Positions 1 through 39,221 of a stretch of DNA of 39,221 nt are shown here, piece by piece. Under the pieces are notes generated by a model, which was not told the origin of the DNA, did no database searches, and worked only from the letters and a program-made list of their open reading frames with translations. Made by a program: the position numbers and the translations under genes. Numbering within the stretch: position 1 is the stretch's first letter; each line of letters opens with the position of its first letter. This DNA is from Candidatus Pacearchaeota archaeon (GTDB taxonomy: Archaea > Nanobdellota > Nanobdellia > Pacearchaeales > GW2011-AR1). The stretch is taken from positions 1 to 39,221 of the forward strand of contig JACOYJ010000024.1 of assembly GCA_016181885.1 (NCBI GenBank). Reading direction: 5' to 3'.

Positions 1-2
1 CA

Positions 3-863
3 GCGTCGGGAAGATTTACAAGTCCAGACCCAATTTCAGGAGGCATTGGAAACCCGCAATCGCTGAATAAATATGCTTATGTTCTCAACAATCCTAATAA
101 GTTCGTTGATCCATCAGGAATGCAAGAGGGGGAAGTTTATGGGCCGCCAACGCCGAAACAAGCCATTATTTTTGTTGGCGATCTCGGAGATTTTAAAAGG
201 GGCGTGAAAGATGTTTCAAAATCTGTTGAAAATTTAAAGAAGGCTTATGAAAAAGAAGGATTGCAGTCAAATGTTATTTTAGGATTTCAATCTTCAGAAG
301 AAACAAAAGAACCCTTAGAAGAGGCTTTAGGTGTTAGTGCGATAAGTACTGCTAGAGAAACATTTTCAACTTTAGGTACTCTTTTAGGACAAGAATCAGT
401 TGGTGTTTTCGCATTTGTTGGTCACAGCTTTACTCAAAAGGGTCGGAGTAGTGATTATTATGAATCATACGGAAAGATAGACATAACCAATTATGTATAT
501 TCCGCATCTATACCTCTTTCTACTTATGGTGAGGGAGGTAATGTAATTGATGTATCGAGAGTTGATTATTTTGGATTGGCAAGCGATCCTCGGGGGAAAA
601 TGACCCCGGGATGGCTTTTTCTTGAGCCCAGTAATATAAAATTTTCATGTGAAATTTACGGCTGTGGATTAGTTGAAAGTAATGTTTATCTTTCTAGCCC
701 TTCGGAAGTCGGTTATATAAACACCAAAGGCCTTGAGCTAGCTACTGCGATGAGGGAAAAGAATAATTATAGACGAATAGTCAATTTTTTAACTCGTATT
801 GCTGATGAAAACCCTAAAAGCTCATCATGGTTTAACCACCATTTTGGAGTTGGAAGGGAATGA
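3..863 (+). CDS. RHS repeat-associated core protein, 3' part, with variable C-terminal domain (5' end outside window)
   Basis: The frame is open from the first bases. It begins with a typical RHS core end (GRFTSPDPI, then LNKYAYVLNNPNKFVDPSG), so the ATG at 120 is internal. RHS/YD proteins build a shell that carries a variable C-terminal effector. Here about 245 residues follow DPSG. In this tail a hydrophobic strand ends in His (VFAFVGHSF) and a later strand carries cysteines (FSCEIYGCGL). That His...Cys layout resembles clan CD caspase/CHAT-type peptidases, but the assignment is tentative. No membrane segment is visible in the part seen. The gene stands alone, with no immunity-like gene directly downstream on the plus strand. 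The RHS core is clear; the activity of the tail is not. Confidence 0.8.
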   Translation, partial: ASGRFTSPDPISGGIGNPQSLNKYAYVLNNPNKFVDPSGMQEGEVYGPPTPKQAIIFVGDLGDFKRGVKDVSKSVENLKKAYEKEGLQSNVILGFQSSEETKEPLEEALGVSAISTARETFSTLGTLLGQESVGVFAFVGHSFTQKGRSSDYYESYGKIDITNYVYSASIPLSTYGEGGNVIDVSRVDYFGLASDPRGKMTPGWLFLEPSNIKFSCEIYGCGLVESNVYLSSPSEVGYINTKGLELATAMREKNNYRRIVNFLTRIADENPKSSSWFNHHFGVGRE

Positions 864-1240
864 TTTTAAAGTGTTGATGATAATAAATTTATGCATGATA
901 ATTGTTTAATCCCTTTATCTATAGTGAAAGAAATTAATATCCTGCCAAGAAATTAGCCATTTTTTATTAGCTTCTCATCGATAAGATAACTAGAACATTT
1001 ACTATAAATTAGTCATTATCTTAATCCATTCAAAGTTCTCATCGGCAAGCCTCTCTATAAAACCAATGTTTCCTTTTGGGCGGAATTTTCTCGCCGAAAA
1101 CGGTTAAAAACTTATGTCATTTATTAGATTATGTACTATGGCTTGATAGTTAGATATTAATCTATTCTTTGGAATATCAATTTCTCCTAAAATATATTCC
1201 CTTCTCCAGTATCCATTATTTTCCGAAGCCTTATAAGAAA
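864..1240. other. Intergenic region, no supported gene
   Basis: This is about 375 bp of AT-rich DNA between the RHS gene and the convergent small membrane-protein gene. A 60-codon minus-strand frame (1104-1286) starts only at TTG and overlaps the real gene at 1241-1462 out of frame, so I do not call it. I see no hairpin or RNA gene here. Confidence 0.5.
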
Positions 1241-1462
1241 TCAATTCTTCTTTACAGCCGCATAAGCCAAAAGAATTATCGAGCAAATTAATAAAAGTAT
1301 TCCGATAATAGGGACTATGTTAAATAGCGTGTCGCTGACAATTGCGTTTCCAGTTACATTTCCGCTTATTGCCGGCTGGATAAAGTAAATTCCTCCAAGA
1401 AGTGCAAGGATTCCAAAGGCAGCAACAACTCCCCGCCTTTCAAAAAAATTTGGTTCGCTCAT
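1241..1462 (-). CDS. Small two-TM membrane protein
   Basis: A 73-residue protein beginning MSEPNFFERRG. It has two hydrophobic segments (about residues 12-31 and 46-68) separated by a short polar loop with SGNVTGNAI, and ends in a basic tail (VKKN). The layout suggests an integral membrane protein with a small external loop. A TATA-like stretch (ACATATAAACC on the minus strand) lies upstream of the ATG. Small proteins of this style are common in DPANN genomes, but I recognise no family or function. The gene is divergent from the repeat element and the DGR target gene. Confidence 0.6.
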   Translation of the reverse strand: MSEPNFFERRGVVAAFGILALLGGIYFIQPAISGNVTGNAIVSDTLFNIVPIIGILLLICSIILLAYAAVKKN

Positions 1463-1523
1463 GGAAAGTTTAATGATTAGAGGTTTATATGTTTTTTTGT
1501 TCTGTTAAGTAAAGTTCATATCT

Positions 1524-1685
1524 CAACATTCTGCGGTTTAATTCATTAAATAATCCACAAACAATAAAGATAATTATCTGCTCATTTCATTCGGAGATTT
1601 GCTGTTAATTGTTAATAATAAAATACACGACGATAGGAGTGAGTAATTTTTTATGTTAAGATTGCTGGTTTACTTTACATATGTT
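1524..1685 (+). repeat. 162-bp dispersed non-coding element, copy A
   Basis: The same element occurs in reverse complement at 27817-27978, about 90% identical by hand alignment with one or two single-base indels. A conserved core is ATACACGACGAYAGGAGTGA. All frames I checked in both copies are closed by stops, so it is not a protein gene. It could be a small RNA gene, a degenerate mobile element or a regulatory module. This copy lies just upstream of the promoter of the DGR target gene. Confidence 0.8.
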
Positions 1686-1754
1686 CCCCCTTTAATTTAC
1701 TCCCCGGCGGCTTGTTTTCTGTTACTTTTTGTTAGTAGCTACAAAATAGAAGGA

Positions 1755-1762
1755 TTTATAAA
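1755..1762 (+). promoter_or_regulatory. TATA box of the DGR target gene
   Basis: TTTATAAA lies with its centre 28.5 bp before the ATG at 1787, preceded by a purine-rich BRE-like stretch (AATAGAAGGA). The spacing implies a leaderless or nearly leaderless mRNA, as for many genes in this window. Confidence 0.6.
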
Positions 1763-1786
1763 CCCTAAATTTGTGAAATAATCACT

Positions 1787-2584
1787 ATGGAACAAGCAAT
1801 ATTAATTCCAAGAGAAATAAGAGAAGCGGGTTTTCCTACAGCGAGGTATCTTAATGAAGGTGAACAAGCAAGATATGACGAAGCTGTTAGGAGTTTTAAT
1901 AGCGAGAAAGCTAGGGAAACCTTAAGAGTTCCATTAAATGGCTCAAATTTATTCAAAGTGCTTTTACTAAACAAATTAGGAATAAGGACAGCAACTATAC
2001 AAGAACTGGAAATGATTGTTGACCAGAATCCTGGCATGTTAAAAGGACATTATGAAGATAGTCCATCTGTTGTTTTATTCTCAATTAATACTTCTTATGC
2101 TCCAAACAAACCTTTAGCCAAGTCATTATCTAAATTAGTTGGAAAACACGAATATCCAGTTCTTATGACTGGTCTAGAGCCTGTTGAAGACCATAGCACT
2201 GATTATGGGCTAAGCCTTAAGCCAGGAGACAAATTTCAATTTACTGAAGCTCCTGAATTAGCTTATGCTAATCATGGAAGAAAGTTTTTAAGATTAGATG
2301 AAAGGGGCATGCCCATATTTGATGATAAAGGAACAAGAACTCTTCATACAAGGCAAGATGGACTTTCCAGGGTTTACCTGGGCTGGGGTCTCGGCCTGGT
2401 CTCGTACGGCGAGTATCTTGCTGGCTCTGACGAGGATGGTCGGGTGGTCGTCGTCAGCGCCGAAGGCGCTGCAAACTTAAAATTGCAAGAGCATATGTTA
2501 AAATTAACTGCTGAAAGAGATAGGCAAAATGATGCAAATGAAGAAAGATTTCAAAGAGCATTAGCTATAATGAAGAATAATTAA
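1787..2584 (+). CDS. DGR target (variable) protein
   Basis: A 265-residue protein whose residues 193-220 are encoded by the variable repeat. Residues 1-190 hold a region with LNKLGIRTATIQELEMI and EDSPSVVLF. The region around the VR (GLSRVYLGWGLGL...LAGSDEDGR, then VVVVSAEG) fits the C-type-lectin-like fold used by DGR targets, in which the varied residues form the binding surface. A charged, probably helical tail of about 40 residues follows, so the VR is not at the extreme C terminus. No signal peptide or TM segment is visible, so the product looks cytosolic or is exported by another route. Compared with the template, 12 residues differ (Asn to Gly, Val, Tyr or Asp; Arg to Trp; and others). 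The ATG is supported by the TATA spacing. The ligand is unknown. Confidence 0.88.
   Translation: MEQAILIPREIREAGFPTARYLNEGEQARYDEAVRSFNSEKARETLRVPLNGSNLFKVLLLNKLGIRTATIQELEMIVDQNPGMLKGHYEDSPSVVLFSINTSYAPNKPLAKSLSKLVGKHEYPVLMTGLEPVEDHSTDYGLSLKPGDKFQFTEAPELAYANHGRKFLRLDERGMPIFDDKGTRTLHTRQDGLSRVYLGWGLGLVSYGEYLAGSDEDGRVVVVSAEGAANLKLQEHMLKLTAERDRQNDANEERFQRALAIMKNN
2362..2447 (+). repeat. DGR variable repeat (VR)
   Basis: An 86-bp segment that aligns without gaps to the template repeat at 2750-2835. There are 68 identities and 18 differences, and every difference is at a template A (14 A to G, 4 A to T, none to C). Nine template adenines are unchanged. No C, G or T of the template is altered. This adenine-only pattern is the hallmark of mutagenic retrohoming. 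The A to G bias makes the VR conspicuously GC-rich. Confidence 0.97.
2455..2471 (+). promoter_or_regulatory. Hairpin/cruciform downstream of VR
   Basis: CAGCGCC-GAA-GGCGCTG is a perfect 7-bp GC stem with a 3-nt loop, 7 bp after the last VR position that matches the TR. DGRs such as that of phage BPP-1 need a DNA hairpin/cruciform just 3' of the VR for efficient target recognition. The position and form here fit that role. The bases also encode the SAEGA stretch of the target protein. Confidence 0.75.
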
Positions 2585-2614
2585 ATTTTAAAACTAATTT
2601 TTCTTTAAAATTTT

Positions 2615-2635
2615 CCTAGCCATATAATGGCTGGG
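2615..2635 (+). terminator. Hairpin after the DGR target gene
   Basis: CCTAGCCAT-ATA-ATGGCTGGG can form a 9-bp stem (one T-G pair) about 30 bp after the target stop codon. It is preceded, not followed, by a T-rich run. It may end the target transcript, stabilise an RNA end, or mark the start of the TR RNA. Confidence 0.35.
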
Positions 2636-2742
2636 CCACACGCTTGTTAATAGCACTTCTTAATTGAAGTCATAAAATTCAACCACGACATTAAGTAACG
2701 CAAGTGAAATATGAAGTGGTGGTGATTTACTTTTAATTAATA

Positions 2743-2846
2743 AGCTAGCACTTTCCAGAGTTTACCTGGACAGGGATCTCAACCTGAACTCGAACAACGA
2801 GAATCTTGCTAACTCTAACGAGAATGGTCGAATGGCTCAGCTAGCT
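2743..2846 (+). repeat. 7-bp inverted repeat bracketing the template repeat
   Basis: AGCTAGC (2743-2749) abuts the first TR base and can pair with GCTAGCT (2840-2846), 4 bp beyond the last matching TR base. In RNA this would close the TR into a loop of about 90 nt. Neither arm is present at the VR, so the arms are outside the transferred segment. Confidence 0.55.
2750..2835 (+). repeat. DGR template repeat (TR)
   Basis: An 86-bp donor for the VR, lying 388 bp downstream in the same orientation and in the classical target-TR-RT order. It holds 27 adenines. Read in the VR frame it has many AAC/AAT codons (LDRDLNLNSNNENLANSNEN), the codons that give the widest residue choice under adenine mutagenesis. 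It ends 23 bp before the RT start at 2859. Confidence 0.97.
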
Positions 2847-2858
2847 AGGATTTTAATA

Positions 2859-3977
2859 ATGAAAACTTATAAAAATCTTTATCAGGAAATTTACAACTTA
2901 AACAATTTAATTCTTGCTTGGAGAAAAGCAAGAAAAGGAAAAACCAAGAAAGATTATGTGATTGAGTTTGAAAAAGATTTAATAAAAAATTTGCTGGATT
3001 TGCATAATGAATTGAAGAATCAAACTTACAAGCCATTGCTATTAAGAACTTTTATTTTACGAGATCCAAAAACCCGTAAAATATCCGAGTCAGATTTTAG
3101 AGATAGAATAGTTCATCATGCTTTAATAAGAATCTTAGAGCCAATTTTTGAAAAAAGATTTATCTATGATTCATGCGCCAACCAAAAAAACAAAGGCAAT
3201 TTATTTGCATTGAAAAGATTTTATTATTTTATGGGAAAAGTTTCTAGAAACGGAAAAACAAACGGATGGTTTAATGTTAATCAAATTAGAGGATATTGCT
3301 TAAAAGCAGACATTAAACATTATTTTGAAGAAGTTGACCATGAAATATTGATTAATATTATTAAAAGAAGGGTTAGAGATGAAAAAGTTATGGGGTTGAT
3401 TGAAAAAATATTAAAAAATAGCTCAGCGTTGAGGGGGGGGGGCGTTGCGCCTGAAGGCTCAACTTCCAGATATTTTTTCTCACGAAAAAACATAGGGGCG
3501 AAGCAGTTTTTCAGTAAAAAAGGAATGCCTCTCGGGAATTTAACAAGCCAGTTTTTTGCTAATGTTTATCTTAATGAACTTGATTATTTTGTAAAACATA
3601 AATTGAGAGCTAAATATTATATAAGATATGTTGATGATTTTGTAATTTTGCATAAGTCTAAAGAACAATTAGAATATTGGAAAAATAAAATCGGCAATTT
3701 TTTAGTGGAAAAATTAAGGTTGGAACTTCATCTGGACAAATCTAGAGTAATCCAATTAAGCAGAGGAATAGATTTTGTCGGTTTTAGGAATTTTTATTAT
3801 TTTAGGCTATTGAGAATTAGGAATATCGGAAAAATGCTATTTAAGATTAAGAGATACAAAAAAGAAGAAATAACTAAGGAAAAACTCCTTGAAAGTTTTC
3901 AAGGTTGGAATGCTTATGTTAAGTGGGCGGATACACTTAAATTAAGGAGAAAAATTGTCAGCAGAATTTACTCTTAG
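2859..3977 (+). CDS. DGR-type reverse transcriptase
   Basis: A 372-residue protein. An in-frame ATG at 2832 lies inside the TR, so I take the ATG at 2859 (MKTYKNLYQEI), which matches the usual start of DGR RTs. Motifs: LKADIKHYFEEV with Asp151 (catalytic metal site), GMPLGNLTSQ at 222-231 (the DGR form, where group II intron RTs have QGG...SP), YVDD at 257-260 (catalytic Asp pair), and GIDFVGFR near the thumb. There is no maturase or endonuclease domain, so it is not a group II intron protein. Residues about 188-221 form an unusual Gly/Ser/Lys-rich insertion just before motif 4, containing a G10 homopolymer. The enzyme would make error-prone cDNA of the TR. No Avd gene is seen between target and TR. 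Confidence 0.93.
   Translation: MKTYKNLYQEIYNLNNLILAWRKARKGKTKKDYVIEFEKDLIKNLLDLHNELKNQTYKPLLLRTFILRDPKTRKISESDFRDRIVHHALIRILEPIFEKRFIYDSCANQKNKGNLFALKRFYYFMGKVSRNGKTNGWFNVNQIRGYCLKADIKHYFEEVDHEILINIIKRRVRDEKVMGLIEKILKNSSALRGGGVAPEGSTSRYFFSRKNIGAKQFFSKKGMPLGNLTSQFFANVYLNELDYFVKHKLRAKYYIRYVDDFVILHKSKEQLEYWKNKIGNFLVEKLRLELHLDKSRVIQLSRGIDFVGFRNFYYFRLLRIRNIGKMLFKIKRYKKEEITKEKLLESFQGWNAYVKWADTLKLRRKIVSRIYS
3433..3442 (+). repeat. G10 homopolymer inside the RT gene
   Basis: Ten consecutive G residues lie in the RT insertion and encode R-G-G-G. Nearby GTTGAG and CTCAAC can pair across it. Loss or gain of one G would truncate the RT before its YVDD motif. It could be a slippage (phase-variation) site or an uncertain base count. 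Confidence 0.7.
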
Positions 3978-3979
3978 TT

Positions 3980-4603
3980 TTACACCAATAAGAAAGCATA
4001 GCCCAGCGCAATCAAGGCAAGAGCTGCAAGGAAACTCCACATTACAATGCTTCCGAAGAATATTTTATTTCCGTCGAGGTCTGAAAGAGGAAGCATGCTA
4101 AATGCCGCAAAATAGATATTATATCTTGCGAAATCAGAGAATCCAAGCAAGTAGCCTGCAAAAGCCATTAGCAGGTTTATGAAAACTCCCGAGGCTGCGA
4201 TAATTCCAATATGCCATTCAGTCATTTCAGAAAAAGAATACAGCCCCCAGCGCTTTGCCGTCCTGTAAATCTTCGGCTTCACATCAAAAGTAAGGCAGGC
4301 CATCCAGTAAACATATCCCGCAGTTATGGCAGTTACTATTAAAGGAAAAAACGCTCCTGCAGGAAACGGCTTTTTTAGGTGCTGGTGGGCCTTGAATCCA
4401 AACCTGTTCACCTCCCATAATTTTATTTCTATCTCCGAGTCAACTATATGCGACACAATTTTTTTTGCAAGCACGTTTCCAATTATGACGATGAAAATTG
4501 CAAGAAGCGTGTAGAGGAACGCGTTCACGCTTTTTACAAGACTTATAGTAAGGGCAAGGATTATTGACACAAGAATAATCGTCGCAATTTCTTTTTTGTT
4601 CAT
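3980..4603 (-). CDS. M50-like multi-pass membrane protein, HExxH not visible
   Basis: A 207-residue polytopic protein with about five to six hydrophobic segments. The C-terminal half has AFSMLPLSDLDGNKIFFGS, which resembles the site-2-protease (M50) motif LLPIPPLDGG with its second metal-binding Asp. The first metal motif is not a canonical HExxH: the corresponding region reads GFKAHQHLKKPFPAG. It may therefore be a catalytically inactive relative or use altered ligands. The gene converges on the RT gene with only 2 bp between the stops. A TATA box (AATTTATAAG on the minus strand) lies upstream. The fold family is moderately sure; enzymatic activity is doubtful. Confidence 0.65.
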   Translation of the reverse strand: MNKKEIATIILVSIILALTISLVKSVNAFLYTLLAIFIVIIGNVLAKKIVSHIVDSEIEIKLWEVNRFGFKAHQHLKKPFPAGAFFPLIVTAITAGYVYWMACLTFDVKPKIYRTAKRWGLYSFSEMTEWHIGIIAASGVFINLLMAFAGYLLGFSDFARYNIYFAAFSMLPLSDLDGNKIFFGSIVMWSFLAALALIALGYAFLLV

Positions 4604-4744
4604 GCTTTTATGAGAGTTTTCTTTCTTATAAATTTTGTTATCTTTTTGTATATCCCTTTTTTGGCATAACGGGCATTGATTTATCCTTCATTAGTTATGA
4701 TGCATTACGGAAAAGTATTTAAATAAGACTTCATAATTTTTGAT

Positions 4745-5023
4745 ATGCGAATCAGAAAAATCAGCGAGGTAGTTGGAAGCAAAGTCTATACTGATTCTGG
4801 GGACTTTTTCGGCGAGATTGAAGAAGCTAATCTTCACGAGAACAAGGTTGATGGATGGAGGATAAGGGTCGGAGGCTCTGTGACTTCCTTAATAGGGGGG
4901 GCAAGAGGAGTGATTATTCCCCATCAGTTTGTCAAGGCAATCAGCGACGTTTTTATAATAAATAAGACAGCGCTGCCTAGTCAAGATTCAGGAATAGAAG
5001 AGGTACCGGACGAATCAATGTAG
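4745..5023 (+). CDS. PRC-barrel domain protein
   Basis: A 92-residue protein. MRIRKISEVVGSKVYTDSGDFFGEIEEA followed by VDGWRIRV and GVIIPHQFVKAISDVFII is the beta-barrel pattern of archaeal PRC-barrel proteins, small domains used as adaptors in RNA and cell-division processes. A short acidic tail follows (EEVPDESM). A TATA-like ATTTAAAT centred near 4721 fits a leaderless start. The next gene begins 1 bp after the stop, so they probably share a transcript. The specific partner is unknown. Confidence 0.75.
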   Translation: MRIRKISEVVGSKVYTDSGDFFGEIEEANLHENKVDGWRIRVGGSVTSLIGGARGVIIPHQFVKAISDVFIINKTALPSQDSGIEEVPDESM

Positions 5024-5024
5024 G

Positions 5025-5516
5025 ATGGTTGAAAATATTTTACAAAGTGAGGTGTTAACTAGCTTTGTGTATCCTTTTTTGCTGGTGTTTTTTGTAGTCT
5101 TTGCTGTGCTGGAGAAGACAAAGGTCTTTGGCGCTGAAAAAAAACAGATTAATGCGCTTACTGCTTTTGTTATTGGCTTGATTTTCGTCGCAGCTGTTGA
5201 GCCTAAGCTAATTGTTGAAAATTTAATTTTGTTTTTGTCTGTTGCAATTGTAGTTGTGTTTGTGGTTTTGATATTGTGGTCTTTTGCAAGCGGAGGAGAA
5301 GGATTCAAGCTTGAGGCGAAATGGCTTAAATGGGTTGTCGGAATTGCAATAATCGGGGCTGTAGCTGTTGCGATGTTCTTAATCACCGGGGTCTGGGATA
5401 CTGTTGTTGATACTGTTTTTAGAAGCGATTGGAGCAGCGACTTCTGGGTTAATGTAATTTTCATAGTTATTATTGCGCTTGCTCTGGCTTTGATGATGAA
5501 GAAAGCCAAGCCTTAG
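5025..5516 (+). CDS. Four-TM membrane protein (paralogue of next gene)
   Basis: A 163-residue protein with about four hydrophobic segments (residues 10-28, 42-60, 66-88, 103-122) and a further one at 140-157, ending in KKAKP. The first half, YPFLLVFFVVFAVLEKTKVFG...INALTAFVIGL, matches the next gene (LPFLLIFAMIFAILSRMQIF...VNGIIALVVGL), so the two are diverged duplicates. They may form a hetero-oligomeric membrane complex. No enzymatic motif is seen. Translationally close to the PRC-barrel gene (1 bp gap). Confidence 0.7.
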   Translation: MVENILQSEVLTSFVYPFLLVFFVVFAVLEKTKVFGAEKKQINALTAFVIGLIFVAAVEPKLIVENLILFLSVAIVVVFVVLILWSFASGGEGFKLEAKWLKWVVGIAIIGAVAVAMFLITGVWDTVVDTVFRSDWSSDFWVNVIFIVIIALALALMMKKAKP

Positions 5517-5550
5517 AAACATATTTAAAAGAGGTTGACTTAATTAAGAA

Positions 5551-6108
5551 ATGGAAGGGTTGATGTTCAATGCGATTTTAGGCTCTGGAAGCGGGATTGG
5601 AAATTTGTTGGCTTCTTGGGAAAACGCAGGAGTTTTTACTTACTTGCTGCCTTTCCTGTTAATTTTCGCAATGATTTTCGCAATTCTTTCAAGGATGCAA
5701 ATCTTTAAGGAGAATAGGGCAGTTAATGGAATTATTGCATTGGTTGTTGGATTGATGGCTTTGCAGTTTGAATTTGTTCCGAGATTTTTTTCTGAGGTTT
5801 TCCCGAGGCTTGGAGTTGGACTTTCAATTATACTTGTAATTTTGATTCTTACAGGAATGTTTATTGATCCAAAGAAATCTGGAATAATGTGGACTTTATT
5901 TGGAGTAGGGAGTGTTATTGCTATTTTTGTCTTGCTTAATACGAGCAGCGCTTTGGATTGGACTACAAGCGCTTTCTTTGTCAATAATTGGCAGAATGTA
6001 GCTTTGGCGATTTTGGTGTTAGTTTTGGTTGGGACTGTTCTTTTCTCCGGAAGAAGCAAAGATCCAAACAGGCCGGCAAGCGTATATGAAGCTCTTGGGT
6101 TTAAGTAA
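5551..6108 (+). CDS. Four-TM membrane protein, second paralogue
   Basis: A 185-residue protein with four to five hydrophobic segments and a basic soluble tail (GRSKDPNRPASVYEALGFK). It shares the N-terminal two-helix unit with the preceding gene. The start could be the ATG at 5551 or at 5566 (MFNAIL); I keep the longer form. It sits 34 bp downstream of its paralogue. No function can be assigned. Proximity to the pilus ATPase and coiled-coil genes makes a role in a surface complex possible but unproven. Confidence 0.7.
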   Translation: MEGLMFNAILGSGSGIGNLLASWENAGVFTYLLPFLLIFAMIFAILSRMQIFKENRAVNGIIALVVGLMALQFEFVPRFFSEVFPRLGVGLSIILVILILTGMFIDPKKSGIMWTLFGVGSVIAIFVLLNTSSALDWTTSAFFVNNWQNVALAILVLVLVGTVLFSGRSKDPNRPASVYEALGFK

Positions 6109-6335
6109 GGGGTTTTTTAATTAGATTTTTAGCTATTGTTTAACTTTTTCGAACTCAAATTTGGCTCGCTAATGCTCGTGTATTAATTGCTCCAAACCAA
6201 ACTACATTAAGGTTCTCCGCATGAAACCAAGTTAATGAAATATAAATTTTAAAATTTGGGTAAGCTGAACAAGCGTGTCTAAGTTATTTTTATTTTTTAA
6301 TTAATCTATTCAGCTAGTTTAGAAATTTTATGAGA

Positions 6336-7010
6336 TTATTTCCTTCTTCTCGTTTCACTGTCAGCTGCAGCGTTTACAACTTTTCCGAATGAATCCTGCA
6401 TCATTGACATTTCTTTTTTGATTGAAGAAAGGTTCTGCCCATATGAACCAACCTTTTCGAGAATTGACATTTGAAGCTGGTCAATTAATGATTCTATTCT
6501 CACAAGCCTTTCTTCGATTAGCGCGAGCTTGGTTTGAGATAGGCTTTGAAATTCCGTCATGGAATCAACCTGCGACTGCATTTTTTTTATTTTGTCGGCG
6601 AATACCTGCTCTGCGATTTCCATTAGCGTGCTGTTGTCAGTTGCGCCGTAGCTTGCAGGATACTGCTGCTCGCCATAATTCTGACTTTGATCGTAATACT
6701 CTTGCTGGTAACCTTGATCATATCCTTGATATTGGTCTTGCGGAGTATAAACTGGAGCCTGAGGCTGGCTAAAGTCCTGCATTGGTTGCTGCGGATATTC
6801 TTCTTCCATTTCTTCTCCTTGATTGCTAAGTATCGAGGCTTCCATATTTTGGTCTATTGGCGCTGCGATTGCTTTTTTTATTTGAGCCTGGCTCATTGCT
6901 TCGCTGATTTCCCGAGGCGAAACTCCGTGCTCCTGCAAAGTTTGTATAATCTGGCTATCGGTCATGCCTTGGCTTTTCATCTGCATCAATTGGTCTAATA
7001 GGCCCATCAA
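6336..7010 (-). CDS. Coiled-coil protein with UBA-like N terminus and Gln/Tyr-rich linker
   Basis: A 224-residue soluble protein. Residues about 8-45 (MKSQGMTDSQIIQTLQEHGVSP) look like a small three-helix module. Residues 70-125 are a low-complexity Gln/Tyr/Pro linker (YQGYDQGYQQEYYDQ). Residues 130-215 are a long amphipathic coiled coil ending in basic RRRK. The architecture suggests a scaffold or assembly protein. It lies directly downstream of another coiled-coil gene on the same strand (11 bp gap), so the two are probably co-transcribed and may interact. The nearby pilus ATPase suggests a link to secretion or pili, as with coiled-coil archaellum accessory proteins, but that is inference. 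Confidence 0.75.
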   Translation of the reverse strand: MMGLLDQLMQMKSQGMTDSQIIQTLQEHGVSPREISEAMSQAQIKKAIAAPIDQNMEASILSNQGEEMEEEYPQQPMQDFSQPQAPVYTPQDQYQGYDQGYQQEYYDQSQNYGEQQYPASYGATDNSTLMEIAEQVFADKIKKMQSQVDSMTEFQSLSQTKLALIEERLVRIESLIDQLQMSILEKVGSYGQNLSSIKKEMSMMQDSFGKVVNAAADSETRRRK

Positions 7011-7021
7011 TCTAAAAGCAA

Positions 7022-7396
7022 TTACTTCTTTTTTAACTTTTCTAAGTCAGATTTTCTTACAAACTCAAGAGGCTGAAACATCTTCGCCTGTTTTATTAAA
7101 ATATCCAAGTCCTCTTTTTTAGCAAATTTTGAAAATTCTTCGGAAAAACTCTCCAGGAATCTTTTTATTTTTTCCATTGAAAATTTTATTTCTTCGAGCT
7201 GTTTCCTAATTTCAAGAATATCTTCCGAAGTTCTCTCCCTCATATCAACAAGGTTCTGGCCTATGATTAAAACTCTGTCTTTAAGAATCCTGTTTTTTTC
7301 CTCAAGGTCTCTTATTTTTGTGTTTATGTCGTAATAAGCCTGATAGTCATATTCTTCGTTTGCCACTCTCCCCCCAGCCGACCCCCAACCGCCCAC
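7022..7396 (-). CDS. Coiled-coil protein
   Basis: A protein of up to 124 residues, mostly heptad-like helix (INTKIRDLEEKNRILKDRV, then RKQLEEIKFSMEKIKRFLES), ending in FVRKSDLEKLKKK. The N-terminal 13 residues (MGGWGSAGGRVAN) are Gly-rich and the true start is uncertain. No membrane segment or Cys is seen. It is the promoter-proximal member of a two-gene unit with 6336-7010. The helical C-terminal part is loosely reminiscent of archaellum accessory C/D-type proteins, but I cannot confirm that by eye. Confidence 0.7.
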   Translation of the reverse strand: MGGWGSAGGRVANEEYDYQAYYDINTKIRDLEEKNRILKDRVLIIGQNLVDMRERTSEDILEIRKQLEEIKFSMEKIKRFLESFSEEFSKFAKKEDLDILIKQAKMFQPLEFVRKSDLEKLKKK

Positions 7397-7512
7397 CCTA
7401 ACGACGATTGAGAAATTAGCATACTTTTTTAGTTCATAGATTAAAGCAGAAATAGTTTAAAATTGTTGTTGTTCACACAAATGTTTATAAACTTTAACAC
7501 GAAAGTTTTATT

Positions 7513-7776
7513 ATGGTATACGCGCACGAATTTGATTTGAAGGATGGAAGGAATGTTGTTCTAAGAATTTATGAGAATATATCCTATCCAAATTGGAGTC
7601 GTAGAGGAATAATATTATATGATGTGCTTATTGACGGCAAGATTATTAGTGAAGCTAATTTTTCCTTTATGGGTCCTGAAGATTTTTCATGCCCTGCAGA
7701 CGAAACAAGAGCCCTTCTTCAATTAGAAAGAATTGTTATTGATAGATATGCACCCTCTGCTGTGATAGCTGATTGA
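7513..7776 (+). CDS. Small soluble protein of unknown function
   Basis: An 87-residue protein beginning MVYAHEFDLKDGRNVVLRIY, with alternating beta-rich stretches and a helical end (ALLQLERIVIDRY). TTTATAAA at 7484-7491, centred 25.5 bp before the ATG, strongly supports the start and a leaderless mRNA. I recognise no family. Confidence 0.6.
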   Translation: MVYAHEFDLKDGRNVVLRIYENISYPNWSRRGIILYDVLIDGKIISEANFSFMGPEDFSCPADETRALLQLERIVIDRYAPSAVIAD

Positions 7777-7832
7777 TTTTAATTATTATATTTCACACAA
7801 AATATTTTAAACCCAAGCAACTTTTTTTAGTT

Positions 7833-8363
7833 ATGAATCTTACTGAATTCATCGAGGCAGTTATGCCGGCAACGATGACTTCTAAAAAAATAACTTGTGC
7901 AGGATTGTCTTTGAAAATAAATCTTAGCGGGGTTGTTCACAGATCTTTAAGAGACGGAATTGTCCTTGATGGAAACATTAGGGGGATTGTTGATGATGAA
8001 AGCCCGTTTTTTGGCAAGGGAGGAACAATTGCGAGTGTGAGAATGGCTGCTGGAGGAATTCTAATTACAGAATCTGCATGGACACATCCTGCAGTTAGGA
8101 GAATGGGCATTAATTCAGTTTTATATGAAGAATTAGTAAATACTTATTTTCCCCAGGCGCAAGTTGTTGAGAATCTTTTTGGAACTTATGGGGGAGTAAA
8201 TGCAAGGCTTATAGTAAATGGAGGAATGACTGCAAAACAAATGGCCTTTTATAGACTAGGATGGGCTGATTATAGGTGGAGATATTCATTAGCGGATTTT
8301 TTTGTCAGACCAGGAGCAAATCTCCCCCTAATTAGTTTTCCGCATATGCATAAAATATTTTGA
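7833..8363 (+). CDS. Possible GNAT-like protein
   Basis: The frame extends upstream to 7773, but the ATG at 7833 (MNLTEFIEAVMP) follows a TATA-like TATTTTAAA about 27 bp earlier, giving 176 residues. The central stretch ESAWTHPAVRRMGINSVLYEEL resembles motif A of GNAT acetyltransferases (V-x-P-x-x-R-x-x-G-I-x-x-x-L), with a beta strand before it. The cofactor loop is not a perfect Q/R-x-x-G-x-G/A, so the enzymatic role is uncertain. It lies between an unknown small gene and the pilus ATPase, all on the plus strand. Confidence 0.55.
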   Translation: MNLTEFIEAVMPATMTSKKITCAGLSLKINLSGVVHRSLRDGIVLDGNIRGIVDDESPFFGKGGTIASVRMAAGGILITESAWTHPAVRRMGINSVLYEELVNTYFPQAQVVENLFGTYGGVNARLIVNGGMTAKQMAFYRLGWADYRWRYSLADFFVRPGANLPLISFPHMHKIF

Positions 8364-8424
8364 GCTGACGCAACGGTTGCTTTATCTCATAAAAATTATT
8401 AAACTGCTTTTTCCTGTTTTCATT

Positions 8425-10713
8425 ATGCCATTTGATTCAGAAAGCTCCCTGTATTCCTATGAAGTTCAGAGAAAAGGAGGAGAGGACATACTTTATATAA
8501 ATTATTTAGGGGCTCCTTTTGTTCCAAACATTGCCGAATATCCAGAAGTTATGACACAGGTTGTTGATGCGCTTATGAAAAATCCAAGCGTATCGAGGAT
8601 AGTTTTAAGCCAGCAGAAAAATTATAATTATGACTTTACTGAAACCTCTTATTTATTAGAGATTTCGCAACTTTATATATTTTTAGTTAATCAGGAAAGA
8701 ATTTTAAGCCAGGACAAGCTTATTGTTAACGCCCCCCAGTTTTTTAATCAAAGATATAATGAGCTTTTCAATTTTTTATTTTTATTGAGGAGAGACCCTG
8801 TTGCCGCTTATTTTGAGGTTAAGAGATTTTTATACGAGGCGAGAGTTTTTTTGGAGAGGATTGAACAAAGTTTTTATTCTGATCAGGAGAATTATATTTT
8901 GTTTCTTGAAAGAATTGCTTCTTTACTTGAGAAAACAAAAATAATCTCTGCCGCTTCCCAATATTTTGATGGATATAGGCTTGGGGATAGGGGAATATAC
9001 TTCAAGATTTTTAAGCCTGACACTATCCCTAATTTTACTTTTACAAGACTGGTTTCTGACCTTCCAGAAGATGCTGAAATAGTCGATCAATACACTATTG
9101 CGCAGGAGAGCTACGACGAATCATTAGTCACCATAATAAAAAGAAATGAAGATGCAAAATTCATCTATCATTTGGTTCCACCGGAAAATAATCTTAGAGA
9201 AGACTATAACGCCATTTTGAATCTTGCCAGAGGAGTTTTATTGGAACATCAGCCAAAAGCAGAAGAATTTACTGATACTGAAAGGACAAGGCAGGTTTTT
9301 TTTAACATTGCAAAAGATTTGATACAAGACCTGGCAAATAATCAGGGAATAACTCTTAGTTTTCAGGATTTGAATAAACTGTCAACTATTTTAGTAAGGC
9401 ATACTATTGGTTTTGGAATAGTGGAGGTGCTTTTACAAGATAAAAATTTGCAGGATATTTCTTTGAATGCTCCGATTCCGCAAACGAACATTTTCGTGCG
9501 GCATCAAAAATACGATGAGTGTTCTACAAATATACTTCCGAGCCAGGAAGATGCTGATTCATGGGCGGCGAAATTCAGGATGATTTCAGGCAGGCCTCTT
9601 GATGAGGCAAATCCCATCTTGGACACTCAGTTGGAAATAGGGAAGATTTCTGCGAGAATTGCAATAATTCAACAGCCTCTTTCTCCTGATGGTTTGGCGT
9701 ATGCAATTAGAAGGCATAGGGAAGAGCCCTGGACTCTGCCTTTGTTTGCGCAGAATAAAATGCTCAATCCGCTTGCTGCAGGATTGCTGAGCTTTTTAAT
9801 TGATGGCTCGAGAACTTTGCTTGTCGCTGGAACAAGGAGCTCTGGAAAAACTTCACTTTTGAGCAGTTTAATGCTGGAAATAATGCCGAGATATAGGATA
9901 ATTGTCATTGAGGATTCTTTGGAATTGCCTGTTGACTCTATGAGAAAATTAAAATATGACATTTTGAGAATGAAGGTTAGGTCTGCTTTGTTAAAAACAA
10001 CTACAGAAGTTTCTGCCGACGACGGAATCAGAACAAGCTTGAGACTAGGGGATTCTTCCTTAATAATCGGGGAAGTCAGGAGCGTTGAAGCCAAAGCTCT
10101 TTATGAAGCTATGAGGGTGGGAGCTTTGGCAAATGTTGTTGCGGGGACAATTCATGGAGCTTCGCCATACGGCGTTTTTGACAGAGTTGTAAATGATTTA
10201 GAAGTGCCAGCGACAAGTTTTAAGGCGACAGATATAATTGCTGTTGCTAATCCCATAAAAACTCCCGATGGTTTGCATTCATGGAGAAGGGTATTGCAGA
10301 TTGCAGAAGTCAGAAAACACTGGAAAAAAGACCCCCAAGAAGAAAAAGGATTTGTTGATTTGCTTAAATACAATGTTGAGAAAGATGAGCTTGAAGCTAC
10401 AAGTGATTTAATAAACGGGGATTCTGAGGTAATAAAAGATGTTGCTTCTAATGTCAAGGGATGGGCTGGAAACTGGGATGCGGTTTACGATAATATCTTA
10501 CTTAGAGCTAAGATAAAAAAAGAAATTGTTGATGTTGCTGAAAAAACAGGAAAAAAAGAACTGCTCGAGGCTGGATTTACTGTTTTAAGCAACGACACTT
10601 TCCATAAAATTTCAGATAAAGTTAGATTAGAAGTTGGTTTACCGTTGGGAGACAGGGTTTTCCCATTATGGCAGAAGTGGTTAAATGAGCAGATAAAAAA
10701 TAGAAAGATTTGA
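8425..10713 (+). CDS. Secretion/pilus assembly ATPase (FlaI/TadA/VirB11 class)
   Basis: A 762-residue protein from the ATG at 8425 (MPFDSES). A start at 8377 would add a hydrophobic stretch translated from the AT-rich promoter. The N-terminal half (about 1-300) is a large specific domain. The C-terminal half holds the ATPase core: Walker A GTRSSGKTS at 469-477, Asp box IIVIEDSLELP, Walker B-like SLIIGEVRS with Glu550, and His box GTIHGAS with His577. These hexameric ATPases power type IV pilus, archaellum and type II secretion assembly at the inner face of the membrane. Its likely partner, the FlaJ/TadC membrane protein, is 4 kb downstream at 14963, and the prepilin peptidase is at 23204. It is larger than typical FlaI (about 500-550 residues), as in other DPANN homologues. 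Confidence 0.9.
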   Translation: MPFDSESSLYSYEVQRKGGEDILYINYLGAPFVPNIAEYPEVMTQVVDALMKNPSVSRIVLSQQKNYNYDFTETSYLLEISQLYIFLVNQERILSQDKLIVNAPQFFNQRYNELFNFLFLLRRDPVAAYFEVKRFLYEARVFLERIEQSFYSDQENYILFLERIASLLEKTKIISAASQYFDGYRLGDRGIYFKIFKPDTIPNFTFTRLVSDLPEDAEIVDQYTIAQESYDESLVTIIKRNEDAKFIYHLVPPENNLREDYNAILNLARGVLLEHQPKAEEFTDTERTRQVFFNIAKDLIQDLANNQGITLSFQDLNKLSTILVRHTIGFGIVEVLLQDKNLQDISLNAPIPQTNIFVRHQKYDECSTNILPSQEDADSWAAKFRMISGRPLDEANPILDTQLEIGKISARIAIIQQPLSPDGLAYAIRRHREEPWTLPLFAQNKMLNPLAAGLLSFLIDGSRTLLVAGTRSSGKTSLLSSLMLEIMPRYRIIVIEDSLELPVDSMRKLKYDILRMKVRSALLKTTTEVSADDGIRTSLRLGDSSLIIGEVRSVEAKALYEAMRVGALANVVAGTIHGASPYGVFDRVVNDLEVPATSFKATDIIAVANPIKTPDGLHSWRRVLQIAEVRKHWKKDPQEEKGFVDLLKYNVEKDELEATSDLINGDSEVIKDVASNVKGWAGNWDAVYDNILLRAKIKKEIVDVAEKTGKKELLEAGFTVLSNDTFHKISDKVRLEVGLPLGDRVFPLWQKWLNEQIKNRKI

Positions 10714-10773
10714 GCCATCAAAGATAAAAGTTTTTCGAACTTTAGCTGCTTCGTCCAATCCTGGCCAAAGTAG

Positions 10774-10806
10774 TGGCTGAATGAGCAGATAAAAGGAAAA
10801 AAATAA
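10774..10806 (+). pseudogene. Tail remnant resembling the ATPase C terminus
   Basis: About 60 bp after the ATPase stop, the bases encode WLNEQIKGKK then stop, matching the ATPase end WLNEQIKNRKI. A 22-bp DNA stretch (10677-10698 against 10773-10794) differs at only two positions. An in-frame TAG lies directly before it, so it is a relic of a duplicated or replaced gene end. Confidence 0.6.
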
Positions 10807-10839
10807 TAGATAAAGATAAGACTAAGCTTATTTTATTCA

Positions 10840-11346
10840 TTAACTATTACATTTTTCACAAACTTTTACTTTAGCTATTCTATTTCCTGCTAAATAAATA
10901 GTAAAAACTAATACGAATATACTAGTTATCATTATTTCATTTTTGTAAGAGAATAAGAAAAGTGTTGCTGAGCCACCTATTCCAATAAAACCTAAAATAG
11001 CGCCTAAACAAATAGGACAAAGTTTAGCTGAGAATAAAGTGCCTGTAAATGCAACAAGGCCTGTTCCAGTACCCTTTACTAAATACTCGCCTTGCTTCTT
11101 CTCTTTATGTGATGCATATATTTGCATAGCAATTGAAATGCCAAACAAAGAAGAAAAAATAATTATTAAGATAACCTCATTAATTTGCAGAAGAGATAAC
11201 TGCAATTTTAACGTATTTCCGGGAGTTAACAAAGATGGAATTATCACAGCAATAAAAGCCATTACTAAAGCTAAAGCAACTGCTATTAAAACGTGTTTTC
11301 TGAAACTAAAAACTAAAAAAATTGACTTAAACACTGATTTCGCCAT
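10840..11346 (-). CDS. CPxC-containing membrane transporter-like protein
   Basis: A 168-residue protein with about four TM segments. The third begins right after SAKLCPICLGAILGFIGIGG, a CPxC pair at a helix start as in MerT/MerC-type mercury transporters and related metal carriers. It ends with a second pair, CEKCNS. The basic loop KEKKQGEYLVKG faces one side. It is the last gene of a minus-strand cassette encoding Cys-rich mini-proteins and a glutaredoxin, and its ATG lies 7 bp after the stop of the upstream mini-gene. The likely role is movement or handling of a thiophilic metal or a thiol. The substrate cannot be named, and no merA-like reductase is present. Confidence 0.75.
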   Translation of the reverse strand: MAKSVFKSIFLVFSFRKHVLIAVALALVMAFIAVIIPSLLTPGNTLKLQLSLLQINEVILIIIFSSLFGISIAMQIYASHKEKKQGEYLVKGTGTGLVAFTGTLFSAKLCPICLGAILGFIGIGGSATLFLFSYKNEIMITSIFVLVFTIYLAGNRIAKVKVCEKCNS

Positions 11347-11353
11347 ATTGCTT

Positions 11354-11503
11354 TTAAGATAACTCTTTTATTAAAAGCTCTCGTGCTTCGGGCGATAGTA
11401 TTTTCTTAAATTCTTTTGTGCAAATACAAATGCAACACGAACAACAGGGGCATTTTCCAAAGTTGCAGCACGACTCTTTTTCTCTCTCGATTTTTTCAGT
11501 CAT
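11354..11503 (-). CDS. Cys-rich mini-protein, 49 aa
   Basis: MTEKIEREKESCCNF followed by GKCPCCSCCICIC: nine cysteines within about 17 residues, then a charged helix (EFKKILSPEARELLIKEL). It has a near-perfect Shine-Dalgarno (AAGGAGG) 10 bp before the ATG, unusual in a window of mostly leaderless genes, which fits an internal operon position. The Cys cluster suggests binding of a metal or an Fe-S cluster, like a metallothionein or metallochaperone. It lies between another Cys-rich mini-gene and the CPxC membrane-protein gene. The frame is strongly supported by composition and RBS, but I know no family for it. Confidence 0.7.
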   Translation of the reverse strand: MTEKIEREKESCCNFGKCPCCSCCICICTKEFKKILSPEARELLIKELS

Positions 11504-11536
11504 TTTTTTCTTGCCTCCTTTCATTTTTACTTAGTA

Positions 11537-11704
11537 TTATAGCGCCTTTTCCAAAATTTTCTGTTTTAGGGATTCAAACTCTTCCCTTTTCAAAACGCAA
11601 ATATTGCCTTCTTCACCAATTCTTACTTCTTCATTCAAGATTTCAACAGTTGGACAACAACCCCCACTACAACACAAATTTATAATTTTGTTCATTTTTC
11701 CCAT
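11537..11704 (-). CDS. Cys-rich mini-protein, 55 aa (CCSGGCCP)
   Basis: MGKMNKIINLCCSGGCCPTV followed by an acidic beta-rich part (EVRIGEEGNICVLKREEF) and a C-terminal helix. A purine-rich RBS (GGGGGAGA) precedes the ATG at 11704; MNKII at 11695 is an alternative start. The paired CC-x3-CCP motif suggests soft-metal binding. It is the third gene of the cassette counted from the promoter. The form resembles small putative metal-binding proteins with a GD-like beta strand and KREEF helix seen in anaerobes, but the function is unknown. Confidence 0.65.
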   Translation of the reverse strand: MGKMNKIINLCCSGGCCPTVEILNEEVRIGEEGNICVLKREEFESLKQKILEKAL

Positions 11705-11752
11705 CTCCCCCAAGAGATCTTCGATGCTTGAGCAAAAACCTTATATTTCCTT

Positions 11753-11914
11753 TCATTTTATTTCAACAGCATGTTTAGTTATCTCTAAACTACACGAATT
11801 ATGCTTTTTGCAAAAGTCTTCACATTTTTGGGCAAATTTTTTTGTTCCATAATAAAACTTACATATATTGCATTGAAAATATTTCTTTCCTTTGTAAAAA
11901 ATTTCTTTTGCCAT
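11753..11914 (-). CDS. Small zinc-finger-like protein, 53 aa
   Basis: MAKEIFYKGKKYFQCNICKF, then KFAQKCEDFCKKHNSCSLEIT. The pattern C-x2-C ... C-x3-C-x2-H-x2-C is a compact zinc-finger or metal-site arrangement, and the ending SLEITKHAVEIK is typical of small proteins that accompany metal and thiol genes. The ATG overlaps the stop codon of the glutaredoxin gene (TAATG), showing translational coupling. It probably binds metal; no catalytic residue beyond the cysteines is evident. Confidence 0.75.
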   Translation of the reverse strand: MAKEIFYKGKKYFQCNICKFYYGTKKFAQKCEDFCKKHNSCSLEITKHAVEIK

Positions 11915-12144
11915 TATAATTTTAGCCTCTCTTTCAGCTTTTCCTCATTAAAACCAATTATAATTTTTCCATTAATATCTATCACTGGCACACCCATATG
12001 CCCTGATTTTTTAACCATTTCTTCAGCCGCCTTTTTGTTTTTACCGACATCTATTTCTTTATACTTGATATTATGTTGCTTTAGGAATTCTTTTGTCTTC
12101 TTGCACCAAGGGCATCCTTCTGCCGTATAAATTATGATCTCCAT
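11914..12144 (-). CDS. Glutaredoxin-like protein
   Basis: A 76-residue protein from the ATG at 12144 (MEIIIYTAEGCPWCKKTKEF); a TTG three codons upstream is less likely. It has the thioredoxin fold with active-site CPWC, cis-Pro motif GVPVIDI and a terminal GFNEEKLKERL helix. Glutaredoxin/NrdH-like proteins reduce disulfides or deliver electrons to partner thiols. It is the first gene of the five-gene minus-strand cassette and reads away from the HxlR regulator. The palindrome at 12154-12172 lies immediately upstream, so regulation by that factor is likely. It is the probable reductant for the Cys-rich partners. Confidence 0.9.
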   Translation of the reverse strand: MEIIIYTAEGCPWCKKTKEFLKQHNIKYKEIDVGKNKKAAEEMVKKSGHMGVPVIDINGKIIIGFNEEKLKERLKL

Positions 12145-12153
12145 TTTAATCAA

Positions 12154-12172
12154 TAGTATATTTTATATACTA
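12154..12172. promoter_or_regulatory. Palindromic operator between glutaredoxin cassette and HxlR gene
   Basis: TAGTATAT-TTT-ATATACTA is a perfect 8-bp inverted repeat with a 3-bp spacer. It lies 9 bp upstream of the glutaredoxin ATG and about 30 bp upstream of the regulator ATG at 12203, overlapping TATA-like sequence. It is the obvious candidate binding site for the dimeric HxlR protein, controlling both directions. Confidence 0.65.
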
Positions 12173-12202
12173 AGGGAATTATATAAATTAGTAAGTTTCC
12201 AA

Positions 12203-12559
12203 ATGGTAAGCATACAAACAGATGAAAAATGTTGCAAGATGAAGTCAATTAATGGTTATTGTCCTAAGCCATTAGAGTCTGCTTCTGATTATTTAAGTAA
12301 GAAATGGACAATTTCAATAATTATAACAATAGGAAATTTTGGTAAATTGAGATTTAATGAATTACTTAATCGGCTAGAGAGTGCAACTGCGAAAATACTT
12401 TCAGATAGATTAAAAGAATTAGAAAAAGAGGGCATAATTCAGAGAAAACATTATAAGGAAGTGCCCCCCAAAGTAGAATATGCTCTCACATATAAAGGAA
12501 GAAAATTGAAAGAATCGCTACGTCCTTTAATTTATTGGGCCGAGAATAAAAAAAACTAG
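12203..12559 (+). CDS. HxlR-family winged-helix regulator
   Basis: A 118-residue protein from the ATG at 12203 (MVSIQTDEKCCKMK), placed about 20 bp after TATATAAA; the frame stays open upstream to 12134 but that part covers the operator. The HxlR signature is present: CPKPLESASDYLSKKWT, LRFNELLNRLESATAKILSD, LKELEKEGIIQRKHY and a YALTYKG wing. HxlR proteins act as dimers and often sense thiol or electrophile stress through the N-terminal Cys; here CC at about residues 10-11 and Cys18 could sense metal or redox state. It is divergent from the glutaredoxin cassette, so it is the likely local regulator. Confidence 0.9.
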   Translation: MVSIQTDEKCCKMKSINGYCPKPLESASDYLSKKWTISIIITIGNFGKLRFNELLNRLESATAKILSDRLKELEKEGIIQRKHYKEVPPKVEYALTYKGRKLKESLRPLIYWAENKKN

Positions 12560-12573
12560 CGTTATAATTTTAA

Positions 12574-13527
12574 TCAAACATTAATAAGCTCCCTTGATTT
12601 AAGATAAATATAATGCAGCCATTCCCTATATTTTGGATTTTTTCCTCTGACAATTTCAGAGTACATTGTCTTTAGTTTTTTAGTTATTGGACCAAATTCA
12701 TGTTTCATCTTCCGCTGAACATTGCCTTTGTCTGTTATTGATGCTATAGGCGCCACTTCTGTGGCCGTTCCGCAGAAAAATGCTTCATCTGCCGCGCAAG
12801 CTTCTTCTAAAGAGATTTTTTTCTCAATAACTTTTATTCTTTCATCTTCAGCTATTTTTATCAAAGAATCTCTCGTTATTCCCAAGAGAATAGCCCCCCT
12901 CTGCGGCGTTAATAAAGTATTATCTCGGACAAAGAAAACATTTTGGCCAGAACCCTCAGCAATAAAATTTTCATAGTCTAAAAATAAAGCTTCATCATAA
13001 TATTGGAGCCTTACTTGCCTTGTTGCTCTTGAAGAATTAGCGTATTGCCCGCAGATTTTAGCCTCAACATCTTCCGCTTTTGGATGTATTCTCATGAGTG
13101 ACGGAATTTTTACATGGGTCGGTTTATCCCCTAAATATGCCGGCCAATCTAAAACTCCTATAGCGACTTTAACTTCACAATCTTTTGGGTCAACTCCAAG
13201 CCCTTCGCCAAAATATGCCACTGGCCTAATATATCCAGATTTTAATCCGCTTTGCATTACTGTTTCTAAGACAGCTGTTGTGATTTCTCTTTTGGAAAAA
13301 GGAATTTGCATGTAAATTGATTCAGCGCTTTTGAAGAATCTTTCAATATGGTCTTGCAATCTAAAAACCACAGGCAGTTTTTTTTCTGTCTCATAAAATC
13401 TTATTCCCTCGAAGACACCATCACCATAATGAGTTGTATGAATAAACGCTGATTCAACAGCTCTTTCAGGCAGGGTAAAGCAGCCATTAAACCATACTTT
13501 TCCAATGGGCTTTTTTCCCAATGCCAT
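12574..13527 (-). CDS. ilvE: Branched-chain amino-acid aminotransferase (class IV PLP)
   Basis: A 317-residue protein from the ATG at 13527 (MALGKKPIGKVWFNG); the frame extends 7 codons to a TTG at 13548. Family features: HYGDGVFEGIRFY, AKICGQYANSS carrying the PLP-binding Lys, the FIAEGSGQNVFFV block, GITRDSLIKIA for the phosphate site, and FFCGTATEVAPI. It would transfer amino groups between Val/Leu/Ile (or other substrates) and 2-oxoglutarate in the cytosol. D-amino-acid or aminodeoxychorismate activities belong to the same fold, but the spacing fits IlvE best. No other branched-chain pathway gene is near, and the gene stands alone between the HxlR gene and a divergent flippase-like gene. 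Confidence 0.9.
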   Translation of the reverse strand: MALGKKPIGKVWFNGCFTLPERAVESAFIHTTHYGDGVFEGIRFYETEKKLPVVFRLQDHIERFFKSAESIYMQIPFSKREITTAVLETVMQSGLKSGYIRPVAYFGEGLGVDPKDCEVKVAIGVLDWPAYLGDKPTHVKIPSLMRIHPKAEDVEAKICGQYANSSRATRQVRLQYYDEALFLDYENFIAEGSGQNVFFVRDNTLLTPQRGAILLGITRDSLIKIAEDERIKVIEKKISLEEACAADEAFFCGTATEVAPIASITDKGNVQRKMKHEFGPITKKLKTMYSEIVRGKNPKYREWLHYIYLKSRELINV

Positions 13528-13613
13528 AGAAAAACAAGCATTTCCCAACTTAAAAATTATATGTATTTGTAATATTTGATAACTTTATAAATTGGAGGCG
13601 TCTATTTACCCTT

Positions 13614-14660
13614 ATGAAAAGATGGGCGTGGAATCTGTTCTGGATTGCTGTAATTGCTGTTCTTCTTTATCTGCTTCTGAAAGACATTGATTTTTACGAG
13701 GTTTATCTGATTTTGACTTACGCTAATTTCAATTATATCCTGCTGGCATTTATTTTTACAGGGATGACTTTTGTTGTCTGGAATATACGATGGAGTTTTT
13801 TATTTTCTAAAGTATTTGAGGGAGATTTTTGGTTTCTGCTGAATGTTCTTTTAGCGGGCGCTTTTTTTAATACAATAACTCCTGGAGCAGGGATTGGCGG
13901 AGAGCCTTTCAGGGCGCATTTTTTGGCAAAGAGATATAAAAAATCACAAACAACAATGCTGGCTTATGTGATATCAGACAAGTTTTACCAGCTGATAACT
14001 CTCGCAGTTTTTTCAGTTTTTTCTATTTTATTTATCCTGGTTTATGTAAATATTTCCAATACTCTTAAATATATTCTTGAAGGAGCGCTTATTTTTGTCC
14101 TCGGTTTTTCCGGAATTACTTTTTACCTCATTGCAAGAAAACTTAATTTTAGCTGGGGCGGATTGGCAAAAAAACTTCATTTTCTAAAATCATTAAGAAG
14201 GAGATTCAAGCATGAAGACCATCTGGAAAAATTCGTAAATAATAAAATAAGCATTTTTGCCAGAGTCTTTAGGAAATCTGTAAAGAACAAAAAACATATG
14301 GCTGAAGCATTTTTTCTGGCCCTTTCATTTTGGATCTGCACTTACCTTACTTCTTATTTTTTATTTTTGGCATTTAAACAAGACGTTAATTTTTTGTCTG
14401 TGATAATTGTAGTTACACTGGGAACCCTGGTCGGCGCCTTTGCCCTTGTTCCGGGAGGAATTGCTGTTACTGAAATCAGCATGACTCTGCTATTTTCGGC
14501 AATGGGAATCCCTATAGCTTTTGCGTTTATTATCTCTCTTTTAACTAGGCTGATTTATTATGTTTACAGCATACCTATTGGCGCGATAAGCTTGTGGTAT
14601 ATAAGAAAAGTGACGCATGAAGAAAAAGGCAAATTAATGGAGAAAAAGTCATATAACTAA
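13614..14660 (+). CDS. Flippase-like membrane protein (LPG synthase TM / UPF0104 family)
   Basis: A 348-residue protein with about eight TM segments. Signature regions are NTITPGAGIGGEPFRAHFLAKRY near residue 85-105 and the late block FALVPGGIAVTEISMTLLF near 280. This is the MprF-type transmembrane domain, also in archaeal AglD-like proteins, without the soluble synthase domain. Such proteins are thought to flip lipid-linked substrates. TTTATAAA at 13584-13591, centred 26.5 bp before the ATG, supports the start and a leaderless mRNA. It is divergent from ilvE and has no obvious operon partner. Confidence 0.85.
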   Translation: MKRWAWNLFWIAVIAVLLYLLLKDIDFYEVYLILTYANFNYILLAFIFTGMTFVVWNIRWSFLFSKVFEGDFWFLLNVLLAGAFFNTITPGAGIGGEPFRAHFLAKRYKKSQTTMLAYVISDKFYQLITLAVFSVFSILFILVYVNISNTLKYILEGALIFVLGFSGITFYLIARKLNFSWGGLAKKLHFLKSLRRRFKHEDHLEKFVNNKISIFARVFRKSVKNKKHMAEAFFLALSFWICTYLTSYFLFLAFKQDVNFLSVIIVVTLGTLVGAFALVPGGIAVTEISMTLLFSAMGIPIAFAFIISLLTRLIYYVYSIPIGAISLWYIRKVTHEEKGKLMEKKSYN

Positions 14661-14962
14661 TGGCACAATTTATTCCTCCTTTATCGAAGGTAAGACTATG
14701 ATAAAAAAGTGATGTAAGGAATTATTGAGATACTTGTCAAGGATGGATTTTGATAAGCAATTATTAATAATGAACTTTTAACGCAAAGTAATTATTTAAC
14801 TAGTTTTATCAGAGACAATATATTTTTTTAGCAGTTAGGCATTAATTTTTTGTGTTTTTATCTTCAATAAAATCCGCAGAATTATCAAAAAAGAAGCAAT
14901 TTTCTAATTCAATATATTTTTATATCTTTATTTGCTACTTTATTTTGATTAAAAGGTGAAAT
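14661..14962. other. Intergenic region, nothing recognised
   Basis: About 300 bp of AT-rich DNA between the flippase-like gene and the FlaJ/TadC gene. No open frame longer than about 20 codons looks coding. The last 40 bp hold a TATA-like ATTTTTATATC and a GGTGA before the ATG at 14963, which are the likely signals of the next gene. Confidence 0.5.
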
Positions 14963-17155
14963 ATGAATCCTTATAGAAAACCAAGTGTGGATGAAATTCT
15001 TAGAAAGCATGGTGCAAGAATAGAATCTCAGATGAATGAGGCTCCCAAGGAAAATGTTGAATATAGCCGCGAGTATATGAAGTTTAAGGAAGAGCTTGCG
15101 CCAGAGCTTACAAGATATGAGAAATGGTGCAGAAGCCTCGGGAGTGTAATAAAACTTAACGTTTCTGAAAAAGACAGGAAGCCCATTGAGAAAAATCTTG
15201 AACTCGCGCATTTGGATGTTTCTCCTGAACAAGCATTAACTCTTGCTGTTGTTTCTTTTTTGATTGTGTTTTTTATAGGAATTATCGGCTCTGTCGGAGT
15301 TGCGCTCATAAAGGCTTCGGATAACTCAAATTTTTTGAAAGGCTTTATTGAAGGATTTCCTTTTTTGTTTTTTATATTAATGGTTACTCTTAGCTTGTTC
15401 CTTTTTTATTTTGTTAAAGGGTATCCAGAAAGGCTTGCAAACAGATGGAGACTTAAGGCAAGCAGCCAAATGGTGCCGGCAATACTTTATGTTGTTGTTT
15501 ATATGAGGCATACTCCAAACCTGGAGAAGGCAATCGCTTTTGCCTCTGACCATTTGCAGTATCCGCTTGCTTTAGATTTCAAGAAGGTTTTTTATGATGT
15601 CGAAGTTGGCAGATTTTCAACAATAAAGGAAAGCCTGGATTATTATCTTCAAACATGGAGGGATTATTCCACAGAGTTTATTGAGGGCTTTCATTTAATT
15701 GAGAGCAGCCTTTTTGAGCCCGACAACACGAGGCGCGTTTCGACTTTGGATAAGGCTCTGCAGGTAGTTCTCGACGGAGTTTATGAGAGAATGCTTAGAT
15801 TTACTCATGATGTCAGAAGCCCTTTGACAAATGTTTACATGCTCGGAGTCATTCTTCCTACTTTGGGGTTGGCTCTTCTCCCGCTCGCATCTGCCATGCT
15901 CGGGAATATGTTCAGATGGTATTACATATTCATAGCCTTTAACCTGATTATTCCGTTTTTCGTTTTTTATCTTACTGATAAAATTATGTTTTTAAGGCCT
16001 GGAGGCTATGGAGAATCGAGCTTATTGGAGAGGAATCCATTATATCCAAAGTACAAGGATAGCGGCCATTATTTCAACGCGTTTATTTTGACTTTGCCTT
16101 TTTTGATTATAGGGCTTTTGCCCCTGGTTTTCCAGTATACTCCATTTCCAGACATGCTTGGATTGCAGCATGATTATACATTTGCAGAGCTTGGATTGCT
16201 TGTTTTTCAAGAAGAAAAGGTATTTGGTTTTGTTGAAACTGAAAACGGGGTTAAAGGGCCGTTTGGCGTTGGCGCATTAATTCTTGGAATGTTTTTTCCA
16301 ATAGGATTGGCTATGTTCTTCTCAATAGCATATGGCGATAAGACAAGGGAATTAATAATAGAGAGGAAAAAGACAAAAGAGCTAGAGGAAGAGTTTAATA
16401 ATTCATTATTCCAGCTGGGAAACAGGCTTGGAAATGGAACTCCCCCAGAGCTTGTTTTTGGCAAGGTGGCTGAATCGTCTAAAGGACTTAGAACAGAAGA
16501 TTTCTTCAGGAGAGTTCATTATAATATAGCTCAGATGGGAATGAATGTCGAGAGGGCGATATTTGACAAGAGGAGAGGAGCAATAAGTTATTATCCTTCT
16601 GATTTAATTGCTACAAGCATGAAAGTTCTTATCGAATCTTCTAAAAAGGGGCTGAGAATTGCCGCAAACAGTTTAATGAGCATCTCGGAATATGTGAAGA
16701 ATATACAGAAGATAACTCAAAGGCTTAAAGACATGCTGGCAGAGATTATTTCTGATATGAAGAGCAACATGACTTTTCTCGCGCCTTTGCTTTCCGGAAT
16801 TGTTGTTGGATTGGCGTCGATGATTACTACTATTTTGTCAAGAATTCCTTTAGATGAAAGCCTGAAAGACGCTAATCTAGGGGGGTTTAATATTGCAAAT
16901 TTAGGAGATTTGTTTAATTTTGTTGAAATGGTCCCGCCATATTATCTTCAGATTATTGTCGGGGTTTATTTGATACAGGTAATATTTATCTTAACAAGGA
17001 CTTTAGTTGCAGTTGACTCTGGGGAAGACAAACTTGAAAGAACCAATAAGACAGGAATAAATGTCCAGAAAGGCGTTTTGCTTTATTTTATCACTGCTTT
17101 ATTCTCGACGCTGGCCCTTTTCCTATTAACAGTCATTGTGCTTAAAGGTTTTTGA
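14963..17155 (+). CDS. Type II/IV secretion membrane platform protein (FlaJ/TadC-like, duplicated T2SSF)
   Basis: A 730-residue polytopic protein. The first 90 residues are soluble and charged, followed by two close TM segments (about 91-117, 128-153), a cytoplasmic helical domain with RWRLKASSQMVPAILYVVVYMRHT, and further TM segments near 290-343, 371-392 and 434-458. A second cytoplasmic domain (about 490-600, with YPSDLIATSMKVLIESSKKG) and three final TM segments close the protein. Two T2SSF-type domains in one chain match archaeal FlaJ/TadC-like proteins, the membrane partner of the secretion ATPase (here 8425-10713). Together with the pilin-like genes and peptidase downstream it forms a type IV pilus-like locus. 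Confidence 0.88.
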   Translation: MNPYRKPSVDEILRKHGARIESQMNEAPKENVEYSREYMKFKEELAPELTRYEKWCRSLGSVIKLNVSEKDRKPIEKNLELAHLDVSPEQALTLAVVSFLIVFFIGIIGSVGVALIKASDNSNFLKGFIEGFPFLFFILMVTLSLFLFYFVKGYPERLANRWRLKASSQMVPAILYVVVYMRHTPNLEKAIAFASDHLQYPLALDFKKVFYDVEVGRFSTIKESLDYYLQTWRDYSTEFIEGFHLIESSLFEPDNTRRVSTLDKALQVVLDGVYERMLRFTHDVRSPLTNVYMLGVILPTLGLALLPLASAMLGNMFRWYYIFIAFNLIIPFFVFYLTDKIMFLRPGGYGESSLLERNPLYPKYKDSGHYFNAFILTLPFLIIGLLPLVFQYTPFPDMLGLQHDYTFAELGLLVFQEEKVFGFVETENGVKGPFGVGALILGMFFPIGLAMFFSIAYGDKTRELIIERKKTKELEEEFNNSLFQLGNRLGNGTPPELVFGKVAESSKGLRTEDFFRRVHYNIAQMGMNVERAIFDKRRGAISYYPSDLIATSMKVLIESSKKGLRIAANSLMSISEYVKNIQKITQRLKDMLAEIISDMKSNMTFLAPLLSGIVVGLASMITTILSRIPLDESLKDANLGGFNIANLGDLFNFVEMVPPYYLQIIVGVYLIQVIFILTRTLVAVDSGEDKLERTNKTGINVQKGVLLYFITALFSTLALFLLTVIVLKGF

Positions 17156-17707
17156 TGAATTTTTTTATTTTTTTGCCTTTAAAGCGCGCTCGAAAATAAG
17201 CCACGCTAAATTTTCTCGCTGATAAAGGTCAGACTAAGACGTAGTATTTTTTAAGATAGATTAGTAAACGTTATATAAACAAAGCGTGTACAAATTGATT
17301 AATGATAATCCCAATCTGTTTTGTTCAAATTAATCCCACTCCCCCGCCCCGAAAAGGGTAAATTAATGTGAAAACTATTTTTGAGCTCAGTTTAAATATA
17401 ATAAGATAATCCAAATGTATCTAATTAACCCTATATTTATATCGCGTCAGCGCAATTTTCAAAATAATTAAAAATGCAATTAAATTTAGATGCTTAGCTT
17501 GCGAGATTTTATGTTCCACTTTTCCAACGAGAATAAATTAATATTAAAATGTTTTTTTAAGTGAAGTTAATATAACCATCTTTTGAACAATGAGCATCCA
17601 AGTTAATTAAAAGCGAATATGCGGAACAGAGCGACGCGCAATATTAAACCATAGGGAGTCGAACGTCTTCCAGTTAAATTTATTAACAATCTTATCCAAT
17701 TACCATC
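17156..17707. other. Gene-free gap with dispersed repeat words
   Basis: About 550 bp with no supported gene. It contains a 35-bp segment (17440-17474) nearly identical to 23158-23191, with the core CGTCAGCGCA followed by TTTTCAAAATAATTAAAAA, and GC-rich patches such as CTCCCCCGCCCCG near 17341. A TATA-like ATTTATTAAC near 17680 probably serves the pilin-like gene at 17708. Confidence 0.5.
17440..17474 (+). repeat. Dispersed intergenic repeat, CGTCAGCGCA family
   Basis: This segment matches 23158-23191 (one base insertion and one or two substitutions). The same CGTCAGCGCA core follows the 62-bp repeat at 19867-19928. All lie in gene-free gaps of the pilus region. Confidence 0.6.
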
Positions 17708-17863
17708 ATGAAAAAGAGCGTTAAGAGAGGCGTTATTTCAGATTATCTTCCCTGGATACTTATTGCAGTGGCTGTTCTTGTTATTGTTCTTTTGGCTGTT
17801 TTTGTAATTAAAGGAAAAGGAATTAGCATAATTGAAAGAATAAAATCTTTATTTGGAGGATAA
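17708..17863 (+). CDS. Pilin-like mini-protein, 51 aa
   Basis: MKKSVKRGVISDYLPWILIA starts with a short basic leader, then a single hydrophobic helix of about 22 residues (to VIKG) and a basic tail (IIERIKSLFGG). This is the layout of a type IV pilin N terminus; KRG could be the prepilin cleavage site, cut by the peptidase at 23204. Only 51 residues long, so it lacks a pilin head domain. The next ATG follows the stop directly (TAAATG), so the run 17708-19543 is a tightly packed operon. Confidence 0.7.
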   Translation: MKKSVKRGVISDYLPWILIAVAVLVIVLLAVFVIKGKGISIIERIKSLFGG

Positions 17864-18016
17864 ATGTCAGAGCTTACTATCGGACAGCTTATAAAAATAA
17901 TAATAGGGGTTTTGGTTTTTGCAGTTGTTGTTCTAGGCCTTTACTTTTTTTTCAAGAATTATATTTTGGATTTTTTTAATGGACTTGGCGGAGAGGCTGT
18001 GCTGGGGCTGAGATGA
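17864..18016 (+). CDS. Single-TM mini-protein, 50 aa
   Basis: MSELTIGQLIKIIIGVLVFA begins a protein with one long hydrophobic helix (about residues 7-33) and a short Gly-rich end (LGGEAVLGLR). Its ATG follows the previous stop without a gap and its stop overlaps the next start (ATGA), so translation is probably coupled. It may be a minor pilin-like or membrane subunit of the pilus machine. No conserved motif beyond the helix. Confidence 0.65.
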   Translation: MSELTIGQLIKIIIGVLVFAVVVLGLYFFFKNYILDFFNGLGGEAVLGLR

Positions 18017-18534
18017 AAAATAAAAAAGCCTTTTTGCTTGGAGAGGAAACCTTAAAGATAATTGTCGCATTAATTGTTATTGTTTTTTTGGTTTATTTCC
18101 TGTTTGCCCTGTTTTACTCGAGTTCAACGAAAAGCAAACAGAGACAAGCTGAGGCTGTTCTTGAAGAATCTGTTTCAGGAAGCATAAAAACAGCCATAGA
18201 AAGGGCAAGAAGCGGGCAGGGAAGTGTTGGTGGAAATGCTGAGGAGGTTCCTGTGCCGAATCCTCTTGGATGGCATTTATTTTCTTTTACCGGTAGTGAG
18301 ATAAAGCCTAATGATTGCGCCGGAGAAAATTGCCTGTGCATTTGCGATAAGGTATGGGCTTTTAATGCTGCTGCTCCTTTTACTGACAAAGAAGAAAGGC
18401 AAGCTGGAAAATGCGATTCAGGCGGGGCATGCTTGGCTGTTCCAGACATTGTTGATTTCACAGACATAGAAATTAAAAAGTCAACTATACTATTAGTAAG
18501 AAATGAGGGGGGAATAATAATCACTGAAAGATGA
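18013..18534 (+). CDS. Pilin-like membrane-anchored protein with Cys-rich head
   Basis: A 173-residue protein. MKNKKAFLLGEETLKIIVAL leads into one TM helix (to about residue 34), then a helix (KQRQAEAVLEESVSGSIKTA) and a head domain with cysteines (CAGENCLCICDKVW, CDSGGACLAV). The layout fits a type IV pilin-like or pseudopilin anchor with an extracellular, disulfide- or metal-stabilised head. It overlaps its neighbours by ATGA on both sides. The N-terminal helix type is shared with other proteins in this locus. Confidence 0.75.
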   Translation: MKNKKAFLLGEETLKIIVALIVIVFLVYFLFALFYSSSTKSKQRQAEAVLEESVSGSIKTAIERARSGQGSVGGNAEEVPVPNPLGWHLFSFTGSEIKPNDCAGENCLCICDKVWAFNAAAPFTDKEERQAGKCDSGGACLAVPDIVDFTDIEIKKSTILLVRNEGGIIITER

Positions 18535-18632
18535 ACTTAGATGATTTAATGAAGAATCTTATATGGATTGCGCTTTTTATAATAGCTCTTGCGGGAATTT
18601 TTGCCCTTTTTAAGAAGTTAGGAGTGCTATGA
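18531..18632 (+). CDS. Single-TM micro-protein, 33 aa
   Basis: MNLDDLMKNLIWIALFIIAL then AGIFALFKKLGVL: one hydrophobic helix with a basic end. The ATG overlaps the upstream stop and the stop overlaps the downstream start (both ATGA), which is strong evidence of a real coupled gene despite its size. It probably sits in the membrane as a small partner of the neighbouring pilin-like proteins. Confidence 0.6.
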   Translation: MNLDDLMKNLIWIALFIIALAGIFALFKKLGVL

Positions 18633-19543
18633 TAAATATAAAGAACAAATTAGGGGAATTAACCACACAACAAATAGTTACTCTTATAATTTTAATTGTT
18701 AGTTTTGCTGTTATACTGATTTTTTTATTTTTGCTTGATTTAGGAGAGCTTAGCAACCAGGAAATTTGCCATAATTCTGTCGCCTTAAGGTCAAGCTCAC
18801 CTTTGCCCTCAGATAGCATTCCTTTAGATTGCAGGACGAGTTATGTTTGCATGACTAAAGATGGAAGTTGCGAGTCCATGACAGGGCCAGAAATTGAAAA
18901 AGTTGAAGTGAAAGAAGATGTTTATAATGTTCTCGCTAAAGAAATGGCTTCGTGCTGGTGGATGTTCGGTGAGGGAAGGCTAGATTATGTTGGAGATGAT
19001 TTGATTCCTGCACGATACTGCTCTATCTGCTCTCAATTAGCTTTTGACGATAGTGTTAGTGAAATTTTCCCAGACGGTTTTGAAAAAAAAGAGCTTTATG
19101 ATTATATGGCTGTACAAAATATGCCCGACAAAGATTACAGCTATCTTGAATATTTAATTGGGACGAGGGAGGTAAGCCAGCTTGGCGCGGGGCCGGACCA
19201 AGGAAGCAGGTTTGGGTTTATGGATTTAAACAAGAGGCATTATGTTATTATGGGGATAGACAGCAATTTTGATTGGGTGAAGGCGGGAGCAATCGCAGGA
19301 GAAATTATTGGGGCAGTTAGCATAAGAATTCCTCTCGGTTCTGCTGGATCTAAGGCCGGGGCATTGCTCAGGGGGGTTTTACATATGAATTCTCTTGCTG
19401 GACTTGGGGCTTTAGGAGGATTATATGTTGGAAATATGGTTGAGGGAGAATCTGGAAATAATTATTTATCTCCGACGATTGTAGAGGTTAATTCTAAAAC
19501 TTTTGAGGGACTGAAATGCAAAGATGTGAGCACGCTGGCTTAA
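18629..19543 (+). CDS. Membrane-anchored extracytoplasmic protein of the pilus locus
   Basis: A 304-residue protein with an N-terminal pilin-like helix (LTTQQIVTLIILIVSFAVIL), then a large external domain rich in Cys: EICHNSVALRSSSPLPSDSIP, CRTSYVCMTKDGSCE, ASCWW, YCSICSQLAFDD. A second weakly hydrophobic Gly-rich stretch is near 220-265 (GAIAGEIIGAV; LAGLGALGGLYVGNM). Disulfide-stabilised head domains are expected outside the cell. It closes the first pilin-like operon. The N terminus shares the style of the other pilin-like genes; the head family is not recognised. Confidence 0.75.
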   Translation: MINIKNKLGELTTQQIVTLIILIVSFAVILIFLFLLDLGELSNQEICHNSVALRSSSPLPSDSIPLDCRTSYVCMTKDGSCESMTGPEIEKVEVKEDVYNVLAKEMASCWWMFGEGRLDYVGDDLIPARYCSICSQLAFDDSVSEIFPDGFEKKELYDYMAVQNMPDKDYSYLEYLIGTREVSQLGAGPDQGSRFGFMDLNKRHYVIMGIDSNFDWVKAGAIAGEIIGAVSIRIPLGSAGSKAGALLRGVLHMNSLAGLGALGGLYVGNMVEGESGNNYLSPTIVEVNSKTFEGLKCKDVSTLA

Positions 19544-20152
19544 ATTTCAACTCGTTTTGCTTGTTTATTAATTCACTCGAAAATCTTCTCGTGCCTACTC
19601 GCGACCCCATTCGCTTTTGGATTATCTCATGAAGTCACTCGGACTTCAAGATTAATGTTTTTTAGTAAAGTCAAAACATTCGTCGATGGCGGATTTTCTG
19701 GTTGATTAAAAAAGATTAATGTGGAAAATTTTGATGAGAGTTAGTAGAGCAAAAGTGAGTTTAAGATATCATCGAATAAATCTCGCGGAGCTTTGCGGAT
19801 TTTAATTTATGATAACTTGGATATATTTTGGTTAGCTTATTTTCTGAGCAAGGTTAACATTAATTTAGCTTAACTAAGATAAATCAAGCGAGTTCAGGTT
19901 AATCTTTTATTAATATTGCGTCAGCGCAAATTTCTTAGTTAATAAAAAGTGTTAATGCGGAAAGATTTTGGGTTATGAGGTTGATTAGAAGTTGGTTTAG
20001 AAAATAGCTTAATTTAGTTAACATAGATTAGCGGGTAAAGCAAAGGCGAGTTTAAGTTAATTAAATATAAATATCACAGAGCTGAGTGATGCGTAAATAT
20101 GGGCAAGCATGAATATGGTTAGATTTATTAATTAGTTTGGCTTTTTCTGATT
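19544..20152. other. Gene-free gap with dispersed repeats
   Basis: About 600 bp without a supported gene. It includes the 62-bp repeat at 19867-19928 and several copies of GAGTTTAAG-type words (near 19752 and 20049). The TATA-like GATTTATTAATT near 20125 is about 26 bp before the ATG at 20153. The gap separates two pilin-like operons. Confidence 0.55.
19867..19928 (+). repeat. 62-bp dispersed repeat, copy 1
   Basis: It is identical to 23111-23172 at 58 of 62 positions by hand alignment (all four differences are transitions). It contains AAGCGAGTTCAGGTTAATC and ends with CGTCAGCGCA. No open frame crosses it. Confidence 0.85.
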
Positions 20153-20545
20153 ATGATTGGGAGAAGAAAGAAAGGCACTATCTTGATGGAAAACATAATA
20201 TTCATTATTCTTAATCTGGCATTTATTTCAATTTTGCTTTTATTTATATTTAAACAGGGCAATGGCGATGCGCTTCTGGAGCAAGCTTATGCAAAAAAGA
20301 TTGCGCTTTTGATTGATGCTTCAAAACCAGGAACAGAAATATTTCTGGAGATGAGTGATGCAAGTGAGATTTCGCCTGAGTGGTGGAATGAAAACTTTGA
20401 AAATGCTGTAAGCATTAATGGAAATCTTGTAACTGTGAAACTTCGCGAGAATGGGGGATATTCTTACTCTTTTTTTAACGATGTTGCTCCAATAGTCGAT
20501 ATGAGCCCTGAAGGAAAAATATATATGGTGATTAGAGATGGATAA
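20153..20545 (+). CDS. Pilin-like membrane-anchored protein, 130 aa
   Basis: MIGRRKKGTILMENIIFIIL has a basic leader and a single N-terminal TM helix (about 13-34), followed by a small beta-rich head (ALLIDASKPGTEIFLEM; VNGN-like loop; SYSFFNDVAPIVDMSPEG). This is the architecture of type IV pilins, and RRKKG-T is a plausible prepilin cleavage zone. It opens the second pilin-like operon: the next ATG lies 8 bp inside this gene. No close family recognised. Confidence 0.75.
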   Translation: MIGRRKKGTILMENIIFIILNLAFISILLLFIFKQGNGDALLEQAYAKKIALLIDASKPGTEIFLEMSDASEISPEWWNENFENAVSINGNLVTVKLRENGGYSYSFFNDVAPIVDMSPEGKIYMVIRDG

Positions 20546-21041
20546 GACAATTTCGATTTACTGGTTTGCAATACTAATTTTAGTAGCTGTCGCCATTGTT
20601 TATATGATTTCTGCTTTTTATGGGGCTCCGTATGATGTTAGGGAGATTGAGGCTAGCCTAATTTCAAACAGGGCTGCAGACTGCATTTCACAAAAAGGCG
20701 AGCTTAATTCATTTTTGTTTGGCGAGAACGGAGAGCTGGCTGGTTTTAACAATGATTTTGAAGAAAGGTGCAAAATAACTCTGGAAGTTGAAAATATCTG
20801 GACAGAGCCTCAGTATTATATTTATTTAGGAGTTTTTAGAGTTGGAGATACTAACAGGCCTATTTATTTTTACGAGACCGGAAACTTGAATTTAATTGCA
20901 AGCTGTGAAGCTCAGCAGGAAAAAGAGTTTGAAAATCTCGCAAAATGCGCTGAAAAAAGATTTTATTCTATTCATGAAGGGGAGCAATACTTAATTAAAA
21001 TTTTGAGCGCTGTGAGAAAAACGGAGAAAAATGTCAAGTAG
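20538..21041 (+). CDS. Pilin-like membrane-anchored protein, 167 aa
   Basis: MDKTISIYWFAILILVAVAI leads one TM helix, then an external domain with CISQKGELNSF, RCKITLEVEN and two further cysteines (SCEAQQEKEFENLAKCAEK) that could pair. The conserved first part (YGAPYDVREIEASLISNRAADC) looks like a minor pilin-type head. The gene overlaps both neighbours by a few bases and is therefore translationally coupled. Confidence 0.75.
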   Translation: MDKTISIYWFAILILVAVAIVYMISAFYGAPYDVREIEASLISNRAADCISQKGELNSFLFGENGELAGFNNDFEERCKITLEVENIWTEPQYYIYLGVFRVGDTNRPIYFYETGNLNLIASCEAQQEKEFENLAKCAEKRFYSIHEGEQYLIKILSAVRKTEKNVK

Positions 21042-21339
21042 CAATATTTTGAACAAGATAAAGCAGAAACAGAATATGGAAAATAATAAAGCGCAGGTTG
21101 CCGATGCATTAACATGGGTTGTTGCTACATTGATAATTGTTATTATCTTAATTGTTTTTATTACCATAACAAATATCTTGGTTAAGACAAAAAACATAGA
21201 AAGATTTGTCATTGGAATTTTTTCAGGAGATGGTGACGGGGGAATTGAAAAAGTGGACATTAAAACAGCTATGGCTCTTGAAAAAAATGGTCAGAATAGG
21301 GAAAATATAGAAAATTGGGTGAAAAATGCGGGGCCGTAA
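21031..21339 (+). CDS. Single-TM protein of the pilus locus, 102 aa
   Basis: The start at 21031 gives 102 residues; an internal ATG (MENNKAQVADALTWVVATLI) at 21076 would give a cleaner pilin-like N terminus and may be the true start. One TM helix (VVATLIIVIILIVFITI) precedes a short soluble part with an acidic Gly loop (GDGDGG). It overlaps the upstream gene by 11 bp and the downstream gene by 14 bp. Confidence 0.65.
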   Translation: MSSSNILNKIKQKQNMENNKAQVADALTWVVATLIIVIILIVFITITNILVKTKNIERFVIGIFSGDGDGGIEKVDIKTAMALEKNGQNRENIENWVKNAGP

Positions 21340-21646
21340 ATCAAACATAACTATAATAATATTGGTAATAGGAGTTTTCCTGCTCTGCGCAGCAGCACTG
21401 GTAAGTTTTTTTATTTCCAAAACCAAAACCGGAAAGTCTTTTTCAGATGTTGAGCTGATTGAAGAGATGAACGCGCAAATGGAGAAATATTCTGCTGAAG
21501 GCGATATAAATGACGCACAGACAAGAATAAACCAAGATGGAATCAGGGTTTTTTATCAAGAGAGGCAGGAATCATACGGATTTTTAGGGAACAAGGAGAG
21601 GATTGCCTTTTCTGCTGAAAGAGGAATTGATTTGGCGAGAGGGTAA
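21326..21646 (+). CDS. Single-TM protein of the pilus locus, 106 aa
   Basis: MRGRKSNITIIILVIGVFLL is a basic leader plus one TM helix, followed by a mainly helical soluble domain (DVELIEEMNAQMEKYSAEGD, NKERIAFSAERGIDLARG). It is the last of four overlapping genes (20153-21646), which suggests a stoichiometric membrane or pilus complex. No motif recognised. Confidence 0.7.
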   Translation: MRGRKSNITIIILVIGVFLLCAAALVSFFISKTKTGKSFSDVELIEEMNAQMEKYSAEGDINDAQTRINQDGIRVFYQERQESYGFLGNKERIAFSAERGIDLARG

Positions 21647-22021
21647 TTAAATATTAAGGTTTATTTTATTTAATTTTGGATAATAGTTAGGTTATAGCAA
21701 AAGACATTAATATCCTCGCAAAATGCAGTCCATGAACAATATATTCTTAAACTAATAATTACATTTTATCATCAGTAAAAATATTTGTGTCTAATTTAGC
21801 AAATTTTTATATCATGCCCTATTTAAGATTTATTTGGCAGTTGAAATAAATATTCATACACGGAAATTGTTTCACCTTGCAACTTTATGCTCTTCCATTA
21901 AACTCCTTGCGATAATAATGATAAAGAAATCAATCCCATAATTTATAATCAAGAATCGTTGTTTTTTCAAATAATCTTTTCGGGCGAAAAGATTTATAAA
22001 CCAAACACCCTTTTAACAGAC
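21647..22021. other. Intergenic region with a promoter at its end
   Basis: About 375 bp of AT-rich DNA without a supported gene. The frame running from 21959 into the next gene is probably untranslated, because TTTATAAA at 21993-22000 is centred 25.5 bp before the ATG at 22022. Confidence 0.55.
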
Positions 22022-22423
22022 ATGGATAAAAAAGGGGAATGGCAAGGGAACCTCTCGGCTCTTTTTCCAAAAAGCCGCAGGGGGCAGGGAATGAGCGTTT
22101 CAACACTTGTTTTAATTATTCTCGGAATATTTATTTTGGTAGTTCTCATATTGGGATTTGTTTTGGGATGGAATAAACTTGCTTTCTGGATTAAGAGCGA
22201 TAATAATGTGGCCGAGGTCTCGCAGAAATGCGAGTATGCCTGCGGAATACAAAGCCAGTATGATTTCTGCGTTGCAAGCAGAAAGTTGACTGCTCCCGAG
22301 GCAGACTTGGCTGAAGCAGACAAGGAAGCCGGATACAAAATGGGAACCTGCAAGTTTTTTGCCACGGATGAATTTTACAGCAGGCTTGGAATCCAGAATT
22401 GCCCTGAAGTTAACTGCGCCTAA
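22022..22423 (+). CDS. Single-TM protein with Cys-containing extracytoplasmic domain
   Basis: A 133-residue protein from the ATG at 22022, chosen because of the TATA spacing. About 25 charged residues are followed by RRGQGMSVSTLVLIILGIFI, a pilin-like Gly plus hydrophobic helix, then a domain with six cysteines (KCEYACGIQSQYDFC, TCKFF, NCPEVNC). The cysteines suggest a disulfide-stabilised external part. The basic leader ending RRGQG fits a prepilin-type signal. It lies between the second pilin-like operon and a zinc-ribbon membrane gene. Confidence 0.7.
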   Translation: MDKKGEWQGNLSALFPKSRRGQGMSVSTLVLIILGIFILVVLILGFVLGWNKLAFWIKSDNNVAEVSQKCEYACGIQSQYDFCVASRKLTAPEADLAEADKEAGYKMGTCKFFATDEFYSRLGIQNCPEVNCA

Positions 22424-22431
22424 TTTTGAAA

Positions 22432-22794
22432 ATGCCAACTTGTTATAATTGTAATAGGGAAATTATAAAGAAGGATGATGCTAATGTTTTAGCCTTTCTT
22501 GGTTTTGTTCCTAGGACATTCTGCAATAACTGTTATTCTTCAAAGGAGAGAGGATTTGCCAGGCATATGTTTTATTTTCCGCAACAGCCAATCAACAGCA
22601 AGATGTATCTTTTTGGACTTTGGGTTTTTACTTTAATATTTGTTCCTTTAATTTTATTTATGGTTTTTTCAACTATCTTAAATAAATCTTCACTAGCCGG
22701 CTTGCTGATTGTTGTTTTCATTCTATTGCTATTCTTAGCTTGGCAGTGGATTTTGTATTTTAAAGCTAAAAAGATATTGTCAATACTTAAATAA
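22432..22794 (+). CDS. Zinc-ribbon protein with two TM segments
   Basis: A 120-residue protein from the ATG at 22432. An N-terminal zinc ribbon (CYNCNREI ... FCNNCYSS, two CxxC knuckles) is followed by two TM helices (about 62-84 and 90-110) and a basic end (KAKKILSILK). It lies 8 bp after the preceding stop, so it is probably co-transcribed. Zinc-ribbon membrane proteins of this form are common in archaea, usually without a known role. Confidence 0.75.
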   Translation: MPTCYNCNREIIKKDDANVLAFLGFVPRTFCNNCYSSKERGFARHMFYFPQQPINSKMYLFGLWVFTLIFVPLILFMVFSTILNKSSLAGLLIVVFILLLFLAWQWILYFKAKKILSILK

Positions 22795-22795
22795 A

Positions 22796-22912
22796 ATGGA
22801 CTACGGATTTTCTGAAAGAAGAAACAAGCGAAAGGACAAAAGAAAGGAGAACAAGAAACATCCCTATCATAAGGGAGGCGGGAAGAGAAGCGTGAATGCT
22901 GCGGTAAAATGA
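22796..22912 (+). CDS. Small highly basic protein, 38 aa
   Basis: MDYGFSERRNKRKDKRKENK then KHPYHKGGGKRSVNAAVK. About half the residues are Lys, Arg or His, which suggests nucleic-acid or ribosome binding, or a cytoplasmic counter-ion. It starts 1 bp after the upstream stop. It has no family I recognise and could be a chance frame, but the tight spacing supports it. Confidence 0.45.
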   Translation: MDYGFSERRNKRKDKRKENKKHPYHKGGGKRSVNAAVK

Positions 22913-23110
22913 ATTTTAAGAAAATTTTTACTTTGTTTTGAAATCGCATTCTGCAGGTTTTTCAGCATGAAAACAAGATTAATGCGAGATAGATTTAAAT
23001 TTGGGTTAATATAAACAAGACGAGTTTAGATTATTAAGATGTTCATTTATTTAACTTTGCTAATAGCAAGAATAATTTAGATATGCCGGGATTATCTTAT
23101 TTTATTAGCA

Positions 23111-23172
23111 AGCTTAACTAAGATAAACCAAGCGAGTTCAGGTTAATCTTTTATCAATATCACGTCAGCGCA
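23111..23172 (+). repeat. 62-bp dispersed repeat, copy 2
   Basis: It pairs with 19867-19928 (58 of 62 identical) in the same orientation, and its end continues into the 35-bp repeat shared with 17440-17474. It lies in the 290-bp gap before the prepilin peptidase, where I see no gene. Confidence 0.85.
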
Positions 23173-23203
23173 TTTTCAAAATAATTAAAAACACCTCTGC
23201 TTT

Positions 23204-24049
23204 ATGTTTCTAATGGGAGAGGTGTTTTTTTTACTCGGTGTCGGATTCTTGTGGATACTATTTGCAAGCATACAGGATTTGAGAAGAAGAGAGGTTGATA
23301 ATTGGATTAGCTTTTCCCTGATAGCTTTTGTCTTGGGGTTTAGGTTTTTTTACGGGCTTTTTAATGATGACTGGAACTTTTTTTATCAAGGCCTCTTTGG
23401 ATTTATTATTTTTTTAATTGTCGGCAATCTCCTTTACTATGGAAAAATGTTTGCTGGAGGAGATGCAAAACTGATGATAGCAGTGGGGCCTCTTTTGGGC
23501 TTGTCTAGCGCTTTTTTTATCAATCTTAAAATATATTTTCTTTTCATAATTTTGTTTTTGTTTTCCGGAGCGGTTTATGGGTTTTTCAGCATGGTTTTTT
23601 TCAGCTTAAGGAATTTAAGGGCGTTTGGAAAAGATTACAGCAGGAGACTTAAAAAAAGCAGGAGATTTATTTATACAATAATGATTCTTGGGCTGGTTTT
23701 CATGGCTATCGGGATATTGGAGAATATATTTTTTGGAATTGGCGTTTTGCTTTTTGTTTTTCCGTATTTTTATTTATATGCCAGAACTGTTGATGAAGTG
23801 TGCATGGTTAGGGTTGTTGAGGCCAAACTTTTGACAGAGGGAGATTGGCTTTATAAAAGAGTTAAGATTGGAAAAAAATTTATTAAACCCAGCTGGCAGG
23901 GGCTTTCAAAGATGGAAATATCGCTTATAAAAAAATACCATAAAGAGATTAAAATAAAACAAGGAATTCCTTTCGTTCCGGTTTTTCTCATTGCATTCTT
24001 GATATTAATTTATCTTTGGAAAAACGGATTATGGAATGCGGTTTGGTAG
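23204..24049 (+). CDS. Prepilin/preflagellin peptidase (A24, FlaK-like)
   Basis: A 281-residue polytopic protein. The first catalytic Asp is in SIQDLRRREVDNW and the second in the GGDAKLM motif, the aspartyl pair of A24 peptidases that cleave prepilin and prearchaellin leaders at the membrane face. About six TM helices are seen, with an extra basic C-terminal cytoplasmic domain (about 210-255) and a final helix. MGEVFF at 23213 is an alternative start. It is the processing enzyme expected for the pilin-like proteins at 17708-22423. Its 3' end overlaps, on the other strand, a HIT-like tail remnant. Confidence 0.88.
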   Translation: MFLMGEVFFLLGVGFLWILFASIQDLRRREVDNWISFSLIAFVLGFRFFYGLFNDDWNFFYQGLFGFIIFLIVGNLLYYGKMFAGGDAKLMIAVGPLLGLSSAFFINLKIYFLFIILFLFSGAVYGFFSMVFFSLRNLRAFGKDYSRRLKKSRRFIYTIMILGLVFMAIGILENIFFGIGVLLFVFPYFYLYARTVDEVCMVRVVEAKLLTEGDWLYKRVKIGKKFIKPSWQGLSKMEISLIKKYHKEIKIKQGIPFVPVFLIAFLILIYLWKNGLWNAVW

Positions 24050-24080
24050 CCACATTTTTTTTATCAGTAATTCTTTTTGG
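24029..24080 (-). pseudogene. HIT-protein tail remnant
   Basis: On the minus strand this segment ends with codons for MWLPNRIP and stop, against MWLPRRIP and stop at the end of the HIT gene (25129). About 40 of 50 bases match, but one extra A in the run before ATG shifts the frame. It overlaps the last codons of the prepilin peptidase on the other strand. It marks the far side of the toxin-antitoxin module at 24159-25088. Confidence 0.6.
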
Positions 24081-24158
24081 ATATTGGCTTTTTTGGCGAT
24101 TAAGGCAACCAAAGAAAGACTTGACAAGGTTTAAATATTGTTTCTATTTTATTAAAAT

Positions 24159-24437
24159 ATGAAAGATATAAGTGAAATTAAAAGGAAAATTGTAAGAGTT
24201 TTGAAGAAGAATGGAGTAGCAAGAGCCGGAATTTTTGGAAGCTATGCAAGAGGAGAACAGAAGAAGAATAGTGACATTGATATATTAATAGAATTTAATG
24301 ATAGTTTATTAACCTTGATTGGCATAGAAATGGAGTTAGAAAGAGCTCTTAGAAGAAAGGTTGATTTGCTAACCTATGGTGGTATTCATCCGCTGTTAAA
24401 AGAGATAATTTTAAATGAAGAGGTTAGGATAATATGA
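24159..24437 (+). CDS. mntA: MntA-like minimal nucleotidyltransferase (antitoxin)
   Basis: A 92-residue protein with the polymerase-beta-type motif FGSYARGEQKKNSDIDILIEF (GS-x10-D-x-D), the catalytic core of minimal nucleotidyltransferases. In type VII toxin-antitoxin systems such proteins AMPylate and so neutralise the HEPN partner, here the next gene. A TTTAAATA box centred 25.5 bp before the ATG supports the start. The stop overlaps the HEPN start, so the pair is translationally coupled. Role by homology; no substrate data in the sequence. Confidence 0.88.
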   Translation: MKDISEIKRKIVRVLKKNGVARAGIFGSYARGEQKKNSDIDILIEFNDSLLTLIGIEMELERALRRKVDLLTYGGIHPLLKEIILNEEVRII

Positions 24438-24787
24438 AGAAAAATCCCACTATCTTCATCGAACACATACTGGATAATTTAAAAAATATAGAATCTTTTA
24501 CCAAGGGTCTCTCTAAAAATGAATTAACAAAAAATAAGTTAAAGCAATATGCCATCATTAGGGCAATAGAAGTAATTGGTGAAGCAGTTAAGAATTTACC
24601 TTCTGATTTTAGAAATGAGCATTCCTATATTCCTTGGATTAAAATTGCAGGAATGAGAGATAAATTAATGCATCACTATTTTGGAATTAATTTAGAAACG
24701 GTATGGAAGGTAATAATTGAAGACCTTCCAGATTTAAAAGAAAAGATCATAAAGATAAGGGGGGAGCTGAAGAAAGGTGGTGACTAA
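24434..24787 (+). CDS. hepT: HepT-like HEPN toxin (DUF86)
   Basis: A 117-residue all-helical protein. AIIRAIEVIGEAVKNLP and MRDKLMHHYFGIN are the DUF86 signatures. R-DKLM-H-H-Y fits the R-x4-H-x-Y motif in which Arg/His are the RNase site and Tyr is the residue AMPylated by MntA. It would act as a ribonuclease toxin in the cytosol. The ATG overlaps the MntA stop and the gene end overlaps the next regulator start. Confidence 0.9.
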   Translation: MKKNPTIFIEHILDNLKNIESFTKGLSKNELTKNKLKQYAIIRAIEVIGEAVKNLPSDFRNEHSYIPWIKIAGMRDKLMHHYFGINLETVWKVIIEDLPDLKEKIIKIRGELKKGGD

Positions 24788-25088
24788 AATATTTATGGAT
24801 GGGGTATTTGGCGACACTCCTCAATTAAGGGTTTTTGATTTTTTTATAGGAAATTATTTCTTTGATTTTCCAATTACAGAGATTGCTAGAGAGTCCAATG
24901 TTAGCTATAATTCTCTTAAAAATTTTTTACCTAGTTTAGTCAAAACAGGAATTCTTGTAAAAACAAGGAAAATTGGTAAGTCTGATTATTATAAATTTAA
25001 TATGAACAATATTTTTGTAAAGAATCTTGTTAAGCTTAATTGGATGCTTGTCAAAAAAGATTTATTTAAGGAAGTTGAAGCTAATTAA
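24777..25088 (+). CDS. Winged-helix regulator linked to the HepT/MntA module
   Basis: Up to 103 residues from a GTG at 24777, inside the end of hepT; an ATG at 24795 (MDGVFGDTPQLRVFDF) is a good alternative. The helix-turn-helix reads FPITEIARESNVSYNSLKNFLPSLVKTGI, followed by a wing (TRKIGKSDYYKFNMNNIFV). It looks like an MarR/ArsR-type DNA-binding domain. Its tight coupling to the toxin-antitoxin pair suggests it controls the module, which would make the operon tripartite. Confidence 0.75.
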   Translation: MVTKIFMDGVFGDTPQLRVFDFFIGNYFFDFPITEIARESNVSYNSLKNFLPSLVKTGILVKTRKIGKSDYYKFNMNNIFVKNLVKLNWMLVKKDLFKEVEAN

Positions 25089-25099
25089 TTTTTTAGATG

Positions 25100-25121
25100 C
25101 TCCATAGCTTGCTGTGGGGAG
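25100..25121. terminator. Hairpin between convergent genes
   Basis: CTCCATAGC-TT-GCTGTGGGGAG can fold into a stem (CTCC/GGAG plus ATAGC/GCTGT with a 2-base bulge), flanked by T-rich sequence upstream and downstream. It lies between the stops of the convergent regulator and HIT genes and could end both transcripts. Confidence 0.4.
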
Positions 25122-25128
25122 TTTCACT

Positions 25129-25749
25129 TTATGGAATCCTTCTCGGCAGCCACATTTTTTTATCGGTGATTCTTTTTAATCTTGACTTATTGGATTTTTT
25201 TGGGGTTGAAGCTTTTTCCCCGCCTAAAAATTCTGTTTTTTCTGTTAAAATTTTGAATAGTTCCTGAAGTTCTCTTTCATTAGCTTTTTTCCTCGGAGAG
25301 CCCATTGTTTCGTTACTATAGACTGGAAGAACATTAAGTATTCCGTGTCCTATGACGGTTGAAGGGATTACTTCAATGCTTTTCGGCCTTAGCGATTTCA
25401 TCTTTTCTGAGATTTCTGCTGCAAGCTCAATTGATGCTTTTGCGGTTTGGTCTGAGTGTATTTTAGGAATTATTATAGCATGGCCTTTTGTTATGGGGTT
25501 AATTTCAAGAACGGCAACGGCCTCCGAATTTTCTCCAATTTTATATGAAGGAATTTTTCCGTCGGCAATGGAACAAAAGATGCATTCCTGCTGTTGGTTA
25601 GCGCTTTGCTGTTTTATGAATGCCTCTAATTCTTCAGAGTTCATTGCCGTTATTGCCCCAGAAATTTCTTCTTTGTTTGGCAGATTGGAGTTCTTAACTT
25701 GCTGCAATAGCTCTTTTTTTATTTTCTCTGATTGTTCTTGGGAAAGCAT
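25129..25749 (-). CDS. HIT-family protein with altered HIT motif
   Basis: A 206-residue protein. After a helical N-terminal extension of about 55 residues comes the HIT core: ECIFCSIADGKIPSYKIGEN and LEINPITKGHAIIIPKIHSD. The second half, where HxHxHxx should occur, reads IGHGILNVLPVY, so only one His of the triad is retained and nucleotide hydrolase/transferase activity is doubtful. A basic C-terminal tail (KSRLKRITDKKMWLPRRIP) follows. It may have become a nucleotide-binding or scaffold protein. The gene converges on the HepT/MntA module, and a tail-like remnant lies beyond it at 24029. Confidence 0.8.
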   Translation of the reverse strand: MLSQEQSEKIKKELLQQVKNSNLPNKEEISGAITAMNSEELEAFIKQQSANQQQECIFCSIADGKIPSYKIGENSEAVAVLEINPITKGHAIIIPKIHSDQTAKASIELAAEISEKMKSLRPKSIEVIPSTVIGHGILNVLPVYSNETMGSPRKKANERELQELFKILTEKTEFLGGEKASTPKKSNKSRLKRITDKKMWLPRRIP

Positions 25750-25990
25750 GTTTTTATATGAGTTATTGCATTTATAAGATTTGCCTCGCTTCTCTCGGGA
25801 TTGATTTGCTTCGAAATATTTTCGCGTTTGCGCTCGTTTACAACAGATTTCTTCGCACGAAAATCAGGCTAATGTGAAATAGGCTTTAATGCCGAGTTAA
25901 TATAAATAAGGCTAGTTTAAGATATCATAAAATTAATATTCACCGAATAGTAAATTTAAGCGAGCCTAAGGTGAGCGCGCAAATAAAAAA
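25750..25990. other. AT-rich gap with degenerate repeat words
   Basis: No gene is seen. Words shared with other gaps include AGTTTAAGATATCAT (also near 19755) and GTTAATATAAA (also near 23010). Confidence 0.45.
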
Positions 25991-26050
25991 TCAAGCAATC
26001 TTTCTTATGCTTGTTATCTCAATAGAATCCACATCTTTCTCTTTTTTATT
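25991..26050 (-). pseudogene. aEF-1beta C-terminal remnant
   Basis: On the minus strand the bases encode KDVDSIEITSIRKIA then stop. The intact aEF-1beta gene ends KDVSSIDIIDMRKIA, matching at 10 of 15 residues. Only about the last 20 codons survive, just downstream of the nucleotidyltransferase at 26052. The DNA is diverged, so it is an old or foreign copy rather than a fresh duplication. Confidence 0.6.
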
Positions 26051-26051
26051 T

Positions 26052-26657
26052 TTAATCTTCAAAATAGCCCTCAATTATCTTGGCATTTACACCATAATAT
26101 TTGAGTAAATTCATTATTTCTTCTTTGTGTTCTAAGGGGATCATTATGCAGCTTTTTCCAAGTTTTTTTCCATCATAAATTTCTAAAAGGCCCTTATATT
26201 TTTTATCCTTAACTTTAAAACCATATACTTTATTAAGGAATGCGCCCCTGTTATTTTTAATCTTGTCCCAGAAAAAAATAATTTGCCTTTTACCCTTTAT
26301 TTCTGTTGGAATGTATTTTCCATAAAGCAAAACTCCTGTACTCTCTATGCTTTTCTTTAGATTTTTCCATTCTTTTAGTTTTCCAGTCATTATATTTATT
26401 TTATTGTTTATTCCTTTATTATTAAAAATTAAAGCCTCTCTACTTTTATAAAAATCCTCTGTGAGTTTTTCTAGCTCTTTTTCTGTTTTTTTATTTTTCT
26501 TTTTTAATTCTATAAAGATATCTACATCGCTTTCTTTTATTGCTTCTCCTTTAGCCACTGATCCAAATAAAATTATTTTTAAGAGGTTATCTGGATTTTT
26601 TGTATTTGACAAAATGTATGATGCAAAATAGCTGGCATATGCTTTAATCATTTTCAA
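26052..26657 (-). CDS. Nucleotidyltransferase of a second HEPN/NTase module
   Basis: A 201-residue protein. FGSVAKGEAIKESDVDIFIE is the GS-x10-D-x-D catalytic motif, followed by a long C-terminal domain (about 100-200) with KLGKSCIMIPLEHKEEIMNL, absent in the minimal MntA at 24159. It overlaps the start-proximal HEPN-like gene by 14 bp, so the two are coupled. It probably modifies or neutralises the HEPN partner. The extra domain makes it different from classical MntA and could recognise a specific substrate. Confidence 0.8.
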   Translation of the reverse strand: MKMIKAYASYFASYILSNTKNPDNLLKIILFGSVAKGEAIKESDVDIFIELKKKNKKTEKELEKLTEDFYKSREALIFNNKGINNKINIMTGKLKEWKNLKKSIESTGVLLYGKYIPTEIKGKRQIIFFWDKIKNNRGAFLNKVYGFKVKDKKYKGLLEIYDGKKLGKSCIMIPLEHKEEIMNLLKYYGVNAKIIEGYFED

Positions 26658-27051
26658 CCTCTTTTTTTAGCTCTAAGAATAAATTTATCTTTTCATTTAA
26701 AATATCCTCAGAAACAGGTTTTCCATATGCCAATTCATTCCTTTCTTTTTCAAGTAAGTGAGTTTTGTCAAGTATTAGGTCAATTTTTTCTATGTTTTCC
26801 ACAGGAGAGGTTATTTGATTGGCTATTAATTTTTTAATATTTTCCCTTTTCTTTTTAAGCCAAAGATGATTTATTTTCGCTCCTGGCTTTAAAACTTTTA
26901 ATTTATGCAGATAGTTTTCAATTAATGCCACACCGCCTAAAGAAAGAGAGAATGCAAGTCTTCTTTGATGTGAAACAATGCCTCTTGGGTCTTTTAAAGC
27001 AGAGTCTATTTCATCAGAAACTTCCTTAAGAATTTTCTTATTCCTTTCCAT
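26644..27051 (-). CDS. HEPN-like protein of the second module
   Basis: A 135-residue all-helical protein (SLSLGGVALIENYLHKLK; KTHLLEKERNELAYGKPVS). The ERNELAYG segment sits where the HEPN R-x4-6-H motif would be, but no His follows, so it may be a non-catalytic substrate-binding HEPN rather than an RNase. It is transcribed before the nucleotidyltransferase, the reverse of the order in the 24159 module. Two tandem copies of its promoter-operator unit lie upstream; the ATG is in the gene-proximal unit. Confidence 0.7.
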   Translation of the reverse strand: MERNKKILKEVSDEIDSALKDPRGIVSHQRRLAFSLSLGGVALIENYLHKLKVLKPGAKINHLWLKKKRENIKKLIANQITSPVENIEKIDLILDKTHLLEKERNELAYGKPVSEDILNEKINLFLELKKEVEND

Positions 27052-27153
27052 TTTTAAGACATTTATCTTAATACATTTAAGACATGTGTCTTTATAAGGT
27101 TTTCCATTTTTAAGACATTTATCTTAATACATTTAAGACACGTGTCTTTATAA
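27045..27153 (-). repeat. Tandem promoter-operator repeat, 2 x 53 bp
   Basis: 27045-27097 and 27101-27153 are identical except for one base (T/C at 27085/27141). On the minus strand each unit holds a TTATAAA box, then AAGACACGTGTCTT (a perfect 14-bp palindrome in the distal unit, one mismatch in the proximal one), a second inverted pair (TAAGATAAATGTCTTA) and an ATG. The gene-proximal ATG is the HEPN start. It looks like a duplicated autoregulatory promoter. Confidence 0.85.
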
Positions 27154-27157
27154 AATT

Positions 27158-27442
27158 CTAAGCTATTTTCCTCATGTCAATAATGTCTATTGAAGAAACA
27201 TCTTTTATTGCCATGAATCTTTTTTCAAGCCGCTCAAGAGGAGCTTCTTCAGGCCATTCAAAAAACGCAATTACCGCTTTTAAGCCAAATGCAATCGGCT
27301 CTATGATATATTCGCGATTGCGGCCTTTTTCATGTTCAACTAACTTTTTTGCTGTTTCTTCTATGGTTTTTAGATTTACGCTTGGAGATGTCGGCATTAT
27401 CTTGATTTTTACACCCATAATTCCTCCACTATTTTCTGACAT
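27158..27442 (-). CDS. Translation elongation factor aEF-1beta
   Basis: A 94-residue protein of ferredoxin-like fold. GVKIKIMPTSPSVNLKTIEE, then EPIAFGLKAVIAFFEWPE and KDVSSIDIIDMRKIA at the end are the archaeal EF-1beta signatures. It exchanges GDP on aEF-1alpha. Two starts compete: ATG 27442, set 25.5 bp from the centre of the shared TATA box (leaderless), and ATG 27418 with a GGAGG 5 bp upstream, giving 86 residues. Both are close to the family length. A degenerate second copy of its C terminus lies 1.1 kb away at 25991, beyond the HEPN/NTase module. Confidence 0.92.
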   Translation of the reverse strand: MSENSGGIMGVKIKIMPTSPSVNLKTIEETAKKLVEHEKGRNREYIIEPIAFGLKAVIAFFEWPEEAPLERLEKRFMAIKDVSSIDIIDMRKIA

Positions 27443-27463
27443 GTTAAGATTTATTTAGAAGGG

Positions 27464-27471
27464 TTTATAAA
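27464..27471. promoter_or_regulatory. Symmetric TATA box shared by divergent genes
   Basis: TTTATAAA reads the same on both strands. Its centre (27467.5) is exactly 25.5 bp from the plus-strand ATG at 27493 and 25.5 bp from the minus-strand ATG at 27442. A single box could serve both genes. Confidence 0.55.
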
Positions 27472-27492
27472 TTATTCTTTGTTTTGTCTTTT

Positions 27493-27801
27493 ATGGCAAT
27501 GGCTTTAATTATGATTCTTTCATTAGTATTAATTGCAGCTTTGCTGTTTGTATTTTGGCTTATGATGCTTATTGACTCAATAACTAGGAAGTTTAAAGAC
27601 AGCAGCGATAAAGTAATATGGGTTATAATTAATATTTTCCTTGGGATTTTAGGGGCTTTAATTTATTACTTTGTTGTGTTTTATAAAGATAAGAATAAGT
27701 CAATAAAATGGCTTTGGTGGACTTTGCTTGTTTTGGGAATATTGGCAATAATTTCATTTATTGTTTTTGTTTCTTTATTGGTTAATCTGAAAGCCGGTTA
27801 A
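27493..27801 (+). CDS. PLDc_N-like membrane protein
   Basis: A 102-residue protein from the ATG at 27493 (MAMALIMILSLVLI). Three TM segments are seen. The middle part FWLMMLIDSITRKFKDSSDK, then WVIINIFLGILGALIYYFVV and FYKDKNKS, matches the small phospholipase-D N-terminal (PLDc_N) membrane domain found alone in many prokaryotes. No catalytic HKD motif is present, so the role is structural or unknown. It shares a TATA box with the divergent aEF-1beta gene. Confidence 0.75.
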   Translation: MAMALIMILSLVLIAALLFVFWLMMLIDSITRKFKDSSDKVIWVIINIFLGILGALIYYFVVFYKDKNKSIKWLWWTLLVLGILAIISFIVFVSLLVNLKAG

Positions 27802-27816
27802 TTATTAATTCATTGG

Positions 27817-27978
27817 TAAACATGTTAAGTAAACCAACAATCTTAACCTAAAAATTTACTCACTCCTGTCGTCGTGTATTTTATTATTAACATTAATGGC
27901 AAATCTGCGAATGAAATAAGCAGGTAATTATCTTTATTGTTTGCGGATTATTTAAGGAATTAAACTGCAGAATGTTAA
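27817..27978 (-). repeat. 162-bp dispersed non-coding element, copy B (inverted)
   Basis: Reverse complement of 1524-1685 at about 90% identity. Here it lies between the PLDc_N-like gene and the RPA-like gene. The flanking sequences differ from those of copy A, so the edges are sharp. No open frame is conserved between the copies. Confidence 0.8.
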
Positions 27979-28057
27979 GTTATTAAGTTGACCTAATAAA
28001 ACAATAATTCTTATAAAGGGCTTTTTGTTTTTGGATTGTATAAAAAAGGCGATTAAA

Positions 28058-29005
28058 ATGGTTGACCAAAATTACGACAGGATTCTTGATAAAATCTCAA
28101 GGGTTTCCGGCTTAGATAAAGATGAGATAGAAAGAAGAGTTGAAGCAAAGAGGGCGAAGCTTTCCGGATTGATTAGCAGGGAAGGGGCTGCGCAGATTAT
28201 TGCGTCTGAGCTGGGCCTGAATTTTGAAAATGAGCAGTTGAAAATAGAAGAGCTCTTGCCCGGGATGAGGAAGGCAAACGTTATAGGAAAGATAATTAAT
28301 CTGTTTCCAATAAGGACTTTTACAACAAAAAAAGGCGACGAGGGAAAAGTTGCAAATCTAGTTATTGCCGATGAGACCTCTAATATAAAGGTAGTTTTGT
28401 GGGACACAAATCATATTGCCCTGCTGGAAAACAACAGCATATCCATAGGCAGTGTTGTTGAAATAGCTAATGCGACAATGAGGGATAACGAGCTTCATCT
28501 TGGGAGTTTTTCCGAAATAAAGCCAAGCAGCGAAGAATTGGGAATAGTTAATACTAAGAGAATAATCAAAGAAAAAAGCATTTCCGATTTTAGAAATTCT
28601 GATTCTGTTCAAACGCGGGCATTTATAGTTCAGACGTTTGAGCCCAGGTTTTTTCATGTTTGCATGGAATGCAGGAAAAAAGTCGTGTCTGGAAGCGATG
28701 GTTTTATCTGCGAGCAGCATGGAAAAGTCCCTGCTGAAAAGAGGGCGCTTATAAATATGGTCATTGACGACGGGACAGAGACAATAAGAACAGTGGTATT
28801 TCATGACAGCCTTCAAGAGCTTGGGTTGGAAGTTTCTGCCGACCCGGAAGAAATCGCGAGGCAGAGGCAGTCTCTTCTTGGGAAAGAAATGGTTTTTTCA
28901 GGCAGTGTTAAACTAAATAAGTTTTTTAATAACATGGAATTTGTCGCTGATAAAATAAAAGAGATAGATATGGATGAGCTTCTTGCTAAATTGGAGTCTG
29001 CTTAG
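28058..29005 (+). CDS. RPA-like single-stranded DNA-binding protein
   Basis: A 315-residue protein from the ATG at 28058 (MVDQNYDRIL); the frame extends to a TTG at 28025. An N-terminal helical part (LDKDEIERRVEAKRAKLSGL) precedes an OB fold (VIGKIINLFPIRTFTTKKGD; VANLVIADETSNIKVVLWD) and a zinc-finger region (CMECRKKVVSGSDGFICEQH, C-x2-C...C-x2-H) with a second OB-like part (LINMVIDDGTETIRTVVF). This is the order of euryarchaeal/DPANN RPA. It would protect ssDNA in replication and in repair together with RadA, 2 kb downstream. TTATAAA lies near 28014. Confidence 0.88.
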   Translation: MVDQNYDRILDKISRVSGLDKDEIERRVEAKRAKLSGLISREGAAQIIASELGLNFENEQLKIEELLPGMRKANVIGKIINLFPIRTFTTKKGDEGKVANLVIADETSNIKVVLWDTNHIALLENNSISIGSVVEIANATMRDNELHLGSFSEIKPSSEELGIVNTKRIIKEKSISDFRNSDSVQTRAFIVQTFEPRFFHVCMECRKKVVSGSDGFICEQHGKVPAEKRALINMVIDDGTETIRTVVFHDSLQELGLEVSADPEEIARQRQSLLGKEMVFSGSVKLNKFFNNMEFVADKIKEIDMDELLAKLESA

Positions 29006-29039
29006 AAAGTTTAATAAATGATTTCTGACTTTTTAATAG

Positions 29040-29894
29040 ATGAACTTTGTTAATACTTTGCCTTATATAAGCAACCCAGTTGAGGAGTTTTCCGATTTCA
29101 AATTTGTTAGCTGGGAGAAAGAAATTTATCCTAAGTTTAAGGGAAAAGTTAAGGAGTCAGAAGCTAATTTCTTTGGAGATTTTATTATTAAAAACCATCT
29201 AAAAAGTGTTATTGATTTTGGAGTTGGAGGAGGAATAGAGCTTAGCGGAATAATTGAGCATCTTAATAAAAAAGGGTATAACCTGCATAGTGTTGAAGCT
29301 AATGAAGTTGATGATGAATTTATTAGACAGGCTAAGAAATTATTTAAGAATAAAAAGCAAGAAGTTATTATCCACAAGGCTAATTGGGTTGACTTGCCTA
29401 AGGCAGATTCTGCCTATACTCATGTTTTCGATTTTGGATTTTTGACTGGAAATTCACTGACTTATATTGGTGGAGGCACTAGAGATTATACTAAGAAAGC
29501 ACAACAAAGTATTGTCACTAAATTTGCAGAGCTAATAAAAAAAGATGGCTATCTTTTCATAGATTCTAGGGATTATGATTATATTAGGTCTTTAATGAAT
29601 CTACCAATAAATGATGTTCTTAAGAATTTCCAGTTTGATTATACTGTTTATTATCACGGCAGCGGAAAAGATATAGTTGTTTTTCCTGCATATATCAGTG
29701 ACACTGTTATTGTGTTGCATTATTATGATAAGAAAAGGAAAATTTGGAGCAAGCTAGATTTATATCCTATTTATCAAAAAGACATGATTGAAATTTTAAG
29801 CAAAGATTTTGTCATAGAGAAAATTTATTACGATTTTGAAGATAAAAAGAAAGAAAAAAGCCTTTTTGTGCAATATTTGGCTAGGAGGAAGTAA
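29040..29894 (+). CDS. SAM-dependent methyltransferase-like protein
   Basis: A 284-residue protein. SVIDFGVGGGIELSGIIEHL is motif I (SAM-binding glycine loop) and SVEANEVDDEF supplies the acidic residue after beta 2. HVFDFGFLTGNSLTYIGGG and LFIDSRDYDYIRSL correspond to later motifs. The order resembles glycine/sarcosine-type N-methyltransferases, but the substrate is uncertain. A TATA-like TTTAATAAA about 26 bp upstream of the ATG fits a leaderless start. The stop overlaps the next ATG. Confidence 0.8.
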   Translation: MNFVNTLPYISNPVEEFSDFKFVSWEKEIYPKFKGKVKESEANFFGDFIIKNHLKSVIDFGVGGGIELSGIIEHLNKKGYNLHSVEANEVDDEFIRQAKKLFKNKKQEVIIHKANWVDLPKADSAYTHVFDFGFLTGNSLTYIGGGTRDYTKKAQQSIVTKFAELIKKDGYLFIDSRDYDYIRSLMNLPINDVLKNFQFDYTVYYHGSGKDIVVFPAYISDTVIVLHYYDKKRKIWSKLDLYPIYQKDMIEILSKDFVIEKIYYDFEDKKKEKSLFVQYLARRK

Positions 29895-30295
29895 TGCCAA
29901 ATAAATTCTTTAGAATTTTATCTTTTTTCATTTTTCCCGCATGCGTTTTTTTCTTAAGCTGGTTTATTGACTTGGCTTTTAATGCTTATTTTGTTTATCC
30001 TTGGATTGACATTCCTATGCATTTTCTCGGAGGATTTTCGATTGCATATACGGCCTTTCTTTTTTTAAGATTCTTTAGAGAGAAAGGGAAAATGGAAATT
30101 AACAATAAAGCATTAACTATTTTAATTGTGGTTTCATTAGTTGCGCTTACTGCTGTTTTGTGGGAATTCTATGAATTTTTAAAATATCTTTTGGATATCA
30201 GCCTTAAACCAAATATTGAAGATACTCTGTTGGATTTATTTATTGGTTTGCTTGGTGGGCTGACAGGAAGCGCGGTTTTTGGAAGAAAGCATTAA
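29894..30295 (+). CDS. YjdF/DUF2238-like membrane protein
   Basis: A 133-residue protein with four TM segments. IDIPMHFLGGFSIAY, LWEFYEFLKYL and DTLLDLFIGLLGGLTG carry His, Glu and Asp residues inside helices, the pattern of small DUF2238/YjdF-type membrane proteins. The acidic/His residues suggest a metal or substrate site in the bilayer. Its ATG overlaps the methyltransferase stop, so they are co-transcribed. Function unknown. Confidence 0.7.
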   Translation: MPNKFFRILSFFIFPACVFFLSWFIDLAFNAYFVYPWIDIPMHFLGGFSIAYTAFLFLRFFREKGKMEINNKALTILIVVSLVALTAVLWEFYEFLKYLLDISLKPNIEDTLLDLFIGLLGGLTGSAVFGRKH

Positions 30296-30353
30296 GTTGT
30301 TTTGATTTGGTTTGAACATAAAATATTATAAATTTAATTAACCCATTTTCTTT

Positions 30354-30752
30354 ATGCTAAGCTACGGAGTTGATATTATTAATGTTGGCAGAATAGAGGA
30401 AGATATTCAGAGATTTGGAGACAGATTTCTTGATAGAATCTATACAGAGCATGAAAGGTCTTTGTGTGATTGCGGGCAAGGGCAGGTTAGATTTCAGAGA
30501 TATGCCGGTTATTGGGCAGTTAAGGAAGCAGCGATGAAAGCTCTTGGAACTGGTTATAGAAGAGGAGTTGCTTACAAAGACATAGAAACAAGACACGAAG
30601 AATCTGCTGATCAATATGGAAAACCTTATCTTGTTTTGTATGGCATAGCCATGGAGACCGCTAAAAAAATTGGAGTAAAAAGCATGGCTGTCAGCATTTC
30701 ACATGAAAGAGAGTTTTCAATTGCTTCAGTTATTTTTGAGAAAAAAGATTAG
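30354..30752 (+). CDS. acpS: Holo-[acyl-carrier-protein] synthase (AcpS)
   Basis: A 132-residue protein. YGVDIINVGRIEEDI holds the Mg-binding Asp, and RYAGYWAVKEAAMKALGTGYRRGVAY the second metal Glu and CoA site; the end SMAVSISHEREFSIASVIF is typical. The enzyme moves 4'-phosphopantetheine from CoA to a carrier protein. AcpS is mainly bacterial, and no acyl-carrier protein or fatty-acid synthase is visible here, so the carrier is unknown and horizontal acquisition is likely. A TATA-like ATTATAAAT about 25 bp upstream shows it uses the host promoter type. Confidence 0.9.
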   Translation: MLSYGVDIINVGRIEEDIQRFGDRFLDRIYTEHERSLCDCGQGQVRFQRYAGYWAVKEAAMKALGTGYRRGVAYKDIETRHEESADQYGKPYLVLYGIAMETAKKIGVKSMAVSISHEREFSIASVIFEKKD

Positions 30753-30802
30753 ATATATCTTATTGTACAAATCCTTAAAAAGGAGCAGATTTTTTCTAAG
30801 TT

Positions 30803-33800
30803 ATGCCAAAAAAAGACGATGAGAAAACTGAAAAATCCGGAGAGCCCGGGCTTACTGACTTGCCTGGAATTGGACCGGCTGTTGCTGCGAAACTTGAGAG
30901 TGCTGGAGTTTTTGATTTAATGTCTTTAGCTGTTATGAGCCCCAACACTTTGGCAGATGTTGCTGGCGTCGGAACTGCTGTTGCGAGAAAAGCAATACAA
31001 GCAGCGAGAGAGATGCTTAATTTGGGTTTTACCGACGGCGTTGAGTTTGCGCAGAGGAGATCAAATATCTCTTATATTACTACTGGAAGCAAGAATCTTA
31101 ACCAACTACTTGGGGGAAAGGGGATTGAAAGCAGGTCTATAACTGAAGCTTTTGGAGCTTATGGAAGCGGGAAATGTGTGAGTAAAGATACACCCGTTTC
31201 TTATTTTAATGATGCTAGAATGCATGTAGAAAGTATAGAGAAAACCTATGATAAATACAAAGTGAAAAATGGAGAGCAGATTGTAAAGGGTGGATTTGCT
31301 GTACCTCTTTCTACAGTTAAAGTTCTTGCATGGGCAGATGGAAAATTAAAGATAGTTAAAACAGATAATTTATATAAAGAGAAAGTAGAAAAATTATTTG
31401 TAATTAAGACAAAGAGAGGCAGAATATTGAGAGTTACAGGAAATCATCAAATTCTAAGTTTTGACCATGGTGTTAAGTGGAAAAAATCAATGATTTTATC
31501 CGAAGGTGATTTAATTGCCTCTCCTAAATGCATAAATTTAGAAACAGAAACATTTTATAATGAAGATGATGCTTATTTTTTAGGTTTATTTGTGGCTGAA
31601 GGAACTTTTAATCCGTTTTCAATTTCAATTTCTTCTAAGGAAATTAAAGAATGGGTTTGTAACTACATAAGGAAAAAATTTGGATATTTGCCAACAATAA
31701 GAACTTCTAATAGAAGCGGCAGAGATGTTTATACTATTTTGTTGAGAAATAGCACCAGAGTTATTATGAATGGACTGGATAAATGCAATGCTGAAGCCAA
31801 GTTTGTTCCAGAAGCTATTTTTTTATCATCAAAGAATGTTATTTTATCATTTTTAGGTGGGTATTTTGACGGGGATGGTGAAGTTTCTAGAAAAGATATA
31901 TCTTCAACCACAAAAAGCACTAGACTTGCAACCCAATTATGTTACCTGCTTTTAAGATTAGGGGTTAGCGCAACTGTAAGAGAAAGAAAAACCAAGAAAT
32001 ATGGGAACTTTAAAGTAGTTAGGATAAGTGGAGAAGATAGAGAGAAACTTAAAGATGTTAAATTTAAAATAAAAAGCTTTAATCCTCTAATAAAAAATAG
32101 TGCTTACGGATATCCAAGAAAAATAATCTCTTTTATTTCTGAACTCTATAAGGAGAGTATTGGGGGGAATAGGGGTAACATAAGGAAAGTTATCGGAAAA
32201 GTTAATACACAAAACACAGCATATCAAAATTTAACTAATAGGTCTCGCGCAAATGTAATTAACACAAAAACTTTGGATAAAATAGAAAATTTGTTCTCCT
32301 TACAAAAAGATAGCTTTATTTCTATTATTAATAACTTAGAGAAGAAGGTATTTTCTATTGACTTGTTAAGGAGGATTTATCCTTATTTGCCATTTGCATT
32401 TAGTAATTTAGCTGAAAACATGAGTATAAAAAAGAAGAGTATTAGAAATTATTATAGCAGAAAAATTCCAAAAGATAAATCAGAGTTGTTAAGAAATCTT
32501 ATTATTAATGAACTAAAAACACGGGTTGATACTATTTATATGGCTTTGGAAATTATCTCTGAAATAAGAATATTTAATTGGGATATTGTGGAATCTGTCG
32601 AAATGGTTGATTATGATGATTATGTCTATGATTTTGTTGTCCCAGAAGGACATTCATTTGTTGGTGGAAATATGCCCACGATGATGCATAATACCCAACT
32701 TGGTTTGACATTGGCCGTAAATGTGCAATTACCTGTGGAGCAGGGAGGTGCAAATGGAAAATGCGTTTTTATAGATACAGAAGGGACGTTTAGGCCTGCG
32801 AGAATAAAACAAATTGCCGAGGGGCTTGGGGCTAATCCGGAAAAAGTCTTGAAAAATATTTTAGTTGCAAGAGCTTTTAATTCTGATCATCAGATTTTGC
32901 TTTTAGAGAAAGTTTCTGAACTTATAAAATCCGGAGAGCCAATAAAAATTGTCATTGTTGATTCTCTTACGGCGCACTTTAGGGCTGAATTTGCGGGAAG
33001 GGGACAGCTTGCAGACAGGCAGCAGAAACTTAATAGGTATCTCCATGATTTGATGAGACTTGCCGAAACACATAATCTTGCTGTTTATGTCACAAATCAG
33101 GTTATGGCCAATCCGGCAATGATGTTTGGAGATCCAACAACTGCTATTGGGGGGAACATCGTGGGGCATGCATGCTTAACTGGAGATAGCTTAATACAAC
33201 TAAGTGATGGAAGCATAAAAGAAATAAAAGACATGAATAAAGATAATGTGATTTCTGGAAATTTTAATAGAATGAGTTTTGAAGGTGCAGATTCTGAAAT
33301 GAAGTTTGTAAATCCCGATATTGATAAGGTTTATGAGATTCAGACTACTAATAATATAAAATGTTCTTCATTGCATAGATTTTTTACAATTGATAATTTT
33401 TCTATTATTGAAAAAGAAGCTAAAGACTTGAAAGAGGGAGATTTTGTGGCTCAGGCTGGGAAACTTGATATTTTAGGGGAAGAACAAAAATTGCCTTTAA
33501 TTAATGTTAAGAGAATTGGAAAAATCTCTGAAGAAGATTCTAATAAAATTGTTGAGGAATTAAAGAAAGAGAACACGACTAGAGATGAAATATGCAAAAA
33601 AATCGGCATAACCCCGAGACAATTTAGAAGAGTTTTGAATCAAGCTTATCCCACAAATTTAGAAGTTTTTGACAAATTAAGGGAGCATTTTTCTGGAAGG
33701 CTGCAATTACAGACAATTCAAGTTCAAACCCACAAGCATAGAGATTTAATTATGCCCCAAGTCATGACTCAGATGCTTGCACAACTTTGTGGTTATTTTA

Positions 33801-34795
33801 TTGGATATGGAAATTTTGAAGAAGGGGGCTTGAGGTTTAAAGATGAAAGATTTGAGGTTTTAAATTATCATAAAAGCTTATTTAAAGAAGTTTTTAATAT
33901 TGAAGGCAGTATAGCCAAAATAAAAAACAAAAATTGCTTTATCTTAAATGTTAATTCTAGAGAAATAAAAGGTTTATTCAGTTTAATAATCCCTAATGTT
34001 TTTAACTATGTTGCCAAGTGCAAGAATGAAATTGTTGGAGCTTTTATTCAAGGTTTTATAGATGCAGAAGGAAGTATTGACAAAAAAAGGCCAATAATAA
34101 AAATTGCCCAAAAAGAGAAGCAGATACTTAAGTATTTACAGTTGTTTTTATTAAGATTTGGAATAAGGAGTTTTTTAAGGTTTGATGTTGGAAAAAAGAA
34201 AATATCAAATCTTTCAATAAGAGACAGATCTGTAAAGGATTATTTGCAAATAGGGTTCACAGCTTTAGATAAACAAAAACAACTTTTAGCATGGATTAAT
34301 TATGTAAATAACACTTATGACAAAGAGATGATGCCGATAAAAAGAAAAGAGCTTTGGAGTTTACTAAAAGACGTTGGATTAAAACCTTCTAAAATTATTA
34401 CGTCAAGAGATTTAGGTTATCAATGGATTAATAGAAAAGAGTTAGAAGGAGCTTTAAAGGCATTGATGAATGTTAGAATTAAAGACAGACAGATTAAGCA
34501 AAAAGTTGAATTTATTTCAGGATTATTGAACTCTGATTTTAGATTTGAAAAAATCAGGAAGATAGAAATTAGAGAGAACAAAGATAAAGAGCTTTTTTAT
34601 GATTTTTCTGTTCCTTCAAATGAAAATTATACTGCTGATGGCTTTGTTGTTCACAATTCAACCTACAGAATGTATTTGAGAAGAAGCAAGAAAGATTCGA
34701 GAGTTGCCAAATTAATTGATAGTCCAAATTTGCCAGACAGCGAGTGCATTTTCTTTGTTAGCAATGCAGGAGTTATTGACGGGGAGGTTGAGTGA
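30803..34795 (+). CDS. radA: DNA recombinase RadA, interrupted by two inteins
   Basis: The 1330-residue precursor holds a 329-residue RadA in three exteins (1-124, 631-790, 1286-1330). Extein 1 has the N-terminal helix-hairpin-helix domain ([19 protein letters not shown]) and the P-loop start AYGSGK; extein 2 has [10 protein letters not shown], Walker B (KIVIVDSL), loop 1 and the [15 protein letters not shown] block; extein 3 has [12 protein letters not shown] and the C-terminal ATPase part. RadA forms filaments on ssDNA and drives strand exchange. Intein 1 splits the Walker A motif between K and T, so the precursor cannot bind ATP until spliced. CTTAAAAA about 25 bp before the ATG fits a leaderless start. 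Confidence 0.97.
31175..32692 (+). other. Intein 1 in RadA (Walker A site), LAGLIDADG type
   Basis: 506 residues, from Cys125 (CVSKDTPV) to Asn630 (MMHN), followed by Thr as the +1 extein residue. Splicing blocks: N-terminal Cys, LRVTGNHQI (TxxH block), the late block [14 protein letters not shown] and the C-terminal HN. The homing-endonuclease part has [10 protein letters not shown] (about intein residues 134-143) and [11 protein letters not shown] (about 227-237), the two LAGLIDADG helices. All key splicing residues are present, so it should be active. Confidence 0.95.
33173..34657 (+). other. Intein 2 in RadA (GHA/STYR site), LAGLIDADG type
   Basis: 495 residues, from Cys791 ([13 protein letters not shown]) to Asn1285 (FVVHN), followed by Ser. 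[10 protein letters not shown] corresponds to the TxxH block but has Ser-Ser-Leu-His, so the first residue is changed. The endonuclease part has [11 protein letters not shown] (degenerate, lacking the acidic residue) and [11 protein letters not shown] (intact). Loss of one acidic residue may weaken DNA cutting, while the splicing ends are intact. A helical insert ([20 protein letters not shown], a helix-turn-helix-like part) precedes it. Confidence 0.93.
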
Positions 34796-34796
34796 G

Positions 34797-35048
34797 ATGA
34801 CAGTAAAAATAAGATACGATAATGATGAAAATTTTAATTTTTATTTGACTGTCGAGGAAAATGATAGAGGAGCTGATTATATTACCGTTATCTCATATGA
34901 TAAATTAAGCGAGTTCCTTGAAAAAGAAATATACAATACTAGGGCCGAAGTGGATTTGAAGCCAGAAAGAGGACTAGCCAAAAGATTCAAAAATCTAGGA
35001 CTGTATAAAAATTCCAGTTTAAAGCTTAAAAGAAACAATTATTGTTAA
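34797..35048 (+). CDS. YDDDG-family small protein, copy 1
   Basis: An 83-residue protein starting 1 bp after the RadA stop (MTVKIRYDNDENFNFYLTVE). It shows an N-terminal acidic strand (IRYDND), a middle helix (DKLSEFLEK) and a late GLAKRFKNLG that matches the GLAKRL motif of its neighbours at 35640 and 35884. Soluble, no Cys. The family is unknown. Co-transcription with radA is likely. Confidence 0.65.
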   Translation: MTVKIRYDNDENFNFYLTVEENDRGADYITVISYDKLSEFLEKEIYNTRAEVDLKPERGLAKRFKNLGLYKNSSLKLKRNNYC

Positions 35049-35075
35049 AACGAAAAAGAAAGTCATTTTAAAAAA

Positions 35076-35144
35076 ATGCCGAGAGAAATTAAATTTCACG
35101 AAAGTCATGTTGAGGAATATCCAAGAAGGAGGCATTTTAGATAA
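35076..35144 (+). pseudogene. Possible truncated member of the YDDDG family
   Basis: A 22-codon frame, MPREIKFHESHVEEYPRRRH and two more residues. Its start resembles MQREIQYDND of the next gene. It could be a relic or a chance frame. Confidence 0.25.
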
Positions 35145-35170
35145 AGATTAAGAATGTTTTTATGATTAAA

Positions 35171-35368
35171 ATGGGCGAAATACATTATTGCTTTGATAAA
35201 GAAGATCTCGAATATATTTATTATCTCGATGATGGAAAATATACTGCAATTGCTCTTCATATTTCCCTGCCTTTTTTTGACGAGAGTTTGATGAATGCTG
35301 TCAGGAGTTTTACTTATTCTCCCGTTGTTCATAATCAAGGTTTATTAAAGAAATTGAATTTGGAGTGA
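35171..35368 (+). CDS. YDDDG-family small protein, copy 2 (diverged)
   Basis: A 65-residue protein from the ATG at 35171 (MGEIHYCFDKEDLEYIYYLD); an ATG at 35162 adds three residues. It keeps the acidic start, a YYLDDGKY turn and an end GLLKKLNLE similar to the GLAKRL motif. Its stop overlaps the region just before the next ATG (2 bp gap), indicating an operon. No known family. Confidence 0.6.
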   Translation: MGEIHYCFDKEDLEYIYYLDDGKYTAIALHISLPFFDESLMNAVRSFTYSPVVHNQGLLKKLNLE

Positions 35369-35370
35369 AG

Positions 35371-35655
35371 ATGCAAAGAGAAATCCAATACGACAACGAT
35401 GATAAAGGGAGGTTTTATTTAGTTGATTATCAGGATGAGGAAGTGACAGGCAGAGTAGTGCTTTCAGATGTTCATGAATTTGCTAAACTTTGCCGACATA
35501 TAGAACAAAACAGTCGTTCTTATCCAGGTTATGTTTTAAAACCTGTTCCTGATTTGCATAAAAAATTGCTGGATGAACATAAAAACGGGAAAAGGCTGGA
35601 GTTTACTGATCGCAGAATTGAAATGGAAGCGGATGGAAAATGGCCAAGAGAATAG
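35371..35655 (+). CDS. YDDDG-family small protein, copy 3
   Basis: A 94-residue protein from the ATG at 35371 (MQREIQYDNDDKGRFYLVDY). The acidic strand IQYDNDDKGRFYLVDYQD is followed by a helix (DVHEFAKLCRHIEQ) and a long charged tail. The GLAKRL motif is replaced by DLHKKLLDEHK. Its end overlaps the next gene by 16 bp. Function unknown; the shared layout with neighbours indicates tandem duplication. Confidence 0.65.
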   Translation: MQREIQYDNDDKGRFYLVDYQDEEVTGRVVLSDVHEFAKLCRHIEQNSRSYPGYVLKPVPDLHKKLLDEHKNGKRLEFTDRRIEMEADGKWPRE

Positions 35656-35882
35656 ACTACGATGATGACGGAAAAGGAAATTTTTCAGTCGCCTATTATA
35701 ATAATGAGGATGGAGTTCCAGACGAGATTAAAACAGAATTGAGTTTTTATCAAGTTTCTGCATTTCATGATTCCAAAGGAAGAGAGGTCCCTTTATTTAG
35801 GGTAGAAGGATTGGCTAAGAGATTACATGATAAAAACTGGAGAGAAAAAATCGCTAAACTTAATCGAGGGGAAGCTTATTAA
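35640..35882 (+). CDS. YDDDG-family small protein, copy 4
   Basis: An 80-residue protein, MAKRIDYDDDGKGNFSVAYY, with FYQVSAFHDSKGREVPLFRV and the motif EGLAKRLHDKNW. It is the clearest match to copy 5 (YDDDGCGKFALRYY ... VDGLAKRLADKKW), with similar length before the shared Trp. The DxDxG-like acidic loop might bind Ca or Mg, but no domain is recognised. The ATG lies inside the previous gene, so translation is coupled. Confidence 0.7.
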   Translation: MAKRIDYDDDGKGNFSVAYYNNEDGVPDEIKTELSFYQVSAFHDSKGREVPLFRVEGLAKRLHDKNWREKIAKLNRGEAY

Positions 35883-35883
35883 A

Positions 35884-36411
35884 ATGAATAATACAGAGAC
35901 GAGAATAGAATATGACGATGATGGTTGTGGGAAATTTGCTTTGAGGTATTATTTATCGGGAAATTTAATTACTTCTTTTACTAATTTCAGTTTTTCTCAA
36001 ATGGCTTCTTATCATCAACAGGTTGGCAGTAAAATTCCTTTGGTTAAAGTTGACGGGTTGGCTAAAAGATTGGCTGACAAAAAGTGGGAAAGTGGTCTGA
36101 TGCTGATCACCGCTGATATGGTCATGGAGGCGCTCAAATCGGTGCAAGATCCCGAATTACGACTGGGGATCGTCGATCTGGGCTTAATTTATGGTGTCAA
36201 TTTGGACAACGACGGCAAGAACGTCGAAGTGTGCATGTCTCTCACCAGCCCCGGCTGTCCCTATGGACCGCAGTTGGTCAACGAGGTCCGCGCCGTTGCC
36301 TTGGGACTGCCGGGCATTGACACGGCAGAAGTGCGCGTTGTCTGGGACCCGCCGTGGGACCCGCGAAAAATGGCCAGCGATGAAATCAAAGACAAACTGG
36401 GGCTATGGTGA
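35884..36411 (+). CDS. YDDDG protein copy 5 fused to a GC-rich DUF59/MIP18 domain
   Basis: A 175-residue frame. Residues 1-72 are the YDDDG unit (MNNTETRIEYDDDGCGKFAL to GLAKRLADKKWESG). From Met73 (ATG at 36100) the reading frame enters a complete DUF59/MIP18-type domain: ITADMVMEALKSVQDPELRL, IVDLGLIYGV, CMSLTSPGCPYGPQL and VRVVWDPPWDPRKM. DUF59 proteins (SufT, PaaD, MIP18) help assemble Fe-S clusters, and SPGCP holds the conserved Cys. The DUF59 part is about 59% G+C by count (36121-36360) against about 35% just upstream, so it looks like a bacterial gene, translated either as a fusion or from its own ATG. A misassembly cannot be excluded. Confidence 0.75.
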   Translation: MNNTETRIEYDDDGCGKFALRYYLSGNLITSFTNFSFSQMASYHQQVGSKIPLVKVDGLAKRLADKKWESGLMLITADMVMEALKSVQDPELRLGIVDLGLIYGVNLDNDGKNVEVCMSLTSPGCPYGPQLVNEVRAVALGLPGIDTAEVRVVWDPPWDPRKMASDEIKDKLGLW

Positions 36412-36431
36412 AGTTTGGGTGGTGATGGCGA
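36092..36431 (+). other. GC-rich foreign-looking insert
   Basis: A block of about 340 bp with much higher G+C than its surroundings. It starts within codons following the copy-5 Trp and ends about 20 bp after the DUF59 stop. Downstream, the frame 36432-36497 encodes FYSFVYSVDGELDWEFV, like YYFIYSVDDKVFDKGI in the protein at 37693. The insert thus seems to have displaced parts of two small genes. Confidence 0.6.
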
Positions 36432-36497
36432 ACCAGATTTTATTCTTTTGTTTATTCTGTGGACGGAGAGCTTGATTGGGAATTTGTGAGTAAGTAA
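36432..36497 (+). pseudogene. Remnant 3' end of a small protein gene like that at 37693
   Basis: TRFYSFVYSVDGELDWEFVS followed by K and a stop; the Y-x-F-x-YSVD part matches residues 19-27 of the protein at 37693. There is no start codon in frame because the GC-rich insert replaces the 5' side. Confidence 0.4.
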
Positions 36498-36557
36498 AGT
36501 ATATTTTCAGACTAAATAATCTTTATAAATTGAGCTTATATTTGCCTTGCATTAATG

Positions 36558-37691
36558 ATGAAAAAAAATTTTATCACTTCCGAATCTGTAACTGAAGGTC
36601 ATCCGGACAAAATTTGCGACCAGATTTCTGATGCTATTTTAGACAGCTTAATCGCGCAAGATCCCTATTCAAGAGTTGCTGTTGAGACTCTTGTCACTAC
36701 CGGAAGCGTCCATGTTGCTGGAGAAGTGACGACGAGGGGGTTTGTCGATGTTCAAAGAATTGTTAGGGATGTTTTGAAAGATATAGGTTATAATGATCCT
36801 GCCTTTGGGATTGATTTTGAGGATGCTGGAGTTTGGATTTCAATTCATGGGCAGTCTCCAGATATTGCGCGCGGTGTTGATAAAGAAGGAGCCGGTGATC
36901 AAGGAATGATGTATGGTTATGCCTGCAATGAAACTTTAGAATTAATGCCTTTGCCAATAATCCTTGCGCATAAATTAACTAGAAGGCTTGCCGAGGTTAG
37001 AAAGAGCGGAGAAGTAAAGAATATTGGACCGGATGGAAAATCTCAAGTGACTGTGGAATACTCTGATGGAAGGCCTTTAAGATTAGAGGCTATAGTTATT
37101 GCGCAGCAGCATAAAAATAATATTTCTGAAGACGAGTTAAGAAAAGAAATTTTTGAAAGAGTTATAAAACCAGTCTGCGGAAGCATGGTTGATTCAAATA
37201 CAAAAATTCATATTAATGCGACTGGGAGTTTTGTCATAGGCGGGCCTGAAGGAGATACGGGAGTTACTGGAAGAAAAATAATTGTTGACACATACGGGGG
37301 AATTGGAAGACACGGCGGGGGCGCGTTTAGTGGAAAAGATTCTAGTAAGGTCGACAGGAGCGGGGCTTACATGGCAAGATATGTGGCTAAAAATATCGTT
37401 GCTGCAGGACTTGCTGAAAAATGCGAAGTGGCTTTGAGTTATGCAATTGGGGTTGCTGAACCAACCTCAGTAAATGTTGATTGTTTCGGAACGTATAAAG
37501 TTCCAGAAGAAAAGATTTCTGAACTTGTTAGAAAATATTTTAATTTAACTCCTAGAGGAATAATTGCTGAATTGGATTTGAGGAAGCCGATATACAGGCA
37601 GACTGCGGCTTATGGACACTTTGGAAGAAGCGAATTTAGCTGGGAAAAAACTGATAAGGCTGAAATTTTGAGAAGGGAGGCTGGATTGTGA
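36558..37691 (+). CDS. metK: S-adenosylmethionine synthetase, bacterial type
   Basis: A 377-residue protein; two adjacent ATGs (36555, 36558) are possible. Motifs of the bacterial/eukaryotic [23 protein letters not shown] (ATP-site His), [12 protein letters not shown], and the loop [18 protein letters not shown] followed by [11 protein letters not shown]. It makes SAM from Met and ATP as a tetramer. Most archaea use a distinct MAT family, so this is likely a bacterial acquisition; SAM would feed the methyltransferase at 29040. TTTATAAA at 36532-36539 is the promoter. Length is normal for the family (about 380). Confidence 0.97.
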
Positions 37692-37692
37692 A

Positions 37693-37926
37693 ATGAGAAA
37701 GCTGAGCTATTTTGCGTGTTGGAATTCTAAATTAGATAAACTGGCATATTATTTTATTTATTCAGTAGATGACAAGGTTTTTGATAAAGGAATTAGGCAT
37801 GATCGTCCCGACTTCTTTGAATATATTGGAATGCTAACTGTAAGGCATACGGATAGAGATTTGAAAGTTGTTTTAGATGAAGGGATAGTGGATATTCTTG
37901 AGAATGAAAATGCCGAACTCAGTTAA
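37693..37926 (+). CDS. Small soluble protein after metK
   Basis: A 77-residue protein, MRKLSYFACWNSKLDKLAYY, then FIYSVDDKVFDKGIRHDRPD and an acidic C terminus. It starts 1 bp after the metK stop, so it is co-transcribed. The YSVDD turn resembles the acidic YDDDG proteins upstream and the remnant at 36432. Function unknown. Confidence 0.65.
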   Translation: MRKLSYFACWNSKLDKLAYYFIYSVDDKVFDKGIRHDRPDFFEYIGMLTVRHTDRDLKVVLDEGIVDILENENAELS

Positions 37927-37978
37927 GAATGTGAAGGAACAGCAGAGAGGCTATTTAGATTAGGGTAATTTTTATAGA

Positions 37979-38170
37979 TTATAACTCAATTCTCTTCTGC
38001 TCTTTATCATAGACATATAATTTATCTTCCTTTTCGTCGAGGGTTTTTTTGTGCGAGCCGTCGCAGAATGGCTTGTTCTTTGATAAACCGCATTGGCAAA
38101 TAAATTTGGACTCTTTCCCGCATTTTATTTCTGCAGGGCCTTTTTCTCTATGAATTATTATTCTTGGCAT
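37979..38170 (-). CDS. CDGSH iron-sulfur protein
   Basis: A 63-residue protein. FICQCGLSKNKPFCDGSHKK is the C-x-C...C-x3-H 2Fe-2S motif of the mitoNEET/CDGSH family, with a short N-terminal beta part (MPRIIIHREKGPAEIKC). Such proteins bind a labile [2Fe-2S] cluster and act in electron transfer or cluster supply. It converges on the metK operon. It is a single small unit, the usual form in prokaryotes. Confidence 0.9.
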   Translation of the reverse strand: MPRIIIHREKGPAEIKCGKESKFICQCGLSKNKPFCDGSHKKTLDEKEDKLYVYDKEQKRIEL

Positions 38171-38580
38171 GTTTATTTTAAGTTTTTGTTATATATAAGT
38201 TTTTCTTGATTAATTGCTGTTAAGTGTATTTATCTTCCCATGAAATTTTAATATCACTATCCCACCCTCCTCGCAACCCCGCTCGGTTATTAATTATAGA
38301 TTACTCCTTCGCGAAATTGCTCGCCCCGCTCTATTTTACTCGCTTCGCGATAGTTGATGAATATTAATTTAGATACGTATTTTTTATCTCATTAACTCAG
38401 TATAAAATTATGATAACTTAAACTCGTTTTGATTAGCTTATCTTAAATTTAAATTTATCTCAAGTCCTACACATTAAATATTTTTTCAAATTAATTTGTT
38501 TAAGGTAGCTTGGACGTGCTTGGTTTAACTTAATTAATATTAACCCCGTGTAAAAAATATTTTTCTATTCAATTTTTTCT
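38171..38580. other. Intergenic gap with degenerate repeat words
   Basis: About 410 bp without a supported gene. It contains the reverse complement of GAGTTTAAG-type words (AAACTTAAACTCG-like, near 38410) shared with the gaps near 19750 and 25915, and a GC-richer patch near 38270-38345 with no open frame. TATA-like sequences near 38200 probably serve the CDGSH gene. Confidence 0.45.
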
Positions 38581-39075
38581 TTAATGGAAGAAAAAATCCT
38601 GGATTGTCTTGTAGCTGTGAAGCTCTGAATTTTTGAACCAAAGCTTAATCTCATGCTCTGCATCTTGCTTGTTGCCAGAAGCATGAATTAAATTTTTTAC
38701 TGAAATGTTTTTCTTGTCTGCATATGCAAAGCTTACATGCGCAAAATCTCCTCTTATTGTCCCTGGAGGAGAATTTTTTGGTTCTGTTCCCCCAACAATT
38801 TTTCTAACTCCTTCAATTGATTCAACTCCTTCTATCACCATTGCAACTACCGGACCTTCTGTAATGTAATTTATTAACTGCTCACGAACCTTCTTGCCCC
38901 TTCTCTTTTCAATGTCTTCAGTGTAGTGTTTTTTGGCAAATTCTTTGTCTATCCAGCATTGTTTCATTCCAACTATTTTGAAGCCCGCATCTTCAAATCT
39001 CTGGATTATTTTTCCAACGAGATGTCTTTGCACGCCTTCGGGTTTTATCAAGACGAGGGTTTTTTCGATTTCCAT
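38581..39075 (-). CDS. ndk: Nucleoside diphosphate kinase
   Basis: A 164-residue protein. EKTLVLIKPEGVQRHLVGKI and NLIHASGNKQDAEHEIKLWF hold the nucleotide-binding and catalytic-His segments; GTIRGDFAH is also conserved. It transfers the gamma phosphate between NTPs and NDPs in the cytosol. A short insertion (EDIEKRRGKKVREQLINY) follows the first part, making it slightly longer than the usual 140-150. A TTTTTAAAT box lies upstream on the minus strand. Catalytic residues appear intact. Confidence 0.95.
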   Translation of the reverse strand: MEIEKTLVLIKPEGVQRHLVGKIIQRFEDAGFKIVGMKQCWIDKEFAKKHYTEDIEKRRGKKVREQLINYITEGPVVAMVIEGVESIEGVRKIVGGTEPKNSPPGTIRGDFAHVSFAYADKKNISVKNLIHASGNKQDAEHEIKLWFKNSELHSYKTIQDFFFH

Positions 39076-39182
39076 AATACTTTTTGTTCAAACGGATTTA
39101 AAAACTTTTATGGAAAATGTTTGGTGATTGACCAGAAAACGGACCAAAAAAGCTTAAAAATTAGCTAAACTACGACGATAGT

Positions 39183-39221
39183 AATGAAAAAGAGTTTGTC
39201 AGACATGTATTTGCTAGGTAG
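39183..39221 (+). CDS. Possible gene start truncated by the window end
   Basis: ATG at 39183 opens MKKSLSDMYLLG and runs to the last base. It is too short to judge, but it could be the first codons of a gene divergent from ndk. Confidence 0.25.
   Translation, partial: NEKEFVRHVFAR

What the first reader, a model, noticed from the sequence alone, without database searches (positions are those of the whole stretch)
2362..3977. Complete diversity-generating retroelement with adenine-only TR/VR substitutions
Over 86 aligned bases, 18 of 27 template adenines differ in the VR while all 59 non-adenine positions are identical. Fourteen changes are A to G and four A to T. The TR encodes Asn-rich codons, the order is target-TR-RT, and the RT carries the DGR-type motif LGNLTSQ and YVDD. 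Only adenine-directed mutagenic copying explains this. DGRs in DPANN archaea are known as a class, but this target family and its ligand are not identified here.
Basis: partly seen in the sequence, partly recalled or inferred. Interest (0 to 1): 0.92.

Follow-up and report, generated by a model that had tools for sequence, protein, structure and literature searches.

The report
Archaeal self-mutating gene cassette (DGR)
A tiny uncultured archaeon carries a known kind of cassette that rewrites one of its own genes by error-prone copying at adenines; around it I find that an uncharacterised RNA family (Rfam RT-16) is very probably the folded handle of the RNA template that gets copied, in this and dozens of related cassettes.

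Summary
VR 2362-2447 and TR 2750-2835 match at all 59 non-adenine positions and differ at 18 of 27 adenines (14 A>G, 4 A>T). One refinement: two of the 18 (GAAT>GGGT at the 3' end) recur in nearly all related cassettes, so they are a fixed IMH/IMH* difference, not random mutation. The element is a chromosomal diversity-generating retroelement of the DPANN-archaeal type described by Paul et al. 2015: DGR-type RT, no Avd found, VR and GAA-triloop hairpin (2455-2471) inside the target gene. The target family has no Pfam match; its model is confident and only weakly C-type-lectin-like. The genome holds at least four such template RNAs. New here: Rfam RF03019 'RT-16 RNA' (2615-2753; 113 bits) ends at the TR start. 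In relatives, 34 of 35 TR rows (33 distinct TRs) have it on the TR strand, including four cassettes with the RT on the other strand; five or six more have RT-16, TR and VR but no nearby RT. Sequence 5' of RT-16 pairs with the TR's 3' flank (62 loci, permutation p<0.0002). RT-16 is therefore very probably the scaffold of the DGR template RNA; prior publication of this could not be checked fully.

The parts
1787..2584 (+). Target (variable) protein gene, 265 aa; no Pfam, PHROG or PDB sequence relative; VR near the C-terminus followed by a 44-aa helical tail
   Evidence: 19 of 92 related genomes hold relatives
2362..2447 (+). Variable repeat (VR), about residues 193-220 of the target
2443..2444 (+). 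IMH-type fixed difference (GG here, AA in the TR at 2831-2832)
   Evidence: 36 of 46 related TR/VR pairs end in an AAT; it reads GGT in 30 of them (28 GAAT>GGGT plus 2 CAAT>CGGT); 38 of 39 with AAT in an overlapping second set
2455..2471 (+). Homing hairpin CAGCGCC-GAA-GGCGCTG inside the target coding sequence (encodes SAEGA)
   Evidence: stems covary, loop stays GRA
2615..2753 (+). RT-16 RNA (Rfam RF03019), proposed 5' scaffold of the DGR template RNA
   Evidence: 113.1 bits, gathering score 50
2614..2620 (+). 5' strand of long-range helix a (TCCTAGC), pairs with 2844-2850
2628..2635 (+). 5' strand of long-range helix b (TGGCTGGG), pairs with 2836-2843
2750..2835 (+). Template repeat (TR), eight Asn (AAY) codons when read in the VR frame
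2836..2850 (+). 3' strands b' (CTCAGCTA) and a' (GCTAGGA), directly after the TR
2859..3977 (+). DGR reverse transcriptase (ORF open from 2832; conserved start at 2859)
   Evidence: RVT_1 2.8e-19; PHROG RT 3.3e-117; PDB 8ub7 6.5e-37; ANMV-1 RT 8e-70
3429..3518 (+). In-frame insertion of about 25 aa in the RT loop before motif 4, with a G10 run, absent from the aligned relatives

Best explanation
This is a chromosomal diversity-generating retroelement of the DPANN-archaeal type. A transcript running from about 2614 to at least 2850 folds so that the RT-16 domain and two long-range helices (a/a', b/b') hold the TR as a loop with defined ends. The RT, apparently without Avd, recognises this scaffold, copies the TR and misincorporates opposite template adenines. 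The cDNA replaces the VR in the target gene, guided by the GAAT/GGGT junction and the GAA-loop DNA hairpin just downstream. The result is a library of target proteins that differ at about 8-14 residues on one face of a ligand-binding domain, probably a divergent C-type-lectin fold. Shown by sequence: the TR/VR pattern, RT family, IMH difference, hairpin, RT-16 match and its position, and the long-range pairing. Inferred: RT binding to RT-16, priming, present-day activity, the ligand.
For: TR/VR pattern; 46 analogous pairs in relatives with A>G 356, A>T 176, A>C 27. RT family. Hairpin at 15 of 16 VR sites in genomes with the RT against 4 of 12 without (Fisher 0.001, sites not independent). RF03019 on the TR strand, 3' end within -7..+6 nt of the TR start in 32 of 34 matched rows (outliers 15 and 35), 34 of 35 rows having it; one TR is counted twice, so 33 distinct TRs. 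This includes G063:C25, G015:C30, G019:C168 and G023:C28, whose RT lies on the opposite strand. RT and RT-16 co-occur in 28 genomes (33 with RT, 30 with RT-16, of 92). RT-less RT-16+TR+VR cassettes. Cognate 5'/3' flank duplexes -20.1 against -13.5 kcal/mol, permutation p<1/5000, median rank 4.5 of 62; control stretches have median rank 28-31. Unconstrained folding of window 2605-2856 gives the a/a' and b/b' helices.
Against: No expression, read or biochemical data. Loci are related, so permutation and Fisher values overstate independence; one control stretch (+45..+85) also gave p=0.0004, though its median rank was 29. In the window helices a and b can also pair with each other locally, as in the Rfam model. 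Foldseek finds no significant fold match for the target. The RT has a unique insertion and could be impaired.
Confidence: 0.93

Rival explanations
1. RT-16 is a cis-regulatory leader of the RT mRNA (for example hiding the RT ribosome-binding site) rather than part of the template RNA.
For: In the standard order it lies upstream of the RT, and in the window helix a' covers an AGGA 8 nt before ATG 2859 (sequence).
Against: It stays with the TR when the RT is on the other strand (four cassettes), persists in cassettes with no nearby RT, and AGGAC follows the TR in inverted cassettes too.
Confidence: 0.08
2. The cassette is a relic: the VR records past mutagenesis but this RT no longer works.
For: Unique RT insertion with a G10 run; no read data.
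Against: The RT frame and YVDD and LGNLTSQ are intact; 59 of 59 non-adenine positions are still identical, so the last copying was recent or drift is slow; another RT in the same genome could act in trans.
Confidence: 0.15
3. The two repeats are a duplicated segment diverged by ordinary mutation or adenine deamination.
For: Most changes are A>G.
Against: No change at 59 non-adenine positions; A>T also occurs; the same pattern appears in dozens of other TR/VR pairs beside related RTs.
Confidence: 0.01

Closest known systems
DGRs of DUSEL4 Nanoarchaeota (Paul et al. 2015, PMC4372165)
   Same: Several distinct DGRs per small DPANN genome; IMH GGGT against IMH* GAAT; GRA-triloop hairpin inside the target gene; orphan target families
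   Different: Target not shown to be of the same family; that paper, in the passages searched here, does not describe the RT-16 scaffold or TR-closing helices
AvpA (PDB 5IOO; Handa et al. 2016, PMC5006420)
   Same: Internal VR followed by a tail of about 45 aa that encodes the hairpin; archaeal DGR target
   Different: AvpA motifs GXXVVVYAH, HPXXXPFXG and RFXGV are not in this target; no PDB sequence hit
Bordetella phage BPP-1 DGR (mtd/avd/TR/brt)
   Same: Adenine mutagenesis, IMH, post-VR hairpin, related RT
   Different: BPP-1 has Avd and a structured spacer 3' of the TR (PMC12875486) and a GRNA tetraloop (PMC3240598); here no Avd was found, the structured domain is 5' of the TR, and the loop has three bases
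Rfam RF03019 RT-16 RNA
   Same: Window 2615-2753 is a full-length member, 113 bits
   Different: Rfam calls it only an sRNA; here it is tied to the TR, with pairing partners 3' of the TR that the Rfam model does not include
ANMV-1 virus DGR
   Same: Closest RT in the phage collection (38% identity)
   Different: No RF03019 match at the gathering score; viral target adtA

Membership tests
Diversity-generating retroelement | Two near repeats differing only at template adenines | tested here: met
Diversity-generating retroelement | RT of the DGR clade with (I/L/V)GxxxSQ motif | tested here: met
   LGNLTSQ; motif defined in PMC3521204; best matches are phage RTs including ANMV-1. No RT tree was built.
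Diversity-generating retroelement | VR inside an ORF, near its 3' end | tested here: met
   VR followed by 44 codons
Diversity-generating retroelement | IMH/IMH* difference and inverted repeat downstream of the VR | tested here: met
Diversity-generating retroelement | Avd accessory protein (common, not universal) | tested here: not met
   No ORF between TR and RT; no PF05635 match in the genome, which is 85% complete. Not treated as defining.
Diversity-generating retroelement | Demonstrated mutagenic retrohoming | not testable with these tools
   needs reads or experiment
DPANN-archaeal DGR subtype (DUSEL4-like) | GGGT/GAAT junction and GRA triloop inside the target gene | tested here: met
   description
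AvpA target family | Three AvpA sequence motifs | tested here: not met
   motifs absent from P0001
C-type-lectin fold | Structural match | tested here: inconclusive
   pLDDT 89; 13 of the top 25 PDB hits are C-type lectins or lectin-like receptors but best lectin E = 0.29
RF03019 RT-16 RNA | Score above curated gathering threshold over the full model | tested here: met
   113.1 bits against 50, model 1-158

The most novel reading that the evidence does not exclude
Rfam's RT-16 RNA is the 5' scaffold of the template RNA of Avd-less archaeal DGRs. Together with helices formed across the TR it makes a self-contained template module, and such modules with their target genes exist without their own RT and are served in trans by an RT encoded elsewhere in the same small genome.
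Probability: 0.75. Interest if true: 0.7.

Novelty: new member of a known kind. Interest (0 to 1): 0.55.

Why it matters
How DGR RTs that lack Avd pick their template is open to test once the template RNA is known. These data name the RNA, give its borders and pairing partners, and supply natural inverted and RT-less cassettes as controls. They also suggest that tiny archaea run several diversifying systems from a shared RT pool, and give an uncharacterised Rfam family a likely function.

Tried and rejected
Remote VRs for this TR elsewhere in the genome: none. Target relatives in named genomes by single protein: none; the target alignment was too diverse to scan with. TR/VR pattern in viral contigs: none. 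Target in phages: none. Sequence link between this target family and two other local target families: none by hhalign. The A>C deficit looked striking, but C is already reported as the rarest substitution in DGRs (PMC3521204). An excess of changes at 4-fold sites vanished once terminal IMH adenines were excluded. The RT insertion is not a repeat found elsewhere in the genome (only weak partial matches). Weinberg et al. 2017 and Paul et al. 2017 are not in the library, so prior linking of RT-16 to DGRs could not be excluded.

Full report
Observation. The 86-nt pair is exactly as described: 59 of 59 non-adenine positions identical, 18 of 27 adenines changed, 14 to G and 4 to T. The target ORF (1787-2584) and RT (2832/2859-3977) are intact. 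An A-tolerant search of the whole 1.1-Mb, 85%-complete genome finds only these two copies.

Setting. The window is chromosomal: SAM synthetase, a RadA-like gene with inteins, an aminotransferase, a type II/IV secretion ATPase, a prepilin-type peptidase and others. The nearest RTs in named genomes are Pacearchaeota, Woesearchaeota, Micrarchaeota and Aenigmatarchaeota. In phage records the nearest RT is that of ANMV-1, a virus of an uncultured archaeon with a known DGR; in the PDB it is 8ub7, listed as 'Reverse transcriptase' (I believe this is the Bordetella phage DGR RT, from memory).

Relatives. From 92 related genomes I fetched RT loci and scanned for A-specific repeats. 46 TR/VR pairs were analysed. 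Excluding terminal adenines, the substitutions are G 356, T 176, C 27; the rarity of C is known for DGRs. In 36 pairs an AAT lies at the very 3' end of the TR; in 30 of them both A's read G in the VR, and in a second archaeal set, which overlaps the first, 38 of 39 do so; among 114 pairs from viral contigs only one has it. This is the TGGAAT/TGGGGT IMH difference reported for nanoarchaeal DGRs, so two of the window's 18 changes are fixed rather than random.

Hairpin. Downstream of the VR the window has CAGCGCC-GAA-GGCGCTG inside the target gene (-8.5 kcal/mol, z -2.55). Relatives have different stems with the same GRA-type loop. At homologous positions in this target family it is present in 15 of 16 sites from genomes that have the RT and 4 of 12 from genomes where no RT was found. 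This matches what is known for archaeal DGRs and the requirement shown in BPP-1.

Target. The family has no Pfam, PHROG or PDB sequence relative. AlphaFold with 23 natural sequences gives pLDDT 89, with the VR on strands near the C-terminus and a long helix after it. C-type lectins dominate the Foldseek list but none is significant. The fold is therefore likely but unproven. The N-terminus shows no evident signal peptide by eye; this was not tested formally.

Template RNA. The 5' flank of nearly every related TR carries conserved, covarying sequence. It is Rfam RF03019, RT-16 RNA: window 2615-2753, 113.1 bits. Of 35 TR rows tested, 34 have it on the TR strand; one TR of L112 appears twice, so these are 33 distinct TRs. 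In 32 of the 34 its end lies within -7..+6 nt of the TR start; the two exceptions (15 and 35 nt) coincide with shortened TR calls. In four cassettes the RT is on the other strand and RT-16 stays with the TR. In G000:C48, G022:C38, G039:C6, G020:C34 and G049:C19 an RT-16+TR module sits beside a target with an A-specific VR and no RT was found within the 2-3 kb examined; all five of those genomes have an RT elsewhere. G055:C154 is similar but lies on a 3.9-kb contig and no RT was found in that genome. RT-16 is found in 18 of 20 named archaeal RT loci, in 1 of 20 viral-contig loci, and not in ANMV-1.

Closing helices. The 3' flank of the TR begins with a strand that pairs with sequence just 5' of the CUACACG box of RT-16, followed by AGGAC-like sequence that pairs with GUCCU-like sequence further 5'. 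Own partners pair much better than partners from other loci (62 loci), with clear compensatory sets such as GUCCUGACA/UGUCAGGAC, GUCUUAGUC/GACUAAGAC, GUCUCAGCAC/GUGCUGAGAC and GCCUUAG/CUAAGGC. Unconstrained folding of the window RNA gives these helices. The TR is thus held as a loop between the RT-16 core and the closing helices. Binding by the RT is inferred.

Copy number. RT-16 matches lie on contigs C53, C48, C9 and C37 of this genome, so at least four template RNAs; RT pieces are on C53, C9, C37, C50 and C61. This resembles the four or more DGRs per DUSEL4 nanoarchaeal genome.

Verdict. The locus is a new member of a known kind. The added value is the likely assignment of RT-16 as the DGR template scaffold and the RT-less cassettes. 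I could not read the paper that I believe defined RT-16 (Weinberg et al. 2017), so priority is uncertain.

Noticed in passing
G000:C48 (L296), G022:C38 (L300), G039:C6 (L301), G020:C34 (L302), G049:C19 (L304), G055:C154 (L298): Cassettes with RT-16, TR and a VR-bearing target but no nearby RT; L296 and L298 share a similar downstream gene. Probably served in trans, though G055 has no RT found.
   Followed up: partly
L076, L078, L083, L113: Inverted DGRs: RT on the strand opposite to target, VR, RT-16 and TR.
   Followed up: yes
window 3429-3518: RT insertion of about 25 aa with a G10 run, unique among the aligned RTs; could be an assembly or mutation-prone spot.
   Followed up: partly
window 30803-34795: Rad51/RadA-like protein of 1330 aa with two intein-splicing stretches and LAGLIDADG domains.
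   Followed up: no
L003 1486-1923 (G000:C61): SMC-like N-terminus apparently interrupted by an intein-like sequence after GPNGSGK, next to an RT fragment (read by eye only).
   Followed up: no
L120, L121 (G008): Tandem paralogues of the target family in a genome with no RT match and without the post-VR hairpin, as if freed from diversification.
   Followed up: partly
L227, L216: Rfam RT-15 and RT-14 RNAs lie just upstream of DGR-like RTs in viral contigs; other RT-numbered families may also be DGR template RNAs.
   Followed up: no
L212 (IMGVR_UViG_3300036859_000782): Viral-collection contig with an archaeal-type DGR: RT-16, GGAATG>GGGGTG junction, 44% identical RT.
   Followed up: no
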